Part shown: positions 1-64,000 of the stretch, piece by piece
Numbering within the stretch: the stretch's first letter is position 1
How the letters are laid out: each line of letters begins with the position of its first letter
NCBI GenBank assembly: GCA_018711305.1
Contig: DVIL01000074.1
Span: 1-64,000 of the forward strand
Length of the DNA stretch: 64,000 nt
Origin: Candidatus Coprenecus stercorigallinarum
Lineage (GTDB): Bacteria > Bacteroidota > Bacteroidia > Bacteroidales > UBA932
Direction of reading: 5' to 3'
Notes under the pieces: generated by a model
What the model saw: only the letters and a program-made list of their open reading frames with translations
What the model was told of the DNA's origin: nothing
The model's database searches: none
Made by a program: the position numbers and the translations under genes

Positions 1-12
1 TGTTAAGTTTGG

Positions 13-645
13 TTATTCATATTTGTCTTGGATGAAGTGCGTCCGCATTCTCGGTTCATATTCCGGCTTGCGAACGCCGTTCTTCCGTCCGCTTTCAATG
101 CACTTTAGCAACCACGCCATATTTTGCCCCAAGATGCGCATGGTCTGCAAGCCTTCCTTGTCCTTGCGCACATCGTCGGGTGTGAAGCCGTGTACCGAGT
201 TCCAGTATTGCGATGCTACGATAGGCATATTCGCAATAGTGAAATATTGATTCAATTGCTCGAAGGTGGCGGAGGCTCCACCACGGCGGCACGATACTAC
301 TGATGCGCCGAGCTTGCCCGCCATGCGGTTCTCCGTGGCGAAGAACAGGCGGTTCAGGAACGAAACGAGTTGCCCCGTTGGTGCACTGTAATAAACCGGA
401 GAACCGATGACGATGGCATCAAATTCATCCAGCCGTTTCTGTATCTCTTGCACGAGGTCGTCGCGGAAACAATGTCCTGTATTCATGCAGGCTCCACAGG
501 CGATGCAGCCCGCTATGGGCTTCTTGCCTAAATACAGCAATTCCGTCTCAATGCCGTTTGCCTGCAAGGTGGTTTCCACTTCGTGCAGGGCGGTATAGGT
601 GCAGCCCGTTTGATTCGGGCTGCCATTAATCAACAATACCTTCAT
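13..645 (-). CDS. flavodoxin-fold NAD(P)H-dependent oxidoreductase, iron-sulfur flavoprotein (Isf)-like
   Basis: A 210-residue flavodoxin-like FMN protein. I see the phosphate-binding loop GSPNQTGCT at residues 8-16, the second flavin loop GSPVYYSAPTG near residue 80, and between them Cys47, Cys50, Cys53 and Cys59 (CX2CX2CX5C), the compact spacing that binds a [4Fe-4S] cluster in iron-sulfur flavoproteins. The family passes electrons to or from ferredoxins, quinones or other small acceptors; the substrate here is unknown. The track ORF starts upstream, but the family start MKVLLINGSP is the ATG at 645, four bases after the stop of the next gene upstream. It is last in a three-gene minus-strand operon facing an HxlR regulator, which suggests induction by electrophiles, quinones or oxidants. 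Cluster content is inferred from cysteine spacing only. Confidence 0.85.
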   Translation of the reverse strand: MKVLLINGSPNQTGCTYTALHEVETTLQANGIETELLYLGKKPIAGCIACGACMNTGHCFRDDLVQEIQKRLDEFDAIVIGSPVYYSAPTGQLVSFLNRLFFATENRMAGKLGASVVSCRRGGASATFEQLNQYFTIANMPIVASQYWNSVHGFTPDDVRKDKEGLQTMRILGQNMAWLLKCIESGRKNGVRKPEYEPRMRTHFIQDKYE

Positions 646-649
646 ACGT

Positions 650-1189
650 TCAGAATTTATGCGCCAGTTCAGCCGCTTGCTTGCAGCCGTCCGTCTTGTT
701 GATGTCACCTTCGTTCAATACTCCGGTAATAAGCACTTCGCCAGCCATCTCCCATTTCAGCAGAGCGGCAGAACGTTCCAGCGGCATACGGATGCCGTCC
801 ATTACCGTCACGTCGTTTTCTTCGCAGCAGGCTATCAGTCCGCATTTCTTTCCGGCGATATCCTTTCCGCCCACCACGAATGAAAACAGGCGGTCAATCA
901 CACCCTTTATCTGTGCCGGGATGGAATACCAGTAGGTTGGCATGGTGAATACAACAGCATCGGCTTCCATAATGGCAGGTGCGATAAGGTTGAAATCGTC
1001 GTCGAACGAACAAGCCTTGCCCGTCTTGAAGCAGGTCTGGCAGGCACGGCAACCGCCTATCTTCATCAGTGCGGCATCAAATCGTCGCACCGTGTGGCCG
1101 AGTGTCTCCGCTTCCCTGATAAATGCGTCCGTCATGGCAAAGCTGTTGCCATGCTTGCGTGGACTTCCCGTAATAACTGTTATCTTCAT
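650..1189 (-). CDS. flavodoxin-fold NADPH-dependent FMN reductase, Isf-like
   Basis: A 179-residue flavodoxin-fold reductase, paralogous to its downstream neighbour. It opens with the flavin loop GSPRKHGNS (residues 8-16), has Cys47, Cys50, Cys53 and Cys60 (CX2CX2CX6C, again the compact iron-sulfur spacing) and a second flavin loop MPTYWYSIP near residue 83. The start is supported by an AGGAGG Shine-Dalgarno sequence seven bases upstream of the ATG, unusual for this lineage. The neighbouring genes lie 4 bases downstream and 12 bases upstream, so the three are one transcript. The likely role is reduction of small electron-accepting compounds under HxlR control; the physiological acceptor cannot be read from sequence. 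Confidence 0.85.
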   Translation of the reverse strand: MKITVITGSPRKHGNSFAMTDAFIREAETLGHTVRRFDAALMKIGGCRACQTCFKTGKACSFDDDFNLIAPAIMEADAVVFTMPTYWYSIPAQIKGVIDRLFSFVVGGKDIAGKKCGLIACCEENDVTVMDGIRMPLERSAALLKWEMAGEVLITGVLNEGDINKTDGCKQAAELAHKF

Positions 1190-1201
1190 GACGCTTCCTC
1201 C

Positions 1202-1585
1202 TTACTTTTGAATGGTATTCGAATTCTGATTGTACGCCTTCGCCACGCACCGCCACTCGCCGTCCATCTTCATCAGCAGCAGGTAGTCGGTGAAGTCGAT
1301 ACGGCCTCCCCATTTCTCTTCCAGCACGCGCACCACGGCGAGGGTCTCTTCTACGTCCACCACGTCGATGCGTGCCTTGAAGTCATCGCCTGCGCCTACG
1401 GTGTCCACATTGTGGTAGAACTGCTCGATGCTGCCGTGCTCCAGCTTCCCGTCCAAGTAGCCGAATAAGACGGCTTCGTCAATAAACAATTCGCGGGCAT
1501 ACTTGCTGTTGCCTTCTGCCACACTTTTCACAAACTTCATGGCAGCTTCTTCCACTGCCTTGTACTCTTCGATATTTGCTCTCAT
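1202..1585 (-). CDS. NTF2-fold (SnoaL-like) nuclear transport factor 2 family protein
   Basis: A 127-residue single-domain protein of the NTF2-like superfamily, closest by eye to the putative lumazine-binding group. It shows the typical helix followed by a curved sheet: an N-terminal AVEEAAMKFVKSVAEGN segment, a central DFKARIDVVDVEETLAVVRV strand pair and the terminal DYLLLMKMDGEWRCVAKAY strands. Such proteins are small-molecule binders or enzymes with widely varying activity. The ORF is open upstream, but the family-like start is the ATG at 1585 (MRANIEEYK). It is first in the operon with two flavoproteins, about 40 bases after the predicted -7 element. The substrate is unknown. Confidence 0.75.
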   Translation of the reverse strand: MRANIEEYKAVEEAAMKFVKSVAEGNSKYARELFIDEAVLFGYLDGKLEHGSIEQFYHNVDTVGAGDDFKARIDVVDVEETLAVVRVLEEKWGGRIDFTDYLLLMKMDGEWRCVAKAYNQNSNTIQK

Positions 1586-1623
1586 GATGCTAATGTTTAA
1601 TTGATTATCTTGTTTTGATGCTG

Positions 1624-1654
1624 CAAAGGTAGGTGATTCCTCCAGTTTGCACAA
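1624..1654 (-). promoter_or_regulatory. Bacteroidetes-type promoter of the NTF2/flavoprotein operon
   Basis: On the minus strand a perfect -7 element TACCTTTG (1631 to 1624) is preceded, 20 bases upstream, by a CTTG -33 element (TTG at 1654-1652). The start codon at 1585 gives a leader of about 35 bases. Confidence 0.7.
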
Positions 1655-1655
1655 G

Positions 1656-1694
1656 TACCGAAAAATTATTCATATACTGAAAAATTATTCGGTA
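1656..1694. promoter_or_regulatory. probable HxlR operator: direct repeats nested in an inverted repeat
   Basis: The 12-mer GAAAAATTATTC occurs twice (1660-1671 and 1679-1690), and the block is bounded by the inverted arms TACCGAA (1656-1662) and TTCGGTA (1688-1694). It begins just upstream of the -33 element of the flavoprotein operon and lies between the two divergent promoters, where an HxlR dimer could control both directions. Binding is inferred. Confidence 0.55.
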
Positions 1695-1719
1695 TATACC
1701 CGTTACGATATATTATCCT

Positions 1720-1727
1720 TACCTTTG
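1720..1727 (+). promoter_or_regulatory. -7 element of the HxlR gene promoter
   Basis: TACCTTTG matches the Bacteroidetes TAnnTTTG element and lies 30 bases before the HxlR start codon. No clear -33 TTTG is present at 19-21 bases, so this promoter may depend on or respond to the adjacent operator. Confidence 0.55.
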
Positions 1728-1756
1728 CAGGCGTAACATTCAATAAAGATAAAACC

Positions 1757-2107
1757 ATGTACGAAAGAAAGATACCCGTAGATTTGGACTGTCCCTTGCG
1801 GCTGACCATGAGCCTGATTGATTCCAAGTGGAAGTCATGCATCTTGGACGAACTGCGCCACCGTGCCCTGCGTCCCAGTGAATTGCACAAGATATTTCCC
1901 GAAGCCACGCCTCGTGTGCTCGACTTGCAACTGAAGGAACTGGTAGAGGACGGGCTCGTATCGAAGACCATCTACCCTGAACTGCCTCCTCGTTCGGAGT
2001 ATGCTATCACTCCGTTGGGGATGACGCTTATTCCCATCATCGATGCTATGATTGCATGGGGAGAGAAGAATACAGAATTATTTGAAAAGAAATATGGGAA
2101 ACGGTAA
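1757..2107 (+). CDS. HxlR-family winged-helix transcriptional regulator
   Basis: A 116-residue MarR-like winged-helix regulator of the HxlR family. The diagnostic N-terminal block DCPLRLTMSLIDSKWKSCILDELR is present, followed by the recognition helix region RPSELHKIFPEATPRVLDLQLKELVEDGL and the wing PRSEYAITPLG. Cys12 sits where redox-sensing members (YodB, HypR) carry their reactive cysteine, and a second cysteine follows in SWKSC-like context at about residue 31. Family members repress adjacent reductase genes until the cysteine is modified by electrophiles. The divergent flavoprotein operon is the obvious target, and the protein probably also controls itself through the shared operator. 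The family call is firm; the redox role is inferred from Cys12 and context. Confidence 0.88.
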   Translation: MYERKIPVDLDCPLRLTMSLIDSKWKSCILDELRHRALRPSELHKIFPEATPRVLDLQLKELVEDGLVSKTIYPELPPRSEYAITPLGMTLIPIIDAMIAWGEKNTELFEKKYGKR

Positions 2108-2402
2108 TAGAATTTGGTTGCTTTTCGGTATCTTTGCGCTAAGACAAGAGTTGTTTGACAGAAATTTACCGCATATTGCAGAATTTGTGACTGTTTCCAA
2201 GTCATTACCTCGTTTTTTGAGTGAAAAATTCTTGGAGTCAAACGAAGAAATCCTGCCACGTAATTACGAATATCTTAAATTCATAAAACATAGAAATAAG
2301 AAGGTCGGGGAACGGCCAGCGCCAAGGGGCGGGACCACCCGTCCCGACGAGAGTAAAAATACGGCAAGCTAATGTAGCGAATCTGTTGTTATAGCACACG
2401 AC
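2108..2402. other. intergenic, AT-rich then GC-rich, no supported gene
   Basis: The first 180 bases are AT-rich and contain a lone TATCTTTG -7-like element at 2129-2136. An open frame (2052-2372) runs through it but overlaps the HxlR gene and resembles nothing I recognise. From about 2303 the composition changes abruptly to GC-rich sequence with a GGGCGGGACC/CCCGTCCC fold-back, probably a mobile-element junction. Confidence 0.4.
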
Positions 2403-2404
2403 AT

Positions 2405-2562
2405 GAAACTGTCACGCCCGACGCGGACATCCGCCGGGAACTCGCGCCGGTACATGTGCCAGAGCTTGACGCCGCCTATCCCGGGGTCCTTGGACCTGAC
2501 CGACTTGACGAAGCGCACTATGAACTCCTCCATGGCGCGCCTGCGGAGTTCGGACCGGATGG
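2405..2562 (-). pseudogene. IS3-like transposase (OrfB N-terminal region) remnant
   Basis: Read on the minus strand, about 52 codons give SIRSELRRRAMEEFIVRF followed by VKSVRSKDPGIGGVKLWHMY and ADVRVGRDSF. This resembles the region before the catalytic domain of IS3-family OrfB proteins, where helix-turn-helix sequence leads into an IGxRKLxxLL...GRDRF motif. The similarity stops right after GRDSF, the DDE catalytic domain is absent, and the upstream frame runs into an 11-G tract and a dispersed palindrome, so this is a decayed fragment. The identification rests on motif resemblance only. Confidence 0.45.
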
Positions 2563-2589
2563 AGAATACGGCACAGGGAGGCTTGTCGA

Positions 2590-2600
2590 GGGGGGGGGGG
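2590..2600. repeat. homopolymer tract of 11 G
   Basis: Eleven consecutive G residues lie in the transposase remnant region, about 125 bases upstream of xth. Tracts this long are prone to slippage; no intact gene is put in or out of frame by it here. Confidence 0.9.
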
Positions 2601-2616
2601 CTGCGAGACAGCTCTA

Positions 2617-2656
2617 CCACAACGGCACTGAATCGAGGGAAACACTGCCGGTGCGG
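2617..2656 (-). repeat. dispersed 40-bp imperfect palindrome, copy 1
   Basis: It starts CCACAACGGCACTG and ends AACACTGCCGGTGCGG, and can fold into a hairpin. Its reverse complement differs at only a few positions from the copy at 58964-59003. It is one of four full-length copies in the window, all intergenic. Confidence 0.8.
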
Positions 2657-2677
2657 CATCTACATGACAAAAATGCG

Positions 2678-2685
2678 TATCTTTG
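2678..2685 (+). promoter_or_regulatory. -7 element upstream of xth
   Basis: TATCTTTG lies 38 bases before the xth ATG. No good -33 element stands at the usual distance. Confidence 0.45.
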
Positions 2686-2723
2686 CACCCTGTAATCAGT
2701 AACAACACAGAACCGACACCGAT

Positions 2724-3479
2724 ATGAAATTTATCTCGTGGAATGTAAACGGCCTGAGGGCCTGCTGCGGCAAGGGATTCGAAGAGTCCTTCAAGACACT
2801 GGACGCAGACTTTTTCTGCCTGCAGGAGACCAAGATGCAGGAAGGACAGCTGGACATAGCCTTCGATGGCTACCGCTCATACTGGAACTACGCCCAGAAA
2901 AAAGGCTACTCCGGCACCGCCATATTCTCCCGGCATGAGCCGCTGTCAGTCACCTACGGCCTGGGCCTGGAGGAGCACGACACCGAAGGCCGCGTAATCA
3001 CACTCGAGATGCCTGAGTTCTACCTGGTTACGGTCTACACACCCAATTCCCAGGACGAGCTCAGACGGCTGGATTACCGCATGACATGGGAGGACGAGTT
3101 CCGCGCCTACCTGCTGCGTCTGGATGCCGTCAAGCCGGTCATCGTCTGCGGCGACCTCAACGTGGCCCACAAGGAGATCGACCTGAAGAACCCGAAGACC
3201 AACAGGATGAATGCCGGATTCACCGACCAGGAGCGCGGCAAGTTCTCCGACCTGCTCGCCGCCGGATTCACCGATACATTCCGCTATTTCTATCCCGACA
3301 CCGAGGGTGTCTATTCCTGGTGGTCCTACCGCTTCAAGGCCCGCGAGAAGAACGCCGGGTGGCGTATCGACTATTTCCTCGTATCCAACCGCCTCCAACC
3401 CAAGCTGCTCGGTGCGTCCATCCACAACGAGATATTCGGTTCCGACCACTGCCCCGTCGAGCTTACCCTCGACATCTGA
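2724..3479 (+). CDS. xth: exodeoxyribonuclease III
   Basis: A 251-residue exonuclease III/AP endonuclease of the EEP phosphatase fold, acting in base-excision repair: it cuts the backbone at abasic sites and trims 3' ends. The catalytic motifs are present in order: WNVNGLRA with Asn7, LQETK with the metal-binding Glu35, [17 protein letters not shown] with the Asp/Asn pair, WWSYRF and the terminal SDHCPV. Length and start are as expected for the family. It is a single gene, convergent with the beta-galactosidase and separated from it by 145 bases that hold a palindromic repeat. Nothing unusual. Confidence 0.95.
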
Positions 3480-3559
3480 GAGTCTGGGAAACGGACTGCC
3501 GGCAACACCGGCCCGATCCAACGAATGGTTTTCAGCAGTTAGACTTTGAGAACTACTAT

Positions 3560-3599
3560 CCGCACCGGCAGCAAATCGCGGGAAATGCTGCCGGTGTGG
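3560..3599 (-). repeat. dispersed 40-bp palindrome, copy 2 (between convergent genes)
   Basis: CCGCACCGGCAGC...GCTGCCGGTGTGG forms a hairpin with 13-base near-perfect arms. It lies between the ends of xth (+) and the beta-galactosidase gene (-), where it could act as a bidirectional terminator or 3'-end stabiliser, although it lacks a U tract. Confidence 0.8.
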
Positions 3600-3624
3600 T
3601 AAGGGGACCCAGGATAGCGCAGGG

Positions 3625-7074
<3,450 letters not shown>

Positions 7075-7076
7075 TT

Positions 7077-7111
7077 AAAAAAGGCTGTGTCGAATTGCTT
7101 CAACCACAGCC
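7077..7111 (-). terminator. rho-independent terminator after the cytochrome b gene
   Basis: On the minus strand GGCTGTG, a 15-base loop, CACAGCC and then six T residues. It lies about 70 bases past the cytochrome b stop codon and ahead of the beta-galactosidase start. Confidence 0.75.
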
Positions 7112-7177
7112 CGTTGATTTCTAAAGTCTATTTGGTGGCGTGTCAGATCAGAGCAGCTTGCCCGTTATGACGCACCG

Positions 7178-7849
7178 TTACAGTATAGCGTAGGCCTTCA
7201 GGCAGGATACTACAGCCACTGCCACAAACACCAGGCAGATGATGGTAGCCACGATGTAGGAAATCACCTTCAGGCGGCTGATCCATATATTGTTGTTCCA
7301 ACCGAGAGTGTGGAATGCGCTCCAGAAACCATGGGTCAGGTGCATCCACAGAGCCACGAACCATACGATGTACAGGACGGTAACCCACCATGTGCCGAAG
7401 GTCTCGAGCAGGAGGCCATAGGGATCGGGCAGATTCTCGTGAGCCACACCCTGGAACTGCAGCAGCTGCATGTCAGCCCAGAAATGGGTCAGGTGGAAAG
7501 CCAGCAGACCGAGAACCACGATACCGAGCACGAGCATGTTCTTTGCTGCCCAGTTGTCGGCCTGGCTCTTGTTGGCTACTGCGTAGCGGTTATTGCCGCG
7601 GGCCTTGTAGTTGGTCCATGAGAGGTAGATGGCATAAATGATGTGGATAATGAATCCCGCTGCAAGAATAGGCACCATCACCGTGATGATAGGCAGAGCC
7701 ATGAAGTCGCAACCTGCCCTGAAAGCGTCAGCGCTGATGAGGGACAGACCGTTGATGGTCGCATGCAGGAGAAGGAAGATTATCAGGAATAATCCCGTTA
7801 CACTCATTATAAGTTTTTTCCCGATGGAAGAAGTAAAAATATTAGCCAT
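7178..7849 (-). CDS. frdC: succinate dehydrogenase/fumarate reductase cytochrome b subunit (b558 family)
   Basis: A 223-residue membrane anchor of the di-haem cytochrome b558 type found in Bacteroidetes and epsilonproteobacterial fumarate reductases. Five hydrophobic helices are evident, with candidate haem-ligand histidines in LLHATIN, FIIHIIYA, LAFHLTHFW and MHLTHGFWSAFH. It passes electrons between menaquinone and the iron-sulfur subunit. In related genomes the flavoprotein and iron-sulfur subunits (FrdA and FrdB) normally follow directly. Here a terminator and then an unrelated beta-galactosidase follow, so the gene is an orphan. Its partners must lie outside this window, or the locus has been rearranged. 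The family call is secure; whether the complex works mainly as reductase or dehydrogenase is not decidable. Confidence 0.9.
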   Translation of the reverse strand: MANIFTSSIGKKLIMSVTGLFLIIFLLLHATINGLSLISADAFRAGCDFMALPIITVMVPILAAGFIIHIIYAIYLSWTNYKARGNNRYAVANKSQADNWAAKNMLVLGIVVLGLLAFHLTHFWADMQLLQFQGVAHENLPDPYGLLLETFGTWWVTVLYIVWFVALWMHLTHGFWSAFHTLGWNNNIWISRLKVISYIVATIICLVFVAVAVVSCLKAYAIL

Positions 7850-7874
7850 TGTGTGTTGTTTTTGTTTTTCGCGG

Positions 7875-7922
7875 CAAAGATAAAAACTTGCTTGTAATTT
7901 TCACAATCTTTAAATACTTTTG
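7875..7922. promoter_or_regulatory. overlapping divergent promoters of frdC and the DAHP synthase fusion
   Basis: On the plus strand CTTG (7891-7894), 20 bases, TACTTTTG (7915-7922); the ATG at 7932 follows almost at once, leaving a leader of only a few bases. On the minus strand TTG (7906-7904), 21 bases, TATCTTTG (7882-7875) serves frdC. The -33 region of each lies inside the other promoter, so the two may exclude each other. Confidence 0.7.
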
Positions 7923-7931
7923 TTGAGCCTT

Positions 7932-9005
7932 ATGAGCGATTTTTGTCAAATACAGGATTGGAAGCTCTTCTCCGGCAGCATACGGCCGTGGGTCATTGCA
8001 GGTCCTTGCAGCGTGGAAAACAGGGAAAGTCTGATTTCAGAGGCGTTCAGTCTCAAAAAAGCAGGAGTCAGAGTTCTCCGTGGAGGCTTATGGAAGCCCC
8101 GCACACACCCGGGATGCTTCGAAGGTGTGGGAGAAACCGGAGCACAGTGGCTACGCGAAGCGGGTGCGGCAGCAGACATGCATACAGCCACGGAAGTCGC
8201 CAATGCCCGCCACGTAGAAATCGTCCTTAAAAACGGAATAGATGCAGTATGGATAGGAGCCCGCACCACGGGCAATCCGTTCCTCGTTCAGGAAATAGCA
8301 GAGGCACTGCGCGGTACCGACACTCCGGTATTTGTCAAAAACCCCATGGTCCCGGACCCGGAACTGTGGAGCGGGGCCATCGAACGTTTTGCCCGCTGCG
8401 GTCTGGACTGCATCTGCGCCGTCCACCGCGGTTTCCATTTCTACGGAGAAAACCTGTACCGGAACCCTCCTTTCTGGCAGATACCAGTCGAGTTGCGCCG
8501 CCGCTTTCCGGGACTTCCTCTGTTCTGCGACCCGAGCCATATCACAGGACGCCGGGACCTGGTGGAGGATATCGCGCGGCAGGCCCTGATATTGGGATTC
8601 GACGGGCTGATGATAGAGGTACACCCAGATCCCGACCGGGCACTGAGCGATGCCGCACAGCAGATCACACCGGAAGACCTTGCCGGCATACTCGGCCGGT
8701 TGAAAATACGGAAAACATCGACTCAGGATGCAGAGGCAGCAGCGGCCATCGATGACCTGCGTACAGGCATAGATCGCATAGACGCAGCCCTTATAGACCT
8801 GCTTGCCCAGAGGATGGACATCTCGGCATCCATCGGTCTCATCAAAGAGAGGAGCGGCATGACAGTCCTGCAGGCGGACCGATGGAACAATGTTCTGGAA
8901 AGAGCCAGAGCCATGGCAAAAGAAAAAGACCTCGATGAAGATTTCATCACCGAGATCTTTACGACTATCCACCGCGCCTCGATGGAGCGGCAGCTTAAAA
9001 AGTGA
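7932..9005 (+). CDS. bifunctional 3-deoxy-7-phosphoheptulonate synthase / chorismate mutase
   Basis: A 357-residue fusion of two shikimate-pathway enzymes. Residues about 15-250 are a KDSA/AroA-I-beta type DAHP synthase, with IAGPCSVE at 22-29, KPRTHPGCFEG, WIGARTTGNPF and the C-terminal FDGLMIEVHPDP. Residues about 265-357 are an AroQ-class chorismate mutase with DLRTGIDRIDAALIDLLAQR and a distal IHRASMERQ helix. The first reaction joins PEP and erythrose 4-phosphate; the second converts chorismate to prephenate for Phe/Tyr. In such fusions the mutase domain usually makes the synthase feedback-sensitive. The ORF extends to a TTG at 7920, but the ATG at 7932 matches the family. It stops 3 bases before the convergent lipoprotein gene ends. 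Confidence 0.93.
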   Translation: MSDFCQIQDWKLFSGSIRPWVIAGPCSVENRESLISEAFSLKKAGVRVLRGGLWKPRTHPGCFEGVGETGAQWLREAGAAADMHTATEVANARHVEIVLKNGIDAVWIGARTTGNPFLVQEIAEALRGTDTPVFVKNPMVPDPELWSGAIERFARCGLDCICAVHRGFHFYGENLYRNPPFWQIPVELRRRFPGLPLFCDPSHITGRRDLVEDIARQALILGFDGLMIEVHPDPDRALSDAAQQITPEDLAGILGRLKIRKTSTQDAEAAAAIDDLRTGIDRIDAALIDLLAQRMDISASIGLIKERSGMTVLQADRWNNVLERARAMAKEKDLDEDFITEIFTTIHRASMERQLKK

Positions 9006-9008
9006 CTT

Positions 9009-9965
9009 CTACCTCTCGCTATAAGTGAGGATTACAGTTGCAGCATCATTGTCCGGATCGGCATTGGTCGTCAGAACGATGTCAGTATTCTCCGAATGCA
9101 GGGTAGCCTCGACACGTACATATCCCATGACCATTCCACACCCGAGATCTGTCTGTTCCTGTGCGTCAAGCGGCTGGTCATTTGAACCATTTGAATATCT
9201 GTTCACCAGATCCACATACTTGCTGTCCGTAGTATTGGATATCGGCTGACGCTTGCATGTTTCCGGATAGGCCGTTTCCAGAGTCCTGAGCGCTGCATCA
9301 AACACTGAGAACACTCTCTGATATGACCTGCTGGTACTTGGTGTCACGCTGAATTCCTCTGTTATCCCAACCAGCTTCTCCTTCTCGAACTTATACTCCA
9401 GATGCACATTCTTGGTGTATGCTGACATTGCGTGTATCGAGCTCACGCCTTCCCCGCTATACACCCCATCACTGGTAGGCGTAGGTGACAGACCGGGCTC
9501 TCTATGCAGTGTGATTTCTACGGAATCACCCCAGAACGAATTTCGTGCGTCGCACTCATATACGGTCAGTTCTGCGGTCTTTGACACAGTCTTCTCAGCC
9601 TCACCGTTGGGAGCATTCGCGAACATCATGCGCACGTTCAGCTCCACATCGAGAGCGCCTGTTTTTGTAGGTGTATAATAGCAGGTGTACTCTCCGATGC
9701 CGCCTACAGAATCATAGTGGGTAAACTCCTCTACGACCTGATTGCCGTTTATTGTCCAGGTTACCCATATCTGATACAGATTGCCTGACATAGGAACATC
9801 ATCCTTCGCGGTGAGCACTATCTGTTGCCCTACACCTATCTTTTCCTGACTGACATAAATCTCACTGATTTCCGGAGGAACGGGGGATGCAGACTGCTTA
9901 TTGCACCCAGAAAGAACCAGAGCGGCTGTCAGAATCGCTCCGGATAAAATGAAAATCCTTTTCAT
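9009..9965 (-). CDS. hypothetical lipoprotein with Ig/PKD-like region
   Basis: A 318-residue lipoprotein. The signal peptide ends in the lipobox VLSGC (Cys at about residue 21), followed by a Ser/Pro-rich linker. Residues about 33-135 look like an immunoglobulin-like beta sandwich (EISEIYVSQEKIGVGQQIVL..., GEYTCYYTPTKTGALDVEL), reminiscent of surface proteins of Bacteroidales. The second half has no family I recognise. It starts 10 bases after the frr stop codon, so it probably rides on the pyrH-frr transcript, although no functional link is apparent. Its function is unknown. Confidence 0.75.
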   Translation of the reverse strand: MKRIFILSGAILTAALVLSGCNKQSASPVPPEISEIYVSQEKIGVGQQIVLTAKDDVPMSGNLYQIWVTWTINGNQVVEEFTHYDSVGGIGEYTCYYTPTKTGALDVELNVRMMFANAPNGEAEKTVSKTAELTVYECDARNSFWGDSVEITLHREPGLSPTPTSDGVYSGEGVSSIHAMSAYTKNVHLEYKFEKEKLVGITEEFSVTPSTSRSYQRVFSVFDAALRTLETAYPETCKRQPISNTTDSKYVDLVNRYSNGSNDQPLDAQEQTDLGCGMVMGYVRVEATLHSENTDIVLTTNADPDNDAATVILTYSER

Positions 9966-9975
9966 TGCCCTTTCT

Positions 9976-10539
9976 TTATACTGTCATTATCTCTTTTTCC
10001 TTATTCGACAGAATGGTGTCGATCTTCTTATTGTAGTTGTCGACTTCCTTCTGCACATCGTTTTCGGCATCCTTCGCCACATCCTCGGGCATGCCGTCCT
10101 TCTGGGCCTTCTTCAGCAGGTCATTGGCCTCCTTACGGGCGTTGCGGACGGATATCTTGGCCGACTCTCCGGCGGCTTTCGACTTCTTTACCAGTTCCTT
10201 ACGGCGGTCCTCAGTGAGGGGCGGAACGTTGATGCGGATATGCTCGCCGTTGTTCTGGGGGGTGAAACCGAGGTTGGCGTCCATGATGGCCTTCTCTATC
10301 TTGGGTATCATGTTCTTCTCCCAGGGCTGGATGAGCATGGTGCGGGCATCAGGCACTGTTACGCTGGCCACCTGAGGCACCGGAGTCGGATTGCCGTAAT
10401 AGTCCACCATGACGTTGTTGAAAACAGCCGGATTGGCCTTGCCGGCCCTGTAGGTCTTGAGGTCCTCTTCCAGATAGTTGACGGCCTCGTTCATCTTTTT
10501 CACTGCTGAGGCAATGATGTCTTTTGCATTGTCTGCCAT
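9976..10539 (-). CDS. frr: ribosome recycling factor
   Basis: A 187-residue ribosome recycling factor, which with EF-G splits the post-termination ribosome. It has the family's three-helix bundle plus hinge domain and the characteristic stretches FRAGKANP-like TYRAGKANPAVFNNVMVDYYGNPTP, PWEKNMIPKIEKAIMDANLGFTPQN and the C-terminal VDNYNKKIDTILSNKEKEIMTV. Its length is typical. It follows pyrH by 29 bases, a conserved bacterial order, and is followed 10 bases later by a lipoprotein gene. Confidence 0.97.
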   Translation of the reverse strand: MADNAKDIIASAVKKMNEAVNYLEEDLKTYRAGKANPAVFNNVMVDYYGNPTPVPQVASVTVPDARTMLIQPWEKNMIPKIEKAIMDANLGFTPQNNGEHIRINVPPLTEDRRKELVKKSKAAGESAKISVRNARKEANDLLKKAQKDGMPEDVAKDAENDVQKEVDNYNKKIDTILSNKEKEIMTV

Positions 10540-10568
10540 AATATTGTGATTTAGTAGTTATTTCCCTT

Positions 10569-11276
10569 TTATTTGTGGACCAGTGTGCCGACCTGCTCTC
10601 CTGAGAGCAGTCTGCCGAGGTTTCCCTCCCGGTTCATGTCGAAGACGATAATATGCATGCCGTTGTCCTTGCACAGGGCGAAAGCGGTGCTGTCCATCAC
10701 CTTCAGCCCGTCAGAGAGGGCCTTGTCAAATGTCAGCTCATCGTACCTGGCAGCCGCCGGATCCTTCTCCGGATCTGCGGTGTAGACTCCATCCACCCTG
10801 GTACCCTTCAGCAGAGCGTCAGCTCCGATTTCGCAGGCCCTGAGAGCCGCCGCCGAATCCGTAGTGAAAAACGGGTTGCCGGTACCTCCGGCTATAAGGG
10901 CAACCGCACCGCGCTCCATGGCCGCTACAGCATTGTCCCTGGTATAATACTCCGCAATGGGCTTCATCGGAGTAGAGGTGAATACCTCCGCATCCACCCC
11001 GGCACTGCGTATTGCCATCGCCAGACCGAGACTGTTGATCACCGTCGCAAGCATCCCCATGCGGTCTCCGCCTACACGGTCAAATCCCTTGCCGGCTCCA
11101 GAAAGTCCTCTGAAAATATTGCCGCCACCCACTACAATAGCGACCTGTACTCCGTTCCTGACTGCAGCGGCCACCTCTGCGGCATAACGGGCCAGCATAC
11201 CTTCATCGATGCCGCGTCCCTCATGTCCTCCAAGGCTCTCCCCGCTGAGTTTGAGCAATACCCTTTTATACTTCAT
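10569..11276 (-). CDS. pyrH: UMP kinase
   Basis: A 235-residue bacterial UMP kinase of the amino-acid-kinase fold, phosphorylating UMP to UDP in pyrimidine nucleotide synthesis. Motifs: LLKLSGESLGG at the N-terminus, VVGGGNIFRGL, GGDRMGMLATVINSL, AGGTGNPFFTTDSAAALRA and the DG-containing KVMDSTAFALCKDN. The track ORF begins at an upstream ATG (11294), but MKYKRVLLKLSGES at 11276 matches the family. It is first in the pyrH-frr transcript. Confidence 0.96.
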   Translation of the reverse strand: MKYKRVLLKLSGESLGGHEGRGIDEGMLARYAAEVAAAVRNGVQVAIVVGGGNIFRGLSGAGKGFDRVGGDRMGMLATVINSLGLAMAIRSAGVDAEVFTSTPMKPIAEYYTRDNAVAAMERGAVALIAGGTGNPFFTTDSAAALRACEIGADALLKGTRVDGVYTADPEKDPAAARYDELTFDKALSDGLKVMDSTAFALCKDNGMHIIVFDMNREGNLGRLLSGEQVGTLVHK

Positions 11277-11302
11277 ATTATCCCGAATTTGCATTTATCC
11301 TG

Positions 11303-11310
11303 CAAATTTA
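11303..11310 (-). promoter_or_regulatory. -7 element of pyrH
   Basis: TAAATTTG on the minus strand lies 26 bases before the pyrH ATG, giving a leader of roughly 20 bases. The -33 box is unclear. Confidence 0.5.
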
Positions 11311-11416
11311 CTGAAATTTCTCTTTCGACATAGCTTCCATCCCTCTTTTTACCATCAGCCCCATCGGATTTCAAACAATTTTCGCAAAACTCCATTTTCA
11401 GCTCACTGACAACCCG

Positions 11417-11483
11417 AAAATTGCACATTGTTTTATACCCGCTTAATAATAAAGAACTTACAAAAGGTCCTGCATTTCTCACA
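11417..11483 (+). repeat. isolated copy of the 83-bp-array core repeat
   Basis: The segment aaaattgcacattg...taataataaag...ctgcatttctcac aligns without gaps of note to the array units at 26510-26740. It sits in the 232-base gap between pyrH and the TolC gene; nothing else is recognised there. Confidence 0.55.
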
Positions 11484-11526
11484 CGCACGGACATCATCAT
11501 AATGAAACCTGCCTTGGACAAGCAGA

Positions 11527-13095
11527 TCATTTCTCCTCCGCGAGCAGCCCGTCGATGTCGGAACAGATGGCGGTGCCGGAAGCGTAGTCCCAAAGGGTGA
11601 CGGAGCGGATGTTGTAGTAGTAGTACCAGTAGTAATAGAGTTGCTGGACGTAGTCCTGGCGGGCGAGGTCCTTGGCGTCGCGGGCGTCGTTGAGCTCGAG
11701 GACGCTCATGCGGCCGAGCAGGAAGGATTCGACGGAGGCCTGATAACGGGCCGAGGCCACACGGTCGGACTCCTGGGCGAGGGTGAGCTGGCCGGCCTGG
11801 TTGTTGAACTGCTCGGTAAGCAGGAATATATCCTGGTTGAAGTTGAGTTCCTCCTGCTGAAGCTGGGAGCGGACCACGTCGCGGTTGCTCTCGGCCACTT
11901 TGACCTGCCCCTTGCGCTTGCCCCAGTCCAGAATCGGAATCGACAGTCCGATAGACACCACTTCCTGGTCCCGAATGTCGTTGTAGGCCATGGCCAGCTC
12001 GCGGTTCACTCCGGAGTATCCGACTGTCACGTTCAGGTCCACCTGGTACCGCTGGCCCTTGGCTGTGGCTACATCGTAGTCGGCTTCGAGTTTGCGGCGC
12101 AGGATGTTCTGGGCAAATGAGCTGTTGGACAATGCCTTGCTGAGTACATCCTCATAGTCGAGCACAGGCAGGGGAATGGCTTCCGGCAGCACGGCCCGGA
12201 TGGTATCGTTTTCAGAGAGGCCGAGGAAGGCTCTGAGGGAGAACATGGCGGAGTTCAGACTGCTGCGGCAGGAGGTCACCTCTGCCTTGGCCTGCAGGGC
12301 AGAGAGGCTCAGCTGCATAAGCTCGGTCTCGGATATCTGTCCTATGGTCCGCCGCTCCTTGGCGATGGCATAGAGCTTGTCGGCGTTCTCGAGGTTCTGC
12401 TCGGCTATCTTCAGGTTCTCCACGGCGAGGATATAATTGAAAAAATAAGTGACCGTATTCATCTTGACTGTCTCCATGTCCTCGATGTAGGCGGCCCGGG
12501 ACTCGGCGTAACGCACAGGTTCAATTTTCTTGTCCCAACGGAAGGTGTTGACGGAAAACAGAGGCTGGTTGAGGGTCAATGCCACAGGCGCGGCCATGAA
12601 CTCGTTGTATCCGTTCGCCCCCAGCTGCCGCGTCATGTCCAGGCCGGTGGTCAGGGAGACAGTACCTCCGGTAAACGGAATGTTCTGGGTCACGGACAGT
12701 TCTCCGGTAAGTCCCAGCCAGTTGCTGCGCACGTAGCTGTAGGTTCCGTCGGCATTCTGGTAGGAATTGTAGTTGTTGTTGAATGTCGGGAGAGTGCCGT
12801 TGAAGACCAGTTCCGGCAGTCTCTCCGCCTTGTAGGTCCGGTACTGCCAGTATGCGCTCTTTAGCTGGTTAAGAGCCACCGCCGCATCCACCGACTGCCC
12901 GCAGGCCAGGTCCATCGCCCCCTCGAGGGTCAGCTCCATCACGCCGCCCTCCTGTGTCCCGTCCATCCCATCCGGGACATTGCCCATTTCCGGCAGGACG
13001 CTCTCACCGGTATCCTGCGCCGCCAGTCGCTGCCCCGGCACCGCTACCAGCAGCACCGCAATAATCATTGCCGTTTCCCGAAAAATACGTTTCAT
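11527..13095 (-). CDS. TolC-family outer-membrane efflux protein (exporter operon, last gene)
   Basis: A 522-residue outer-membrane channel of the TolC/OEP family with a cleavable signal peptide (MKRIFRETAMIIAVLLVAVPGQRLAAQ). Two OEP repeats of long periplasmic helices are visible: residues about 60-270, containing ENLKIAEQNLENADKLYAIAKERRTIGQISETEL, and about 300-500, containing QEELNFNQDIFLLTEQFNNQAGQLTLAQES. It would form the trimeric exit duct for the ABC exporter encoded just upstream. It is last in the operon, 39 bases after permease B4. The N-terminal 30-residue Gly/Glu-rich segment after the signal peptide is a linker of no known role. It is not the same protein as the RND-linked TolC at 55303. 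Confidence 0.9.
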   Translation of the reverse strand: MKRIFRETAMIIAVLLVAVPGQRLAAQDTGESVLPEMGNVPDGMDGTQEGGVMELTLEGAMDLACGQSVDAAVALNQLKSAYWQYRTYKAERLPELVFNGTLPTFNNNYNSYQNADGTYSYVRSNWLGLTGELSVTQNIPFTGGTVSLTTGLDMTRQLGANGYNEFMAAPVALTLNQPLFSVNTFRWDKKIEPVRYAESRAAYIEDMETVKMNTVTYFFNYILAVENLKIAEQNLENADKLYAIAKERRTIGQISETELMQLSLSALQAKAEVTSCRSSLNSAMFSLRAFLGLSENDTIRAVLPEAIPLPVLDYEDVLSKALSNSSFAQNILRRKLEADYDVATAKGQRYQVDLNVTVGYSGVNRELAMAYNDIRDQEVVSIGLSIPILDWGKRKGQVKVAESNRDVVRSQLQQEELNFNQDIFLLTEQFNNQAGQLTLAQESDRVASARYQASVESFLLGRMSVLELNDARDAKDLARQDYVQQLYYYWYYYYNIRSVTLWDYASGTAICSDIDGLLAEEK

Positions 13096-13134
13096 TTTAT
13101 TCGCACTTTAACATTTTGGTTACTATTCAAATAT

Positions 13135-14442
13135 CTACTCTTCCCTGAGCGCTTCCGAAGGCCGCATCCCTGTGACTTTCCACACGGAGAGGAGGGCCGC
13201 CAGGGCATTTATCAGGAATATCGTTCCGGCCACAATCACTGTCACCACGACTCCCGACAGGAAGCCGGACGTAATCAGAGGCCACGGTGCCATCGACTCG
13301 GCGGACGGATATGCACCGTAACGCACTGCTCCCAGCACTGCCGGTTCTCTTCCCATTGCAAGGGAAAGGTTGAATACGATCAGCACTCCTATGCCGACAG
13401 CGACAGCAGTTATTCCCACGCTCTGCAGCATGGCGTCCAGTCTCAGCCGGGAAGGCGTCGCTCCCATGGCAGTACGGACTCCATATTCGTCCTTGCTCTT
13501 GCGAGAATACAGAAGCCAGAATGACAGCACGCCCAAGGCCATGTTCAGGAGCAGGAACACAATACCGACACGGTAGAAAGTCACATCCTGATTGCTTTGC
13601 ACCTGATTGAGCATAGGCCATGCACTTCTGGCCCGCACGTTGCCGAATGCCGCCTGCGATGATGAGAGCCGGAGATTGACAGCCGCCGTAAGCTCATCCA
13701 TATCCGTACCCGGCTCAGCACGCACCGCCCATCCGGCATAACCGTTGGCTATATCGGAGTTCAGCCCGGACGCCCTGACATTGACAATCATCACGGGCAC
13801 AGGGACTCCGGTAGTCTCCCATACCTTCTGGCGGGACACCACCCCGACTATCGTGTTGGAGCCGCTCTCGTTGGTATCGAAAGACCTGCCTATCGGATTC
13901 TCCCCGGGGAACAGGAACTCCGCAAGATCCTCCGAGACAATCACCCTTCCGGGTATATCCTGTTCAGGAGGCAGACCTCCCTCCGGTAATACCCACCGGT
14001 AGCCCAAGGTCCCGATAAAGTCACTGCCGGTCACTCTATGCATCACGGCGCAACTGATAAAATGGGAAGAATCCCGGAATGCCCCGACAAAATGCTGATT
14101 GTTCACCCCTGGGGAAAACGCCCCGTAGGGAGTGACGGCCTCCGCACCTTCTACAGATGCCAAAAGTTCTCCCATCTGATTGAAATTACCCAAAACACGC
14201 TCAGGATCAGCCGCAGCGGCATCATACATCGGATCGTAATCCGGCAGCACCCTAACAGGTACCATCAGTACCTTCTCCGGCTCCCAGCCCATCGGGATCA
14301 GAGCCTTGCGCAGCTGTTTCATAATCTCCTCATCGGCCAGCAGCCAGCCTACCGTAAACACCATGACGGTCTCTATGACAAACCATGTCCGGCTCATTCT
14401 GTTCTTGTGTCTCTTTCTCATGGCAGATTTACTGTTTTTCAT
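13135..14442 (-). CDS. FtsX/MacB-like ABC permease B4 (divergent B type)
   Basis: A 435-residue permease with one N-terminal helix (WFVIETVMVFTVGWLLA), a large periplasmic MacB_PCD-like domain (about 45-270) and three C-terminal helices of the FtsX fold ending in MRPSEALREE. It pairs with the A-type permease upstream (A4) and is the most divergent of the four B-type proteins: the MLKQIFKQLWFYRR leader of the others is replaced by a basic Lys/Arg-rich stretch. Translation may begin at ATG 14442, overlapping the A4 gene by 14 bases, or at ATG 14421; neither has a clear ribosome-binding site. It likely forms a heterodimer with A4 powered by the single ATPase of the operon. Confidence 0.85.
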   Translation of the reverse strand: MKNSKSAMRKRHKNRMSRTWFVIETVMVFTVGWLLADEEIMKQLRKALIPMGWEPEKVLMVPVRVLPDYDPMYDAAAADPERVLGNFNQMGELLASVEGAEAVTPYGAFSPGVNNQHFVGAFRDSSHFISCAVMHRVTGSDFIGTLGYRWVLPEGGLPPEQDIPGRVIVSEDLAEFLFPGENPIGRSFDTNESGSNTIVGVVSRQKVWETTGVPVPVMIVNVRASGLNSDIANGYAGWAVRAEPGTDMDELTAAVNLRLSSSQAAFGNVRARSAWPMLNQVQSNQDVTFYRVGIVFLLLNMALGVLSFWLLYSRKSKDEYGVRTAMGATPSRLRLDAMLQSVGITAVAVGIGVLIVFNLSLAMGREPAVLGAVRYGAYPSAESMAPWPLITSGFLSGVVVTVIVAGTIFLINALAALLSVWKVTGMRPSEALREE

Positions 14443-15727
14443 TCAACGAATCGACAACACTGGACCTCATAGTCCTCAATACCGGGATAAGGGAGGAGAG
14501 CAGATTGAGCAGCAGCACGCTCATAAACACAGCCGCATAGACGTCAACCCGCAGGAACATATCCGTCGGGAAGACCAGATCAGCCTGCAGCACCCCCGTT
14601 CCATATCCGGATTTGGAGCCGGCCAGCACCGGAGAGAGCAGCCTCAGCAGACCGCCGGCACAAAACATTCCTGCCAGTCCTCCGATCAGAGTCAGGAGGA
14701 AATTCTCCGAAAGCACCTGCTTCACCAGCACCCCGGCCGAAGCCCCATAGGCCTTGCGCACTCCGAACTCGGCAATCCGCTCCTCCACGCTGGAAGACAC
14801 CATGCCGCTCAGATTGACTGCCGGAATAAGCATCAGCAGGAGCACCATCGCAGCGATTGCCGAGATGAATACTCCGACATGGGCATCTGTGGACGCGCCC
14901 AAATAGGTCAGAGGGACAGTCTCCTCCGGGGATATGTACATGCCGTCAGCCTTGCCGAACGAGGCATTGTATCTGGCTATCACCTCCTCTACCCCTGCCC
15001 TGATTGCAGGGAAATCCCTGCGGCTGCCGGCCAGCAGGCACATCATGTCAGTTCCTACGTAAGGCTCGTTGTGAATGAGCGAAGCCATCTCGCGGCCCAT
15101 CTGTATTGGCAGCCATATCCCAGCATCGGCAAGCATGGCCATAACTGACACGTCCCGCACCACCCCGCATATTCTGAGCGACGTACCGCCGTACATAAGT
15201 TCCCTTCCGGCCGCATCCTCGGTGCCGAAACATCTGCGTGCCGTAGTGGCGGACAGCACCGCCTCGGGGAGCGCCGGATTCCATTCTCCGGAAGGGGCCC
15301 TGCCGGAAATGAACTCGAACTGACAGACTTCCCAGAAGCCGTCATCCACATACAGTTCAGGAACGGTGACAATCCCTCTGCCCGGAACTTCCAGATCCAC
15401 TCCCTTGGTCAGACCGGAATAGGTAATCACGGCCGTATTCTCCACCCCATCAATACCGGCATCCTCCAACAGGGCTGCGAAACGGGAGCTGACCATAGTA
15501 TTCAGCTTGGGATTCCCGTCCTCATCACACAGGAGTACGCTGCCTATGAGCATCATTCTGTCACGGTCTCTTTCAGGGTAAATACTTCTGGAAGCCATCA
15601 GGACAAACATCAGAAACGCCATGATGAAAGCCATGGACAGAGTGACGCCCACTATGTAAAGCAGGCTGTACTGCCGGTTCTTAAGCATTATCTGCCAGCT
15701 CTGGCGGAGGTAAACGGGGAGTTTCAT
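14429..15727 (-). CDS. FtsX/MacB-like ABC permease A4
   Basis: A 432-residue A-type permease: first helix YSLLYIVGVTLSMAFIMAFLMF, periplasmic domain about 45-275 containing the PERDRDRMM motif shared by all A paralogues (PETHRDRMM in others), then three helices with LSGMVSSSVEERIAEFGVRKAYGAS, a signature of this set, and the tail SSVVDSLNEKQ. It is encoded 12 bases after the ATPase gene and directly before B4. FtsX-fold permeases of this kind do not move substrate through the inner membrane but drive it from the periplasm through TolC by mechanotransmission; the substrate is unknown. Confidence 0.87.
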   Translation of the reverse strand: MKLPVYLRQSWQIMLKNRQYSLLYIVGVTLSMAFIMAFLMFVLMASRSIYPERDRDRMMLIGSVLLCDEDGNPKLNTMVSSRFAALLEDAGIDGVENTAVITYSGLTKGVDLEVPGRGIVTVPELYVDDGFWEVCQFEFISGRAPSGEWNPALPEAVLSATTARRCFGTEDAAGRELMYGGTSLRICGVVRDVSVMAMLADAGIWLPIQMGREMASLIHNEPYVGTDMMCLLAGSRRDFPAIRAGVEEVIARYNASFGKADGMYISPEETVPLTYLGASTDAHVGVFISAIAAMVLLLMLIPAVNLSGMVSSSVEERIAEFGVRKAYGASAGVLVKQVLSENFLLTLIGGLAGMFCAGGLLRLLSPVLAGSKSGYGTGVLQADLVFPTDMFLRVDVYAAVFMSVLLLNLLSSLIPVLRTMRSSVVDSLNEKQ

Positions 15728-15739
15728 CTTTTCTCTTTT

Positions 15740-16405
15740 TTATCCGATGATACGGCCGTCGAGCATACGGACGATGCGGTCGGTCTGCTTGGCCTGGGAC
15801 TCGTTGTGGGTCACCATCAGGATGGTCTTGCCGCGCTGCTTGTTGACCTCGTGCAGGAGCTCCATGACCTCGGCTCCCATCTTGGAGTCCAGGTTACCGG
15901 TGGGCTCGTCCGCAAGGATGATCGAGGGGTCTCCGACAAGGGCACGGGCGATGGCAACTCTCTGGCACTGACCTCCGGAAAGCTGTGAGGGGAAATGCTT
16001 CACCCTGTGGCTCAGTCCCACGGCCTCGATCATCTTCATGGCCCTTTCCTTGCGCTCGGTCGCTCCCATCTTGCGGTAAAGCAGGGGCATCTGCACGTTG
16101 TCCAGGACGTTGAGCGAGGGAATCAGGTGGAAGCTCTGGAATACAAAGCCTAACTCTGTGTTGCGGAAGCGGGCGGCCTCCCGGGCGTTGAGTCCGGAAA
16201 CGGCCTTGCCGTGCAGCTCCACGGTGCCGGAAGAAGGCTCGTCGAGCAGGCCTGCGATGTTGAGCAGGGTGGACTTTCCGCAGCCGGAAGGTCCCATGAT
16301 ACTTACAAACTCCCCGTCGCGCACTTCGAGGTTGATGTTGTCGAGAGCCATGGTCTCGATCTCGGAGGTTCTGTAGATTTTGGAAATTTCGATAAGCTTG
16401 ATCAT
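15740..16405 (-). CDS. ABC transporter ATP-binding protein (MacB-N/LolD type)
   Basis: A 221-residue stand-alone nucleotide-binding subunit of the LolD/MacB/FtsE group. Walker A is GPSGCGKST (38-46), the Q-loop Gln is at 90 (GFVFQSF), the signature is LSGGQ (142-146), Walker B is IILADEPTG (162-170) and the H-loop is VTHN. All catalytic residues are intact. It is the only ATPase in an operon with eight permease genes, sitting between pairs three and four. Either one dimer serves several permease pairs, or only some pairs assemble at a time. MacB itself is a fusion of such a domain to a permease; here they are separate. Confidence 0.94.
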   Translation of the reverse strand: MIKLIEISKIYRTSEIETMALDNINLEVRDGEFVSIMGPSGCGKSTLLNIAGLLDEPSSGTVELHGKAVSGLNAREAARFRNTELGFVFQSFHLIPSLNVLDNVQMPLLYRKMGATERKERAMKMIEAVGLSHRVKHFPSQLSGGQCQRVAIARALVGDPSIILADEPTGNLDSKMGAEVMELLHEVNKQRGKTILMVTHNESQAKQTDRIVRMLDGRIIG

Positions 16406-16458
16406 GATTTTAAATTTTTATGTGTTTTTAAATATTTTGCAAAATTTAAATTCTTCGT

Positions 16459-17763
16459 TTATTCGTCCTTGAGCACATCCGCCGGCGACTCCCTGAGGGC
16501 TCCGAGCACGGGCACAATGGTCGAGAGGGTCACTACCACGAACAGCACGGCGGCAGTGATGCCGGCCACGGCGAGGAAGTGGCGGACAGGCTCGAACAAT
16601 ACCGGCAGGCTGTCAATGACGACGTCATTCAGATAGCCGGCATAGAGGGCGGTGGCACAGAAGTCGATCTTGCCTATGACAAGGACATTGATCACTATCA
16701 CCAGCCCTACAATCAGGGAAATGAGGAAGAGAATCCACACCTCGGCGAGCTGCTGCAGGACGATGCTGCCCACAGGTCCGCCCATGGCACGGCGCACTCC
16801 GGTCTCCCCCCGCCTCTCCTGTGTCCTCAGCCATGCGAAGGAGGCCACACCTATGAGGATGCACACTAACAGGAAGACGAAGAGGGCCCGCCACATGAAG
16901 GTGTCGTTCACGGTTGACTCCAGATTGCTCTCCAGCGCACTGACGGATGCCACCCTCCAGTTGCCGAAAGCAAGGTCCTCCCTCCATGTCTTCTTGGCCT
17001 GCTGTATGAAGGCTTCCCCGTCCACACCGGGAGCCAGACGGAATATCCACACTACGGACATCCCTTTATCGAGAGCCACGATATCGGCCCCGGCATACAT
17101 CACGAAACTCCGGTACTCCTTGTCCTTCTCGATCTTTACGGGTGCAATCACGCCTGAGATGCGCCAGTTGTACGCCGCATAGTTGCTGAACTGCGAGAGA
17201 CGGCGGCCTACGGGATTCTCCCCGGGGAAAAGCATCTGAGCCAGATCCTCGGTGATGATTACAGTGTTCGGAAGGTCCTCTATCGGAGCTCCCTGCGGCC
17301 ACACCTGCCGGTACTGCAGCAACTGCAGGTCGCTTGCCCCTGCCTCGCGGATATGGTACGCATACTGCACATAAGCCTTGCTTGCGGTATCTGTAATTAC
17401 CGCCTGGTTGTAGTTGCTGTAGTTCAGGCCGGGAAGAGTGGCACCGACCGGAGCCGCGTCCTGTATCTCCGACATCTCCCTGAGAGCGTTGCCGATACGG
17501 TGAAAGTCCTCCGATATGTGCTCCGGAGTATCCATCTCCGGACGGTATCCGCTCTGTCCCACTCCCAAGCGGTCGAGCGTGACGGCATACACTCCCTCCG
17601 CCTCGTATCCGTCCGGAAGATGAGTACGGTATATCCCGGGCCATACGGCATTGACCAGAAACCACGATGCTGCCGCGATGAGAGTCATCTCTATGAAAAG
17701 CCAGGCATTGCCGCGGCGGTAGTACCAGAGCTGTTTGAATATCTGTTTAAGCATAGCTGTCAT
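16459..17763 (-). CDS. FtsX/MacB-like ABC permease B3
   Basis: A 434-residue B-type permease with the common leader MLKQIFKQLWYYRR at residue 4 onward, first helix WLFIEMTLIAAASWFLVNAVW, a periplasmic domain of about 230 residues (EGVYAVTLDRLGVGQSGYRP..., FPGENPVGRRLSQF) and three C-terminal helices ending SPADVLKDE. Its start overlaps the A3 stop by one base (TAATG), so the pair is translationally coupled. A 53-base AT-rich gap with a TTTTGCAAAA palindrome separates it from the ATPase gene. Confidence 0.87.
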   Translation of the reverse strand: MTAMLKQIFKQLWYYRRGNAWLFIEMTLIAAASWFLVNAVWPGIYRTHLPDGYEAEGVYAVTLDRLGVGQSGYRPEMDTPEHISEDFHRIGNALREMSEIQDAAPVGATLPGLNYSNYNQAVITDTASKAYVQYAYHIREAGASDLQLLQYRQVWPQGAPIEDLPNTVIITEDLAQMLFPGENPVGRRLSQFSNYAAYNWRISGVIAPVKIEKDKEYRSFVMYAGADIVALDKGMSVVWIFRLAPGVDGEAFIQQAKKTWREDLAFGNWRVASVSALESNLESTVNDTFMWRALFVFLLVCILIGVASFAWLRTQERRGETGVRRAMGGPVGSIVLQQLAEVWILFLISLIVGLVIVINVLVIGKIDFCATALYAGYLNDVVIDSLPVLFEPVRHFLAVAGITAAVLFVVVTLSTIVPVLGALRESPADVLKDE

Positions 17764-19082
17764 TATTTTGCAGAGTTCAGTGAATCAGTGATGGGCCGGC
17801 GGATAACCTTGGCGGCAGGTATCAGGGCCGAGACAATATTGAGTACCAGGACTATCGCCAAAAGCAGCACATAGAGCTTGAGCCTGAAGAAATCCCGGAC
17901 GGAGAACACCGCGGCCTCCACTTCCTCCATGGAGAAAGCCGTTGCCATGGCCTCCCCTGGCACCATGCCGTTGAGCTGTTCCGAGAACACGCCTAAAAGC
18001 AGGTAGGACAGGACGAGTCCGAGAACTCCGCCCAGTAGGGTCAGCAGCAGGTTCTCGCCCGTAATCTGCTGCAGCACGTCCCCCCGCCAGGCCCCGAAGG
18101 ACTTGCGCACTCCGAACTCACTCATGCGGGCCTCCATGCGGGAGCCGACCATGCCGGAGAGATTGATCATCGGTATCAGCAGGATGAAGAACATGATGCC
18201 TATCCCTATCCATGTAAACGAGGCAGAGGTCATGCCGGTCCATCTCAGGGCCATCTCCCTTACCGAGGGTATCCCGGTCTGGTAGGAGTACACCCACTCC
18301 ACGTCAGAGCCGTTGTTGTACCTTTCGAGCCTGCCTTCCAAAGTCTCCCGTATGGCCCTGAAGTCGCTCCTGTCCCGGGCGAGCAGATACACGAAGTACT
18401 CTCCGAGCAAGGTAGGACGGCCTATGAACTGCTTCAGCCCGGCACTCCGGGCGTCTCCGTCCAGGTCCGGAAGCCACAGCTGGGAGAAAGCGAACGAGGC
18501 CGTCTGCGGCACATCCCGCACCACTCCGCACACCCGGAACTCCCGGTCATTGATGAAAATCCTCTCCCCCACTATATCCTCCCGGCCGTACAGAGCCCTG
18601 GCAAGCGACCCGCAGACCACCGCCTCTGGCGCGGCCTGGTTCCAGCTCGTCTCCGACAGGGCGTGACCGTAGAGGAAATCCAGCTCGAAGACCTTCCAGT
18701 ACTCCGTATCCACGTTTGAGGCCACGCTGCTTACCGCCTCACCCAAGTCATTGACCACCATCGCCGGCTCATAGGCCACAGCCGTCAGAGCCTCCAGGCC
18801 CTCCACCGGCTCGTTCCGGATGAAGCGGTCGATGAATTCCTGGCTGACCCGTGCGTTGGATCCGCCTTCAGAGCCCCGTTGGGCCTCCACAAACGTGGGA
18901 ATCACCAGCATCCTGTCCCTGTGCACCTCCGGATAGGAGTTGTCGAAGTGCATCGACTGCACCGTCAGGTAAGCCATCACCAGCGCCAGCGAGAAGCCCG
19001 TACCGATGATATAGACCGCGCTGTACACCCTCGACTTGCGCAGGTCGTACCACGCCTCTTTTATATACATTCCAAGTTTCAT
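17763..19082 (-). CDS. FtsX/MacB-like ABC permease A3
   Basis: A 439-residue A-type permease, the longest of the set. First helix YSAVYIIGTGFSLALVMAYLTV, PEVHRDRMLVIPTF at the start of the periplasmic domain, GMVGSRMEARMSEFGVRKSFGAWRGDVL preceding the FtsX helices, and the tail RRPITDSLNSAK. It is very close in sequence to A2, suggesting recent duplication. It begins 19 bases after B2. Confidence 0.87.
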   Translation of the reverse strand: MKLGMYIKEAWYDLRKSRVYSAVYIIGTGFSLALVMAYLTVQSMHFDNSYPEVHRDRMLVIPTFVEAQRGSEGGSNARVSQEFIDRFIRNEPVEGLEALTAVAYEPAMVVNDLGEAVSSVASNVDTEYWKVFELDFLYGHALSETSWNQAAPEAVVCGSLARALYGREDIVGERIFINDREFRVCGVVRDVPQTASFAFSQLWLPDLDGDARSAGLKQFIGRPTLLGEYFVYLLARDRSDFRAIRETLEGRLERYNNGSDVEWVYSYQTGIPSVREMALRWTGMTSASFTWIGIGIMFFILLIPMINLSGMVGSRMEARMSEFGVRKSFGAWRGDVLQQITGENLLLTLLGGVLGLVLSYLLLGVFSEQLNGMVPGEAMATAFSMEEVEAAVFSVRDFFRLKLYVLLLAIVLVLNIVSALIPAAKVIRRPITDSLNSAK

Positions 19083-19101
19083 ATTTTCTCCTTTTTCTGA
19101 T

Positions 19102-20400
19102 TTATTCGTCCTTTAAAATATCGGCCGTCCTCTCCCTCAGAGCCTTGCCGAGGGGGATCAGGGCCGCGAGGGTCACCGCAGCCAGCAGCACCGCCGTCAC
19201 TATCCCCGCCACCGCGAGAAAATGGACCGTCGGGTCGTAGAGCAGCGGCAGGCTGTCATAGAGCACCGGCAGCACCTGACCATGCGGGGCAGCGATGTCT
19301 ATCTTGCCTATGACAATGATATTGACGGCCAGGATAAGTCCCAGTACCAACGCAGCGCCGAAAATCAACCACGCCTCGGCCAGTTGCTGCAGGACAATTC
19401 TACCTGCATCCGAACCCAAGGCCCGCCGCACCCCTATCTCGGAACGCCGCATCCTGAGTCTGAGCCAACTGAAGGAAGCCATTGCTATGAGCACATTGGC
19501 TATCAGGAATACCCAGAGCGCCTTCCATTTGAATATTCCGGTAACGACATACATTCCCATCAGTTCCTCCATCGGAGCCACCGAAGCAACTCGCCAATTG
19601 CCGTATGTCATCTCACTGCGCCAGGTCCGGGAAGCCCGGTCAATGAAAGCGCGGGCATCCACATCCGGACGGATACGGAAGATATAGCACGGGGTACCGT
19701 ACCAGAAATTCAGGACACTGACATCGGAGGCCAGTACTGTCGGCACGGGATCCTCGTCAAAACTGAACTTCAGGGGTTCGACAACTCCGGATATCACCCA
19801 GTCCCACTCCTTTGGAGGAGGGCAGGAGGAGGCATCCGAAAGCCGGCGGCCCACCGGATTCTCTCCGGGAAAGAGAGTCATGGCCAGGTCATTGGTTATC
19901 ACGGCCGACCCGGGAACATCCTCTATCGGAGCATCCTTGGGCCATACCTGACGATAGTTCAGAATCTCCATGTCGCGGGCTCCGGTCCTGCGGGTGTGGA
20001 TACAATAGTATATGTTGTTCTCTGCAGAAGAGTCCACAGGAAAGAAATTATTGATGTAATTGCTCTTCAGTCCGGGAAGAGAAGCGCCGGTCTCCGCCCA
20101 TTCGCTCACCTCCGGCATCAGGTCCAGAGCCTGCCCGAAGCGTTCTAGTGCCTCCTTCCGAGCATTTCCCATGTCCGCTTCCGGGGCATAGCCGTCCTGC
20201 CCGTCATACAGGGATTCGAGCTTCATCACATACACGCCCTCGTAATCATAGCCGTAAGGCGCCCTATCCGCGCGGTAGTGCACGGTCCATATCTCATTGA
20301 CCAGAAACCAGGAGGTAACCACTATCACTACCAGCTCCAGCAGCAGCCAGAGGCTGTTCCTGCGGTAGAACCACAACTGTTTGAATATCTGTCTGAGCAT
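19102..20400 (-). CDS. FtsX/MacB-like ABC permease B2
   Basis: A 432-residue B-type permease starting MLRQIFKQLWFYRR, with first helix LWLLLELVVIVVTSWFLVNEIW, a periplasmic domain including LFPGENPVGRRLSDA, and three terminal helices ending RERTADILKDE. The segment RRSEIGVRRALGSDAGRIVLQQLAEAW, just before the FtsX helices, is shared with B1 and B3. It starts 6 bases after the A2 stop. Confidence 0.87.
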   Translation of the reverse strand: MLRQIFKQLWFYRRNSLWLLLELVVIVVTSWFLVNEIWTVHYRADRAPYGYDYEGVYVMKLESLYDGQDGYAPEADMGNARKEALERFGQALDLMPEVSEWAETGASLPGLKSNYINNFFPVDSSAENNIYYCIHTRRTGARDMEILNYRQVWPKDAPIEDVPGSAVITNDLAMTLFPGENPVGRRLSDASSCPPPKEWDWVISGVVEPLKFSFDEDPVPTVLASDVSVLNFWYGTPCYIFRIRPDVDARAFIDRASRTWRSEMTYGNWRVASVAPMEELMGMYVVTGIFKWKALWVFLIANVLIAMASFSWLRLRMRRSEIGVRRALGSDAGRIVLQQLAEAWLIFGAALVLGLILAVNIIVIGKIDIAAPHGQVLPVLYDSLPLLYDPTVHFLAVAGIVTAVLLAAVTLAALIPLGKALRERTADILKDE

Positions 20401-20406
20401 ACCTGT

Positions 20407-21702
20407 CTATTTTTTAGAGTTCAACGATTCGGTAATGGGCCTGCGCAGTACCTTGAAGGCCGGCACCATGGCAGACAGCAGATTGAGGACAACCACCAGC
20501 ACGAACAGCAGGAGGTAGAGCTTCAGCCGGAAGAAATCCCTGAAGACAAATGCGGGAGCTTCGGCTATTCCCCGTATATCCGCCACTCCGTTCAGCGGCA
20601 GCAGGTCATAGAGCTGGTCCTGCAGCAGGTACAGCAGGAGGTAGGAAAGCAGCAATCCGAGCACACCCCCAAACAGCGTCAGCAACAGGTTCTCCGCCGT
20701 CACCTGACGGATGATGGCCCCGCGCCAGGCTCCGAATGACTTGCGCACTCCGAACTCGGCCATGCGGGCCTCCATCCCGGAGCCGGTCATGCCTGAAAGG
20801 TTGAGCACCGGCACGAGCAGAACCAGCAGCACCACACCGATACCGATCCAGCGGTAAGCCACGGCGCTGCCGAGCATGAATATCCGTTCTTTCTGGGAAG
20901 GTATGCCGTGGGTAAATGTCATCTGCCAGTCATCGCCTCCTGTGCTGTTGTACATCTCCACACGGTCCTCTATCTCCTGGCGCACCCGGCCGAAGTCTCT
21001 CCGGCTGTCGGCCAGCAGCACTATCTCGTAACTGCCCTGCATCCCCCCAAGCGAGGGCACGAGAAGACGCTCAAAGAATGTCTCGATATCCGGAGCCCAG
21101 ATCTGGGCAAAGGCATAGGTAGCCGTCATCGGCACATCCCGGACGACTCCGCAGATGCGAAATTCCCGGCTGTCGAAAAATACTGTCTCACCTGTCACAT
21201 CCTTGCGGCCGAAAAGCAGCACTGCCGCAGACTCGGAAATCATAATTTCAGGCACCGCCCGGTCAGCGGCATCTTCGGGCATCCAGGTACCGTCGGTTAC
21301 ATCAAGCGGGAATATTTTCCTGAAATCAGTGTCAATGAACTCCACCACCATATTCACGGACTCGCGGGAGGCTGTGGTAACTATGAAGTTGTCTGTCTTC
21401 ACAGCTGTCCAGGCCTCGAGTCCGGGGATGGGCGCGGAGAGGAACCTCTGCATAAAATCCTTGTTCACACCACGTTCACGCACAGACCGGGCGTTACTGT
21501 GTGTGTACGTCATGGAGGGTATCGACAGCATCCGGTCGCGGTGCGTCTCCGGATAGATGTTGTCCATACGTACAGACTGCACCGTCAGGTAGGTCATGAC
21601 CATGGCCATCGAGAAAGCGACAGCCAGAATATACACCAGACCGTAGGTCCTGTCCGCCAAAAGGTTGTGCCACGATTCCCTGAAATATACTCCTATCTTC
21701 AT
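20407..21702 (-). CDS. FtsX/MacB-like ABC permease A2
   Basis: A 431-residue A-type permease. First helix YGLVYILAVAFSMAMVMTYLTV, PETHRDRMLSIPSM, GMTGSGMEARMAEFGVRKSFGAWRGAII before the three FtsX helices, tail RRPITESLNSKK. It begins 3 bases after the adaptor gene stop, so the adaptor and this pair are tightly coupled. Confidence 0.87.
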   Translation of the reverse strand: MKIGVYFRESWHNLLADRTYGLVYILAVAFSMAMVMTYLTVQSVRMDNIYPETHRDRMLSIPSMTYTHSNARSVRERGVNKDFMQRFLSAPIPGLEAWTAVKTDNFIVTTASRESVNMVVEFIDTDFRKIFPLDVTDGTWMPEDAADRAVPEIMISESAAVLLFGRKDVTGETVFFDSREFRICGVVRDVPMTATYAFAQIWAPDIETFFERLLVPSLGGMQGSYEIVLLADSRRDFGRVRQEIEDRVEMYNSTGGDDWQMTFTHGIPSQKERIFMLGSAVAYRWIGIGVVLLVLLVPVLNLSGMTGSGMEARMAEFGVRKSFGAWRGAIIRQVTAENLLLTLFGGVLGLLLSYLLLYLLQDQLYDLLPLNGVADIRGIAEAPAFVFRDFFRLKLYLLLFVLVVVLNLLSAMVPAFKVLRRPITESLNSKK

Positions 21703-21705
21703 AAC

Positions 21706-22965
21706 TTATTTCTTTTTAGACGGTTTGATTTTCAGTTCCGGCTGCCTGGAGTAGTCCTGCATGTCGGAGATGACCACCTGCTCGCCCGGCTCGATGCCGG
21801 AGATGACCTCCACATAGTCGTAGTTGGCCTCGCCGAGAGCCACGCGGCGGCGGACCAGACGGTCACCCTCGCGGACGAAGAGGTCGTAATTGCCCTCACC
21901 CTTGTAATATGTGCCCGAGGGCAGGCGGAGGACATTCTCGCGGTAGGCGTAGACCACGTAGATGTCGCACTTCAGGCCAGAGCGCAGGCCCGGGGCAGAC
22001 TCGTTGTCGAGCTGTACGGTAAAGGATATCAGACCGTCGGTGGACATCGGGGAGAGTACCGACACCATGCCGATGAGGGTGTCCCGTCCGGCCAGCACTG
22101 TAGTCCGGTAGCCCTCGGCTATCTTCCCGGCCTGCATGTCGCCCAGCTCGCCCTCCACCTTGAAGCGGGTGAGGTCGGCCAGCATCGCCAGCTTCTCGCC
22201 CTGCCCCACCTGGGCGCCTATCTCGCTGTTGATGAACGTAAGGGTCGCAGCGTAGGGCGCACGGACACCCGCGTCGTAGAGCCGGCGGCGGGTCTGCTCC
22301 TTGTTCTTGCGGAAGATGGACAGCTCCAGCTCGGCCACGGCTTCATCAGCGGCGGCCAGATCCCGCTGGTTCTGCAGTTTGCGGCGGTTGTCCTCCAGCT
22401 TGAGCGACGACACCGTGTAGTCCAGCTCGGCCTCGCGCACCTTGTCCGGAGTACCTGCCCCGAGGGAGTCCAGATACTTCTCGTTGCGCAGGGAAGCCGC
22501 CTTGCGGTCCAGCTCCATCTCCTGAATCTCGATATTCATCTCCATCTCCGAGATGCTGTTACGGTTGGTGATACGCAGCTGTTCCAGTTTCAGTTCCTTC
22601 ATCCGCTCCTCGTCCAGCATATTGTCGTACTCGGTCTGCACCTCCGAGAGTTCCAGGCGCAACAGGGGTTCACCCGCCTGCACCACCTCTCCTGCCCGCT
22701 TGTAAACCTCCATCACACGGGAGGTAATCGGGGAGTTGATGATCTCCTCGTAGCCCGGCACCACCTTTCCGGTAGCCGACACCGCGAAATCTATCGAACC
22801 GGTGTCCACCGTTGCGAGCCTCAGGCTGCTCTCCTTTACCGAAGGCTGAATCAGCACTGCCAGCAGCACCACCGCCACCACGACAGCCGCGCCGCCCGCA
22901 CTCCAGCGGATGATGACTTTGCGGCGGTCCTGCCATTTTTCTTTTGTTGTAAGTTCTCTATCCAT
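21706..22965 (-). CDS. HlyD/MacA-like periplasmic adaptor (membrane fusion protein)
   Basis: A 419-residue adaptor linking the ABC permeases to TolC. A cytoplasmic tail is followed by one transmembrane anchor (about 20-42, AAVVVAVVLLAVLI). Then come a first half-lipoyl segment (about 60-100, ATGKVVPGYEEIINSPITSRV), a long coiled-coil hairpin (about 105-245), the second half-lipoyl segment with VRAPYAATLTFINSEIGAQV, and beta-barrel and membrane-proximal domains ending in a Lys-rich tail. It is anchored by a helix rather than a lipid, unlike the RND adaptor at 54283. It is the only adaptor in the operon, placed between permease pairs one and two. Confidence 0.92.
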   Translation of the reverse strand: MDRELTTKEKWQDRRKVIIRWSAGGAAVVVAVVLLAVLIQPSVKESSLRLATVDTGSIDFAVSATGKVVPGYEEIINSPITSRVMEVYKRAGEVVQAGEPLLRLELSEVQTEYDNMLDEERMKELKLEQLRITNRNSISEMEMNIEIQEMELDRKAASLRNEKYLDSLGAGTPDKVREAELDYTVSSLKLEDNRRKLQNQRDLAAADEAVAELELSIFRKNKEQTRRRLYDAGVRAPYAATLTFINSEIGAQVGQGEKLAMLADLTRFKVEGELGDMQAGKIAEGYRTTVLAGRDTLIGMVSVLSPMSTDGLISFTVQLDNESAPGLRSGLKCDIYVVYAYRENVLRLPSGTYYKGEGNYDLFVREGDRLVRRRVALGEANYDYVEVISGIEPGEQVVISDMQDYSRQPELKIKPSKKK

Positions 22966-23004
22966 GTTATTTACATTATACTTCTATTCAGCTTTATCAT
23001 TTTA

Positions 23005-24327
23005 TTACTCGTCTCTGAGGGCCTCGACGGGCGGCCGGCGGAGCGCTCCGGCAGCGGGAATGAGGATTGCTACGGTCACCGCCAGCAGCATGGTTCCTAA
23101 GACAATCCCCTCCACCGCGAGGAAGTGCGCCACGGGATCGAAGAGCAGAGGGAAGTCAGCGGCATTGAGGGGCAGACTGCCTGTAAAATTCTGCGGGGCC
23201 GTAATGTCTATCTTGCCGATAAGCAGTACATTGAGCGTTATCAGTATTCCGAGGACAGCTGCCGTAGCGAAGATGATCCAGACCTCGCTCATGTAGTGCA
23301 GGAGAATGCCGCGGGGAGAGTCTCCCATTGCCCTGCGGACACCTATCTCACCGCGCCGCTCCTCCATCCGGAGCCAACCGGTCGAGGCTACTGTCAGCAG
23401 AGCATTGATTATCAGGAAAATGAAAATGGCATTCCAGATAAAATTGCTGTCCAATACCGTCAGCTGCACATAGCTGTCGATACGCTCCTGATAACTGAAC
23501 ACATCGCTGACCCGGTAATTCCCAAAACGAAGGGTCTTTCTCCACTCTAAGCCAGCCTTCCCGATAAATTCCTCAGCATCCACACCGGGCTTGAGGCGGA
23601 AGGCGCAGCATATCTCATCCATGGCATAGGCGGCGAAATCGGGAATGTTCATGAAAACTGCCGGGACATTGTCCGAGCAGCCGTTGGACCTGATACTGCG
23701 GATTACTCCCACGATCGGAGTTGTCCAGCCGTACTCCATATCCGGCTCGGCACAGGCCGACTCGAGGTTCCTGCCTATAGGATTCTCGCCCGGAAATACG
23801 TACTCGGCGAGATCCTCCGTGATAATCATAGACATGGGCTGGGAGTCGTCTATCCTGCCGTTCTCGGGCCATACCACCTCATAGCCGAACACCTCGAAAT
23901 CATCCGGTCCCATAGCCCTGTCAATTGCCAGCAGAGTAATGTATGTCACACTGTCAAGCTCGAGACCTCCTGCGGATATAGGGCCCAGTCCAGGGTTGGA
24001 ATCCGTTATGGGCGCCGCGCACAGTACTTCCGGCATACTCTTGATCCGGTCCATTATGCGGCCGAAATCCCGTGACCACGCTTCCTCGCCGTCAGCCTGC
24101 GGGTCGTAATCCCTATTGCCGGACTGCAGCAGGTCGAACGATACGACGTACACGCCCTCGTACTTCATCCCGTCCGGCACAGCATTGATGCGGTAGCGGG
24201 GAGTCCAGGTCTGATGGACGAGGAACCATGAGACAGCGATTATGATCACCAGCTCGATGAAAAGCCAGGAGTTGCTCCTGCGGTAGAACCACAGCTGTTT
24301 GAATATCTGTTTGAGCATATCTGTCAT
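23005..24327 (-). CDS. FtsX/MacB-like ABC permease B1
   Basis: A 440-residue B-type permease with MLKQIFKQLWFYRR from residue 4, first helix WLFIELVIIIAVSWFLVHQTW, a periplasmic domain (EGVYVVSFDLLQSGNRDYDP, FPGENPIGRNLES) and terminal FtsX helices with RRGEIGVRRAMGDSPRGILL and tail RRPPVEALRDE. The start overlaps the A1 stop in an ATGA. An internal ATG three codons in (24318) matches the start seen in B2 and is an alternative. Confidence 0.87.
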   Translation of the reverse strand: MTDMLKQIFKQLWFYRRSNSWLFIELVIIIAVSWFLVHQTWTPRYRINAVPDGMKYEGVYVVSFDLLQSGNRDYDPQADGEEAWSRDFGRIMDRIKSMPEVLCAAPITDSNPGLGPISAGGLELDSVTYITLLAIDRAMGPDDFEVFGYEVVWPENGRIDDSQPMSMIITEDLAEYVFPGENPIGRNLESACAEPDMEYGWTTPIVGVIRSIRSNGCSDNVPAVFMNIPDFAAYAMDEICCAFRLKPGVDAEEFIGKAGLEWRKTLRFGNYRVSDVFSYQERIDSYVQLTVLDSNFIWNAIFIFLIINALLTVASTGWLRMEERRGEIGVRRAMGDSPRGILLHYMSEVWIIFATAAVLGILITLNVLLIGKIDITAPQNFTGSLPLNAADFPLLFDPVAHFLAVEGIVLGTMLLAVTVAILIPAAGALRRPPVEALRDE

Positions 24328-25616
24328 TTTTTATAGTTCAACGATTCGGTGATGGGGCGCCGGATGACCTTGGCGGCAGGTATCAGGGCCGATACAAGGT
24401 TGAGCACCAAGATGATTCCCAGCAGAGCCAGGTACAGCCAGAGCTTGAAGAAATCCCTGAAATCGAAGAATCCCGAATCGGGAATCTCTCCCATCTGCGA
24501 TATATTGTCCATGAAACTGCCTGGCACCAGTGAGTTGAGCTGACGCGAGAACAGGGCGATGATCAGCCAAGCGGCCAGCAGGCCCACAACTCCACCGATA
24601 ATGGTCATCAGCAGGTTCTCCCCCGCTATCTGGGCTATGATGGAGCGGGGTCCGGCCCCGAACGACTTGCGGGTACCGAACTCGGTCAGACGGGCCTCCA
24701 TGCGGGAGCCCACCATGCCCGAGAGATTGAGCAGCGGCACTATAAGGATAATCAGCACCACTCCTATGCCCAGCCACGTATATGCCGCCGAGCTCAGCTC
24801 GCTCCAGGCGAACAGCGACTTGCGGTAGGAGTCGAACGACTTCAGTTCCATCGTTATACCATTTGCCTCCGCATGCCGGCTCACTCTGCCGGTTATCTCC
24901 TCCTTGATAATGCCGAAATCCGATCTGTCCTCAGCTAAAATCAGCAGCGTTCCCATTCCAAGAAGTCCGCTCGGAGAGAAGTCGCTGTCCTCGCTCAGGC
25001 TCTGAGGCAGCCATACTCCGGCAAAAGCCGTGACAGCACTCATCGGCACATCCCTTACGACTCCGCATACGGTCATTGTGTGCCCGCCAAAGTAAACCGT
25101 CTCGCCTACCGCATCCGTCCGGCCGAACAGACTCCGCGCCGTGGACTCCGATATGACGGTCTCGGCAGTATTGGGCACCATCCCGTTCTGCGATATCGCC
25201 CGTCCTTCAATGAAATCGTAGTCGAACACCTTCCAGAAATCCAGATCCACATATTTCCCGTACACCTTCGTCACCTCCTCTTCCCCGCTCTCCAGCACCA
25301 CAAAACCTCCGGTCGCCGGACATGCCACAGACCAGACCTCCACTCCAGGCACATCCCGCATGAACTGCTCCGCGAACTTTGAGGTCACTCCGCTCTGCCA
25401 GTACGTCTCGTCATTCATCTCAGCAACCGATTTGAGCACCATCATCCTGTCCCGGTGCGTCTCCGGAACCGTGTTGACCACCCTCGACGACAACACCGTC
25501 AGGAAGGCCATCACCAGCGACAGCGACAGAGCCGTCCCTGCAATGAACACGGCACTGTACACCCTGTTCATCCGTAGGTTGTACCATGCCTGCTTGAAAT
25601 ACATCCTTAATTTCAT
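24324..25616 (-). CDS. FtsX/MacB-like ABC permease A1 (first gene of the exporter operon)
   Basis: A 430-residue A-type permease and the promoter-proximal gene of the operon. First helix YSAVFIAGTALSLSLVMAFLTV, then PETHRDRMMVLKSV opening the periplasmic domain, GMVGSRMEARLTEFGTRKSFGAGPRSII before three C-terminal helices, and tail RRPITESLNYKK. It lies about 145 bases downstream of the predicted sigma-54 transcription start. Its role as half of a heterodimer with B1 is inferred from gene pairing and the consistent A/B sequence classes. Confidence 0.88.
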   Translation of the reverse strand: MKLRMYFKQAWYNLRMNRVYSAVFIAGTALSLSLVMAFLTVLSSRVVNTVPETHRDRMMVLKSVAEMNDETYWQSGVTSKFAEQFMRDVPGVEVWSVACPATGGFVVLESGEEEVTKVYGKYVDLDFWKVFDYDFIEGRAISQNGMVPNTAETVISESTARSLFGRTDAVGETVYFGGHTMTVCGVVRDVPMSAVTAFAGVWLPQSLSEDSDFSPSGLLGMGTLLILAEDRSDFGIIKEEITGRVSRHAEANGITMELKSFDSYRKSLFAWSELSSAAYTWLGIGVVLIILIVPLLNLSGMVGSRMEARLTEFGTRKSFGAGPRSIIAQIAGENLLMTIIGGVVGLLAAWLIIALFSRQLNSLVPGSFMDNISQMGEIPDSGFFDFRDFFKLWLYLALLGIILVLNLVSALIPAAKVIRRPITESLNYKK

Positions 25617-25773
25617 ATACTGTTTTTTATCCGTTTCTTCATTATTTCTTCCGTCTCACATCTCCTTTCCCTTCCCTATTTCCTTCCGCATCACATCTTT
25701 CTTTTCCCCCAATTTCCCCTCATCACAAAGTCCACCCTTAAAGCGGACACTCCTATCCCCCGCACAGCACACG

Positions 25774-25788
25774 GCAACCACCGTGCCA
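25774..25788 (-). promoter_or_regulatory. sigma-54 (RpoN) promoter of the exporter operon
   Basis: Read on the minus strand, TGGCACGGTGGTTGC matches the -24/-12 consensus TGGCACG-N4-TTGC at every defined position. Transcription would start near 25762, leaving a leader of about 145 bases before permease A1. Such promoters stay silent without an AAA+ NtrC-family activator. Confidence 0.85.
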
Positions 25789-25843
25789 CTTTTATATCGT
25801 ACTGATTAACAAATATTTACAAACATAAAACAGTGTGCGAAAA

Positions 25844-25867
25844 CGGACAACTGTCCGATATCGGACA
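25844..25867. promoter_or_regulatory. upstream activator sites for an NtrC-family regulator
   Basis: CGGACA-AC-TGTCCG-ATAT-CGGACA forms two overlapping inverted repeats; TGTCCGATATCGGACA (25852-25867) is a perfect 16-bp palindrome. It lies about -82 to -105 from the inferred start. Two further CGGACA half-sites follow at 25885-25890 and 25899-25904, and one lies downstream of the promoter at 25744-25749. The regulator is not encoded in the window. Confidence 0.7.
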
Positions 25868-25919
25868 CCTCCCGGCGGTCAATCCGGACACCCTGTTGCG
25901 GACAGAAACACAGCATGCG

Positions 25920-26001
25920 GAGGCACCGCGGCTATTCCACTCCTTCCGAAGGAGTAAGGAAAATGCGGGTATGGCCGACCCCTTCCGAAGGAGTCAGAAG
26001 G
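25920..26001 (+). repeat. 82-bp repeat with paired palindromes, copy 1
   Basis: The unit starts GAGGCACCGC and holds two copies of the palindrome (A)CTCCTTCCGAAGGAGT separated by about 20 bases of conserved linker (aatgcgggtatggccgac). The second palindrome has a mismatched left arm here. Confidence 0.85.
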
Positions 26002-26036
26002 GTTAGAAAACGAATAACGGATTCACAACGCCTACA

Positions 26037-26118
26037 GAGGCACCGCAGCAATTCCACTCCTTCCGAAGGAGTAAGAAAAACGCGGGTATGGCCGACCACT
26101 TCCGAAGGAGTCAGAAGG
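26037..26118 (+). repeat. 82-bp repeat with paired palindromes, copy 2
   Basis: It shares the same organisation and nearly the same sequence as copy 1, 117 bases downstream. The linker reads acgcgggtatggccgacc. Confidence 0.85.
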
Positions 26119-26506
26119 AGTGACGAGGCAAATCTTTCGCCGATGTCTACTTTGGAAAAAATGTTTAACTGAATTATTTTTCTATGTCTACTTTTTCATG
26201 CTGGCACATACGGGTAAAACCACAATGAAAGTGAAAGTGCCATATGGTAATGACCTATTGGGGATGAATAATGTGGAAATGCCACTAAACAGAATAGTTA
26301 AAGACAAGAGCATAGATGTCAAATACTTAGCCAGAACGATGCCGTTTAGTGATACCAAATAGCCCCGTTTATGCGACAAAGTGCCCCCACTCAGCTAATT
26401 GCAAAATCGTAACCCCTTGATTATAAGACCATCCCTTTTAACTAGGCTGTCTAGTGAACTTGTTCACTTTCCAATAAGCCGGTATGCGCGACAGCACCTC
26501 GCTGAG
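26119..26506. other. AT-rich intergenic segment, no supported gene
   Basis: It is clearly more AT-rich than its surroundings. An 80-codon frame (26120-26362, +) exists but begins inside the repeat and resembles no family I know. Near the end an AGTGAAC/GTTCACT inverted repeat (26451-26466) with a 2-base centre is present. It may be a foreign remnant. Confidence 0.35.
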
Positions 26507-26529
26507 CCGGCAGCATTTCCCGCAATCTG
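26507..26529 (+). repeat. half copy of the 40-bp dispersed palindrome
   Basis: CCGGCAGCATTTCCCGC is identical to the left half of the reverse complement of the 3560 copy, then diverges as the 83-bp array begins. Confidence 0.5.
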
Positions 26530-26740
26530 ACTTGCTTTTTCAAGTGGCTGGGAAAAGTCCATGCAATTCACACACCTTTCTGGGTGGCCGAGAAATGCAG
26601 TCCATTTTGTAACATACTCTTTTTAAGCGACTTGAAAAAACCAGTGCAATTCTCAGCATCTCAAAAGCACTCTCAAAATGCACATTGTCTTGCACATCCC
26701 TAATAATCAAGCATCTGCAAAAGAGCCCGCATTTCTCAGC
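26510..26740 (+). repeat. diverged tandem array, three units of 83 bp
   Basis: Three units align with an exact 83-base period; for example tgcaattc at 26562, tgcaattc at 26645 and cgcatttc at 26728. Each has a block like aaatgca...ttgtaac...taag...cttg...aaaa followed by the tgcaattctcagc tail. A fourth copy of the core lies at 11417. No coding potential is evident; the function is unknown. Confidence 0.55.
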
Positions 26741-27026
26741 CATACCAAAAGGCGGTTTCGCACCGCCACACCTTTCCGTCCGTCCGACCCATCCTTCCAT
26801 CCCATCCTTTCCTTCCGCAGGTGAACCGATACGCGGTATTTTTCAGGCACCTGAGACTCCTGCAAAATTTATCTCCCGCATCTGAACTTTGTCTGCAAGG
26901 TTAAAATATTGTGATAATGATGATTGCGAGAACTCTTCCGGTTCAGATGCCGCATAGCCATAGTCAGACTTTGCAGGTACCGGAGAGGTTCTGACGAAAA
27001 TGAAAAACAGGGGCACAGCGCACATA

Positions 27027-27108
27027 GAGGCACCGCAGCAATTCCACTCCTTCCGAAGGAGTGAGAAAAACGCGGGAATGGCCTACTCCTTCCGAAGGAG
27101 TGAAAGGG
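27027..27108 (+). repeat. 82-bp repeat with paired palindromes, copy 3
   Basis: Here both palindromes are intact (CTCCTTCCGAAGGAGT at about 27046 and 27085). It lies about 1 kb from copies 1 and 2 and about 80 bases past the hemW stop codon, read from the other strand. Confidence 0.85.
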
Positions 27109-27135
27109 GACAGCAAACGAGATGGGATGGAGAAC

Positions 27136-27148
27136 GCTGCCGGTGTGG
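27136..27148. repeat. half copy of the 40-bp dispersed palindrome
   Basis: GCTGCCGGTGTGG equals one arm of the dispersed palindrome; the other arm is missing. Confidence 0.4.
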
Positions 27149-27185
27149 ACAGAAACGGAGGATGTCGCACTCGGCACATTATCCC

Positions 27186-28547
27186 CTATGGCAGCAGCTC
27201 TCGGATAATGGAGTCGCTGATAAAGAGGCGGTCGGGTGGAATGCGGAGGCGGCCGTCACGTAAAATGAGGGAGCCGGTGCTCAATAGACGGTCAATAGAG
27301 GCCTGCATAAAACGGGGCAGGCGCAAAAGGGGCAGGCCGTCCACAGTGCGCAGGGCGAGCATGACAGTCTCGGTGAGAATGTCTTCTTCGGTGAGAACCT
27401 CACCGGACGCTACGGACAGCAGGCCAAGGAATCCGAATGAGCCGGAAGCACCTGAATCCCCGGAAGAACCGGAGGCAACCGGCGGCAAAGCAGCCGAATC
27501 CCCGAACGCCGCGATATACCGGTCCACATCCGGGACATTCCACGAGCGGCGGCGGTCTCCGTCGAAGGAGTGGGCGCCGGGGCCGAGGCCGATGTATGGG
27601 CTGCGGTCCCAATAGCCGCTGTTGTGGACAGCGCGGCGGCCGGGGAGGGAGAAATTGGAAACCTCGTACTGCACGTAGCCTGCGGAGGCGAGGCGTCTCT
27701 GCAGGAGGGAGTACTGGGCGGCGCACAGTTCGTCGGAGGGCTCCCGGTACCGGCCGGAGGAGGCCATTTCCCCGAGGACGCTACCCTCGTCCAGTCCCAT
27801 CTGATAGGCGGAGATATGCTCCGGCCTCAGGCGCATAATGGTCTCGAGGTCATTGTCCCACAGCCGCATCAGTTCCTCGTCCGAAGTACCGTGGAACTCC
27901 CGGGCCATGCCCCTGTCCGAAAACTCAGATACACAGGGATGCCCCGCCAGCACATTTCCGTCCGCTGAGTCAGCGGCATCCTGCAGCACCGGATCATAGC
28001 CGAAAATCAGGTCGAGGGAGATATTGCCGAAACCGGCGGAACGCAGCACCCGGAACGCCTCCACCGCCTCCGCAGCACCGTGCCTCCTGGCCATCCAACG
28101 CAGACTCCTGTCGCAGAATGACTGGACGCCCATACTGACGCGGTTGACCCCGAGCCGGCGCAGGGCCAGGGCATATTCCTCAGTGACATCATCGGGATTG
28201 ACCTCCACGGTGAACTCAGCGAACGGGAAGATTCCGGCGGCATCGCCTGAAATGGTACTGCCGGAATGGCCGTTGGAATTGACATAATCCGAAACCGTTT
28301 CCCCCTGAAGTACCGCAGAAATCGCCCGGACCACCTCCTCGAGTTGCTCCACAGGCCACAGCGAGGGTGTGCCTCCCCCGATGTAGAGGGTTGACGGCCT
28401 GGTGCATTGACATAAAAAAGCCTTCCGCAGGTCAATCTCCCGCAGAAGGCTTTCAGTGTATTTTCCTATCTTGTCCCTTTCCCTTACCGAATAGAATCCG
28501 CAGTAGGTGCAGAACGATTTGCAAAAGGGAAAGTGAATGTATATCAT
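27186..28547 (-). CDS. hemW: radical SAM heme chaperone HemW
   Basis: A 453-residue radical SAM protein of the HemW (formerly HemN-like) group, which carries heme to target proteins rather than oxidising coproporphyrinogen. The [4Fe-4S]/SAM motif is FCKSFCTYCGF (Cys9, Cys13, Cys16), followed by YIGGGTPSLW, FTVEVNPDDV, GVNRVSMGVQSF and IGLGPGAHSF. The protein is some 70 residues longer than usual because of three Ser/Gly-rich insertions, at about 85-107, 187-218 and 362-390. They read through without stops and are probably surface loops. The gene starts 24 bases after the coiled-coil membrane protein gene, so the two are cotranscribed. Confidence 0.92.
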   Translation of the reverse strand: MIYIHFPFCKSFCTYCGFYSVRERDKIGKYTESLLREIDLRKAFLCQCTRPSTLYIGGGTPSLWPVEQLEEVVRAISAVLQGETVSDYVNSNGHSGSTISGDAAGIFPFAEFTVEVNPDDVTEEYALALRRLGVNRVSMGVQSFCDRSLRWMARRHGAAEAVEAFRVLRSAGFGNISLDLIFGYDPVLQDAADSADGNVLAGHPCVSEFSDRGMAREFHGTSDEELMRLWDNDLETIMRLRPEHISAYQMGLDEGSVLGEMASSGRYREPSDELCAAQYSLLQRRLASAGYVQYEVSNFSLPGRRAVHNSGYWDRSPYIGLGPGAHSFDGDRRRSWNVPDVDRYIAAFGDSAALPPVASGSSGDSGASGSFGFLGLLSVASGEVLTEEDILTETVMLALRTVDGLPLLRLPRFMQASIDRLLSTGSLILRDGRLRIPPDRLFISDSIIRELLP

Positions 28548-28571
28548 CTCTATATGTGCCGGGAAGAAAGG

Positions 28572-29507
28572 CTATCTGAGCAGAATGTCACCGGTTCCGA
28601 GCAGACCGGACGAGGTATAGGCCTCAACGGTGTATACGCCCTTGGTGAATCCCTGTTCCGAAGCGAAATAGATGCATACCTCGACCTCGGCTCCCTGGTA
28701 ATCCACCTCACGCGACTCGGAATATACGAGCTGCTCGCCGTTCATCTCGAAGATTCGCTGCTGGTCGGAGGTCATCAGGATTCCGTCCGGTCCCTTGACA
28801 CGGATATACACCCGCATGGGGCCTTTGGGAGCAATGGAGTTCTCTATGAGAGACAGGCAGGTACGGAGTTTCTTTATACGGCTGCTGCGGTCGGTTTCCT
28901 TGTTGGAGGCATTGATGCCCACGATATTGATGCCACGGCCCTTGATCTCAGAGCCCTGTTCCACGAGACGGGCGTACTCATCGGTGGTCTTGCTGAGTTC
29001 CTGATAGCGCTCGGCAGACTTGGCGGCCTCTGCACGGGCCAGCTCGGCGTCCTTGCGCAACGCGATATTAAGAGTGTTGAGCGAGTCTATCTGGAAGATA
29101 TAGTGCTTCATGATAGAGCGGAGGGTTCCGAGCTCCTTCTCGTACTGACGGATCTTGCTGCGGTTGGCGGCATCGGTCTTCTTGATGCGGTCGAGCAGCT
29201 GGCTGACCTTCTCACGCTCGCGGTCCAGCTGGACGTTGAGGCTGTCGTTGTTCGACGAAAGCTGGGCATACTCACCCTGCAGCTCAATCAATTCATTGGT
29301 CAGGTTCTGCTTGTCGACAGTCAGGTCATTGATCATCTTCTGTCTGTCTATCCAGACATAAGCAAACACGGCTGCCAGGACGACGGCCACGACTGCCAGA
29401 ACTATGACTGTAACTTTCAATCCCTTGTTTCCATTGTCAGACTTGTTGTTCTGAGGGTTCCATTCAGGTGTGGAACCGACGCTCACGGGTCTTTTGTTCT
29501 CTTCCAT
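28572..29507 (-). CDS. single-pass membrane protein with long periplasmic coiled coil
   Basis: A 311-residue conserved Bacteroidales-type protein. After a polar N-terminus comes one transmembrane helix (about 31-52, VTVIVLAVVAVVLAAVFAYVWI) and then a heptad-rich coiled coil (about 55-190, LTNELIELQGEYAQLSSNND..., LLDRIKKTDAANRSKIRQYEKELG). A beta-rich globular domain ends the protein (about 195-311, GPMRVYIRVKGPDGILM..., EVEVCIYFASEQGF). I know no assigned function; the layout suggests a structural or spacer protein at the envelope. The track start is a TTG; the ATG at 29507 is used here. It is divergent from the 200-residue membrane protein gene. Confidence 0.7.
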   Translation of the reverse strand: MEENKRPVSVGSTPEWNPQNNKSDNGNKGLKVTVIVLAVVAVVLAAVFAYVWIDRQKMINDLTVDKQNLTNELIELQGEYAQLSSNNDSLNVQLDREREKVSQLLDRIKKTDAANRSKIRQYEKELGTLRSIMKHYIFQIDSLNTLNIALRKDAELARAEAAKSAERYQELSKTTDEYARLVEQGSEIKGRGINIVGINASNKETDRSSRIKKLRTCLSLIENSIAPKGPMRVYIRVKGPDGILMTSDQQRIFEMNGEQLVYSESREVDYQGAEVEVCIYFASEQGFTKGVYTVEAYTSSGLLGTGDILLR

Positions 29508-29535
29508 TTTCAATTAATCTGCTTTTAGTGTAAGG

Positions 29536-29562
29536 CAAAAATAATACGATTTGCTATATTTG
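29536..29562. promoter_or_regulatory. divergent -7 elements
   Basis: TATTTTTG on the minus strand (29543-29536) for the coiled-coil gene and TATATTTG on the plus strand (29555-29562) for the membrane protein gene, each about 30 bases from its start codon. Confidence 0.5.
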
Positions 29563-29593
29563 CGGCAAATTTAATCAAAAACAGCGAAAAATC

Positions 29594-30196
29594 ATGAGTC
29601 CTAAAGCCCGCAGGGTCGTCAGATCCGTCAAATACTTCTTCGTTTTCATCATACTCGGCTGCCTGGCACTTGCCATTGTCACCCTCATCACTCCCGGTGC
29701 ACATATCGCTGACTTGTTCAAGCCATTCGATCAGGGCGGCATGCTCAAGGAAGGTGCATGGTGGCAGATGCTGCTGCTCTTCGGAGCCATAGCCGTCGTG
29801 TATCCCGGCCTGGTATTCGTGAAAAAGGAAGTGATGATAGAAGGTGATTTTGAAGACCACAGAGACACCATCGTCAACCAGTTCGAGAGCCTCGGCTACG
29901 TAAAGACAGCTGAGGATGAAGACAAGCTGACTTTCCGCATACGCAGCAAGTACACCCGCTTCATGAGGGCCTACGAGGACGCCGTGACCATCACCAAAGG
30001 CACAGCCCCGCTGATTCTCAGCGGAAACAGGAAAGACATCCTACGTCTGGAAAGCCACATCACTTACGCCCTTCGCGATGACATCGGAGGGGGCGCGGCA
30101 CAGAAGCACGATGACCCCTACGATTTCGGCAGCGGTGATACAACGGACACTCAGTCCGACAATGCCGGACAGCAGAACCGGGAAGATAACAAATAG
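29594..30196 (+). CDS. conserved two-helix membrane protein
   Basis: A 200-residue protein with two N-terminal transmembrane helices (about 14-37 FFVFIILGCLALAIVTLIT and about 59-76 MLLLFGAIAVVYPGLVFV). A soluble domain follows (about 80-165, IEGDFEDHRDTIVNQFESLGYVKTAEDEDKLTFRIRS..., TRFMRAYEDAVTI), then a polar, probably disordered tail rich in Asp, Thr and Gln. I do not recognise the family. The DUF2007 gene starts four bases after its stop, so the two are expressed together and may be related in role. Confidence 0.65.
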   Translation: MSPKARRVVRSVKYFFVFIILGCLALAIVTLITPGAHIADLFKPFDQGGMLKEGAWWQMLLLFGAIAVVYPGLVFVKKEVMIEGDFEDHRDTIVNQFESLGYVKTAEDEDKLTFRIRSKYTRFMRAYEDAVTITKGTAPLILSGNRKDILRLESHITYALRDDIGGGAAQKHDDPYDFGSGDTTDTQSDNAGQQNREDNK

Positions 30197-30200
30197 CATC

Positions 30201-30413
30201 ATGAAAGTAGTCAGAAAATTCGACAACGCCATTTCGGCCAACATCTGTAAAGGTGTCCTCGAGGAAAACGGTGTTCCTGCCTTTGTCCTCGGCGAAAACC
30301 TCGTCTGGTCAACCGGAGCAGTCAACACCGATCTGGTCTCCATAGAGGTAGTGGTCGACGATTCCCTCTACGACCGTGCCATGGAAATACTCAGTTCCAG
30401 CCCGGTAGAATAA
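30201..30413 (+). CDS. DUF2007-family putative signal-transducing protein
   Basis: A 70-residue protein matching the small DUF2007 family: MKVVRKFDNAISANICKGVLEENGVPAFVLGENL then SIEVVVDDSLYDRAMEIL. The fold is ferredoxin/PII-like and the role is thought to be regulatory, by analogy only. The track ORF starts upstream in another gene's frame; the ATG at 30201, right after the upstream stop, is the correct start. Confidence 0.75.
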   Translation: MKVVRKFDNAISANICKGVLEENGVPAFVLGENLVWSTGAVNTDLVSIEVVVDDSLYDRAMEILSSSPVE

Positions 30414-30520
30414 TCCCGTCAGAATCCAGACTATCCCCTGTCCGCAGGCACTTCTGCCGGACATGCCTCTTCAATACCCTTCGCAACAGCACCGAATCAC
30501 GGCAATCGCTCAAAAAAAAA

Positions 30521-30576
30521 TTTGGTGGAAAAAATTTTTTACCTACTTTTGTAGTGTAATAGCAAACTAATACACT
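30521..30576 (+). promoter_or_regulatory. strong promoter plus GntR (YtrA-type) operator
   Basis: TTTG (30521-30524), 19 bases, TACTTTTG (30544-30551): an ideal Bacteroidetes promoter. Immediately after it, AGTGTAATAG-CAAA-CTAATACACT (30553-30576) is a near-perfect inverted repeat over the transcription start, as expected for a YtrA-subfamily repressor site. The likely binder is the GntR protein encoded third in this operon. Confidence 0.78.
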
Positions 30577-30623
30577 GCAAGGGTAGGACATCTACGACAA
30601 TATAACATAAAAAGCATAAAGTT

Positions 30624-31466
30624 ATGGACACCAAAAAAACGGTCGTCAAGATCGACCACCTGAAGTTCAACTACAGAAAACACATTGTGTTCGAGGATCT
30701 GAACCTCGAACTGGAACCCGGCCGGATATACGGTCTGCTCGGCGAGAACGGTGTGGGCAAGACCACATTGCTGCGTATCATCTGCGGGCTGCTGCATACC
30801 AAAAGCGGAAAATGCTCAGTGGACGGCATACCCTCCGAGAATCGCAATCCTGAGATGCTCAAGGAGCTCTACTATGTCCCGGAAATATTTCTGGCTCCCT
30901 CCATTTCCGTAAACACTTTCGCAAAGAGCAACTCACTGCTCTACCCTCATTGGGATGCCGCTCAGTTCAAGAGGTTGTGTCAGACCTTCGAAGTCGACCC
31001 CTCCTGCCGGTTCGACAAGCTCTCCCACGGCCAGCAGAAAAAGGCCCTGATAGCTTTTGCCCTGGCCCTGAACACCCGCATCCTGCTGATGGACGAGCCT
31101 TCCAACGGTCTGGACATCCCCTCGAAGACCACCCTCCGCAAGGTCATCTCAGAGTGCGCTACCGAAGACAAACTCATCGCCATCTCAACCCACCAGGTAC
31201 GCGACCTGGAAAACCTTATCGACCCTGTCATCATACTCGACCGCAGCGGTCTGATCATCAACGCCTCCATTGAGCGTATCAGCGAAAAACTGCTCTTCAC
31301 CATGAGCCAGAACCTCGATCCGGAAGCCTACTGGAGCGAAAGCAGCCTCAGCGGTTACTATCAGGTCGTTCCCAACCGCGAGGGCATGCCTTCCAGAGTA
31401 AACCTCGAAGCCCTCTTCAACGCCGCTCTCGGAAACAAGGAAACTTTCAAGGCACTGTTCAGATAA
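30624..31466 (+). CDS. ABC transporter ATP-binding protein (YtrB-like)
   Basis: A 280-residue ABC ATPase: Walker A GENGVGKTT (40-48), signature LSHGQ (133-137), Walker B ILLMDEPSNGLD (153-164), H-loop STHQ. The Q-loop position reads YYVPEIF, with Glu in place of the usual Gln. It is the first gene after the GntR-type operator and is followed by its membrane partner and by the GntR regulator, the YtrA/B arrangement linked in Firmicutes to cell-wall antibiotic stress. An exporter or sensing role is inferred. Confidence 0.88.
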   Translation: MDTKKTVVKIDHLKFNYRKHIVFEDLNLELEPGRIYGLLGENGVGKTTLLRIICGLLHTKSGKCSVDGIPSENRNPEMLKELYYVPEIFLAPSISVNTFAKSNSLLYPHWDAAQFKRLCQTFEVDPSCRFDKLSHGQQKKALIAFALALNTRILLMDEPSNGLDIPSKTTLRKVISECATEDKLIAISTHQVRDLENLIDPVIILDRSGLIINASIERISEKLLFTMSQNLDPEAYWSESSLSGYYQVVPNREGMPSRVNLEALFNAALGNKETFKALFR

Positions 31467-31496
31467 TAAATAATTCAAATCAAACTTACCACTGAC

Positions 31497-32336
31497 ATGA
31501 ACGCAACATTCAACATACGCAGATTCGGGCTCAATATCTACAAGGAGCTCCTCGAAAAATACAGGGTCATCCTCGGCTTCTGGGCCGTAATCGCACTGGT
31601 ATACCTGATGTTCTGGGGCATGGCGCTCCTGCTGGGAAGTAATGTGGGAGAATACTCCCGCGGCACTGTCGCCATCACCTTGCTGCAGTTCTACTGCTGC
31701 CTCATTCCCTTCCTGATCTACAAAAACGAGAACCGCCACATCGAGGGCACATTCTACGGCATCGCCCCGGCATCCACTCTCGAGAAGACCCTGACTGTCT
31801 TCGTTATAGTCACCCTTCTCTTCCCCGCCCTGACTACCGTCCTGATGCTGTCGCTCGACTCCCTGCTCTCCGTCATGCCCACTGAGAGCGGCTTCAACGG
31901 ACACATCTGGGACACTGTCTTCTCATCCGACCGGTTCATGAGCGGACTGGAGAATTCCATATCCACAGAAGAAGGCAGGGACATACTGGACACTCTGTTC
32001 TTCGGAATCCCCAATGTCCTCTTCAACCCCTTCCTGAGCATGATTCTCGGCCAGGCTTCATTCGTCTTTTTCGCCATGCTGTTCCGCAACCACAAGATAG
32101 GCAAGACCCTCCTGGTGATCTGCGGTGTAGGATTTCTGCTCTCGATGGGAGCCACATGGTCGATAGTATCCACCGTAAAGCATCTCGAAGCCGAATCCCT
32201 CAGTTCCATGGATGCCGAAATCATGGCGAGATGGATGAAGAATTTCGTAAAGACAGTCATGGTCTTCACCTGCTACATCCTCCCTGTCATATTCTGGGTT
32301 CTGACATACTTCCGTATCCGCCGGGTACAATACTGA
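31497..32336 (+). CDS. ABC transporter permease
   Basis: A 279-residue polytopic membrane protein with about six hydrophobic segments (VILGFWAVIALVYLMFWGMALL, TLLQFYCCLIPFLIY, VFVIVTLLFPALTTVLML, PFLSMILGQASFVFFAMLF, GKTLLVICGVGFLLS, VMVFTCYILPVIFWVLTYF). It has no family signature beyond an ABC-2-like topology. It lies 30 bases after the ATPase gene and 13 bases before the GntR gene, so it is almost certainly the membrane subunit of that transporter. Confidence 0.75.
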   Translation: MNATFNIRRFGLNIYKELLEKYRVILGFWAVIALVYLMFWGMALLLGSNVGEYSRGTVAITLLQFYCCLIPFLIYKNENRHIEGTFYGIAPASTLEKTLTVFVIVTLLFPALTTVLMLSLDSLLSVMPTESGFNGHIWDTVFSSDRFMSGLENSISTEEGRDILDTLFFGIPNVLFNPFLSMILGQASFVFFAMLFRNHKIGKTLLVICGVGFLLSMGATWSIVSTVKHLEAESLSSMDAEIMARWMKNFVKTVMVFTCYILPVIFWVLTYFRIRRVQY

Positions 32337-32349
32337 CACATTTTTAAAA

Positions 32350-32736
32350 ATGCAAGCGACCATGGAATTCGACCAGCATAAACCCATCTACCTGCAGATA
32401 GCCGACGCGATATGCGAGCGCATCCTGACAGGTCTGTGGCCGGAAGGCGAGCGCATCCCGTCAGTAAGGGAATGCGGCATCTCCCTCGAGGTCAATCCCA
32501 ACACCGTAGCCCGCTCCTATGACGAGCTCTCTTCCGAGGGCATCATCCACAACAAGCGCGGCATCGGGTACTTCGTCAGCCCGGGAGCCAAGAATGTCAT
32601 CCGCGACAAGCAGCGCGAAAGTTTCGTCTCCGGCGACCTGAAAGAGGTCTTCAGGAAAATGGAGATCCTCGGCATATCCATCGAGGACATATCTTCCCTC
32701 TACCACAAATATATTTCCAAAGGTTCCAAGGAATAA
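32350..32736 (+). CDS. GntR-family regulator, YtrA subfamily
   Basis: A 128-residue short GntR protein: an N-terminal winged helix (KPIYLQIADAICERILTGLW, RIPSVRECGISLEVNPNTVARSYDELSSEGII, GIGYFV) and only a two-helix C-terminal dimerisation part, the hallmark of the YtrA subfamily. It probably represses its own operon through the AGTGTA inverted repeat at 30553. Translation could start at 32350 or at the ATG at 32362 (MEFDQHKPIYLQ). Here the regulator is third in the operon rather than first. Confidence 0.9.
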   Translation: MQATMEFDQHKPIYLQIADAICERILTGLWPEGERIPSVRECGISLEVNPNTVARSYDELSSEGIIHNKRGIGYFVSPGAKNVIRDKQRESFVSGDLKEVFRKMEILGISIEDISSLYHKYISKGSKE

Positions 32737-32745
32737 CACGGTACA

Positions 32746-35238
32746 ATGAAACACAATACTACAATAAGGGCAGCGACGGCCGTCACCGCCCTGCTCCTCT
32801 GGGCTGTCTGCGCCTCAGCCCGTCCGCAGAACGGCCGCAGCATCTCCGGCACAGTCATCGATGCCGCTACATCACAGCCCATAGAGTTCGCAACAGTGGC
32901 CCTCATAGCACCGGACAGTACGGTAGTGAACGGCACTACCACCGACTCCGCCGGCCAGTTCACCATTGACCGCATCCCCTCCTCCGGCAACTACCGGCTG
33001 CTGGCTTCATTCATCGGCTACAAAGACCTCGTCACAGCCCTGGACGGCATACCATCACAGGGAGCCGTGATAGCCCTGGAGCCGGACACCGAAATGCTGG
33101 CTGAAGCCGTCGTCACGGCACGGCGCCCGGTAATCGAGCAGAAGCTGGACAAGATCGTGATGAATGTCTCGGATGCCGTCTCCACCGAAGGCAGCAACGG
33201 CACAGACCTGCTCCGCAAGGCCCCCGGCGTGACGATAGATTTCGACGGTAACGTAAAGCTCAACGGCTCTACCGTAGCCGTATGGCTGGACGGCCGTCCC
33301 TCCAACCTTTCCGGAAAGGAGCTGGAAGTCCTGCTCCAGTCCACTGACGGCACTACCATCGACAGGATAGAGATAATGGCCCATCCCTCGGCCAAATACG
33401 ATGCAGCGGGCGGAGGCGGTATCATCAACATCGTCACCAAGAAAAACTTCATGGAGGGCCTGAACGGCTCGGTCAATCTCAGCTACGGCGGCATGTACTT
33501 CGACCGCTACAACCAGAACGCCGACGGTTCCCTCAACCTCAACTACCGAGGACGCAAGACCAACACGTTCCTCACCTACAGCGCAGGCTACGATGACATG
33601 AACGCGAACCTCCTGTCCGAGTCCCTCTACGGCAGCAACTACGAGATGGCCATGTCCAATACATCCAACATGCTCATGCGCAACTTCAACCAGATGTTCC
33701 GCGCCGGCAACGACTGGTACATCTCCGACAAGGACGTCTTGGGAGTGATTGTCAACGGAACGTTCCGCAACGGCAGCACCGATACCTACGGGGATAATTT
33801 CACAGAGCATACCCTCAACGGCAGCCCTGTAGCCAGGCTTCTGAGCGACATCGACAACAATGACCGTTTCGACGGAGTCTCCGCCAACCTCAACTACACC
33901 CGCACCTTCGACCAGAGCAAGATGCAGGAACTGACCCTCAACGCCGACTACTCCTGGTACGACATCAGCAACAGGAGCCGGCAGGAAGATATCCCAGACC
34001 CGGATTTCACTCCCCTGATGATACTGGACTCCACGATCTTCCGTCAGAATGCCGCCCAAAACCTCCAGATATGGTCCGCCAAGGCCGACTACCAGCAGCT
34101 GTTCTGGCAGACAGGCCTTTTAGAAGCCGGTCTGAAATGGTCCCGCACCATCACCGACAACAACTCGGTACGCGAGGACTTCTTCCACAATACCTGGAAC
34201 TACAACGACAGTCTCTCCAACCTCTTCCTCTACGACGAGCAGATAGCCGCAGCATACATCTCGGCAGCCAAGAGTTTCGGACAGAAGTGGTCGGTCAAGA
34301 TAGGACTGCGGGGTGAATACACCTATGCCCGCGGAGACTGGCGCAGTGCGGAAAAAACCAGCGTCAAGAGCTATTTCAACCTCTTCCCCACCGCATTCGT
34401 AAGCTACATGCCCACCCAGAAGTGGCGTCTGGCCGCCTCCTATACCCGCCGTATCAACCGCCCGGGCTACAGCCAGCTCAACCCCTTCCGCACCTACATC
34501 TCGTCCAACTCCTACACCGAGGGAGACCCCAACCTGGACCCCCAGTTCTCCGACCAGGTCTCCCTTACAGTCGGCTACGGACAGCACCTCAACCTGAGCC
34601 TGCTCTACCAGCACAACTCCAACCTCATCATGCAACACCCCGAGGTCAATCCCGACAACGGCGAGCAGCGCCTGATCTGGGAAAATTTCGGCACACAGGA
34701 GATAGCCGGTGCTGCACTGTCCATATCCGAACTGCCCATCACCAAGTGGCTTAACATATCAGCCAACTACTTAGCCGCCTACAACGGCAATACCAGCACA
34801 GAAGGCAGCTACTCGGACGGCTCGTTCATCCAGAGTTTCTACGGCAACCTCACATTTCTCCTGCCCAAGGAATGGAAGATCGAGGCAGGAGGCTTCGGAA
34901 ACGGAAACATGACCATCGGCTACATGAGCATACGCCCTATGTACATGCTCTTCGCCGGCATAAAGAAAAATCTCTGGGACGGCCGGGGCACCATCGCCCT
35001 CAATGTCCAGGACCTTCTCCGCTCTTTCGCGACCAATGTGGAGTCCTACACCGGAAACGTCCGCACCTACCGCATCGACCAGCGCATCAACATGCAGAAG
35101 GTCACCCTCTCGTTCAGCTGGCGCTTCGGCACAGCCTCGAACGTCCGCAGACGCAATGTGGGCAATGTGGAGGAATCCTCCCGCGTAGGCGGTTCCTCAG
35201 GCATCAGCACCGGGCAGACCGGTATGGGAGGCAGATAA
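32746..35238 (+). CDS. outer-membrane beta-barrel protein, TonB-dependent-receptor-like, with CarboxypepD_reg domain
   Basis: An 830-residue outer-membrane protein. A signal peptide (to about residue 25, CASARPQ) is followed by a carboxypeptidase-regulatory-like beta sandwich (about 30-115, ISGTVIDAATSQPIEFATVAL). Next is a plug-like domain (about 120-215, with MNVSDAVSTEGSNGTDLLRKAPGV and GGGGIINIVTKK), then a beta barrel (about 230-800) of the outer-membrane beta-barrel family, and a polar Gly/Ser/Arg-rich tail. No TonB box is obvious, so it may be a receptor-like protein of uncertain TonB dependence. It follows the GntR gene by nine bases and is likely in the same regulated operon; the substrate is unknown. 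Confidence 0.85.
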   Translation: MKHNTTIRAATAVTALLLWAVCASARPQNGRSISGTVIDAATSQPIEFATVALIAPDSTVVNGTTTDSAGQFTIDRIPSSGNYRLLASFIGYKDLVTALDGIPSQGAVIALEPDTEMLAEAVVTARRPVIEQKLDKIVMNVSDAVSTEGSNGTDLLRKAPGVTIDFDGNVKLNGSTVAVWLDGRPSNLSGKELEVLLQSTDGTTIDRIEIMAHPSAKYDAAGGGGIINIVTKKNFMEGLNGSVNLSYGGMYFDRYNQNADGSLNLNYRGRKTNTFLTYSAGYDDMNANLLSESLYGSNYEMAMSNTSNMLMRNFNQMFRAGNDWYISDKDVLGVIVNGTFRNGSTDTYGDNFTEHTLNGSPVARLLSDIDNNDRFDGVSANLNYTRTFDQSKMQELTLNADYSWYDISNRSRQEDIPDPDFTPLMILDSTIFRQNAAQNLQIWSAKADYQQLFWQTGLLEAGLKWSRTITDNNSVREDFFHNTWNYNDSLSNLFLYDEQIAAAYISAAKSFGQKWSVKIGLRGEYTYARGDWRSAEKTSVKSYFNLFPTAFVSYMPTQKWRLAASYTRRINRPGYSQLNPFRTYISSNSYTEGDPNLDPQFSDQVSLTVGYGQHLNLSLLYQHNSNLIMQHPEVNPDNGEQRLIWENFGTQEIAGAALSISELPITKWLNISANYLAAYNGNTSTEGSYSDGSFIQSFYGNLTFLLPKEWKIEAGGFGNGNMTIGYMSIRPMYMLFAGIKKNLWDGRGTIALNVQDLLRSFATNVESYTGNVRTYRIDQRINMQKVTLSFSWRFGTASNVRRRNVGNVEESSRVGGSSGISTGQTGMGGR

Positions 35239-35249
35239 GACCGGAGACA

Positions 35250-35984
35250 ATGGGCAATCCGTATTTCAGATTCAAGCAATTCACCGTATGGCATGACCGG
35301 TGCGCGATGAAAGTGGGAACCGACGGGGTCCTGCTGGGGGCGTGGGCCGGTCAGGGCTGTCCGGATGCATTTCCCGGGACAATTCTGGACATAGGCACAG
35401 GAAGCGGGCTGATCGCCCTGATGCTGGCCCAACGATTCCCCGGAGCACAGGTCACAGGTATTGACATCGATGCCGCAGCAGCGGCCCAGGCAGCGGAAAA
35501 TTTCGCGGCCTCCCCCTGGCCGCAGCGGCTCAACTCCCTGCACATATCCATCCAGGACTTCCTCTGCAGAGCCGAAGCCTGCCAGAACCGGCGTTTCGAC
35601 CTGATAGTCTCCAATCCGCCCTTCTACGACACCACCCTCACCAGTCCGGACTCGCAACGCACTACAGCCCGCCACACCTCCACATTACCCTATTCGGAAC
35701 TGATGAGATGCAGTGCGTCCCTGCTTTCCGACAAAGGCATGCTCGCTATAGTCATTCCTGCCGAATACTGGAAGCCGATTTTCCATGAAGCCAGTGCCAA
35801 TGGCCTTACACTCCGACATCTGACGAAAGTCCATTCGACCCCGTCTTCAGGGATACGACGCCTGCTTATATCTTTCGGCAAAGGAGAAGGACCGACAGGC
35901 TCCGACGAAGTCCTCCTGACCGGAAGCGACGGCAACCGCTCCGAGTGGCACAGAGGACTGACCGGAGACTTCTACCTGAAATGA
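35250..35984 (+). CDS. trmN6: tRNA1(Val) (adenine37-N6)-methyltransferase
   Basis: A 244-residue class I SAM-dependent N6-adenine methyltransferase (YfiC/TrmN6). MGNPYFRFKQFTVWHDRCAMKVGTDGVLLGAW is the typical N-terminus, LDIGTGSGLIAL (about 46-57) binds SAM and LIVSNPPFYD (about 118-127) is the catalytic NPPF motif. The enzyme methylates A37 of tRNA-Val. The track ORF is longer but begins inside the preceding gene; the ATG at 35250, 11 bases after that stop, is the true start. The 3' end overlaps the convergent DUF3109 gene by 13 bases. Confidence 0.92.
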   Translation: MGNPYFRFKQFTVWHDRCAMKVGTDGVLLGAWAGQGCPDAFPGTILDIGTGSGLIALMLAQRFPGAQVTGIDIDAAAAAQAAENFAASPWPQRLNSLHISIQDFLCRAEACQNRRFDLIVSNPPFYDTTLTSPDSQRTTARHTSTLPYSELMRCSASLLSDKGMLAIVIPAEYWKPIFHEASANGLTLRHLTKVHSTPSSGIRRLLISFGKGEGPTGSDEVLLTGSDGNRSEWHRGLTGDFYLK

Positions 35985-36562
35985 GCGGCAGCAGCCTCCA
36001 TCGCCCGGTAGAATTCTTCTCCGAAAGCATCGGTCAACGGCTTCTGCAGAAACCTGTACACAGGGACCCCTTCCCTCCTGCCTTTGGCAAAAGCACAGGC
36101 ACAGATATTCCAGCGGTGAAGATTGAGAGCGGTCATACCATTGGAGAGTTTCAGTACCCGGATGGGATACAGCCGGCACGAAATGGGCTTGATGAAGTCC
36201 GAACCGCCGCGGCACCACGATCTCTCGATGGTACAGAACCAGTTTCCATCCTCATCACAGGCGGCATAGGCACATTCTTCCTTTCCCGGCACAAGCGGAG
36301 TTACGATATCCCCGTCCGCATCTATCTCGAAAAAGCCTTTTTCTTCTATCACTGCCCGCCCGCCAGGAGACATCAGTGGGGAGAACTCCGCATAATTGGC
36401 CTCGATCCGTTCCGACTCTTCCTCTTCCATGGGAGCCCCGCTGTCGCCTATAATGCAGCATGCACCGCCGCAGACCCCGTAATCACAGGAAAAGCACTCT
36501 GTAAATATCTCAGAAGAGACTATCTTATCTTCTATTATCACCATAGTTTCCATATATTCCAT
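35972..36562 (-). CDS. DUF3109 family cysteine-rich protein
   Basis: A 196-residue protein of the DUF3109 family, typical of Bacteroidetes. It is rich in cysteines: CFSCDYGVCGGACCIIGDSGAP near residue 23, then ECAYAACDEDGNWFCTIERSWC and PISCRLYPIRV, and WNICACAF. The pattern resembles YkgJ-type putative metal or iron-sulfur proteins. Its function is not known. The track start is a GTG; the ATG at 36562 overlaps the upstream peptidase stop by one base (TGATG), so the two are translationally coupled. Confidence 0.8.
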   Translation of the reverse strand: MEYMETMVIIEDKIVSSEIFTECFSCDYGVCGGACCIIGDSGAPMEEEESERIEANYAEFSPLMSPGGRAVIEEKGFFEIDADGDIVTPLVPGKEECAYAACDEDGNWFCTIERSWCRGGSDFIKPISCRLYPIRVLKLSNGMTALNLHRWNICACAFAKGRREGVPVYRFLQKPLTDAFGEEFYRAMEAAAAHFR

Positions 36563-39357
36563 CACTGACGCCCCGTTTCCGGAACCACAGAAAGTACTGA
36601 AATACGCCCGTCATCCAGGACATCGAGCAGAGCCTGGTTCACCTCTTCCTCCGTAACGGCATCCATAGCCTCCTGACGGCGGGTGTAAAAATCCTTCCTG
36701 TCGATATATCTGTTTCTCATGAGGCCCTTCCAGTAATCATAGTCGGTCTCCTCACGCAGTCTGTCCTGCAATTGCATATTCCGTTTGATACCTTCCACTT
36801 CGTTCGCGCTCACCCCTTTTCCGGCCAGGTCCATTATTATATCCGCAAACATCCCCTCCATATCTTCCACCCCGTCTCTCGTAGTAAAATGGAAATCAAG
36901 AGTAACCACTTCATCCGGGAAACTGTAGTATCTCCTGTGCACATCTGCAAGGATACCGCGCAGGGACAGCTGGCGGATGACCTCCCGCTCTATAACCTTT
37001 GCCGTGATATCGGACAGTACCCTGTCCTCTATATTCATCTCGTAGGGAAAAGTGAGCTTGCAGCTGTTCAGATGCCTTTCAAATGCCATCGGGACGGAGA
37101 CTTCTTCCACATCGTCATAGGAAGCAATGAAAAATTCCTGGTTTTCACGTTGTCTGGCCGCACCCGTCCGACGTCCTCCCGGCAGCGAGGCGATACGGCA
37201 GTACACTGAATTGAGCAATGCTTCCTCGTCAAAATCTCCCACGAACATAAACGAGAAATCTGCCGGATTGGAAAACAGCATATTTACAAACTTCAGGGCT
37301 CCAAGATAATCCAGGCTGTCAACGGATGCATCAAGGTCGATGTCCTCGCCGTAGCCGGAACGGACATCCCGGTTGTGGAGCATCCCGAAAACGGCTTCGG
37401 GAGAATTGAATGCATAGGGAGAGCAGCCGTCCATCATCCTGCGGTACTTCGCGAATGTCTCCATATCAGGCCCGGATCCCAAGAAATACATCGACACAAT
37501 ATCCATGAACTGATCCATGCACGATGTATGGAAACGGCCTGTTATCTTCCTTTCGCCGACTGTTATCTCCCGGTCTATCTCCAGATGCATTGCATTCTGC
37601 AAGCGGTTCAGTTCGAACATGTTCATATCTCCGTTTATACTGATACGGGCCACATCGTCAATATAGTTCCTGAGCAGGGACAGATCCTTCCCGACAAGTC
37701 CTGAAAGTGATATGCCTCCTCTCGCCACCGCTTCAAAATAGACCCAGCCGGGCTCCACCGACATCTTGCGGTAAGCCATTGTCGCTCCGTTAGGAAGGCG
37801 TCTGGAAACCACTCCGGTAGAAGTATTTACGAACTTCTCCTGATATTTCTGGCCGTAAAATGGCGAAGCCTGGGTACACTTGCTTTCCGGATACAGATAC
37901 AGGCTGTCTCCGTCTACTGGAAGCGGGTCCACAGCAAAATACTCCAGTCCTCCCGATTTTTCCGGAGATGTACAGATCACCGTCCTGCTGTCCTTGTCCG
38001 AAAGCACTGTCCTTACAAAATCGGTAACTGTAGAACTGTCTATCAGAGGGCCGGCCGTCTCGATATACTCCTTGTAGAATTCTATGCCGGCCATGGCATA
38101 CCCCCGGGTATAATTGTTTACGCACAGATCCGTATAATATTTATTGTCCAATGAAGCCCTTCTGGCATAGGTGTTCTCCAGATCAAAGAAAAAATCACTG
38201 CGCCCCTTCTCGTATTCCTGTGCGGAGATATCGCTGTCAAGCATGGAGTTCACTGTCCGGAGAAGGAACTGATACGCCTCGGTATAGTCATCAGGTGCAC
38301 ACTCGACAGAGAGCCTCCAGCACCTGCGGTCCATGGAGCGGATCATTTCCACATCTGCACTGCGGGCATAGAAAGGAGCCTGTTCCAGAGCCGCGAGCAT
38401 ACGGCTGCGCATTATGTCAACACCGATTGTGGAGATATATTCGTATATGAAAGGTACCGCAGTGCTGCGCAGGGCCATATCGACAGGATCCATCACGTAG
38501 TCGACGGTAACCCTGGCACAGTCAGCCTCACGGTCCTGGAAATAGAAGAACTGTCCGCCCACAGCGTCTGCAACCGAATCCGGAAATACCGGAGCAGGGC
38601 CATCTGCCTTCGGTACAACCTGAAAAAGTGAGCGGATCTTCGATTCCACCGCAAGGGGATCGATATCCCCCACTATGACTATCGCCTGCCGGTCAGGACG
38701 GCAGCGGGTACGGTAGAACTGCTCCACATCACCGGTCGTGTAGGAATCCACCTTATGTATGAGCTTTTCCATCGATACCGGCTCGAGAGGAGTACCTGTC
38801 AAATAGAACCGTGCCACTGAATCCCTCACCCTGTTTTCCATCGTCTCGGTACCGGAAAACACATTCCGGAAAAAATTCTTGCCCCGCTCCACCGAGCGGT
38901 CATCAATTATCAGGGCCGAGGACATATTGTATATTGCAAGCAGCATCGAATCCACCACGTAATCGTGTTTGCTCACCGGAACATCGCTGAACGTATACGT
39001 CGTATAATATCCACCTCCTTCAATGACCAGCCCATCGGTACGGTCCAGTCCCATATCGTCTATAAAGGGAAATATGGCTCCGTCAGGGAAATTCACCGTC
39101 TCAGTCAAAGCCATGCATTCCATAAGGTAAGTCATGCCGCGGGAAGAGCTGTCTTCCAATGCCATACCGGTTTTCTGGATAAAGGCGAAATCGGCATAAC
39201 CATTTACGGATGTGTTCTTTACAAGATAGAATACCAGACCGTTGGGCATGGTGTCGCGTACTATGCGCGCATCGTCGTCCAGAAGTCCTACCATCTGTGA
39301 AAATGCCGTTCCGGCATGAAACAGGAGAACAGAAATGAGGAAAATTTTCAGTTTCAT
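36562..39357 (-). CDS. M16-family metallopeptidase homologue, catalytically degenerate
   Basis: A 931-residue secreted protein (signal peptide MKLKIFLISVLLFHAGTAFS) with the four-domain M16 pitrilysin/insulinase layout: NGLVFYLVKNTSVNGYADFAFIQKTGMALED at the start, VGDIDPLAVESKIRSLF in domain 1/2, and a second M16 half from about residue 500. The zinc motif HxxEH that should follow GMTHFLEH reads GMTYLMECM: His77 is Tyr and His81 is Cys, with only the central Glu80 kept. It is therefore very unlikely to be an active peptidase and may act as a partner of an active M16 protein or a peptide binder. It is coupled to a DUF3109 gene and divergent from a TPR gene. Confidence 0.85.
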   Translation of the reverse strand: MKLKIFLISVLLFHAGTAFSQMVGLLDDDARIVRDTMPNGLVFYLVKNTSVNGYADFAFIQKTGMALEDSSSRGMTYLMECMALTETVNFPDGAIFPFIDDMGLDRTDGLVIEGGGYYTTYTFSDVPVSKHDYVVDSMLLAIYNMSSALIIDDRSVERGKNFFRNVFSGTETMENRVRDSVARFYLTGTPLEPVSMEKLIHKVDSYTTGDVEQFYRTRCRPDRQAIVIVGDIDPLAVESKIRSLFQVVPKADGPAPVFPDSVADAVGGQFFYFQDREADCARVTVDYVMDPVDMALRSTAVPFIYEYISTIGVDIMRSRMLAALEQAPFYARSADVEMIRSMDRRCWRLSVECAPDDYTEAYQFLLRTVNSMLDSDISAQEYEKGRSDFFFDLENTYARRASLDNKYYTDLCVNNYTRGYAMAGIEFYKEYIETAGPLIDSSTVTDFVRTVLSDKDSRTVICTSPEKSGGLEYFAVDPLPVDGDSLYLYPESKCTQASPFYGQKYQEKFVNTSTGVVSRRLPNGATMAYRKMSVEPGWVYFEAVARGGISLSGLVGKDLSLLRNYIDDVARISINGDMNMFELNRLQNAMHLEIDREITVGERKITGRFHTSCMDQFMDIVSMYFLGSGPDMETFAKYRRMMDGCSPYAFNSPEAVFGMLHNRDVRSGYGEDIDLDASVDSLDYLGALKFVNMLFSNPADFSFMFVGDFDEEALLNSVYCRIASLPGGRRTGAARQRENQEFFIASYDDVEEVSVPMAFERHLNSCKLTFPYEMNIEDRVLSDITAKVIEREVIRQLSLRGILADVHRRYYSFPDEVVTLDFHFTTRDGVEDMEGMFADIIMDLAGKGVSANEVEGIKRNMQLQDRLREETDYDYWKGLMRNRYIDRKDFYTRRQEAMDAVTEEEVNQALLDVLDDGRISVLSVVPETGRQ

Positions 39358-39361
39358 GGGA

Positions 39362-39389
39362 CAAATGTATGAAAATATGAGTATATTTG
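39362..39389. promoter_or_regulatory. divergent -7 elements between the M16 and TPR genes
   Basis: TACATTTG on the minus strand (39369-39362), only 5 bases from the M16 start codon, and TATATTTG on the plus strand (39382-39389), 42 bases before the TPR start. The M16 transcript would be almost leaderless. Confidence 0.45.
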
Positions 39390-39430
39390 ACGTCCAAATT
39401 TCCTTCCAACACTAAAAACAAAGAAAGAAT

Positions 39431-40372
39431 ATGAAGAAAGTATTAGCAACACTGGCCATCGCCATTCTTTCCATGGCCTCCCTCTTCGCTCAGGACATGG
39501 AATCCGCGACCGCACTGTACAACGAAGGAGCTACTGCGCTCAACGCAGGTGACAAGGAAACGGCATTAGGATATTTTGAGGAAGCTCTCGCACAGGCTGA
39601 GCTTATAGGACCCGAGGCTGAAGAGCTTGCATACAACTGCAAGAGAAATATCCCCACCCTTATCAATGCCATCGGCAAGGAACTCGCAGCAGCCAATGAA
39701 CTTGATGCAGCCATCGAAAAACTCGGCCAGGCTATTGAAAAGGCAAACGAATACGGACAGGAGGACATCGCAGCCGATGCTCAGACACTCATTCCCCAGC
39801 TGTACATGCAGAAAGGCAATCTCGCTCTCAACCAGAAGAATTATGCGGAGGCCATAACCTGCTACCAGAAAGTTGTGGAAATCAATCCCAGCGATGCCAA
39901 CGGATACCTCCGTCTGGGTCAGGCAGCTTCCCGTGCCGACCAGCTTGACGTAGCCATCAGCGCCCTCACAAAAGCCGGTGAACTTGGCCAGCAGAAAGCC
40001 GCAGACAAGGAGATGTCCACCATCTATCTCAGCAAGGCTGCCGAGGTGCTCAAGAGCAAGGACTACCAGGGAGCATACGACAATGCCGTCAAATCCCTCG
40101 AGATCCTTCCCACCCCCACAGCAATGCAGATAGCCGGAACAGCCGCACTCCAGCTCAAGAACTATGACGCAGCCATCAACAACTTCGAAGGTTTCCTGAC
40201 AGCATCCCCCAACGCCAGGAATGCTGACCAGATCAAATATCAGCTCGCCACAGCTTACGAGGCAAAAGGCGACAAAGCCAACGCATGCGTCAACTACAAG
40301 GCCATCCTGAACAACCCTCAGTTCGCCGAGTACGCAAAGCACAAAATCAACAACGAACTTAAATGCCAGTAG
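39431..40372 (+). CDS. secreted tetratricopeptide repeat protein
   Basis: A 313-residue periplasmic TPR protein: signal peptide MKKVLATLAIAILSMASLFAQ, then about seven TPR-like helix pairs. Examples are ATALYNEGATALNAGDKETALGYFEEALAQA (25-55), GNLALNQKNYAEAITCYQKVVEINPSDANGYLRLG (131-165), KDYQGAYDNAVKSLEI and AYEAKGDKANACVNYKAIL. TPR proteins act as scaffolds for envelope complexes; no catalytic domain is present and the partner is not known. Its stop overlaps the U32 start by 10 bases, so the two are coupled. Confidence 0.8.
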   Translation: MKKVLATLAIAILSMASLFAQDMESATALYNEGATALNAGDKETALGYFEEALAQAELIGPEAEELAYNCKRNIPTLINAIGKELAAANELDAAIEKLGQAIEKANEYGQEDIAADAQTLIPQLYMQKGNLALNQKNYAEAITCYQKVVEINPSDANGYLRLGQAASRADQLDVAISALTKAGELGQQKAADKEMSTIYLSKAAEVLKSKDYQGAYDNAVKSLEILPTPTAMQIAGTAALQLKNYDAAINNFEGFLTASPNARNADQIKYQLATAYEAKGDKANACVNYKAILNNPQFAEYAKHKINNELKCQ

Positions 40373-42258
40373 CCTTAGAGCTTCTTGCTCCGGCACGGAA
40401 TAAAGACATCGGCATCGCGGCCATCGACTGCGGTGCCGATGCTGTGTATATCGCAGGACCGGATTTCGGAGCACGTGAAGCGGCGGGAAACCCCTTCGGG
40501 GATATCGCCCTTCTCACCGACTATGCCCACCGTTTCGGGGCAAAGGTATATCTTACCCTCAACACGATTATCTACGAAGAGGAGCTGGAAAAGGCCAGAC
40601 AGTGCGTATTCGGCGCCGTGGAGGCCGGATGCGACGCCCTCATCATCCAGGACCTGGGCATCCTGAAAATGAGCATCCCGCCCATTGAACTGCACGCATC
40701 CACCCAGTGCAATATCCGCACTCCAGAACAGGCCCGCTGGCTCGCATCCTTAGGATTCCGCAAACTGGTGCTGGCCAGAGAACTCAGCCTGGAGCAGATA
40801 CGCGGAATAGCCGAAGCCGTGCCGGAATGCGAGCTGGAATGCTTCATCCACGGAGCCCTCTGCGTGTGCTACAGCGGCCAGTGCTACCTGAGCCAGTATC
40901 TGACCGGACGCAGCGCCAACCGAGGAAGCTGCATCCAGGCCTGCCGGTCCCTGTACGACGTGCAGGACGCCTCCGGCAAAGTGCTGCTGCCCAACAAGGC
41001 CGTCCTCTCCCTCAAGGACCTCTCGCTGCTGGACAGACTGGAGCAGCTGGCCGGAGCCGGAGCCACCTCCTTCAAGATCGAGGGACGCCTGAAGAACATC
41101 TCCTACGTACGGAATATCGTCCGGGCCTACAGCGATGCCCTCGACAGCATAGTGAAGAACAGCGGCGGCCGCTACACCCGCAGTTCCTGGGGCACTCCCG
41201 AAGGAGGATTCACCCCAAACCCCACAGCTACCTTCAACAGGGGCTATACCAGCTACTTCATAGACGGCAAGCGGGGAAAATGGAACTCGCGGGACTACGC
41301 CAAAGGCATCGGGGAGCCGGTCGGCAGGGTTTCGGACATCCTCTCTTCCGGCAACGGCACCACCGTATTCCGGCTGAGCCTGTACCCTGAACTCAGCACC
41401 CCCGTCAGCAACGGGGACGGCCTGTGCTTTATAGGACGAAAGGGGAAAATATACGGTATGCGCGCGAACAGCGTGAAAAACGGCTGCGAGATAAGCTGCC
41501 TGATGCCGGAAGAGACATCGGCCAGACTCGTCAAGGGAAGGGAGATCTTCCGCAGTTTCAACCAGGAGATGGAAAGCAGCCTCAACCACAACCTTCCGTC
41601 AAGACTGATACCGGCGGAACTGACCCTGTCCTGCGCAGAAGAAGGAGGATGGGTTCTCCGGGCCTCCACTGTCGAAGGACTGGAGCTGCAAAGACATTTC
41701 AACGCAGAGCCGGCCAGGGAAAGAGCCAAGGCCGAAGCCGGGCTCAAAGCTTCCCTGTCGCGGAAAAGCGGACTTTTCACTTTTACCCTGACCGGACTGC
41801 CTGAAGACGGTCTCCTGCCCTTCCTGCCATCGTCCGCTGCCAACGCCCTGAGACGGGAGATGGCCGTAGAACTGGAAGACATGCTTTACGACAGGATGGA
41901 CACCGCCCGCGAAGAGGCCGACATGACTGAGAGCATCCCCTGGGAAAAAATAGACCACAGCAGACTGGTGCGGCCGGAGCAAGTCACCCAGCTCAACTGC
42001 GCCAACAGTCTTGCAAAAGAAGTATATGCTGCCGTAGGGATTGAGGCTGCTCCGGCCTACGAACTGGACGGCTCGGGCCGTGTGGAGCTCATGCGCTGCA
42101 AATACTGTCTGCGCTACGAGATGGGCATCTGTCCCAAACAATCAGGGAACAGGGTCAGGAAAGCGTCTCCGCTTTATCTGGTCAACAACGGCAGACCCGT
42201 CATGGCCACCTTCGACTGCTTCCGGTGCGAGATGGTGATCAAACCAGCCAACCCGTAA
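40363..42258 (+). CDS. U32 family peptidase-like protein (TrhP/RlhA group)
   Basis: A 631-residue U32 protein. The TIM-barrel-like N-terminus begins LELLAPARNKDIGIAAIDCGADAVYIAGP, and the U32 signature ELECFIHGALCVCYSGQCYLSQ (about 163-184) continues into GSCIQACR. C-terminal cysteines in MRCKYCLRYEMGICPKQ and FDCFRCEM suggest a metal or iron-sulfur site. Although called peptidases, characterised members (TrhP, RlhA) take part in prephenate-dependent 5-hydroxylation of tRNA uridine or 23S rRNA cytidine, which is the likelier role here. Its length fits the long RlhA-like subgroup with an additional C-terminal domain. Confidence 0.88.
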   Translation: MPVALELLAPARNKDIGIAAIDCGADAVYIAGPDFGAREAAGNPFGDIALLTDYAHRFGAKVYLTLNTIIYEEELEKARQCVFGAVEAGCDALIIQDLGILKMSIPPIELHASTQCNIRTPEQARWLASLGFRKLVLARELSLEQIRGIAEAVPECELECFIHGALCVCYSGQCYLSQYLTGRSANRGSCIQACRSLYDVQDASGKVLLPNKAVLSLKDLSLLDRLEQLAGAGATSFKIEGRLKNISYVRNIVRAYSDALDSIVKNSGGRYTRSSWGTPEGGFTPNPTATFNRGYTSYFIDGKRGKWNSRDYAKGIGEPVGRVSDILSSGNGTTVFRLSLYPELSTPVSNGDGLCFIGRKGKIYGMRANSVKNGCEISCLMPEETSARLVKGREIFRSFNQEMESSLNHNLPSRLIPAELTLSCAEEGGWVLRASTVEGLELQRHFNAEPARERAKAEAGLKASLSRKSGLFTFTLTGLPEDGLLPFLPSSAANALRREMAVELEDMLYDRMDTAREEADMTESIPWEKIDHSRLVRPEQVTQLNCANSLAKEVYAAVGIEAAPAYELDGSGRVELMRCKYCLRYEMGICPKQSGNRVRKASPLYLVNNGRPVMATFDCFRCEMVIKPANP

Positions 42259-42516
42259 AATGGCTATCCGCAAAAATGCATAGTGACAACCTGGAACACG
42301 GAATTTAACGGCTGCCCAGCTGTGCGAGTGCCGGAAGGTGACGATGAAACACCACTTTTGTCGGCACCTTCAGACAACATCAACCGATGCCCTTGCTAAT
42401 ACGACGGATGGTGATAGCGCCCCTGTTCCTGCGTGATTTTACCCCAGTCGATGGCACGGACGGGGCATCCCGGAGCTTCGCGACTAAGCCCTCCCTGAGG
42501 GAGGGTTTGGGTGGGG
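42259..42516. other. intergenic region with hairpin and a duplicated gene end
   Basis: It holds copy 1 of a 100-base duplication (next entry) and, at 42489-42505, the palindrome CCCTCCCTGAGGGAGGG followed by tttgggtgggg, a hairpin that could end transcription of either flanking gene. Nothing else is recognised. Confidence 0.5.
42370..42469 (-). pseudogene. duplicated 3' end of the EFR1 ferredoxin gene
   Basis: 100 bases nearly identical to 42517-42612, including the last 20-odd codons of the neighbouring gene up to RYHHPSY and its stop, with a 4-base insertion after the stop codon and one substitution. The copies start 147 bases apart. The fragment has no start and is not a gene; it shows a partial tandem duplication around the 47-base hairpin segment. 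Confidence 0.85.
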
Positions 42517-42538
42517 TCAGACAACATCAACCGATGCC

Positions 42539-43321
42539 CTAATACGACGGATGGTGATAGCGCCCCTGTTCCTGTGTGATTTTACCCCAGTCGATGGCAC
42601 GGACGGGGCATCGGTTGATGCATGCCGTACACTGCACACACCCCCTCCCCCACACCGGCCGTCCATCCTGCATGGTAACCGTACCCGTAGGACAGCTGTC
42701 TGCACACAGACCGCATCCGATGCAGTCATCATTGACATGAAATTCCGTCCTGCTGCCCGGCCCCGCCACAAAACGGCGGAAAAGCGGATTGATCACCCTG
42801 CTCTTGAAAGCAGGATATGTACCAACAATATATTTGCGGCATGGCTTCAGACCGCTTATGTCATCCACCACCGACCTGACTTCGTCGGGAGCAGTATGCA
42901 GTTTCATTTCCCTGACCTCGTCACTGTCCACGCCAAAGCCTTTCATCAGAATGTAGTTGTTGGGCATACGCACTGACCAGCATGCACTCAGGTGCAGTCC
43001 CCTGCGTGCAAGGGCCCTGCCTATGATCCTGTCAGTCTCTCCGCAAGTGTCACCGCAGGTACACACCGCATATATGGACTGCCTGGAATATCCGGTCAGA
43101 GTAAGCCGCTCCACAAAACGCAGCATCATCACGGCAGGTCCCCACGAATGTACAGGAAAGACCAGTATCAGATGTCCCTCCTTTCCTATTTCATACGTGC
43201 AGTCCCCATCCGGATGTTTTCTCAGTTCATCCGTAACTGATACCGGCTCCTCGCCGAAGGCATTGCCGAGCTGCCTTGCAACCCAGAGCGAATTGCCTGT
43301 TCCGGTAAAATAGAATATCAT
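42539..43321 (-). CDS. EFR1 family ferredoxin (flavodoxin plus two 4Fe-4S clusters)
   Basis: A 260-residue protein combining a flavodoxin-like domain (about 1-160, opening IFYFTGTGNSLWVARQL, with FPVHSWGPA) and a C-terminal bacterial ferredoxin domain with two full CX2CX2CX3CP motifs, CIGCGLCADSCPTG and CVQCTACINRCPVRA. The family is common in anaerobes and shuttles low-potential electrons; specific partners are unknown. It stands alone, downstream of the holB gene on the same strand with a 3-base gap, so it may be read through from the holB promoter. The tail of the gene is duplicated downstream. Confidence 0.88.
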   Translation of the reverse strand: MIFYFTGTGNSLWVARQLGNAFGEEPVSVTDELRKHPDGDCTYEIGKEGHLILVFPVHSWGPAVMMLRFVERLTLTGYSRQSIYAVCTCGDTCGETDRIIGRALARRGLHLSACWSVRMPNNYILMKGFGVDSDEVREMKLHTAPDEVRSVVDDISGLKPCRKYIVGTYPAFKSRVINPLFRRFVAGPGSRTEFHVNDDCIGCGLCADSCPTGTVTMQDGRPVWGRGCVQCTACINRCPVRAIDWGKITQEQGRYHHPSY

Positions 43322-43324
43322 ATC

Positions 43325-44458
43325 TCAAAAATTGTTTATTGCATACAGAACATTCGCCAGATTGCAGAACACCATCTTGGAATTGACATTTGCCTCAACG
43401 GATATCCTTGCCTCCTCCAGCGCCTTGAAAGCCCTCTCATAAAAACTGTCCCTGAGCACTGACGCGAAACGTGCCGCCTCCGCACTCTCCGAAGGAAGAG
43501 TATCCGCAATGGAAGGGAGTCCCCTGCGTATCATCATCACCTTGCGGATAAAATCCTCCATATACACACAGAAGTCCTTCTGCCTTTCCCGTCCGAGAGA
43601 CAGCACGGCCTCACTGCTCCCGAGCAGACCGGCCAGATCAGCGCCGGCTACGGCTCCGAGCATAGCGGAAACGACTGGCAGATAAGATGCGGCGGCGGAC
43701 CCCTGAAGTGCCATGCCGATGGCAAGCCCTGGGCTCCCTCCCGAGGTCCTCGCATAGACCTGCGCCTCCTGGAGAGTCACTCCGGCACGGGAGACGATGA
43801 AAGGCGCCAGTTCCTGCCCGGCGACCGGATAAAGGCGTATCATCTGGGAGCGGGAGCGGATGGTAGGGATGACTTTCTCAGGGGCATGGGTAATGAATAT
43901 GAAATATGTATCCGGCATGGGCTCCTCCACTATCTTCAGAAGACGGTTGGAAGCTTCCGCATTCATCCGTTCAGGCAGCCAGATGAGCATATATTTGTTG
44001 TACCCCTCATAGGCCTTCAGACTCAGCGCGTCCAATATCCCACGGGCCTCAGCCACACTGATCACCCCGGCCTTGCCGTCTATGCCGAGACGGCTGTAAA
44101 GCTCAGCCTCCGTGAAATAGGGATTCTCCTTGTACAGCTCCCGCCACTGCTGCAGGAAGGAAGAACTGAGTGGCTTTTTTGAGGAACTGCCGGCTGCGGC
44201 ACTGACAGGAAATGCAAAATGCAGGTCGGGATGCATCATCTCCCCTATCTTCCGGCAAGCCGGACAGACTCCGCATGAGTCCTCGCCTTCGCGACGGTCG
44301 CGGCACATCATATACTGAATGAAAGCCATGGCAAGCGGCAGTGCCCCATAGCCGTCCTGTTCCACGAACATCAGGGAATGCCCCGTGCGGGAACTGTCCG
44401 CCATCCGTATGAGACGACGGATGAGATCCTTGTTTCCTAATACTTCTTTGAATTGCAT
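43325..44458 (-). CDS. holB: DNA polymerase III delta' subunit (clamp loader)
   Basis: A 377-residue AAA+ clamp-loader subunit. MQFKEVLGNKDLIRRLIRMADSSRTGHSLMF is the expected N-terminus, the zinc module CRDRREGEDSCGVCPACRKIGEMMHPDLHF is present, and RMNAEASNRLLKIVEEPMPDTYFIFITHAPEKVIPTIRSRS carries the SRC-like motif as SRSQ. As in other delta' proteins, no working Walker A is seen (VEQDGYGALPLA). The track ORF extends far upstream without reason; the ATG at 44458 sits right after the promoter. In Bacteroidetes this gene typically faces ricT, as here. Confidence 0.9.
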   Translation of the reverse strand: MQFKEVLGNKDLIRRLIRMADSSRTGHSLMFVEQDGYGALPLAMAFIQYMMCRDRREGEDSCGVCPACRKIGEMMHPDLHFAFPVSAAAGSSSKKPLSSSFLQQWRELYKENPYFTEAELYSRLGIDGKAGVISVAEARGILDALSLKAYEGYNKYMLIWLPERMNAEASNRLLKIVEEPMPDTYFIFITHAPEKVIPTIRSRSQMIRLYPVAGQELAPFIVSRAGVTLQEAQVYARTSGGSPGLAIGMALQGSAAASYLPVVSAMLGAVAGADLAGLLGSSEAVLSLGRERQKDFCVYMEDFIRKVMMIRRGLPSIADTLPSESAEAARFASVLRDSFYERAFKALEEARISVEANVNSKMVFCNLANVLYAINNF

Positions 44459-44467
44459 ATCCGAATT

Positions 44468-44489
44468 CAAAGATAAATATTTATCTTTG
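44468..44489. promoter_or_regulatory. face-to-face divergent -7 elements in a perfect 22-bp palindrome
   Basis: CAAAGATAAAT is followed directly by its exact reverse complement, so TATCTTTG occurs on both strands (44475-44468 for holB, 44482-44489 for ricT), separated by six bases. The start codons lie 10 bases (holB) and 7 bases (ricT) beyond, so both mRNAs would be leaderless or nearly so. Neither has a clear -33 box. Confidence 0.75.
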
Positions 44490-44495
44490 TAATTT

Positions 44496-45659
44496 ATGGA
44501 TATTATGGAAGAAAAAAATATAATATACGACTGCTCCCGCGGCTGCACTACCGAGAGGACCGACAACGGGGAGCTGCTGTGCGAATACCACCACGGATGC
44601 TGCAAGCTCCACGACTTCAACTGGCTCGGCGGCATCAACGATCCGAAATTCAACAACATTTTCGAAGTCCGCTTTAAAAACACCAGGAAAGGCTTTTATG
44701 AGAACACTTCCCGCCAGCTTCTGAAAATAGGGGACCTGGTGGTGGTGGAAGCCGTCACAGGCCACGATGTGGGCATCATCACTCTCGAAGGTCCTATTGT
44801 CGGACGGCAGATGCTGCGCAACCACTTCGACATGGAGACAAAGGAAATACGCAAGATATACCGCAAGGCAAGGCCCCTCGACCTCGAGAAATGGCAGGAG
44901 GCCATTGCCCGCGAGAACAGCACAATGATCCGTGCCCGTCAGATTGCCGCCGACCTGGGGCTTGACATGAAAATCGGAGACGTGGAATTCCAGGGTGACG
45001 GTTCAAAGGCCATTTTTTACTATATCGCCGACGAAAGGGTAGACTTCCGCCAGCTCATCAAGGTATTCGCGGAAGAATTCAGGATAAGGATAGAGATGAA
45101 GCAGATAGGCGCCCGCCAGGAAGCCGGGCTGATCGGAGGTCTCGGAGTCTGCGGAAGATCTCTGTGCTGCTCCAAGTACATCTCCAACTTCCAGTCCATT
45201 TCCACACAGGCTGCCCGTTGCCAGGACCTTTCCCTCAACCCCCAGAAACTGGCCGGACAGTGCGGCAAACTGAAATGCTGTATCAACTACGAAGTTCCTG
45301 TCTACGTGGATGCCCACAACAATACTCCTGTCGTCAACGCTCCGCTCGAATTCCAGGACGGTCCTGCATGGCTGGTCAAGACCGACATCCTGAAGGGCAT
45401 AATGTGGTTCTCCTACGAGGAGGGCAACATGTCCAAGATGATGCCCCTGACCACTGAGGAAGTCCGCCGGATCAAGGCTGCCAACCACAAGGGGATCAAG
45501 CCGGCCACACTGCTAAAGGAGGACGGGAAGGAGGAAGCCATGGATTTCGTCTCCTCCATCGGCGACGACAGCATTGACCGCTTCGACAAGAAAGGCAGGA
45601 AAAAGAAAAGGAAAAAAAGACCGGCAAGGCCCGACGGCAAATCCTCCGACAAGCAATGA
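44496..45659 (+). CDS. ricT: RicT/YaaT-like PSP1-domain regulatory iron-sulfur protein
   Basis: A 387-residue PSP1-domain protein. Residues about 35-130 hold the PSP1 core (NIFEVRFKNTRKGFYENTSRQLLKIGDLVVVEA), followed by FQGDGSKAIFYYIADERVDFRQLIKVFAEEF and the cysteine motifs GLGVCGRSLCCSKY and AGQCGKLKCCINYE. In Bacillus RicT, with RicA and RicF, forms an iron-sulfur complex that modulates RNase Y-dependent RNA processing and phosphorelay. Bacteroidales lack sporulation, so only the molecular role may carry over. The C-terminus is an extreme Lys/Arg-rich tail (KKGRKKKRKKRP) suited to RNA binding. Start at 44496, or at the ATG at 44505. Confidence 0.88.
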   Translation: MDIMEEKNIIYDCSRGCTTERTDNGELLCEYHHGCCKLHDFNWLGGINDPKFNNIFEVRFKNTRKGFYENTSRQLLKIGDLVVVEAVTGHDVGIITLEGPIVGRQMLRNHFDMETKEIRKIYRKARPLDLEKWQEAIARENSTMIRARQIAADLGLDMKIGDVEFQGDGSKAIFYYIADERVDFRQLIKVFAEEFRIRIEMKQIGARQEAGLIGGLGVCGRSLCCSKYISNFQSISTQAARCQDLSLNPQKLAGQCGKLKCCINYEVPVYVDAHNNTPVVNAPLEFQDGPAWLVKTDILKGIMWFSYEEGNMSKMMPLTTEEVRRIKAANHKGIKPATLLKEDGKEEAMDFVSSIGDDSIDRFDKKGRKKKRKKRPARPDGKSSDKQ

Positions 45660-46186
45660 CCCGGTCCACAGCGCTACATTGTCTGACAGCCGCAGTGCTG
45701 TGCGCAGTATTAACATCATGTACCGTCACACCGGTCCCTGACTCCGGCTTTGCGGAATTCTCCGAGGAGAACGGCATGAAGATAACCCTGCCCCTCGACA
45801 TGTCCGACTCTACCTGCTCCTACAACCTGAGCCTGATGGCCCGGTTCATCAAGGGCAAAGGACCGGAATCGGTCACAATGGACATCACAGTCATCTCCCC
45901 TTCGGGAATTCGCGGCCGCGAAACGGCGGTCCTGCCCTCAGACTACTACGGAATCCGCAGTCACCTGCGCTCCAACCCGTCAGACAGCCTCATCAGGATA
46001 GCCGGGACCACTTCCTACTACGATATCAGCTGGGTGTACCGCAGCGGAATCATTCCGGAAGAAAGGGGATCATGGAAGATGGAAATTGCCCTGAGAGGAA
46101 AACCTGAAGGGGTACTCGGAGCCGGCTACATACTTGACAGAATACCGTACACGAAAGAAGGACAGCAAGATTATGGGAAAAGATAA
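45656..46186 (+). CDS. gldH: GldH-like gliding motility lipoprotein
   Basis: A 176-residue lipoprotein with lipobox VLTSC (Cys22) and a beta-rich body (NLSLMARFIKGKGPESVTMDITVISPSG..., SYYDISWVYRSGIIPEERGSWKMEI), matching the GldH family in length, topology and position after ricT. In Flavobacterium GldH is needed for gliding; in non-gliding Bacteroidales its homologue is kept and its job is unclear. The start overlaps the ricT stop (ATGA) and its end overlaps trmB by 14 bases. Confidence 0.78.
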   Translation: MTRSTALHCLTAAVLCAVLTSCTVTPVPDSGFAEFSEENGMKITLPLDMSDSTCSYNLSLMARFIKGKGPESVTMDITVISPSGIRGRETAVLPSDYYGIRSHLRSNPSDSLIRIAGTTSYYDISWVYRSGIIPEERGSWKMEIALRGKPEGVLGAGYILDRIPYTKEGQQDYGKR

Positions 46187-46901
46187 AATCAGGAAATTCA
46201 AGGAAAACGAAGAGTTCAAATGCCTTATCCAGCCCCGCATGGATGAGGTCATGCACAAAGACCATCCGCTAAAGGGAAGATGGGGTGCCGAAATATTCGG
46301 CAACAGCCATCCTATCATACTCGAATTAGGATGCGGAAAAGGAGAATACACCATCGCCCTTGCGGAGCGCTTTCCCCAGAACAACTACATAGGCGTGGAC
46401 ATCAAGGGTGCCCGCCTATGGAAAGGGGCCAAGTATGCAACCGGGCACTCTCTGCCCAACGTGGCATTTCTACGTACAAGGATAGACTTCATAGACTCGC
46501 TCTTCGGGCCGTCCGAAGTATCGGAGATCTGGCTGACTTTCTCCGACCCGCAGCCCAAAAAGCCGAACAAACGGCTGTCCAGTCCCATATTTTTAGAAAG
46601 ATATTCACACTTCCTCAGGCCGGACGGCATCATACACCTCAAGACAGACAGCCAGCTGCTGCATGAATCCACTCTTGAAGTCATACGTGAGGGAGGCCAT
46701 ACCCTGCTCGAAGCAGACAACGACATCTACGGCTCAGGCCTCGTGGAGAGGGAACCATTGCTTTCCATCCAGACATTCTACGAACAGATGTTCCTGTCTG
46801 AAGGGAAAGCCATAACTTATGCAAAATGGAAATTAAATCCCTCCCACATACCCGGCGACAGCCATAAGATTGTCCCGGCTGCGGGAAGGGGCGAGAACTG
46901 A
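46173..46901 (+). CDS. trmB: tRNA (guanine46-N7)-methyltransferase
   Basis: A 242-residue TrmB methyltransferase that makes m7G46 in tRNA. LELGCGKGEYTIALAERFP binds SAM, YIGVDIKGARLW follows, and SEIWLTFSDPQPKKPNKR carries the family's DPWPKxRH-like segment in a variant form. The track ORF begins upstream; the ATG at 46173, after GAAAGAAGGA, gives MGKDKIRKFKENEEF, the expected N-terminus. The last 69 bases overlap, tail to tail, the polyprenyl synthase gene on the other strand. Confidence 0.92.
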   Translation: MGKDKIRKFKENEEFKCLIQPRMDEVMHKDHPLKGRWGAEIFGNSHPIILELGCGKGEYTIALAERFPQNNYIGVDIKGARLWKGAKYATGHSLPNVAFLRTRIDFIDSLFGPSEVSEIWLTFSDPQPKKPNKRLSSPIFLERYSHFLRPDGIIHLKTDSQLLHESTLEVIREGGHTLLEADNDIYGSGLVEREPLLSIQTFYEQMFLSEGKAITYAKWKLNPSHIPGDSHKIVPAAGRGEN

Positions 46902-47828
46902 GAGACAGCCCTGCGCCTTGTACACATAGTCCCGGAGTACGGTCGCAGCCGATTCGAGACCGCCGTGTTCAAGGACAAACTCACGGATCTCGGCTGCAAC
47001 TTCCCTGTCCTGCCCGACTTTCGCCGGATCACAGGTGATATCGTGCATTCTCCGGCGGATACGCTGCTCCTCCTCGGGGGGGGCATTGCGCATCGCACAC
47101 AGAAGCGGCATGGTAATCTTACGTTCCATGATGTCGGAGTCGCTGTCCTTGCCTGTCTCAGATGTCGGACGGTAGTCCAGGATATCATCCCGGATCTGGA
47201 AACTGCATCCGAGCCAGCAGGCATACTGCTCCATGGATGAGACCACCTCCCCGGAAGCCCCTGAAACAATCGCCGGCCCTTTGACTGACGCTATGAAAAG
47301 AGAGGCCGTCTTGCGCCTGATAACCTGCATGTAGTCTTCTTCAGTAGCCGAAAGGCTGTCTGCCAGTTCCATCTGGATTATCTCGCCTTCTGCAAGTTCC
47401 TCGATTGCCTTGGAATATGCTCCGAGCACCTCGTACGGGCAACCGTAGGAAATGAGAAGGTGAATGGCCTTTGTCAGCCAGTAATCCCCCAAAAGAAGGG
47501 AGGCACCGGATGAAAAAAGCCTGCGCACGGTCAGTTTGCCACGACGGTAATCGCTGCCGTCCACCACATCGTCATGAAGCAGCGTCGCGGTGTGGATGAG
47601 TTCGGATACGGCGGCACACGCAATGGCTTTCTGGTTAATAGAACCGCTGCAGGCCTTCGCGGTGACGAGGGCCAGCAGCGGTCTGAGCTGTTTGCCGGAA
47701 GTATCCAGGAGATAGGAGTTGATCTTGTTGAGAAGGTTGCTGCGTGAAGCCAGGGCAGCCGAGAGGATTTTCTCGAAACCTTCCCACTCGGGAACGATTG
47801 TACTCCGGATATCTTCTGTGAGAGTCAT
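46833..47828 (-). CDS. polyprenyl diphosphate synthase
   Basis: A 331-residue trans-isoprenyl diphosphate synthase extending allylic diphosphates with IPP. The first Asp-rich motif is LLHDDVVDGSDYRRG (DDxxD at 86-90) and the second QIRDDILDYR (about 209). The size and non-bulky region upstream of the first motif suit a long-chain (octaprenyl/solanesyl) enzyme for the menaquinone side chain rather than FPP synthase, but chain length is inferred. The C-terminal 22 codons overlap the end of trmB on the opposite strand. A run of eight C residues in the coding strand (PP codons near 47086) is a possible slippage site. Confidence 0.9.
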   Translation of the reverse strand: MTLTEDIRSTIVPEWEGFEKILSAALASRSNLLNKINSYLLDTSGKQLRPLLALVTAKACSGSINQKAIACAAVSELIHTATLLHDDVVDGSDYRRGKLTVRRLFSSGASLLLGDYWLTKAIHLLISYGCPYEVLGAYSKAIEELAEGEIIQMELADSLSATEEDYMQVIRRKTASLFIASVKGPAIVSGASGEVVSSMEQYACWLGCSFQIRDDILDYRPTSETGKDSDSDIMERKITMPLLCAMRNAPPEEEQRIRRRMHDITCDPAKVGQDREVAAEIREFVLEHGGLESAATVLRDYVYKAQGCLSVLAPSRSRDNLMAVAGYVGGI

Positions 47829-47837
47829 TGTAGGATA

Positions 47838-48482
47838 TTAAAAGAAATAAGTGAGTGAAAGTTCTCCTCCGTTGAACTTTGAGCGCTGGCTCACACCCAA
47901 AGCCTCCAGCAAGGCATTCATCCTGTCCCCGTAGTCGAATATGGGGTTGAGGTCCCAGTTCCATTTGAAGGCCAGCTGAAAACGCCAGACATACACTCCG
48001 GCTCCTATACCGATACCGTACTGGAAACGGTTGAGCTCGTCATTGTACTTTGTAATCGTCTTGCTTTCACCCGCAAGGACCGTCTGCTTGCCGAAGAGGA
48101 CCCCTCCGAAATAGGGAGAGAATACGACATAGGGCTTGATCAGGTCGAAGAAACGGAAACCCCACTGCAGGTTTATAGGTATGCGGAATGCTCCTGAGGA
48201 AAAGCGGTTCGAACTGTTCAACATATAGCCGGACTGGACGTACTGCAGTTCGGGATTGAGTTCAAATCCTAAAGGAAGATTGAAATTGAATACGATACCG
48301 GCATTAAACCCTGTGTATGTTCTCAGAAATCCGTTCCTGAACGCATCGCTGGGCTGAGACATGTTGGAGAAGTTCAGTCCGGCTTTGACGCCGAGGTTGA
48401 AAAAGTCCTTGCCTGGCTGAGCGTTGGCCGGCACAGCTGCTGTCAGGAAAGCAAGGAGCAGGATCGGGAAAATCTTTTTCAT
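47838..48482 (-). CDS. outer-membrane beta-barrel protein (PorT-like fold)
   Basis: A 214-residue protein with signal peptide MKKIFPILLLAFLTAAVPANA and an eight-strand outer-membrane beta-barrel pattern of alternating residues, ending in the classic terminal aromatic LSLTYFF. The motifs VKAGLNFSNMS, YTGFNAGIVFNFNLPLGFELNPELQYV and NRFQYGIGIGAGVYVWRFQL are shared with the paralogue at 48818. It has no enzymatic domain; the role is structural or porin-like and unknown. It lies 9 bases after trxA on the same strand. Confidence 0.82.
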   Translation of the reverse strand: MKKIFPILLLAFLTAAVPANAQPGKDFFNLGVKAGLNFSNMSQPSDAFRNGFLRTYTGFNAGIVFNFNLPLGFELNPELQYVQSGYMLNSSNRFSSGAFRIPINLQWGFRFFDLIKPYVVFSPYFGGVLFGKQTVLAGESKTITKYNDELNRFQYGIGIGAGVYVWRFQLAFKWNWDLNPIFDYGDRMNALLEALGVSQRSKFNGGELSLTYFF

Positions 48483-48491
48483 GACACTTGA

Positions 48492-48806
48492 TTACTCTAC
48501 AGACTGCATTTTGCTTACGATGGCGCTCTTGGTGGTGGAGCCTACCATCTTGTCCTTCATGACACCGTCCTTGAAGAACAGCAGGGTCGGGATGTTGCGG
48601 ATGCCGAACTTCATGGGAATGTCTGTGGACTCGTCCACGTTGCACTTCGCGATGAGCCATTTGCCCTCATACTCTTTGGCAAGCTCCTCTACGATAGGGG
48701 AGATCATGCGGCAAGGACCGCACCATGGTGCCCAGAAATCCAGAAGGACGGGTATCTGGGACTTGATTACCATTTCCTCGAAATTAGAATCATTAATTGC
48801 TAACAT
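48492..48806 (-). CDS. trxA: thioredoxin
   Basis: A 104-residue thioredoxin with the active site WAPWCGPCRM (Cys29, Cys32), the buried Asp in DFWAPW and cis-Pro in RNIPTLLFF. It has no signal peptide, so it acts in the cytoplasm as a general disulfide reductase. It lies between two paralogous outer-membrane protein genes with gaps of 9 and 11 bases, all three in one apparent transcript. Confidence 0.95.
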   Translation of the reverse strand: MLAINDSNFEEMVIKSQIPVLLDFWAPWCGPCRMISPIVEELAKEYEGKWLIAKCNVDESTDIPMKFGIRNIPTLLFFKDGVMKDKMVGSTTKSAIVSKMQSVE

Positions 48807-48817
48807 AATTTTATTAT

Positions 48818-49471
48818 TTAAAAGAAAAACACTAAATTCACTTCCAGGCCGCGGTAGTTGCCCATGCGCACAGGTCCGGTAGGCTGTATCTGGAAGCCTG
48901 TCTCGGATCCTGACAGGGACTCCGGCAGATTGCGGGCCAACTGGCCGAAATTCCAGTTGTACCTGACCTGAAGCTGGAACCTCCAGAAATCAACTCCGCC
49001 ACCGATACCGATTCCATACTGGAAACGGTTGATTCCGGACCACTGCACTGCATCCGGCTGCTTCAGCACGGCATAGCCGATATAGGGAGACAGCATAAGA
49101 TAAGGACGCAGAAGGATAAGATCCAGACCTACCTGCAGGTTCACAGGCAGTTCGATAAAGTCCGTACGGAGCCAGATGTCTTCAGGACCGCGGTAGACCG
49201 CCCCCTTTGAGACATAGTTCAGTTCCGGCTGTATGGTCATGCCCTGCACGGGAAGGTCGAAGCTGAAGGCCACTCCTGCATTGAAGCCCGTGTAATTATT
49301 CACGGACTCGGAAATATATCCGAGCTCAAAACGGCTGAGAGAGGTGAAGTTGATACCTCCCTTGACTCCGAACTTGAAGAAAGAGGATCCCCCGTCCTGA
49401 GCGGAGAGGGGCACTGCGGTACAAAGTACAGCCAGCACCAAAGCCGATATTGTCTGTCCGAAACGCTTCAT
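48818..49471 (-). CDS. outer-membrane beta-barrel protein, paralogue of 47838
   Basis: A 217-residue secreted barrel protein (signal peptide MKRFGQTISALVLAVLCTAVPLSA) ending LEVNLVFFF. It shares with its neighbour the blocks FKFGVKGGINFTSLS, YTGFNAGVAFSFDLPVQGMTIQPELNYVSKG and NRFQYGIGIGGGVDFWRFQLQ, showing an old tandem duplication later split by, or including, trxA. The function is unknown. Confidence 0.82.
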   Translation of the reverse strand: MKRFGQTISALVLAVLCTAVPLSAQDGGSSFFKFGVKGGINFTSLSRFELGYISESVNNYTGFNAGVAFSFDLPVQGMTIQPELNYVSKGAVYRGPEDIWLRTDFIELPVNLQVGLDLILLRPYLMLSPYIGYAVLKQPDAVQWSGINRFQYGIGIGGGVDFWRFQLQVRYNWNFGQLARNLPESLSGSETGFQIQPTGPVRMGNYRGLEVNLVFFF

Positions 49472-49489
49472 CCCGCGAATATACTAAAT

Positions 49490-50701
49490 TTATTGATTCT
49501 TTTTAACCAAGTAGGCCAATCCGCCCTCCGATGTCTCCTTGTAGAGGTTGGGCAGATCGTGTCCCGTACGCTTCATCGCCTCTATTACTGTATCGAACGG
49601 CACAATGTGACTTCCGTCGGACATCAGGGAATACTGGGTGCAGTCCATCACCCTTGCGGCGGCAAAGGCATTGCGCTCTATACATGGAATCTGGACCAGA
49701 CCGCATACCGGATCACAGGTAAGGCCGAGAAAATGCTCCATGCCCATAGCTGCGGCACACTCTATCTGGGGAGGGGTTCCCCCGAAAAGGCGGGTGGCGG
49801 CTGCACAGGCCATGGCACAGGCACTGCCCACCTCTCCCTGACATCCCACCTCAGCTCCCGAGATAGAGGCGTTGGCCTTGATGACAGAGCCGAAAAGGCC
49901 TGCTGTAGCCATTGCATTGATGATTTTTTTCTCGGTCACATTATACTGGGTGTGGATAAGATACAGAACTGCAGGCAGCACTCCGCACGAGCCGCAGGTG
50001 GGAGCTGTAACTATCGTACCTCCGGCGGCATTCTCCTCCGACACCGCAAGGGCATAGGAAAAAAGAAGGCCGCGGCGCTGCATGGTATTCTGATAGCTCA
50101 TGGCATGCTGGTAATACGAATAGGCCTTGCGGCGTACATTCAGTCCCCCGGGCAGGACGCCCTCGTGGTCCAGGCCGTCCTCGATGGCCTTTTTCATCAC
50201 CACCCAGCGCTCGTAGAGAAAGTCCCAGATATCCGGATCCTCGTGCTGGGCCACATACTCCCAGAAATAGGAATTGTACTTGTTGCACCAGTCCAGAATA
50301 TCCTTCATCTTGTTGTAGGGATAGATACTTTTCTCGGGCTGGCGCTTTCCGTCCTCGCTTATATCGCCTCCGCCTATGCTGAACAGCGTCTTCTCGCCCA
50401 TGAGGTGTCCCTCGGAGTCGAAGGCCTGGAAGTTCATGCCGTTGGGATGCTGGGGGAGGAAGACGTCCGGCTTCCAGACGATGTCCACCCGGGGACTCCG
50501 CTCATCCTTGAGGGCCTCTATGAGCGCCACGTCGGTCATGTGCCCCTTGCCTGTCGCGGCCAGGCTGCCGTACAGGGTAACAGTAAACGAAGATGCCCCG
50601 GGATACATTCCCTTGAACATCTCCGCCGCTTTTTTGGGGCCCATCGTATGACTGCTCGAGGGGCCCTTTCCTATCTTGTAGATTTCCTTTATGCTCTCCA
50701 T
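49490..50701 (-). CDS. sdaA: L-serine ammonia-lyase, iron-sulfur type
   Basis: A 403-residue single-chain L-serine dehydratase that deaminates serine to pyruvate. The N-terminal beta domain begins KEIYKIGKGPSSSHTMGPKKAAEMF. The alpha domain carries TAPTCGSCGVLPAV, GLTCDPVCGLVQIPCIERN and AMGMEHFLG, with the cysteines that hold the catalytic [4Fe-4S] cluster. Length is slightly shorter than E. coli SdaA. A good promoter lies upstream: TTTG (50764-50761), 21 bases, TATCTTTG (50739-50732) on the minus strand. Confidence 0.94.
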   Translation of the reverse strand: MESIKEIYKIGKGPSSSHTMGPKKAAEMFKGMYPGASSFTVTLYGSLAATGKGHMTDVALIEALKDERSPRVDIVWKPDVFLPQHPNGMNFQAFDSEGHLMGEKTLFSIGGGDISEDGKRQPEKSIYPYNKMKDILDWCNKYNSYFWEYVAQHEDPDIWDFLYERWVVMKKAIEDGLDHEGVLPGGLNVRRKAYSYYQHAMSYQNTMQRRGLLFSYALAVSEENAAGGTIVTAPTCGSCGVLPAVLYLIHTQYNVTEKKIINAMATAGLFGSVIKANASISGAEVGCQGEVGSACAMACAAATRLFGGTPPQIECAAAMGMEHFLGLTCDPVCGLVQIPCIERNAFAAARVMDCTQYSLMSDGSHIVPFDTVIEAMKRTGHDLPNLYKETSEGGLAYLVKKNQ

Positions 50702-50731
50702 CTCTGTTTCAATGGTATCTCAATGAAGGCG

Positions 50732-50764
50732 CAAAGATATACAAAATCAAAAATTGTATTCAAA
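50732..50764 (-). promoter_or_regulatory. promoter of sdaA
   Basis: TTTG, 21-base spacer, TATCTTTG on the minus strand, about 30 bases before the sdaA ATG. It almost touches the 3' end of the upstream PG0541-type gene. Confidence 0.65.
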
Positions 50765-50767
50765 AAA

Positions 50768-51061
50768 TCACACTGTCCGCTCTATATTCCATACGAAAGC
50801 CCTTACGCCTACCTCGCGGTTGCGGTTATCGAGCTTGCGCACAGTCTGCAGCAGCTCCTCGACGCGGTCGTCATCTACGACCGTCATCATGGCGGAATTC
50901 ATCTCAGGCCAGGTGTGCGTGCCGCGGCGGGGCTCACCGTCCCGGCTGCCGCGGCCCTGGACCTGTTCGAAGAAGGTGAAGCCGCGGATTCCAAGCTCAT
51001 CGAGCATGAACTCTACCCTTTCAGTATTTGCCTGATTATAAACTATAAAAACACATTTCAT
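50768..51061 (-). CDS. PG0541 family transporter-associated protein (PII-like)
   Basis: A 97-residue protein with a ferredoxin-like PII pattern: KCVFIVYNQANTERVEFMLDELGIRGFTFFEQVQGRG, THTWPEMNSAMMTVVDDDRVEELLQTVRKLD and a C-terminal VGVRAFVWNIE strand. This matches the small family found next to RND efflux genes in Bacteroidales (PG0541 in Porphyromonas). By analogy with PII-like proteins that bind transporters, it may modulate the pump. It is the last gene of the tetR-tolC-MFP-RND operon, 2 bases after the pump gene. Confidence 0.8.
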   Translation of the reverse strand: MKCVFIVYNQANTERVEFMLDELGIRGFTFFEQVQGRGSRDGEPRRGTHTWPEMNSAMMTVVDDDRVEELLQTVRKLDNRNREVGVRAFVWNIERTV

Positions 51062-51063
51062 AT

Positions 51064-54000
51064 CTACTGTAGTTTTTTACGGTCTTCGGGGTCGTCACCC
51101 TCCGGATTGGGAGACAACTGCATGAAAATAAACTGTGAACGGGTCTTACGGTCCTTATCCCTCTCGCCGTGACGGGAGAGCAGGGCGTAGAAGACGGGCA
51201 CCACCACAAGGGTCACCACAGTGGCGACAAGAAGTCCGCCGATGACGACGATGCCCATGGGCTTCCACATCTCGGCGCCCTCACCCTGGCTCAAAGCCAT
51301 AGGCAGCATGCCGAGGAAGGTGGTGATGGCGGTCATGAGCACGGGACGCAGACGGGAGGCGCCTGAAAGGGCAATGGCCTCGTTGAGCTCGTAGCCACGG
51401 TCGCGCATCAGGTTGGTGTAGTCCACCAGCACGATGGCGTTCTTGGTCGCGATACCCACCAGCATGATGAATCCGAGGGAGCCGATCATATCGAGGGTCG
51501 TGCCTGTGATCCAGAGGGCAAGCACCACGCCGGAAAGAGCGAAAGGCACTGCAGTCATGATCATCACCGGCTTGACGAAGGACTCGAACTGGGAGGCAAG
51601 CACGATGTATATCAGCAGCACGATCAGGGCTAAAAGGAGGAGCAGGTCCTGGAAAGTATCCTGCTGGTCCTCATAGTTACCGGCCAGTCTGACGGTAATG
51701 CCGCTCGGCACTCCCATCCGGTCGATGGTCTGCTGTATACCTGCCGCCAGCTCACCCATGGAAGTCTCGTAAGGGGTAACGGAGATAGTCACTATCCTCT
51801 GGCGGCTCTTGCGCTCGATGGTGGGCGGGGCGAAGTACTCCTCTATCTTGCCGAGCTCCTTGATCTTGATCATGGCACCGGTGGCGGTGGGAATGGTCAT
51901 GTCCTCGATATCGGTGATGGAGTTGCGGTCCTCCTCCTGCAGGCGCACTACTATGTCGTACTCGTCTCCGTCCTCCTTGAGGAATCCGGAGGCCATGCCG
52001 TTGACACGGTTGCGGACATAGGTGGAGACTGTAGAGGAATTGAGTCCGTGGTAGGCCAGTTTCTCCTTGTCAAGGTTGATCTTGATCTCGGGACGGTCCT
52101 TCTCGCGGCTGATGTCGATGTCGCGGGCTCCGGGCACATTGTCGCGGATGGCGTTGCGGACCTCCTGGGCGAACGCGTTTGTCTCATCGAAGCTGTAGCC
52201 GTAGATCTCCACATCGACTGTGGACGAAGAGCTGCCCATGAAGCTGGAGACATCGCACTGGTAGTCGATAATCTCCGGATAGGAGGCCAGTTCCTGACGC
52301 AGTACCTCGGCTATCTCGAAGATGGAACGCTCGCGCTCGTTCTTCTTGTTGCAGACCACGGTCATGGACATGGTGTTGTTCATGGTGGTGGAGAACATGG
52401 CCGAGACACCGTCGTCGTCGGTAGTACCCGCAGAAGTAGAAATAAGCCTTATCTCGGGCACCAGCTCATAGAAACGGCTTTCGATGTGACGGGCCATTTT
52501 GGCGGTCTCCTCGATACGGTAGCCTGTAGCCAGCTCAATGGACACGGAGAGACGGCCGTTGTCGGTCTCCTGTATAAAGTCGGTTCCGATCTTGCCCATC
52601 AGGAAAGGAGTGATGGAGGCGAAGAAGAACAGGACAATCGCTCCTAATGTTATAGCCTTGTGGTTCAGGCACCAGCGCAACAGACGGGCATAGGCACGGT
52701 CCAACGCGTCGAGTACAGGGATCACGAACCTCTGGTAGAAGTTGCGCTTGGGCGGAATGTTCTCGATGACTCCCCTCTCGTTGATACGCACGGGACGGGC
52801 CTTCAGCAGCTTGGAACAGAGCATGGGAGTAAGGGTGATGGCCACTACCGTGGAAGTACATACCATGATGGTCACCAGCCAGCCGAGTTCCTTGAACATG
52901 ATGCCTGCCATGCCTGTAAGCATCGTCAGAGGCACGAACACCACCACTATCACGAGTGTAGTGGCGATGACGGACACCCACACCTCGTTGGTCGCATAGA
53001 TGGACGCCTCTCTCGGCGACGAGCCTCTCTCAATATGCTTGGTGATATTCTCGAGCACCACTATGGCATCGTCCACCACCATACCGATGGCCACGGTCAG
53101 GGAGCTGAGCGATATGATGTTCAGCGAGCTGTCCGCCAGCATCAGGTAGATGAAGGCCACAATCAGGGATATAGGAATCGTCAGGGAAATAATGAGGGTC
53201 GAACGCCACTCCCCGAGGAAAAAGAGCACCACCAGCACCACAAAGAGCAGTGCGTACAGAATGGACTCCTCAAGCGAACTGATGGAGTTCTGGATATCTT
53301 CCGAAGAATCGTAGATGGTCTCTATCTTGATATCCCGCGGCAGGGTCTTCTCTATCTTGGCCAGTTCCTTCTCGAGATCCTGGCAGATCTGTACCGTATT
53401 TGCGCCTGTCTGTTTGGTCACCATGAGACGGACGCTCTCGCGGCCGTTGGTCTTCTCGTCGAGGCTGAGGTCCTTTATGGTATCACGCACGGTGGCCAGG
53501 TCCCGCACGAAGACCTGCCGGCCCTCCGGGGTCACAGTCACTACTATGTCATTGATCTCGGAACTCTCGACGTACTCGCTACGTACCTCCAGCTGGTACT
53601 GCTCCTTGTTCATCTTGACGGTACCGGAGGAGAGGTTGAGGTTGTTGGCGGCAATCGCACTTCCTACGGTCTCGAGGGGGATTCCATAGGCATCCAGCTT
53701 CTGCTGGTCGATATCCACGTACACATAACGCTCCGGGGAGCCTGAAAGGGTAAGGTTTCCGATACCGTTCACCATGCTGAGCTGCGGGATAATCTCGTCA
53801 TTGAGCAGCTTGTCCAGTCCCGGATAGCTCTCGTCGGCCGTAATCGAGTACTGGAGAATAGGCATGGAACTGGTACTGAACTTGAAGATGAACGGGTTGG
53901 TACAGCCGTCGGGCAGCTCGTCCGTCACCATGTCGATATAGGACCGGACATCGTTGATAATCTCGTCCAGGTCCGTTCCCCACTCCAGCTCGAGCATCAC

Positions 54001-54270
54001 CACGGAGATGTTGTCCTTGGTGGTGGAGGTTATCTCCTTGAGGTAGTCGACGGAGTTGAGGTTGTTCTCTATGATTTTCGTAACGTTGGTCTCTATCTCG
54101 GAGGCACTGGCTCCCGGATAGACGGTCAGCACGGAAATGTACGGCGGGTCCATCTCCGGGAACTGGTCGATAGGCAGCCTCAGGAACGAGAAGATACCTA
54201 TCACTATCACGGCGACAAACACCAGGAGGGTCGTCACCGGACGGTTGATCGCTGATTTGTATATACTCAT
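51064..54270 (-). CDS. RND-family (AcrB/MexB-like) efflux pump
   Basis: A 1068-residue proton-driven RND transporter with the usual duplicated layout: TM1 (about 12-30), porter loop 1, TM2-6, cytoplasmic gap, TM7, porter loop 2, TM8-12. Proton-relay residues are intact: the Asp-Asp pair in GMVVDDAIVVLENI (about residue 400) and the Lys in GIATKNAIVLVDY (TM10). It should be an active drug or bile-salt exporter. The C-terminus extends as a basic tail of about 35 residues. It follows the adaptor gene by 12 bases. The substrate range is unknown. Confidence 0.95.
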   Translation of the reverse strand: MSIYKSAINRPVTTLLVFVAVIVIGIFSFLRLPIDQFPEMDPPYISVLTVYPGASASEIETNVTKIIENNLNSVDYLKEITSTTKDNISVVMLELEWGTDLDEIINDVRSYIDMVTDELPDGCTNPFIFKFSTSSMPILQYSITADESYPGLDKLLNDEIIPQLSMVNGIGNLTLSGSPERYVYVDIDQQKLDAYGIPLETVGSAIAANNLNLSSGTVKMNKEQYQLEVRSEYVESSEINDIVVTVTPEGRQVFVRDLATVRDTIKDLSLDEKTNGRESVRLMVTKQTGANTVQICQDLEKELAKIEKTLPRDIKIETIYDSSEDIQNSISSLEESILYALLFVVLVVLFFLGEWRSTLIISLTIPISLIVAFIYLMLADSSLNIISLSSLTVAIGMVVDDAIVVLENITKHIERGSSPREASIYATNEVWVSVIATTLVIVVVFVPLTMLTGMAGIMFKELGWLVTIMVCTSTVVAITLTPMLCSKLLKARPVRINERGVIENIPPKRNFYQRFVIPVLDALDRAYARLLRWCLNHKAITLGAIVLFFFASITPFLMGKIGTDFIQETDNGRLSVSIELATGYRIEETAKMARHIESRFYELVPEIRLISTSAGTTDDDGVSAMFSTTMNNTMSMTVVCNKKNERERSIFEIAEVLRQELASYPEIIDYQCDVSSFMGSSSSTVDVEIYGYSFDETNAFAQEVRNAIRDNVPGARDIDISREKDRPEIKINLDKEKLAYHGLNSSTVSTYVRNRVNGMASGFLKEDGDEYDIVVRLQEEDRNSITDIEDMTIPTATGAMIKIKELGKIEEYFAPPTIERKSRQRIVTISVTPYETSMGELAAGIQQTIDRMGVPSGITVRLAGNYEDQQDTFQDLLLLLALIVLLIYIVLASQFESFVKPVMIMTAVPFALSGVVLALWITGTTLDMIGSLGFIMLVGIATKNAIVLVDYTNLMRDRGYELNEAIALSGASRLRPVLMTAITTFLGMLPMALSQGEGAEMWKPMGIVVIGGLLVATVVTLVVVPVFYALLSRHGERDKDRKTRSQFIFMQLSPNPEGDDPEDRKKLQ

Positions 54271-54282
54271 GGCTGAGGGGAA

Positions 54283-55296
54283 TTATTTTACCACATTCAG
54301 TTTCACTCCGTCCACGAGCTTGGCCTGGCCTGTGGTGACGATAGGATCGCCTACCTTGAGGCTGTCACTCGATATCTCGATGGTCTGGTCGTGACGCTCC
54401 CCTATATCCACGAAAACCCTTTTTGCCACTCCGCCTTCATCCACGAAGACATAGCGGTCGTTGGAACCGATAAGCCTGAGAACCGCCTGGTAGGGCACCA
54501 CGAGGGCTTCGGTCCGGCCCAGATCGAGCACCGTGCTCACGTACATGCCCGGACGGATGAGTTCCGAGGAGTTCGGAATCCTGAGCTTGAGGGTAAATGT
54601 ATGGGAGGCAGGATCAATCGTGGGATAGACTATCTCGATAGAGGCAGGGAAGGCCCTATCGGGATATATGTCCGAGTAGACATTGACCCTCATTCCCTTC
54701 TTCACTAAAGGATAATACGTCTCCGGCACATTGATGTACGCCTTCAGTTCATTGATTTTGGTCAGCTGGAGGATGGGCTGGGCCCCGCTGTAGAGCTCCC
54801 CGTCCTCGTAGTTCTTGGCCGAGATGACTCCGTCGAACTGCGCCCTTACGAAGGTGTTCTCCTCCAGGAAACGGAGGGTCTCCTGCGTCTGGTCGTAGCT
54901 CAGCTTGGTCTGGTCGTAGACCTGCTGTGAGATGGCCTCACTTTCTATGAGCATCTGCACGCGGTTCATCTCTATCTGGAGGTTTGCAAATGCTATCCGG
55001 GTGGTGTTGAGCTGGTTCTGGTCCATCCGCACCAGTGTGTCACCCTTGCGCACGCGGTCACCCACCTCTACGTATATCTTCTCGATAAGGCCCGTCAGCG
55101 AGGGGGATATGTTCATCTGGTCATAACCCTGCAGGGTGGTAGAGAGCTCGATCTGTCTCGACACCTCCTCGTATGCGAGGGGGGAGGTCCTCACCTGCTC
55201 CACTCTTTCCTGGGCCATATCGCCGGTGTTGCCGCCACCGCAGCCGGCCAGAAGGGCTGCCGAGGCAAGAATTGATGCTATTGCTTTGAATTTCAT
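54283..55296 (-). CDS. RND efflux periplasmic adaptor lipoprotein (AcrA/MexA-like)
   Basis: A 337-residue membrane-fusion lipoprotein (lipobox LLAGC, Cys19, then Gly-rich GGGNTG). It has split lipoyl domains (MNISPSLTGLIEKIYVEVGDRVRKGDTLVRMD and NTFVRAQFDGVISAKNYEDGELYSGAQP) around a short helical hairpin, then a beta barrel and membrane-proximal domain (ALVVPYQAVLRLIGSNDRYVFVDEGGVAKRVFVDIG). It bridges the RND pump and TolC. It lies 6 bases after the tolC-like gene. Confidence 0.94.
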   Translation of the reverse strand: MKFKAIASILASAALLAGCGGGNTGDMAQERVEQVRTSPLAYEEVSRQIELSTTLQGYDQMNISPSLTGLIEKIYVEVGDRVRKGDTLVRMDQNQLNTTRIAFANLQIEMNRVQMLIESEAISQQVYDQTKLSYDQTQETLRFLEENTFVRAQFDGVISAKNYEDGELYSGAQPILQLTKINELKAYINVPETYYPLVKKGMRVNVYSDIYPDRAFPASIEIVYPTIDPASHTFTLKLRIPNSSELIRPGMYVSTVLDLGRTEALVVPYQAVLRLIGSNDRYVFVDEGGVAKRVFVDIGERHDQTIEISSDSLKVGDPIVTTGQAKLVDGVKLNVVK

Positions 55297-55302
55297 GATG
55301 AT

Positions 55303-56679
55303 TTATTTTTCTGCTTCTGTTTGTCCGTAAGTATTCTTGTTCAGGAGTTTCTCCAGTTCGATCTGTGCCGTCACATAATCCAGTGCCGCCTGCACGTAGG
55401 TGCTCTGGGCGGATATGAGGGTAGTCGCCGAGTTGGTAACGTCGAGACTCGACGAGTAACCGAACTCGTATTTCTTGCTGATATTGTCAAATACGCTCTG
55501 CGATACCTCCACGTTCTTCTTCTGGGTCAGGTAGCGCTCGTAGGCGGAAGAGAGGTTGTACTTTAGCTGGCGGTGCTGGATGTTCAGGGCCATCTCCGTG
55601 CTTTCCAATGTATTCAGCTGCTTCTGGTATTCGAGCTTTGCCTTCTGGAAGGAGGTGAAATTCCTGCCCGAGGAGAAAATGGGAATCGACAGGGTCAGTC
55701 CTACCATATTCGGAGGTGTCATGTTCATGGTCATCTCGTCGGAGAAATACTTCCTGCCCGTGTACTGGTAAAATGCGCTGAGGGTAGGTCCGTAGGCCCA
55801 TCCGGCGAGGTTCTTCTGCTGACGGTAAAGGTCCGCACTCTTGAGGGCCAGCTGGTAGGAGAAGTTGTTCTCGAGGATGAAGTCATCGTAGAGCAGGTCC
55901 AGCGAGTGCTCCACGTCCATCAGCTCGTCGAGGGTCTGGGTCAGGACTATCTCCTTGTCGAATCCGATGTTCATCTGCAGGCGCATGGAGTTGTAGACCA
56001 TCTCCAGTCCGCGGCGTGCCTCGTTGATCGAAGTCTCGAGAGTAGCCACCTGCACCATGATCTGGTCAGCGTCCACCTGCTCGGCCACTCCGGCCTCCAC
56101 CGATTTCTGGGAGAAGGCGTGAAGTCTGCGCACTGTCTCCAGATTATTTTCCAGCAGATCGATGGTCTGCCGGCTCACCAGGACGGAAAAATACAGGAGC
56201 CGCACCTGCTCGGCCACCTCCTGCTGCGACTGGCGGTAGGTCACGTCGGACATCTCTATCGAGAGTTTGCCGATGAGGGCACTGACGATCTGCGCCCCGC
56301 TCACGGCCATCGAGGCATTCACTCCTATCGAGCCGTATGGCGGCATGGCAATGGAAAGGCCTGTGCCTCCGAAAGCCATTTCATAACCCATATAGTTTGA
56401 ATAGTCGAGTGTCCCGTTGACCTGGGGCAGCATGCCTGCTATAGCCGCCCAGCGGTCCGCTTCGGCCTGACGGACTGCCAAGGAGGAGTTCTGCAGGTCC
56501 CAGTTGTGCTCCAGAGCATAGCTCATCGCCTCGTCCAGGGTGAAATGCAGGACAGTGGTGTCCTCCTCCTGGATAGCCCGGGGCGCTCCCCCTGTCTCTG
56601 TCTGCGCAGCGGCCGGCCCTGCCTTCAAGACGAGGAGGGAGGCGCACAGAACTGCCGTGATTCTAAAGAATTTTCTCAT
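55303..56679 (-). CDS. TolC-family outer-membrane channel (RND operon)
   Basis: A 458-residue OEP/TolC protein with signal peptide MRKFFRITAVLCASLLVLKAGPAAAQ and two OEP repeats (about 45-230 and 255-445), including ETVRRLHAFSQKSVEAGVAEQVDADQIMVQVATLETSINEARR and FGYSSSLDVTNSATTLISAQSTYVQAALDYVTAQIELEKLL. It begins 1 base after the TetR stop, making it the second gene of the efflux operon. It is only distantly related to the TolC at 11527. Confidence 0.93.
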   Translation of the reverse strand: MRKFFRITAVLCASLLVLKAGPAAAQTETGGAPRAIQEEDTTVLHFTLDEAMSYALEHNWDLQNSSLAVRQAEADRWAAIAGMLPQVNGTLDYSNYMGYEMAFGGTGLSIAMPPYGSIGVNASMAVSGAQIVSALIGKLSIEMSDVTYRQSQQEVAEQVRLLYFSVLVSRQTIDLLENNLETVRRLHAFSQKSVEAGVAEQVDADQIMVQVATLETSINEARRGLEMVYNSMRLQMNIGFDKEIVLTQTLDELMDVEHSLDLLYDDFILENNFSYQLALKSADLYRQQKNLAGWAYGPTLSAFYQYTGRKYFSDEMTMNMTPPNMVGLTLSIPIFSSGRNFTSFQKAKLEYQKQLNTLESTEMALNIQHRQLKYNLSSAYERYLTQKKNVEVSQSVFDNISKKYEFGYSSSLDVTNSATTLISAQSTYVQAALDYVTAQIELEKLLNKNTYGQTEAEK

Positions 56680-56680
56680 T

Positions 56681-57307
56681 TTATTGTTGTAACAGTGATT
56701 TATTGTTTTTCAGATATCCGTCTATATAGGCCCTGCCCTTTTCCGTGGCGATACCCCGCACGAGGAAAAACATCAAGTAGTCCCCGCAACGGTCATGCTT
56801 TATTTCCAGATAGTTCCGCACTGCCTTATCCGTCACTGCAACCGAAAGCTCAAACAGCTGGAGTGACAGGCTGTGAGCATCCAGAACACCCGTAACGAAC
56901 AGACCCTCACCCTGCCCTCTCTCCACAATCCTCTCGAGGAGTTCGCAGTGCCGTCGGTTCACACCCTGAACCACATTGACAAACACTTCAGGATAATACC
57001 TCTTCACTTCCGTGAAGAAATCGTAAAAATTACTCATGCGCTTCTCCTCCTTACTGACCATATGGTGCATAAACCACTCGAGGACATTGTCCGCTTTTGC
57101 CAGTTCCGCTTCCATTTTAGTAACATTATCCCTGTGCATCAGAAGGATGCATTCCTGCAGCAAATTCGCCTTGTCATGGAAAAGCTCGTAGAGAGTGCGC
57201 TTGGACATACCGTTGGCCGAAGCCACCTCGTCCATAGTCACCGACTTGCAGCCACGCTCTAAAAAAAGGGAGGCCGTATTTTTCAGTATTTGTTCCCTGT
57301 TTGTCAT
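56681..57307 (-). CDS. TetR/AcrR-family repressor of the efflux operon
   Basis: A 208-residue TetR-family regulator: the helix-turn-helix KSVTMDEVASANGMSKRTLYELFHDKANLL (about 19-48) is clear and the rest is a helical ligand-binding domain. It heads the operon tetR-tolC-adaptor-RND-PG0541 and probably represses it until a pump substrate binds. The track ORF starts at a TTG; the ATG at 57307 (MTNREQIL) is used here. Confidence 0.92.
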   Translation of the reverse strand: MTNREQILKNTASLFLERGCKSVTMDEVASANGMSKRTLYELFHDKANLLQECILLMHRDNVTKMEAELAKADNVLEWFMHHMVSKEEKRMSNFYDFFTEVKRYYPEVFVNVVQGVNRRHCELLERIVERGQGEGLFVTGVLDAHSLSLQLFELSVAVTDKAVRNYLEIKHDRCGDYLMFFLVRGIATEKGRAYIDGYLKNNKSLLQQ

Positions 57308-57317
57308 AATCAAGGCG

Positions 57318-57348
57318 CAAAACTAAAAAAACTTCCGGAGTTTTCAAA
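57318..57348 (-). promoter_or_regulatory. promoter of the tetR/efflux operon with operator in the spacer
   Basis: On the minus strand TTTG (57348-57345), 19 bases, TAGTTTTG (57325-57318). The spacer holds AAACTTCCGGAGTTT (57329-57343), a dyad centred on CCGG, and a related AAGTCCGGAATT lies just upstream (57359-57370). Both look like TetR binding sites. Confidence 0.7.
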
Positions 57349-57405
57349 TTTTTATTACAAGTCCGGAATTATTTCATGCGGATGACAACTCTGCCGCTAT
57401 TTTAT

Positions 57406-57413
57406 TATTTTTG
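57406..57413 (+). promoter_or_regulatory. -7 element of kbl
   Basis: TATTTTTG lies 33 bases before the kbl ATG; no clear -33 element. Confidence 0.45.
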
Positions 57414-57445
57414 CATTCAGAAAATTACTCTAAAAACCCAATATT

Positions 57446-58636
57446 ATGTATAAAGATTTTCAAGCCTATCTTCAGAATGAGCTGAACAGCATCAGGGAAG
57501 CCGGCCTCTACAAAGAGGAGCGCGTTATCGTAACCCCCCAGGGTCCCGAAATCACTCTTCAGGACGGCACCAAGGCTCTTAACTTCTGCGCCAACAACTA
57601 CCTCGGACTTGCCGACAGCAAGGAATTGGTAAACGCCGCCAAGGAAGCTCTCGACACACACGGCTACGGAATGGCCAGCGTGCGTTTCATCTGCGGTACA
57701 GGTGACCTGCAGAAGACCCTCGAGGCCAAGATCGCCGAGTTCTTCGGAACTGAGGACACTATCCTCTATGCAGCCTGCTTCGATGCAAACGGAGGTGTAT
57801 TCGAGCCCCTTCTGAACGAGCAGGACGCCATTATCTCCGACTCCCTAAACCACGCCTCCATCATCGACGGCGTGCGTCTGTGCAAGGCCAAGAGATACCG
57901 TTATGCCAACGCTGATATGGCAGAGCTGGAGAAATGCCTCCAGGAAGCCCAGGCCCAGCGTCACCGCATCATCGTCACCGACGGTGTGTTCTCGATGGAC
58001 GGCAACGTATGCCCTCTGGACAAGATCCACGCCCTCGCCGAGAAGTACAACGCCATGGTTATGGTCGATGAGTCGCATTCAGCCGGCGTCGTAGGCAAGA
58101 CCGGACGCGGCGTTACCGAGCGCTACAACCTCCGCGGCCAGATCGAGATCATCACAGGCACTCTCGGAAAGGCATTTGGCGGCTCCGTAGGCGGATTCAC
58201 CACCGGTAAGAAGGAGATCATCGCCATGCTGCGCCAGAGGTCGAGACCTTATCTGTTCTCCAACTCGATTCCTCCCATGATCGCAGCAGCAGGTATCCGC
58301 ATGTTCGACATGATGAAGGAGTCCAACGAACTCCAGGACCGCCTGCACGAGAACACCGACTACTTCATCAGCAAGATGAAGGCAGCCGGCTTCGACATCA
58401 AGCCCACCGAGTCAGCTATCTGCGCAGTAATGCTGTACGATGCCAAGCTGTCCCAGGAGATGGCCGCACGCCTGCAGGACGAAGGTATCTTCGTAACAGG
58501 CTTCTACTACCCTGTAGTGCCCAAAGACCAGGCCCGTATCCGCGTACAGGTATCCGCCGGCCACAAGAAGGAGCACCTCGACAGATGCGTCGCAGCCTTC
58601 ACCAAGATCGGCAAGGAGCTCGGCGTACTGAAATAG
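57446..58636 (+). CDS. kbl: glycine C-acetyltransferase (2-amino-3-ketobutyrate CoA ligase)
   Basis: A 396-residue PLP enzyme of the alpha-oxoamine synthase family, converting glycine and acetyl-CoA to 2-amino-3-oxobutyrate (or the reverse) in threonine breakdown. The N-terminal LNFCANNYLGLA, HGYGMASVRFICGT, SLNHASIIDG, VMVDESHSAGVVG and the PLP lysine in ITGTLGKAFGG (Lys242) are all present. The length matches E. coli Kbl. No threonine dehydrogenase gene is adjacent; the gene stands alone and ends at a strong terminator. A related family member such as serine palmitoyltransferase is possible, but the sequence reads as Kbl. Confidence 0.92.
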   Translation: MYKDFQAYLQNELNSIREAGLYKEERVIVTPQGPEITLQDGTKALNFCANNYLGLADSKELVNAAKEALDTHGYGMASVRFICGTGDLQKTLEAKIAEFFGTEDTILYAACFDANGGVFEPLLNEQDAIISDSLNHASIIDGVRLCKAKRYRYANADMAELEKCLQEAQAQRHRIIVTDGVFSMDGNVCPLDKIHALAEKYNAMVMVDESHSAGVVGKTGRGVTERYNLRGQIEIITGTLGKAFGGSVGGFTTGKKEIIAMLRQRSRPYLFSNSIPPMIAAAGIRMFDMMKESNELQDRLHENTDYFISKMKAAGFDIKPTESAICAVMLYDAKLSQEMAARLQDEGIFVTGFYYPVVPKDQARIRVQVSAGHKKEHLDRCVAAFTKIGKELGVLK

Positions 58637-58660
58637 CCGCCGTCAGCGAACATCACATAA

Positions 58661-58696
58661 GCCCCGGCCACCGCATTCCGGCAGCCGGGGCTTTTT
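58661..58696 (+). terminator. rho-independent terminator after kbl
   Basis: GCCCCGGC, 15-base loop, GCCGGGGC, then five T residues; 24 bases after the kbl stop. Confidence 0.9.
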
Positions 58697-58858
58697 ATAA
58701 TCCTCAAGCGTAGAGATATCCCCAGGCAATTAAAGGGCTCAGCAGATTTTTAGTGGGGATATGCAAATAAGTTTGCAATACGGAATAAGAAGAGCTTCTT
58801 ATCGGCAACCCCTCCGAAATTGACGCTGAAACTCACTTAAAAACACTGATAAAATTTA
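58697..58858. other. intergenic, several small inverted repeats, no gene
   Basis: ATATCCCC/GGGGATAT (58716-58723 and 58755-58762), GCAAA/TTTGC (about 58764-58777) and ATAAGAAG/CTTCTTAT (about 58785-58802) lie in series. No coding frame is supported. It may be a structured RNA or a mobile-element remnant. Confidence 0.4.
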
Positions 58859-58898
58859 CCACAATGGCAGCAATTCCCACGATTCGGTGTCGGTATGG
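58859..58898 (+). repeat. dispersed 40-bp palindrome, copy 3
   Basis: CCACAATGGCAGC...GTGTCGGTATGG. It has the same orientation as copy 4 and begins 105 bases before it; it is the most diverged full-length copy. Confidence 0.75.
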
Positions 58899-58963
58899 AA
58901 ATGCCCTGCGAGCGAAAGGGCATCTGGAGGGCCTATGACGCAGGTGTCCATGATGACCGTCCA

Positions 58964-59003
58964 CCACAACGGCAGCGTTTCCCGGGATTCAGTGCCGGTG
59001 TGG
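58964..59003 (+). repeat. dispersed 40-bp palindrome, copy 4
   Basis: CCACAACGGCAGCG...CAGTGCCGGTGTGG. It is used here as the reference copy; the reverse complement of copy 1 matches it at all but a few positions. Confidence 0.85.
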
Positions 59004-59107
59004 AAGGACTCTGAGGGCATTGGAAAAAGGCCTGCATTTTTCGAACTCTTGTAATGCCTCGCCAGGCAATACCGACCGGAATGGACGGAAACCAAAACCG
59101 TGTGGAG

Positions 59108-59147
59108 ACCGGGAGCAACTGTAGGCAGGAACACACCCGGTTTTTTG
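59108..59147 (+). terminator. weak terminator-like hairpin
   Basis: ACCGGG, 22-base loop, CCCGGT and a run of T residues. No gene ends near it on the plus strand, so it may belong to an unrecognised transcript. Confidence 0.35.
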
Positions 59148-59323
59148 TACTGCTTTAATTACAAGCTATTTAGGAAAAGATCAGAGGTTTTCTGTATATA
59201 GTTGTGTCATAGATGATTGCAAAATACAGGTGCGTCCCTGATTACGGTTGTTCAGAAAGCTCCCGGGCACGACGAACGAAAGGTTAACCGGATTGGAGCG
59301 TTTTCGATGCACCTGTGTGAGCT

Positions 59324-59416
59324 CGTTCAATAGTACAGGCTGCGGGATCCTCCCCACCTTCGGCGGGTCCCCTCCCTTTTCGGGAGCCAAAGTCCCGCAG
59401 CCTGTACTATTGAACG
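59324..59416. repeat. 93-base element with perfect 24-bp inverted arms
   Basis: The left arm begins CGTTCAATAGTACAGG (59324-59347) and the right arm (59393-59416) is its exact reverse complement, ending CTATTGAACG. The 45-base loop contains smaller hairpins such as CTCCC-TTTTC-GGGAG. It would fold into a long cruciform or RNA hairpin. It encodes nothing recognisable and looks like a MITE/REP-type element; no clear target-site duplication flanks it. Confidence 0.85.
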
Positions 59417-59502
59417 GCAAAACTGTAGCAAGTGCGAAAGTTGGCATTGCAGTGTTCTGGGAATTCTTTAAAAGAATCCACACTAAAAATCTACTGATCC
59501 AA

Positions 59503-60126
59503 TTAAAGTCTGTCTGTAAACAGAATCCCTTCGAGATGATCGACTTCGTGCTGGAATATGACCGCAGTGTAACCGTCCACCGTATCGCGGACTGATGACA
59601 GTGTTGCCGGATCGGTATAGCGGATGACTATCCGCTGCGAGCGTTCCACTTCTCCGGCCAAATCCGGAATGGAAAGGTAGCCTTCCGGACCTGTCTGCGT
59701 CTCATCAGAAAAATACTCGATATGGATATTGGGATACACCTCAAACGGATATCCCGGCTTGTCGTAACGCATTACAGCCACTACCCTGCGGTTCAGTCCG
59801 ACCTGGGGAGCCGCCAGCCCCACCCCGTCCTGAGTGGAATCCGTCACCGTAGTCACCATCCTTCGGGCCAGACGGTCATAGACCTCCGACTGAAGATCCT
59901 CCGCTGTCAGGTCCGTGCAATGTTTCCGCAGCAGCAGCGAGTCTTCCCGCGAAGTGACCAGCAACACCCTCATCAGCCCGTCAGAGGACATCACCAGTTC
60001 AGTCTCTTCTGTCGTAAGACGTGCCGCTGTCCCGCCACATCCGGTGAGCATCAGCATCATAACCAGCATTACTGATACAGTCGCCATCAAAGTCGCCTGC
60101 CTTGAATTGATTACGGTTTTTACCAT
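59503..60126 (-). CDS. peptide deformylase-like lipoprotein with altered metal-binding motif
   Basis: A 207-residue deformylase-fold protein with unusual features. Motif 1 GVGLAAPQVG (101-110) and motif 3 QHEVDHLEGILF (HEVDH at 193-197) are intact. In motif 2 the metal-ligand cysteine of EGCLS is replaced, giving EGYLS (148-152, Tyr150, codon TAC). The N-terminus is a lipoprotein signal with lipobox MLTGC (Cys30) instead of a cytosolic start, so the protein should be exported. Deformylases remove formyl from nascent Met in the cytoplasm, so this one cannot serve that housekeeping role and may be inactive or have another activity on periplasmic formyl or acyl peptides. The start chosen is the ATG at 60126; the track start is a TTG two codons upstream. 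Confidence 0.82.
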   Translation of the reverse strand: MVKTVINSRQATLMATVSVMLVMMLMLTGCGGTAARLTTEETELVMSSDGLMRVLLVTSREDSLLLRKHCTDLTAEDLQSEVYDRLARRMVTTVTDSTQDGVGLAAPQVGLNRRVVAVMRYDKPGYPFEVYPNIHIEYFSDETQTGPEGYLSIPDLAGEVERSQRIVIRYTDPATLSSVRDTVDGYTAVIFQHEVDHLEGILFTDRL

Positions 60127-60142
60127 GTGCAAAATATTTACG

Positions 60143-60150
60143 CAAATGTA
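60143..60150 (-). promoter_or_regulatory. -7 element of the deformylase-like gene
   Basis: TACATTTG on the minus strand, 16 bases before the ATG at 60126; the leader would be about 10 bases. Confidence 0.5.
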
Positions 60151-60172
60151 GAAAATTCAAAAAGGAGATAGT

Positions 60173-60202
60173 AAAAAAGCCCGGCACAGATACCGGGCTT
60201 TT
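60173..60202 (-). terminator. terminator of the rplM-rpsI-rpsB-tsf operon
   Basis: On the minus strand AAGCCCGG, 8-base loop, CCGGGCTT then T residues. It starts 34 bases after the tsf stop codon. A run of T also follows on the plus strand, so it could work both ways. Confidence 0.85.
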
Positions 60203-60235
60203 CAGATATGTGAACCGGACAGCGCCGGTTGTGAT

Positions 60236-61231
60236 TTAGTCTACGAGTGAGATGCGCTTGAAGACGGTTACCTTGGCCTCTTTGTCAACGGCTGCAATAG
60301 CTGCCTTTACAGAGGTCTTGCCGTCGCCCATCTGGTACTCCTGCTCCTCAAGGGTATTCTCCTTGAAGAACTTGTTGAGACGGCCGTTGGCGATGTTGTT
60401 GACCATGGCCTCCTGGAGGTTGGCGGCCTTCTCGGCGGAGACAGTCTTGATGATCTCGCGGGCCTGGTCAGCCTGCTCGGGGGTGAGCCAGCCTTTGGCA
60501 GTGTTGGACTGGATGTGGTCCTCGCTGTCTACGTGGGCAGGGTTGATTCCGGCCTTGGTGAGGGCTGCATCAACAGCCTTCTTGACGAGTTCTTCCTTGG
60601 TCTTCTCTACGGCCACTTTGAGCTCCTCGTCGATCACATTCTGAGGCACGGCCTCTTTGTTGACAGCGACGGGATTCATAGAAGCCACCTGCATGGCCAC
60701 GCCCTTTGCAAGATCGAGGGGAACTTCCTTGTTGAAGCCTACGATGGCACCGAGCTTGCCGTTGATGGTGTGGATGTAGGAAATGATGTAAGGAGCCTCT
60801 ACTTTCTCGTATGCTACAAGAGAGTGCTTCTCACCTGTCTTGCCTATCTGTTCGGTGATGGCAGCCTCCACTGTACGGCCATCTGCAATGGTGCAGGCCT
60901 TGAGGGCTTCCATGTCAGCAGGCATAGCTTTGATGGCTGCGTCTGCAATAGCATTTGCAAGTGCCTGGAACTCCTCGTTCTTGGCTACGAAGTCTGTCTC
61001 GCAGCCGAGGCAGAGCAGTATTCCCTTGCTGCCGTCAACCTTTGCTACTACTGCACCCTCGGAGGTCTCGCGGTCAGCCCTCTTGGCAGCCACGAGCTTA
61101 CCTTTCTCGCGGATGATCTCCTTTGCTCTCTCGTAATCGCCGTTAGCCTCGATGAGGGCCTTTTTGCAGTCCATCATACCGGCTCCGGTCATCTTGCGAA
61201 GCTTCTGAACATCTATTGCTTTGATTTCCAT
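60236..61231 (-). CDS. tsf: elongation factor Ts
   Basis: A 331-residue EF-Ts, the nucleotide-exchange factor for EF-Tu. [44 protein letters not shown] is the conserved N-terminal UBA-like domain. The core with [23 protein letters not shown] and a C-terminal subdomain with [19 protein letters not shown] and [18 protein letters not shown] follow. The length suits Bacteroidetes EF-Ts. It is the last gene of the ribosomal operon, 18 bases after rpsB. Confidence 0.97.
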
Positions 61232-61249
61232 TGTTTTTCCTCCTTAAAC

Positions 61250-62107
61250 TTATTCTTTTACTTCAGCGGGGCCGGCTGCGGGGGCTTCCTCAGCGGCAGG
61301 TGCGGCCTCTACTGCGGGAGCGGCCTCAGCCTTGGGAGCGGCACCCTTGCGGGGACGCATCTTCTTGCCGGAAGCGGCGTTGTCAGCCTCACGGGCCTCT
61401 TCTTCCTTGTCCTTTTCGAGCTTCCTCTCTTCCAGACCCTCCTTGATAGCTCCGCAAAGAGCATCGAGGATAGCCGAAACAGACTTAGCTGCATCGTCAT
61501 TACCCGGAATCACATAATCAATGGGAGTGGGATCGCAACATGTATCAACAACTGCGATAACGGGGATATTGAGACGGTTTGCCTCCTTGACGGCATTCAT
61601 CTCTTTCTGAACATCCACTACGAAAAGGGCTGCGGGAAGACGGTTGAGGTCAGCGATGGAACCGAGGTTTTTCTCGAGCTTGGCCCTCTGACGGGTAATC
61701 TGGAGACGCTCTCTCTTGGCGAGGGTCTCGAAAGTACCGTTGGTCATCATCTCATCGATGGTGTGCATCTTCTTGACAGCTTTACGGATGGTGGGGAAGT
61801 TGGTAAGCATTCCACCAGGCCATCTTTCAGTCACGTAAGGCATTCCGACACTCTGGGCATACTCTGCCACGATGTCCTTTGCCTGTTTCTTGGTAGCCAC
61901 GAAAAGGATACGGCGGCCCGCATGTGCGAGCTGCTTCATTACGTTCGCGGCCTCGTCTATCTTTACAACAGTCTTATGCAGGTCAATGATATGGATTCCG
62001 TTCTTCTCCATGAAAATGTAGGGAGCCATTTTGGGATTCCATTTTCTCTTCAGGTGACCGAAGTGAACACCTGCATCAAGTAAATCTTGGAAATTTGTTC
62101 TGGGCAT
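61250..62107 (-). CDS. rpsB: 30S ribosomal protein S2
   Basis: A 285-residue S2: RTNFQDLLDAGVHFGHLKRKWNPKMAPYIF, GIHIIDLHKTV, FVATKKQAKDIV, WPGGMLTNFPTI and NRLNIPVIAVVDTCCDPTPIDYVIPGNDDA are all present. It ends in an Ala/Glu/Pro/Lys-rich extension of about 45 residues (GAAPKAEAAPAVEAAP...) beyond the usual end, probably disordered. A spacer of about 180 bases separates it from rpsI. Confidence 0.97.
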   Translation of the reverse strand: MPRTNFQDLLDAGVHFGHLKRKWNPKMAPYIFMEKNGIHIIDLHKTVVKIDEAANVMKQLAHAGRRILFVATKKQAKDIVAEYAQSVGMPYVTERWPGGMLTNFPTIRKAVKKMHTIDEMMTNGTFETLAKRERLQITRQRAKLEKNLGSIADLNRLPAALFVVDVQKEMNAVKEANRLNIPVIAVVDTCCDPTPIDYVIPGNDDAAKSVSAILDALCGAIKEGLEERKLEKDKEEEAREADNAASGKKMRPRKGAAPKAEAAPAVEAAPAAEEAPAAGPAEVKE

Positions 62108-62286
62108 TGTTTTGTTAATTTTGTCTCTGTGTTATACAAGAGTTCTCTTTGTTAATTTTGAAGTAGCGGTCGGCTCATGCGGCCGGTCTTCGAAATTTTC
62201 CGCAGCAGGACAAACGCGCAGTAACCTGTAAAAGGGTCTGTCCGTTTTGAATCCTGGCTGTGCATCTTAGTGTTCTTACGTAAATA
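62108..62286 (-). other. rpsI-rpsB spacer, possible leader
   Basis: The spacer is longer than the other gaps of the operon. On the minus strand CAAAATTAACAAA occurs twice close to the rpsB start, and CGGC-CGCATGA-GCCG can fold. It may hold a regulatory leader for S2, but no known motif was recognised. Confidence 0.35.
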
Positions 62287-62676
62287 CTAACGTTTGCTGA
62301 ACTGGAAGCGTCTACGTGCACCGGGCTGTCCGGGTTTCTTTCTCTCGACCTCGCGGGCATCGCGGGTGAGGAAACCGTTGGACTTCAGAACCGGACGGTA
62401 GGCCTCCTTGTTGATCTCGCAGAGTGCGCGGGATATGGCAAGGCGGAGTGCCTCGGCCTGACCTTTGATTCCACCACCGTCAAGATTGGCGTTGATGTCA
62501 TAATCGGCCAGAGTCTCGGTCACATTCAGAGGCTGCTTTACGATATAACGGAGAGTATCCTCCTTGAAGTACTCCTCAAGGGTACGGCCGTTAATGGTAA
62601 TGTTGCCTTTGCCTGCAGTCACATAAACGCGAGCGACAGCTGATTTACGTCTTCCAAGGGCGTTGATTACTTCCAT
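62287..62676 (-). CDS. rpsI: 30S ribosomal protein S9
   Basis: A 129-residue S9 (uS9): EVINALGRRKSAVARVYVTAGKGNITINGR, GGGIKGQAEALRLAISRAL and the basic C-terminus GQPGARRRFQFSKR, whose final residues reach the P-site tRNA. Standard length. It follows rplM by 9 bases. Confidence 0.97.
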   Translation of the reverse strand: MEVINALGRRKSAVARVYVTAGKGNITINGRTLEEYFKEDTLRYIVKQPLNVTETLADYDINANLDGGGIKGQAEALRLAISRALCEINKEAYRPVLKSNGFLTRDAREVERKKPGQPGARRRFQFSKR

Positions 62677-62685
62677 GTGCTCTGT

Positions 62686-63141
62686 TTACTTTTGTTCGTT
62701 AATGTTGATTAATACTGGAGACTGGGCCTGATGAGGATGCTCGGGACCTGCGTATACATGAAGGTTCCTGTACATCTTGGCGCCCAGACGGGTCTTGGGG
62801 AGCATCTTGCGGATGGCCTCCCTCACTACGGCTTCCGGCTTGCGAGTAAGAAGTTCCTTGGGAGTAGCGAAACGCTGGCCTCCGGGATAGCCGGTGTGAC
62901 GTACATAGACCTTGTCGGTGAGTTTCTTCCCGGTGAAACGGACTTTCTCGGCATTGATTATGATGACATAATCGCCGCAGTCCATGTTCGGAGAATAGTA
63001 CACCTTGTTCTTACCGCGCAGCATGATAGCCACTTTGGAGGCAAGGCGACCCACGATCTGGTCTGTTGCATCAACCACTACCCATTTCTTCTCGATCATG
63101 TTCGGGTTAGCCGACACTGTTTTGTAGCTTAATGTGTCCAC
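62686..63141 (-). CDS. rplM: 50S ribosomal protein L13
   Basis: A 151-residue L13 (uL13): WVVVDATDQIVGRLASKVAIMLRGKNKVYYSPNMDCGDYVIIINAEKVRFTGKKLTDKVYVRHTGYPGG and RMLPKTRLGAKMYRNLHVYAGPEHPHQAQ are canonical. The start codon is GTG (63141); no in-frame ATG gives the conserved MDTLSYKT N-terminus. It is the first gene of the rplM-rpsI-rpsB-tsf operon. Confidence 0.96.
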   Translation of the reverse strand: MDTLSYKTVSANPNMIEKKWVVVDATDQIVGRLASKVAIMLRGKNKVYYSPNMDCGDYVIIINAEKVRFTGKKLTDKVYVRHTGYPGGQRFATPKELLTRKPEAVVREAIRKMLPKTRLGAKMYRNLHVYAGPEHPHQAQSPVLININEQK

Positions 63142-63182
63142 TGTGTTGATTTTTAAGTTAATACATTAAAATTTGTTGCAAT

Positions 63183-63210
63183 CCCCCTATTATAAGGGGG
63201 TGCAAAGATA
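63183..63210 (-). promoter_or_regulatory. rplM operon promoter and 5'-terminal hairpin
   Basis: TATCTTTG (63210-63203, minus strand) is followed after two bases by CCCCCT-TATAAT-AGGGGG (63200-63183), a stable hairpin that would form at the extreme 5' end of the mRNA. About 40 bases then lead to the GTG start. It may protect the 5' end or serve as an autoregulatory L13 site; no characterised motif was recognised. Confidence 0.6.
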
Positions 63211-63243
63211 GAGAAAAAATCCAATGATGCAAAACAAAGCGCT

Positions 63244-63275
63244 AAAAAAGAGGCCGCTCCATCGGGGGCGGCCTC
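63244..63275 (-). terminator. rho-independent terminator after the DUF1735 gene
   Basis: On the minus strand GAGGCCGC, 10-base loop, GCGGCCTC, then six T residues. It begins 37 bases past the stop codon of the partial gene. Confidence 0.9.
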
Positions 63276-63312
63276 CAGGTTAAGTACATGAAAAAGTGAA
63301 ATTTCAGAGACT

Positions 63313-64000
63313 CTATTCTTTTGTTTCTTCCGGAGCCATGAAGACTTCGAGGTAAATGATATTATCCGAGCCGGCTATGAAATAGTCAGTGGCAATATCG
63401 TGAATCTCGATAGGCAGGACATACCTCTTGCCGGGCTGCATCGCGCTCGTATTGGCGGTCACTTTGATGGCGGTCTTCATCGTGCCTGTCTTAATCGTAA
63501 CAGGCGTTGTCTTGACCTGATCGGAAGTGTCTCCCTCACCGTCTCCGCCTTCATCGCCTTCTGCCGTAAGCCCGGCCTCACCGGCACTGGCTGCAGGCAC
63601 GTACTCTTTTATAGAGATAGCGGGATCAACCGTGAAGTAAGTCGGTATGTCTGCGCTCGAAAGCAGTTCATATTTCGTAGAGTCATCAGGAAGACTTGCG
63701 CTGAGAATTACTACCCGTTCAGGGTCAATGAGCAGATCAGCCACAACATCCTGGTTGATGGTAACGGGATAGTCGATAGCAAGCTCGATATCGAAACTTA
63801 CAGGGTCCCCGGGCTTTACATTCCTTACGGCATTGGTATCCTTTGCGGCAGACGCGATTCCTACCTCGGGCTCGGCCATATTGATCTCAAGGTCGAGATA
63901 ATTGAAGTTGCCGCTGATGAGATAACCGTCGCTCGCTCCGGCTATTTTGAGAGGCAGAACGTAAGACCTGCCGACTTCGAAAGTCTCATCCACATCTACA
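63313..64000 (-). CDS. DUF1735-domain surface protein, partial (5' end outside the window)
   Basis: The C-terminal 229 or so residues of a protein whose start lies beyond the window edge; the frame is open to base 64000 (reading VDVDETFEVGRSYVLPLKI). It contains repeated DUF1735-type units: RSYVLPLKIAGASDGYLISGNFNYLDLEI near the start and KRYVLPIEIHDIATDYFIAGSDNIIYLEVFMAPEE at the end, around a middle domain with FDIELAIDYPVTINQDVVADLLIDPERV. DUF1735 proteins of Bacteroidales are usually surface lipoproteins with glycan-binding or glycosidase partners. An acidic Gly/Glu/Asp linker (EGDEGGDGEGDTSDQ) interrupts one unit. A strong terminator follows. Confidence 0.75.
   Translation of the reverse strand, partial: VDVDETFEVGRSYVLPLKIAGASDGYLISGNFNYLDLEINMAEPEVGIASAAKDTNAVRNVKPGDPVSFDIELAIDYPVTINQDVVADLLIDPERVVILSASLPDDSTKYELLSSADIPTYFTVDPAISIKEYVPAASAGEAGLTAEGDEGGDGEGDTSDQVKTTPVTIKTGTMKTAIKVTANTSAMQPGKRYVLPIEIHDIATDYFIAGSDNIIYLEVFMAPEETKE

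Follow-up and report, generated by a model that had tools for sequence, protein, structure and literature searches.

Polymerase carrying sigma-54 (RpoN) waits in a closed complex until an activator at upstream sites hydrolyses ATP. The closest described systems are of the NtrB/NtrC type, in which a regulator composed of a receiver, an AAA+ domain and a Fis-type HTH works with a partner kinase on a -24/-12 promoter, by way of palindromic sites arranged in tandem upstream, about 70-140 bp from the start. For the Bacteroidia, COG0577 (antimicrobial-peptide ABC permease) and FtsX-like permeases were predicted to be under sigma-54 control in a 2025 survey, which presented this as the first evidence of such a link (PMC12316311). 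Promoters were scored statistically in that work, and its passages on these permeases name no activator or upstream site for them.

The locus described here agrees with the survey in gene class, bacterial class and sigma factor, and shares with the NtrB/NtrC type the features listed above; in contrast with the latter, its target is an exporter rather than nitrogen genes, and its upstream site is TGTCCG-N4-CGGACA. We compared the window, a stretch of 64,000 nucleotides from Candidatus Coprenecus stercorigallinarum analysed as a whole, with related genomes, mostly metagenome bins. We conclude, at a probability of roughly 0.9, that an eleven-gene tripartite exporter operon is transcribed from a sigma-54 promoter that is switched on by a response regulator and kinase, EBP_A and HK_A, through TGTCCG-N4-CGGACA palindromes. 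This fits well with the sigma-54 control of FtsX-type exporters that the survey had already predicted, to which it adds a regulator, a site and a spacing.

The sigma-54 promoter and its operon

The promoter and the genes that follow it are, in the direction of transcription:

25774-25788, minus strand: sigma-54 -24/-12 element TGGCACGGTGGTTGC, a consensus match conserved in sister genomes
25762, minus strand: predicted transcription start (+1), 12 nt past the C of the -12, placed from the sigma-54 consensus
24324-25616, minus strand: MacB/FtsX-type permease 1, first gene (Pfam MacB_PCD and FtsX)
23005-24327, minus strand: MacB/FtsX-type permease 2 (domain search)
21706-22965, minus strand: HlyD-family periplasmic adaptor (domain search)
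16459-21702, minus strand: four further permeases, at 20407-21702, 19102-20400, 17763-19082 and 16459-17763 (similarity, orthologues)
15740-16405, minus strand: ABC transporter ATPase of the LolD/MacB type (domain search)
13135-15727, minus strand: two further FtsX-type permeases, at 14429-15727 and 13135-14442 (domain search)
11527-13095, minus strand: TolC-like outer-membrane efflux protein, last co-directional gene (domain search)

The initial annotation had proposed a sigma-54 promoter at 25788-25774, and this proposal is borne out. The element lies in non-coding DNA, 158 bp 5' of the ATG (25616) of permease 1, and fits the GG-N10-GC core within TGGCAC-N5-TTGC(A/T). Pattern searches, on which all genome-wide statistics given here are based, found TGGCACN5TTGC without mismatch at four places in the 2.14-Mb assembly; a second of these is in the window, at 60745, and falls within coding sequence. 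With one mismatch allowed, TGGCACG-type sites showed no enrichment over the reversed control in this genome (48 versus 47). A TGGCACGNNGNTTG(T/C)-like element precedes the orthologous operon in sister genomes; the -12 base is C in the window and T in most relatives (TTGT), and the first T of the -24 is replaced by A in the basal species G152 and in G004, of another genus. The absence of rpoN, which had been named as grounds for discarding the promoter, can be set aside, as the genome carries the gene complete, encoding a sigma-54 in which the AID, the core-binding domain and the DNA-binding domain are all present.

Between about +15 and +33 of the predicted leader, at 25748-25730 on the minus strand, we also observed a hairpin resembling a terminator, GTCCGCTTTAAGGGTGGAC, whose short tail contains T; the hairpin is weak and could be an attenuator.

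The eleven co-directional genes span 14 kb, no gap between them exceeding about 55 bp, and are predicted to form a single transcript. In the order permease, permease, HlyD, four permeases, ATPase, two permeases and TolC, they encode eight MacB/FtsX-type permeases together with every component of a tripartite exporter: an FtsX/MacB_PCD permease, an ATPase, an HlyD adaptor and TolC. Unlike in MacB itself, the ATPase is a separate protein. Of the four further permeases, those at 20407 and 17763 share 45-47% identity with permease 1. Relatives have from one to four or more permease pairs, from which we conclude that a single promoter has come to serve a growing number of permeases.

Two other exact RpoN sites in the genome (TGGCACGCAGTTTGC) are intergenic (G000:C77:40942-40991, minus strand; G000:C95:33728-33778, plus strand; L021, L022, L073-L080). 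Each precedes a stretch resembling ATAGTTTTTTCATAGGTTAAGT(A/T)TAGGTTAA, which is conserved, together with a strong hairpin terminator, and such loci were found in 8 of 12 sampled genus genomes, with no match in the reversed controls. Rfam returned nothing relevant at these other RpoN sites. The loci are reminiscent of a family of small RNAs, about 80 nt long and driven by sigma-54, which looks different from the FopS small RNAs of Bacteroides because these have been reported with sigma-ABfr promoters (PMC11697453).

Half-sites, palindromes and their register

Upstream of the promoter, and once within the predicted leader, the minus strand carries the following sites:

25852-25867, minus strand: candidate activator palindrome 1, TGTCCGATATCGGACA, a perfect TGTCCG-N4-CGGACA with half-sites at -105 and -95, its register kept in sister genomes and G152
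25834-25849, minus strand: candidate activator palindrome 2, TGTCCGTTTTCGCACA, with one mismatch and half-sites at -87 and -77, perfect in G063, G099, G152 and G004
25885-25890, minus strand: extra TGTCCG half-site (-128; CGGACA pattern and relatives)
25899-25904, minus strand: extra TGTCCG half-site (-142; CGGACA pattern and relatives)
25744-25749, minus strand: leader half-site TGTCCG (+14), which doubles as the 5' arm of the weak hairpin

CGGACA occurs on the plus strand at 25844, 25862, 25885 and 25899 and on the minus strand at 25852; a sixth copy is found at 25744. The initial annotation had described CGGACA-AC-TGTCCG-ATAT-CGGACA with three further half-sites around it, and had placed the palindromes 80-150 bases upstream. 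The letters of this string are correct; its parsing is not, since the unit is a 16-bp TGTCCG-N4-CGGACA that occurs twice, 18 bp apart, and CGGACA-AC-TGTCCG is the junction of the two. Among the further half-sites the upstream ones stand, whereas that at 25744 lies downstream of the predicted start. The distance holds for the most part: the sites span about -142 to -72, with the nearer palindrome slightly closer than had been stated. Dyad-symmetric sites at roughly -70 to -150 are what is expected of an NtrC-family enhancer (UAS).

Could the cluster reflect a repeat or some mutational process, with a coincidental RpoN match? CGGACA is over-represented in the window (63 observed versus 35 expected), so that the hexamer is not rare by itself, and the cluster has a family of 94-bp repeats close upstream of it. 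Nevertheless, five CGGACA/TGTCCG copies fall within 61 bp (25844-25904), and in 200 shuffles of the entire window that preserved dinucleotides the count never exceeded four, in agreement with the clustering first noticed; the 94-bp repeat, moreover, lacks such a palindrome, and the register of the sites is conserved to the base across lineages. The same explanation is contradicted by the genus-wide and more distant matches given below, and we regard it as practically negligible. The three intergenic copies of the 94-bp repeat (window positions 25908-26001, 26025-26118 and 27015-27108) each contain two ACTCCTTCCGAAGGAGT-like palindromes.

The pattern TGTCCG-N2..30-TGTCCG-N2..30-CGGACA matched the genome once, at the window site, and its reversed control had no match. 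The one other TGTCCG-N4-CGGACA of the genome is coding DNA (C67) and the half-site cluster is unique, so no second target, and hence no wider regulon, was found in this genome.

Anchored on the -24, the half-sites at -105, -95, -87 and -77 occupy identical positions in sister species and partly in another genus. In a gapless alignment of seven lineages, their mean pairwise identities are 0.92, 0.81, 0.91 and 0.74, respectively, with 0.71 for the -24/-12 element, 0.43 for the spacer that separates them from the promoter and 0.37 further upstream. Both palindromes and GG-N10-GC occur in the window's register in G152, and G004 has one perfect palindrome, also in register; the palindrome of G519 is one base out of register, as is that of G007, which has an imperfect palindrome only, TGTACGAAAATGGACA. 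Relatives also have extra upstream half-sites at variable positions (-119, -131, -139). The +14 half-site has a counterpart at the matching place in five sister promoters and is missing from the lineage with a cis-linked regulator.

These values bear on whether the operon is mainly transcribed from a housekeeping sigma-ABfr promoter, with the RpoN site secondary or decayed. The stretch from the palindromes to the -24 element contains a -7-like box, TATGTTTG (minus strand, near 25827), and the -12 alternates between GC and GT among relatives. The box, however, is part of the diverged spacer and lacks conservation, whereas the -24/-12 element and the palindromes are conserved, which makes this explanation very improbable; given the box, a second, basal promoter may exist.

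The palindrome combined with TGGCACG was found in 11 of 19 genus genomes, in one of 380 other genomes of the family and in none of the reversed controls; in the sister genomes, the combination precedes the same operon. The single family match outside the genus (G166) was set aside, being a 3.5-kb contig that closely resembles genus sequence and is probably misbinned. A blind search of 198 genomes of the order, using DNA only, returned one further match, in G519, from another family; the promoter there heads a HlyD-ATPase-four permeases-TolC-EBP_A-HK_A cluster.

The candidate activator and its kinase

A two-component activator of the NtrC family had been postulated for this operon, and such a pair exists on contig C47. 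The genome encodes four AAA+ sigma-54 activators, among them EBP_A (C47:1657-2991), an NtrC-family response regulator with receiver, AAA+ (PF00158) and Fis-type HTH domains; it is adjoined by the kinase HK_A (C47:3007-4329). At the sequence level, the receiver has a phosphorylatable Asp and a partner kinase, suggesting that EBP_A may be controlled by phosphorylation. Its loop reads GAFTDA instead of the consensus GAFTGA, a first departure from the NtrB/NtrC type; sigma-54 activators with GAFTDA have been described in Desulfovibrio, and the variant is listed as compatible with activation (PMC4641369). HK_A differs from that type as a short-loop membrane kinase with HAMP and PAS domains. Because the loop between its two predicted membrane segments is very short, HK_A may, speculatively, respond to the membrane or to a partner protein and not to a ligand from outside.

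In the window's species, EBP_A/HK_A lies in the folA-thyA region, unlinked to the exporter at the hemW locus, and its target is therefore deduced from relatives. The initial annotation had suggested looking for NtrC-type regulators near permease operons that share the motif, and these were found in several genomes and genera. EBP_A/HK_A is divergent beside the same operon in G186, G047, G088, G076 and G168, where EBP_A is 82% identical; in sister genomes with enough flank, this operon is the one at hemW. In G152, HlyD-permease-permease-ATPase-TolC-EBP_A-HK_A forms one cluster next to folA, and the same kind of cluster, an exporter ending in EBP_A/HK_A, is present in two other genera (G004, G007) and another family (G519). 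Regulator copies occur at both places in G168. The simplest history is that of an ancestral folA cluster from which the exporter would have moved to hemW, with some lineages gaining a regulator copy there.

Among the 19 genus genomes, all 15 with EBP_A have the permease, and three of the four without EBP_A lack it (Fisher p = 0.004, kinship ignored). The fourth, G198, has the permease, and EBP_A was not found in this bin, which is 81% complete and 6% contaminated.

We considered the other activators as candidates. EBP_B was rejected, as it has its own divergent exporter and TTAGACAC repeats upstream in place of CGGACA, and the remaining two were rejected because they are present also in genomes without the operon. 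The palindromes might instead bind a different factor at a real RpoN promoter, such as a repressor or a one-component regulator. The lack of linkage between EBP_A and the operon in the window's species would agree with this, as would the half-site at +14, a position often bound by repressors. However, EBP_A/HK_A is the only regulator that recurrently adjoins palindrome-bearing operons, in four genera and two families, and the fixed distance from palindrome to -24 is expected of an activator that reaches sigma-54. We therefore judge a different factor unlikely, and retain EBP_A as the activator.

The EBP_B/HK_B locus (G000:C55:60467-71142; L024) is a paralogous activator-kinase pair of the same genome, likewise beside a MacB-like exporter, a divergent TolC-HlyD-FtsX-FtsX-ATPase operon. 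Apart from its upstream repeats, it differs from the window's locus in a weak -12, TGGCACGATAATGGA, and the intergenic gap contains the TGGCACG half of an RpoN site. In five sister genomes, the EBP_B-like gene has one in-frame TAG in the matched region, inside a long open frame of 944-1012 codons (G076:C24, G168:C4, G132:C45, G047:C15, G186:C3:7295-8656). In several sister genomes EBP_A is separated from the exporter promoter by an AAA_14/DUF4143 ATPase gene (L041:6362-7648, L042:6598-7884; also L044, L045); this gene is absent there in G088.

Predicted activation and its significance

Taking EBP_A as the activator, RNA polymerase with RpoN would sit closed at 25788-25774 until HK_A phosphorylates EBP_A. 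Dimers of EBP_A would then bind both TGTCCG-N4-CGGACA palindromes, presumably helped by the outlying half-sites, oligomerise and spend ATP to open the promoter, with transcription from near 25762. As the exporter is at hemW and the regulator near folA in the window's species, this control would be exerted in trans.

A broader scenario, which we offer tentatively and consider rather doubtful, is that of a dedicated Bacteroidales EBP_A regulon, in which the short-loop membrane kinase would sense envelope attack, perhaps via the FtsX permeases, and sigma-54 would switch on the exporter. Permease pairs would have increased in number, from one to four, as regulator and operon became separated, and the +14 half-site would add feedback or repression.

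The sigma-54 regulons of gut Bacteroidales are poorly known, and here an activator, its likely site, an exact spacing and a target operon are joined by comparison, in a prediction small enough for one protein and one 100-bp DNA. The locus is also an example in which a regulator and its target have lost their linkage, yet the DNA code that connects them has not changed.
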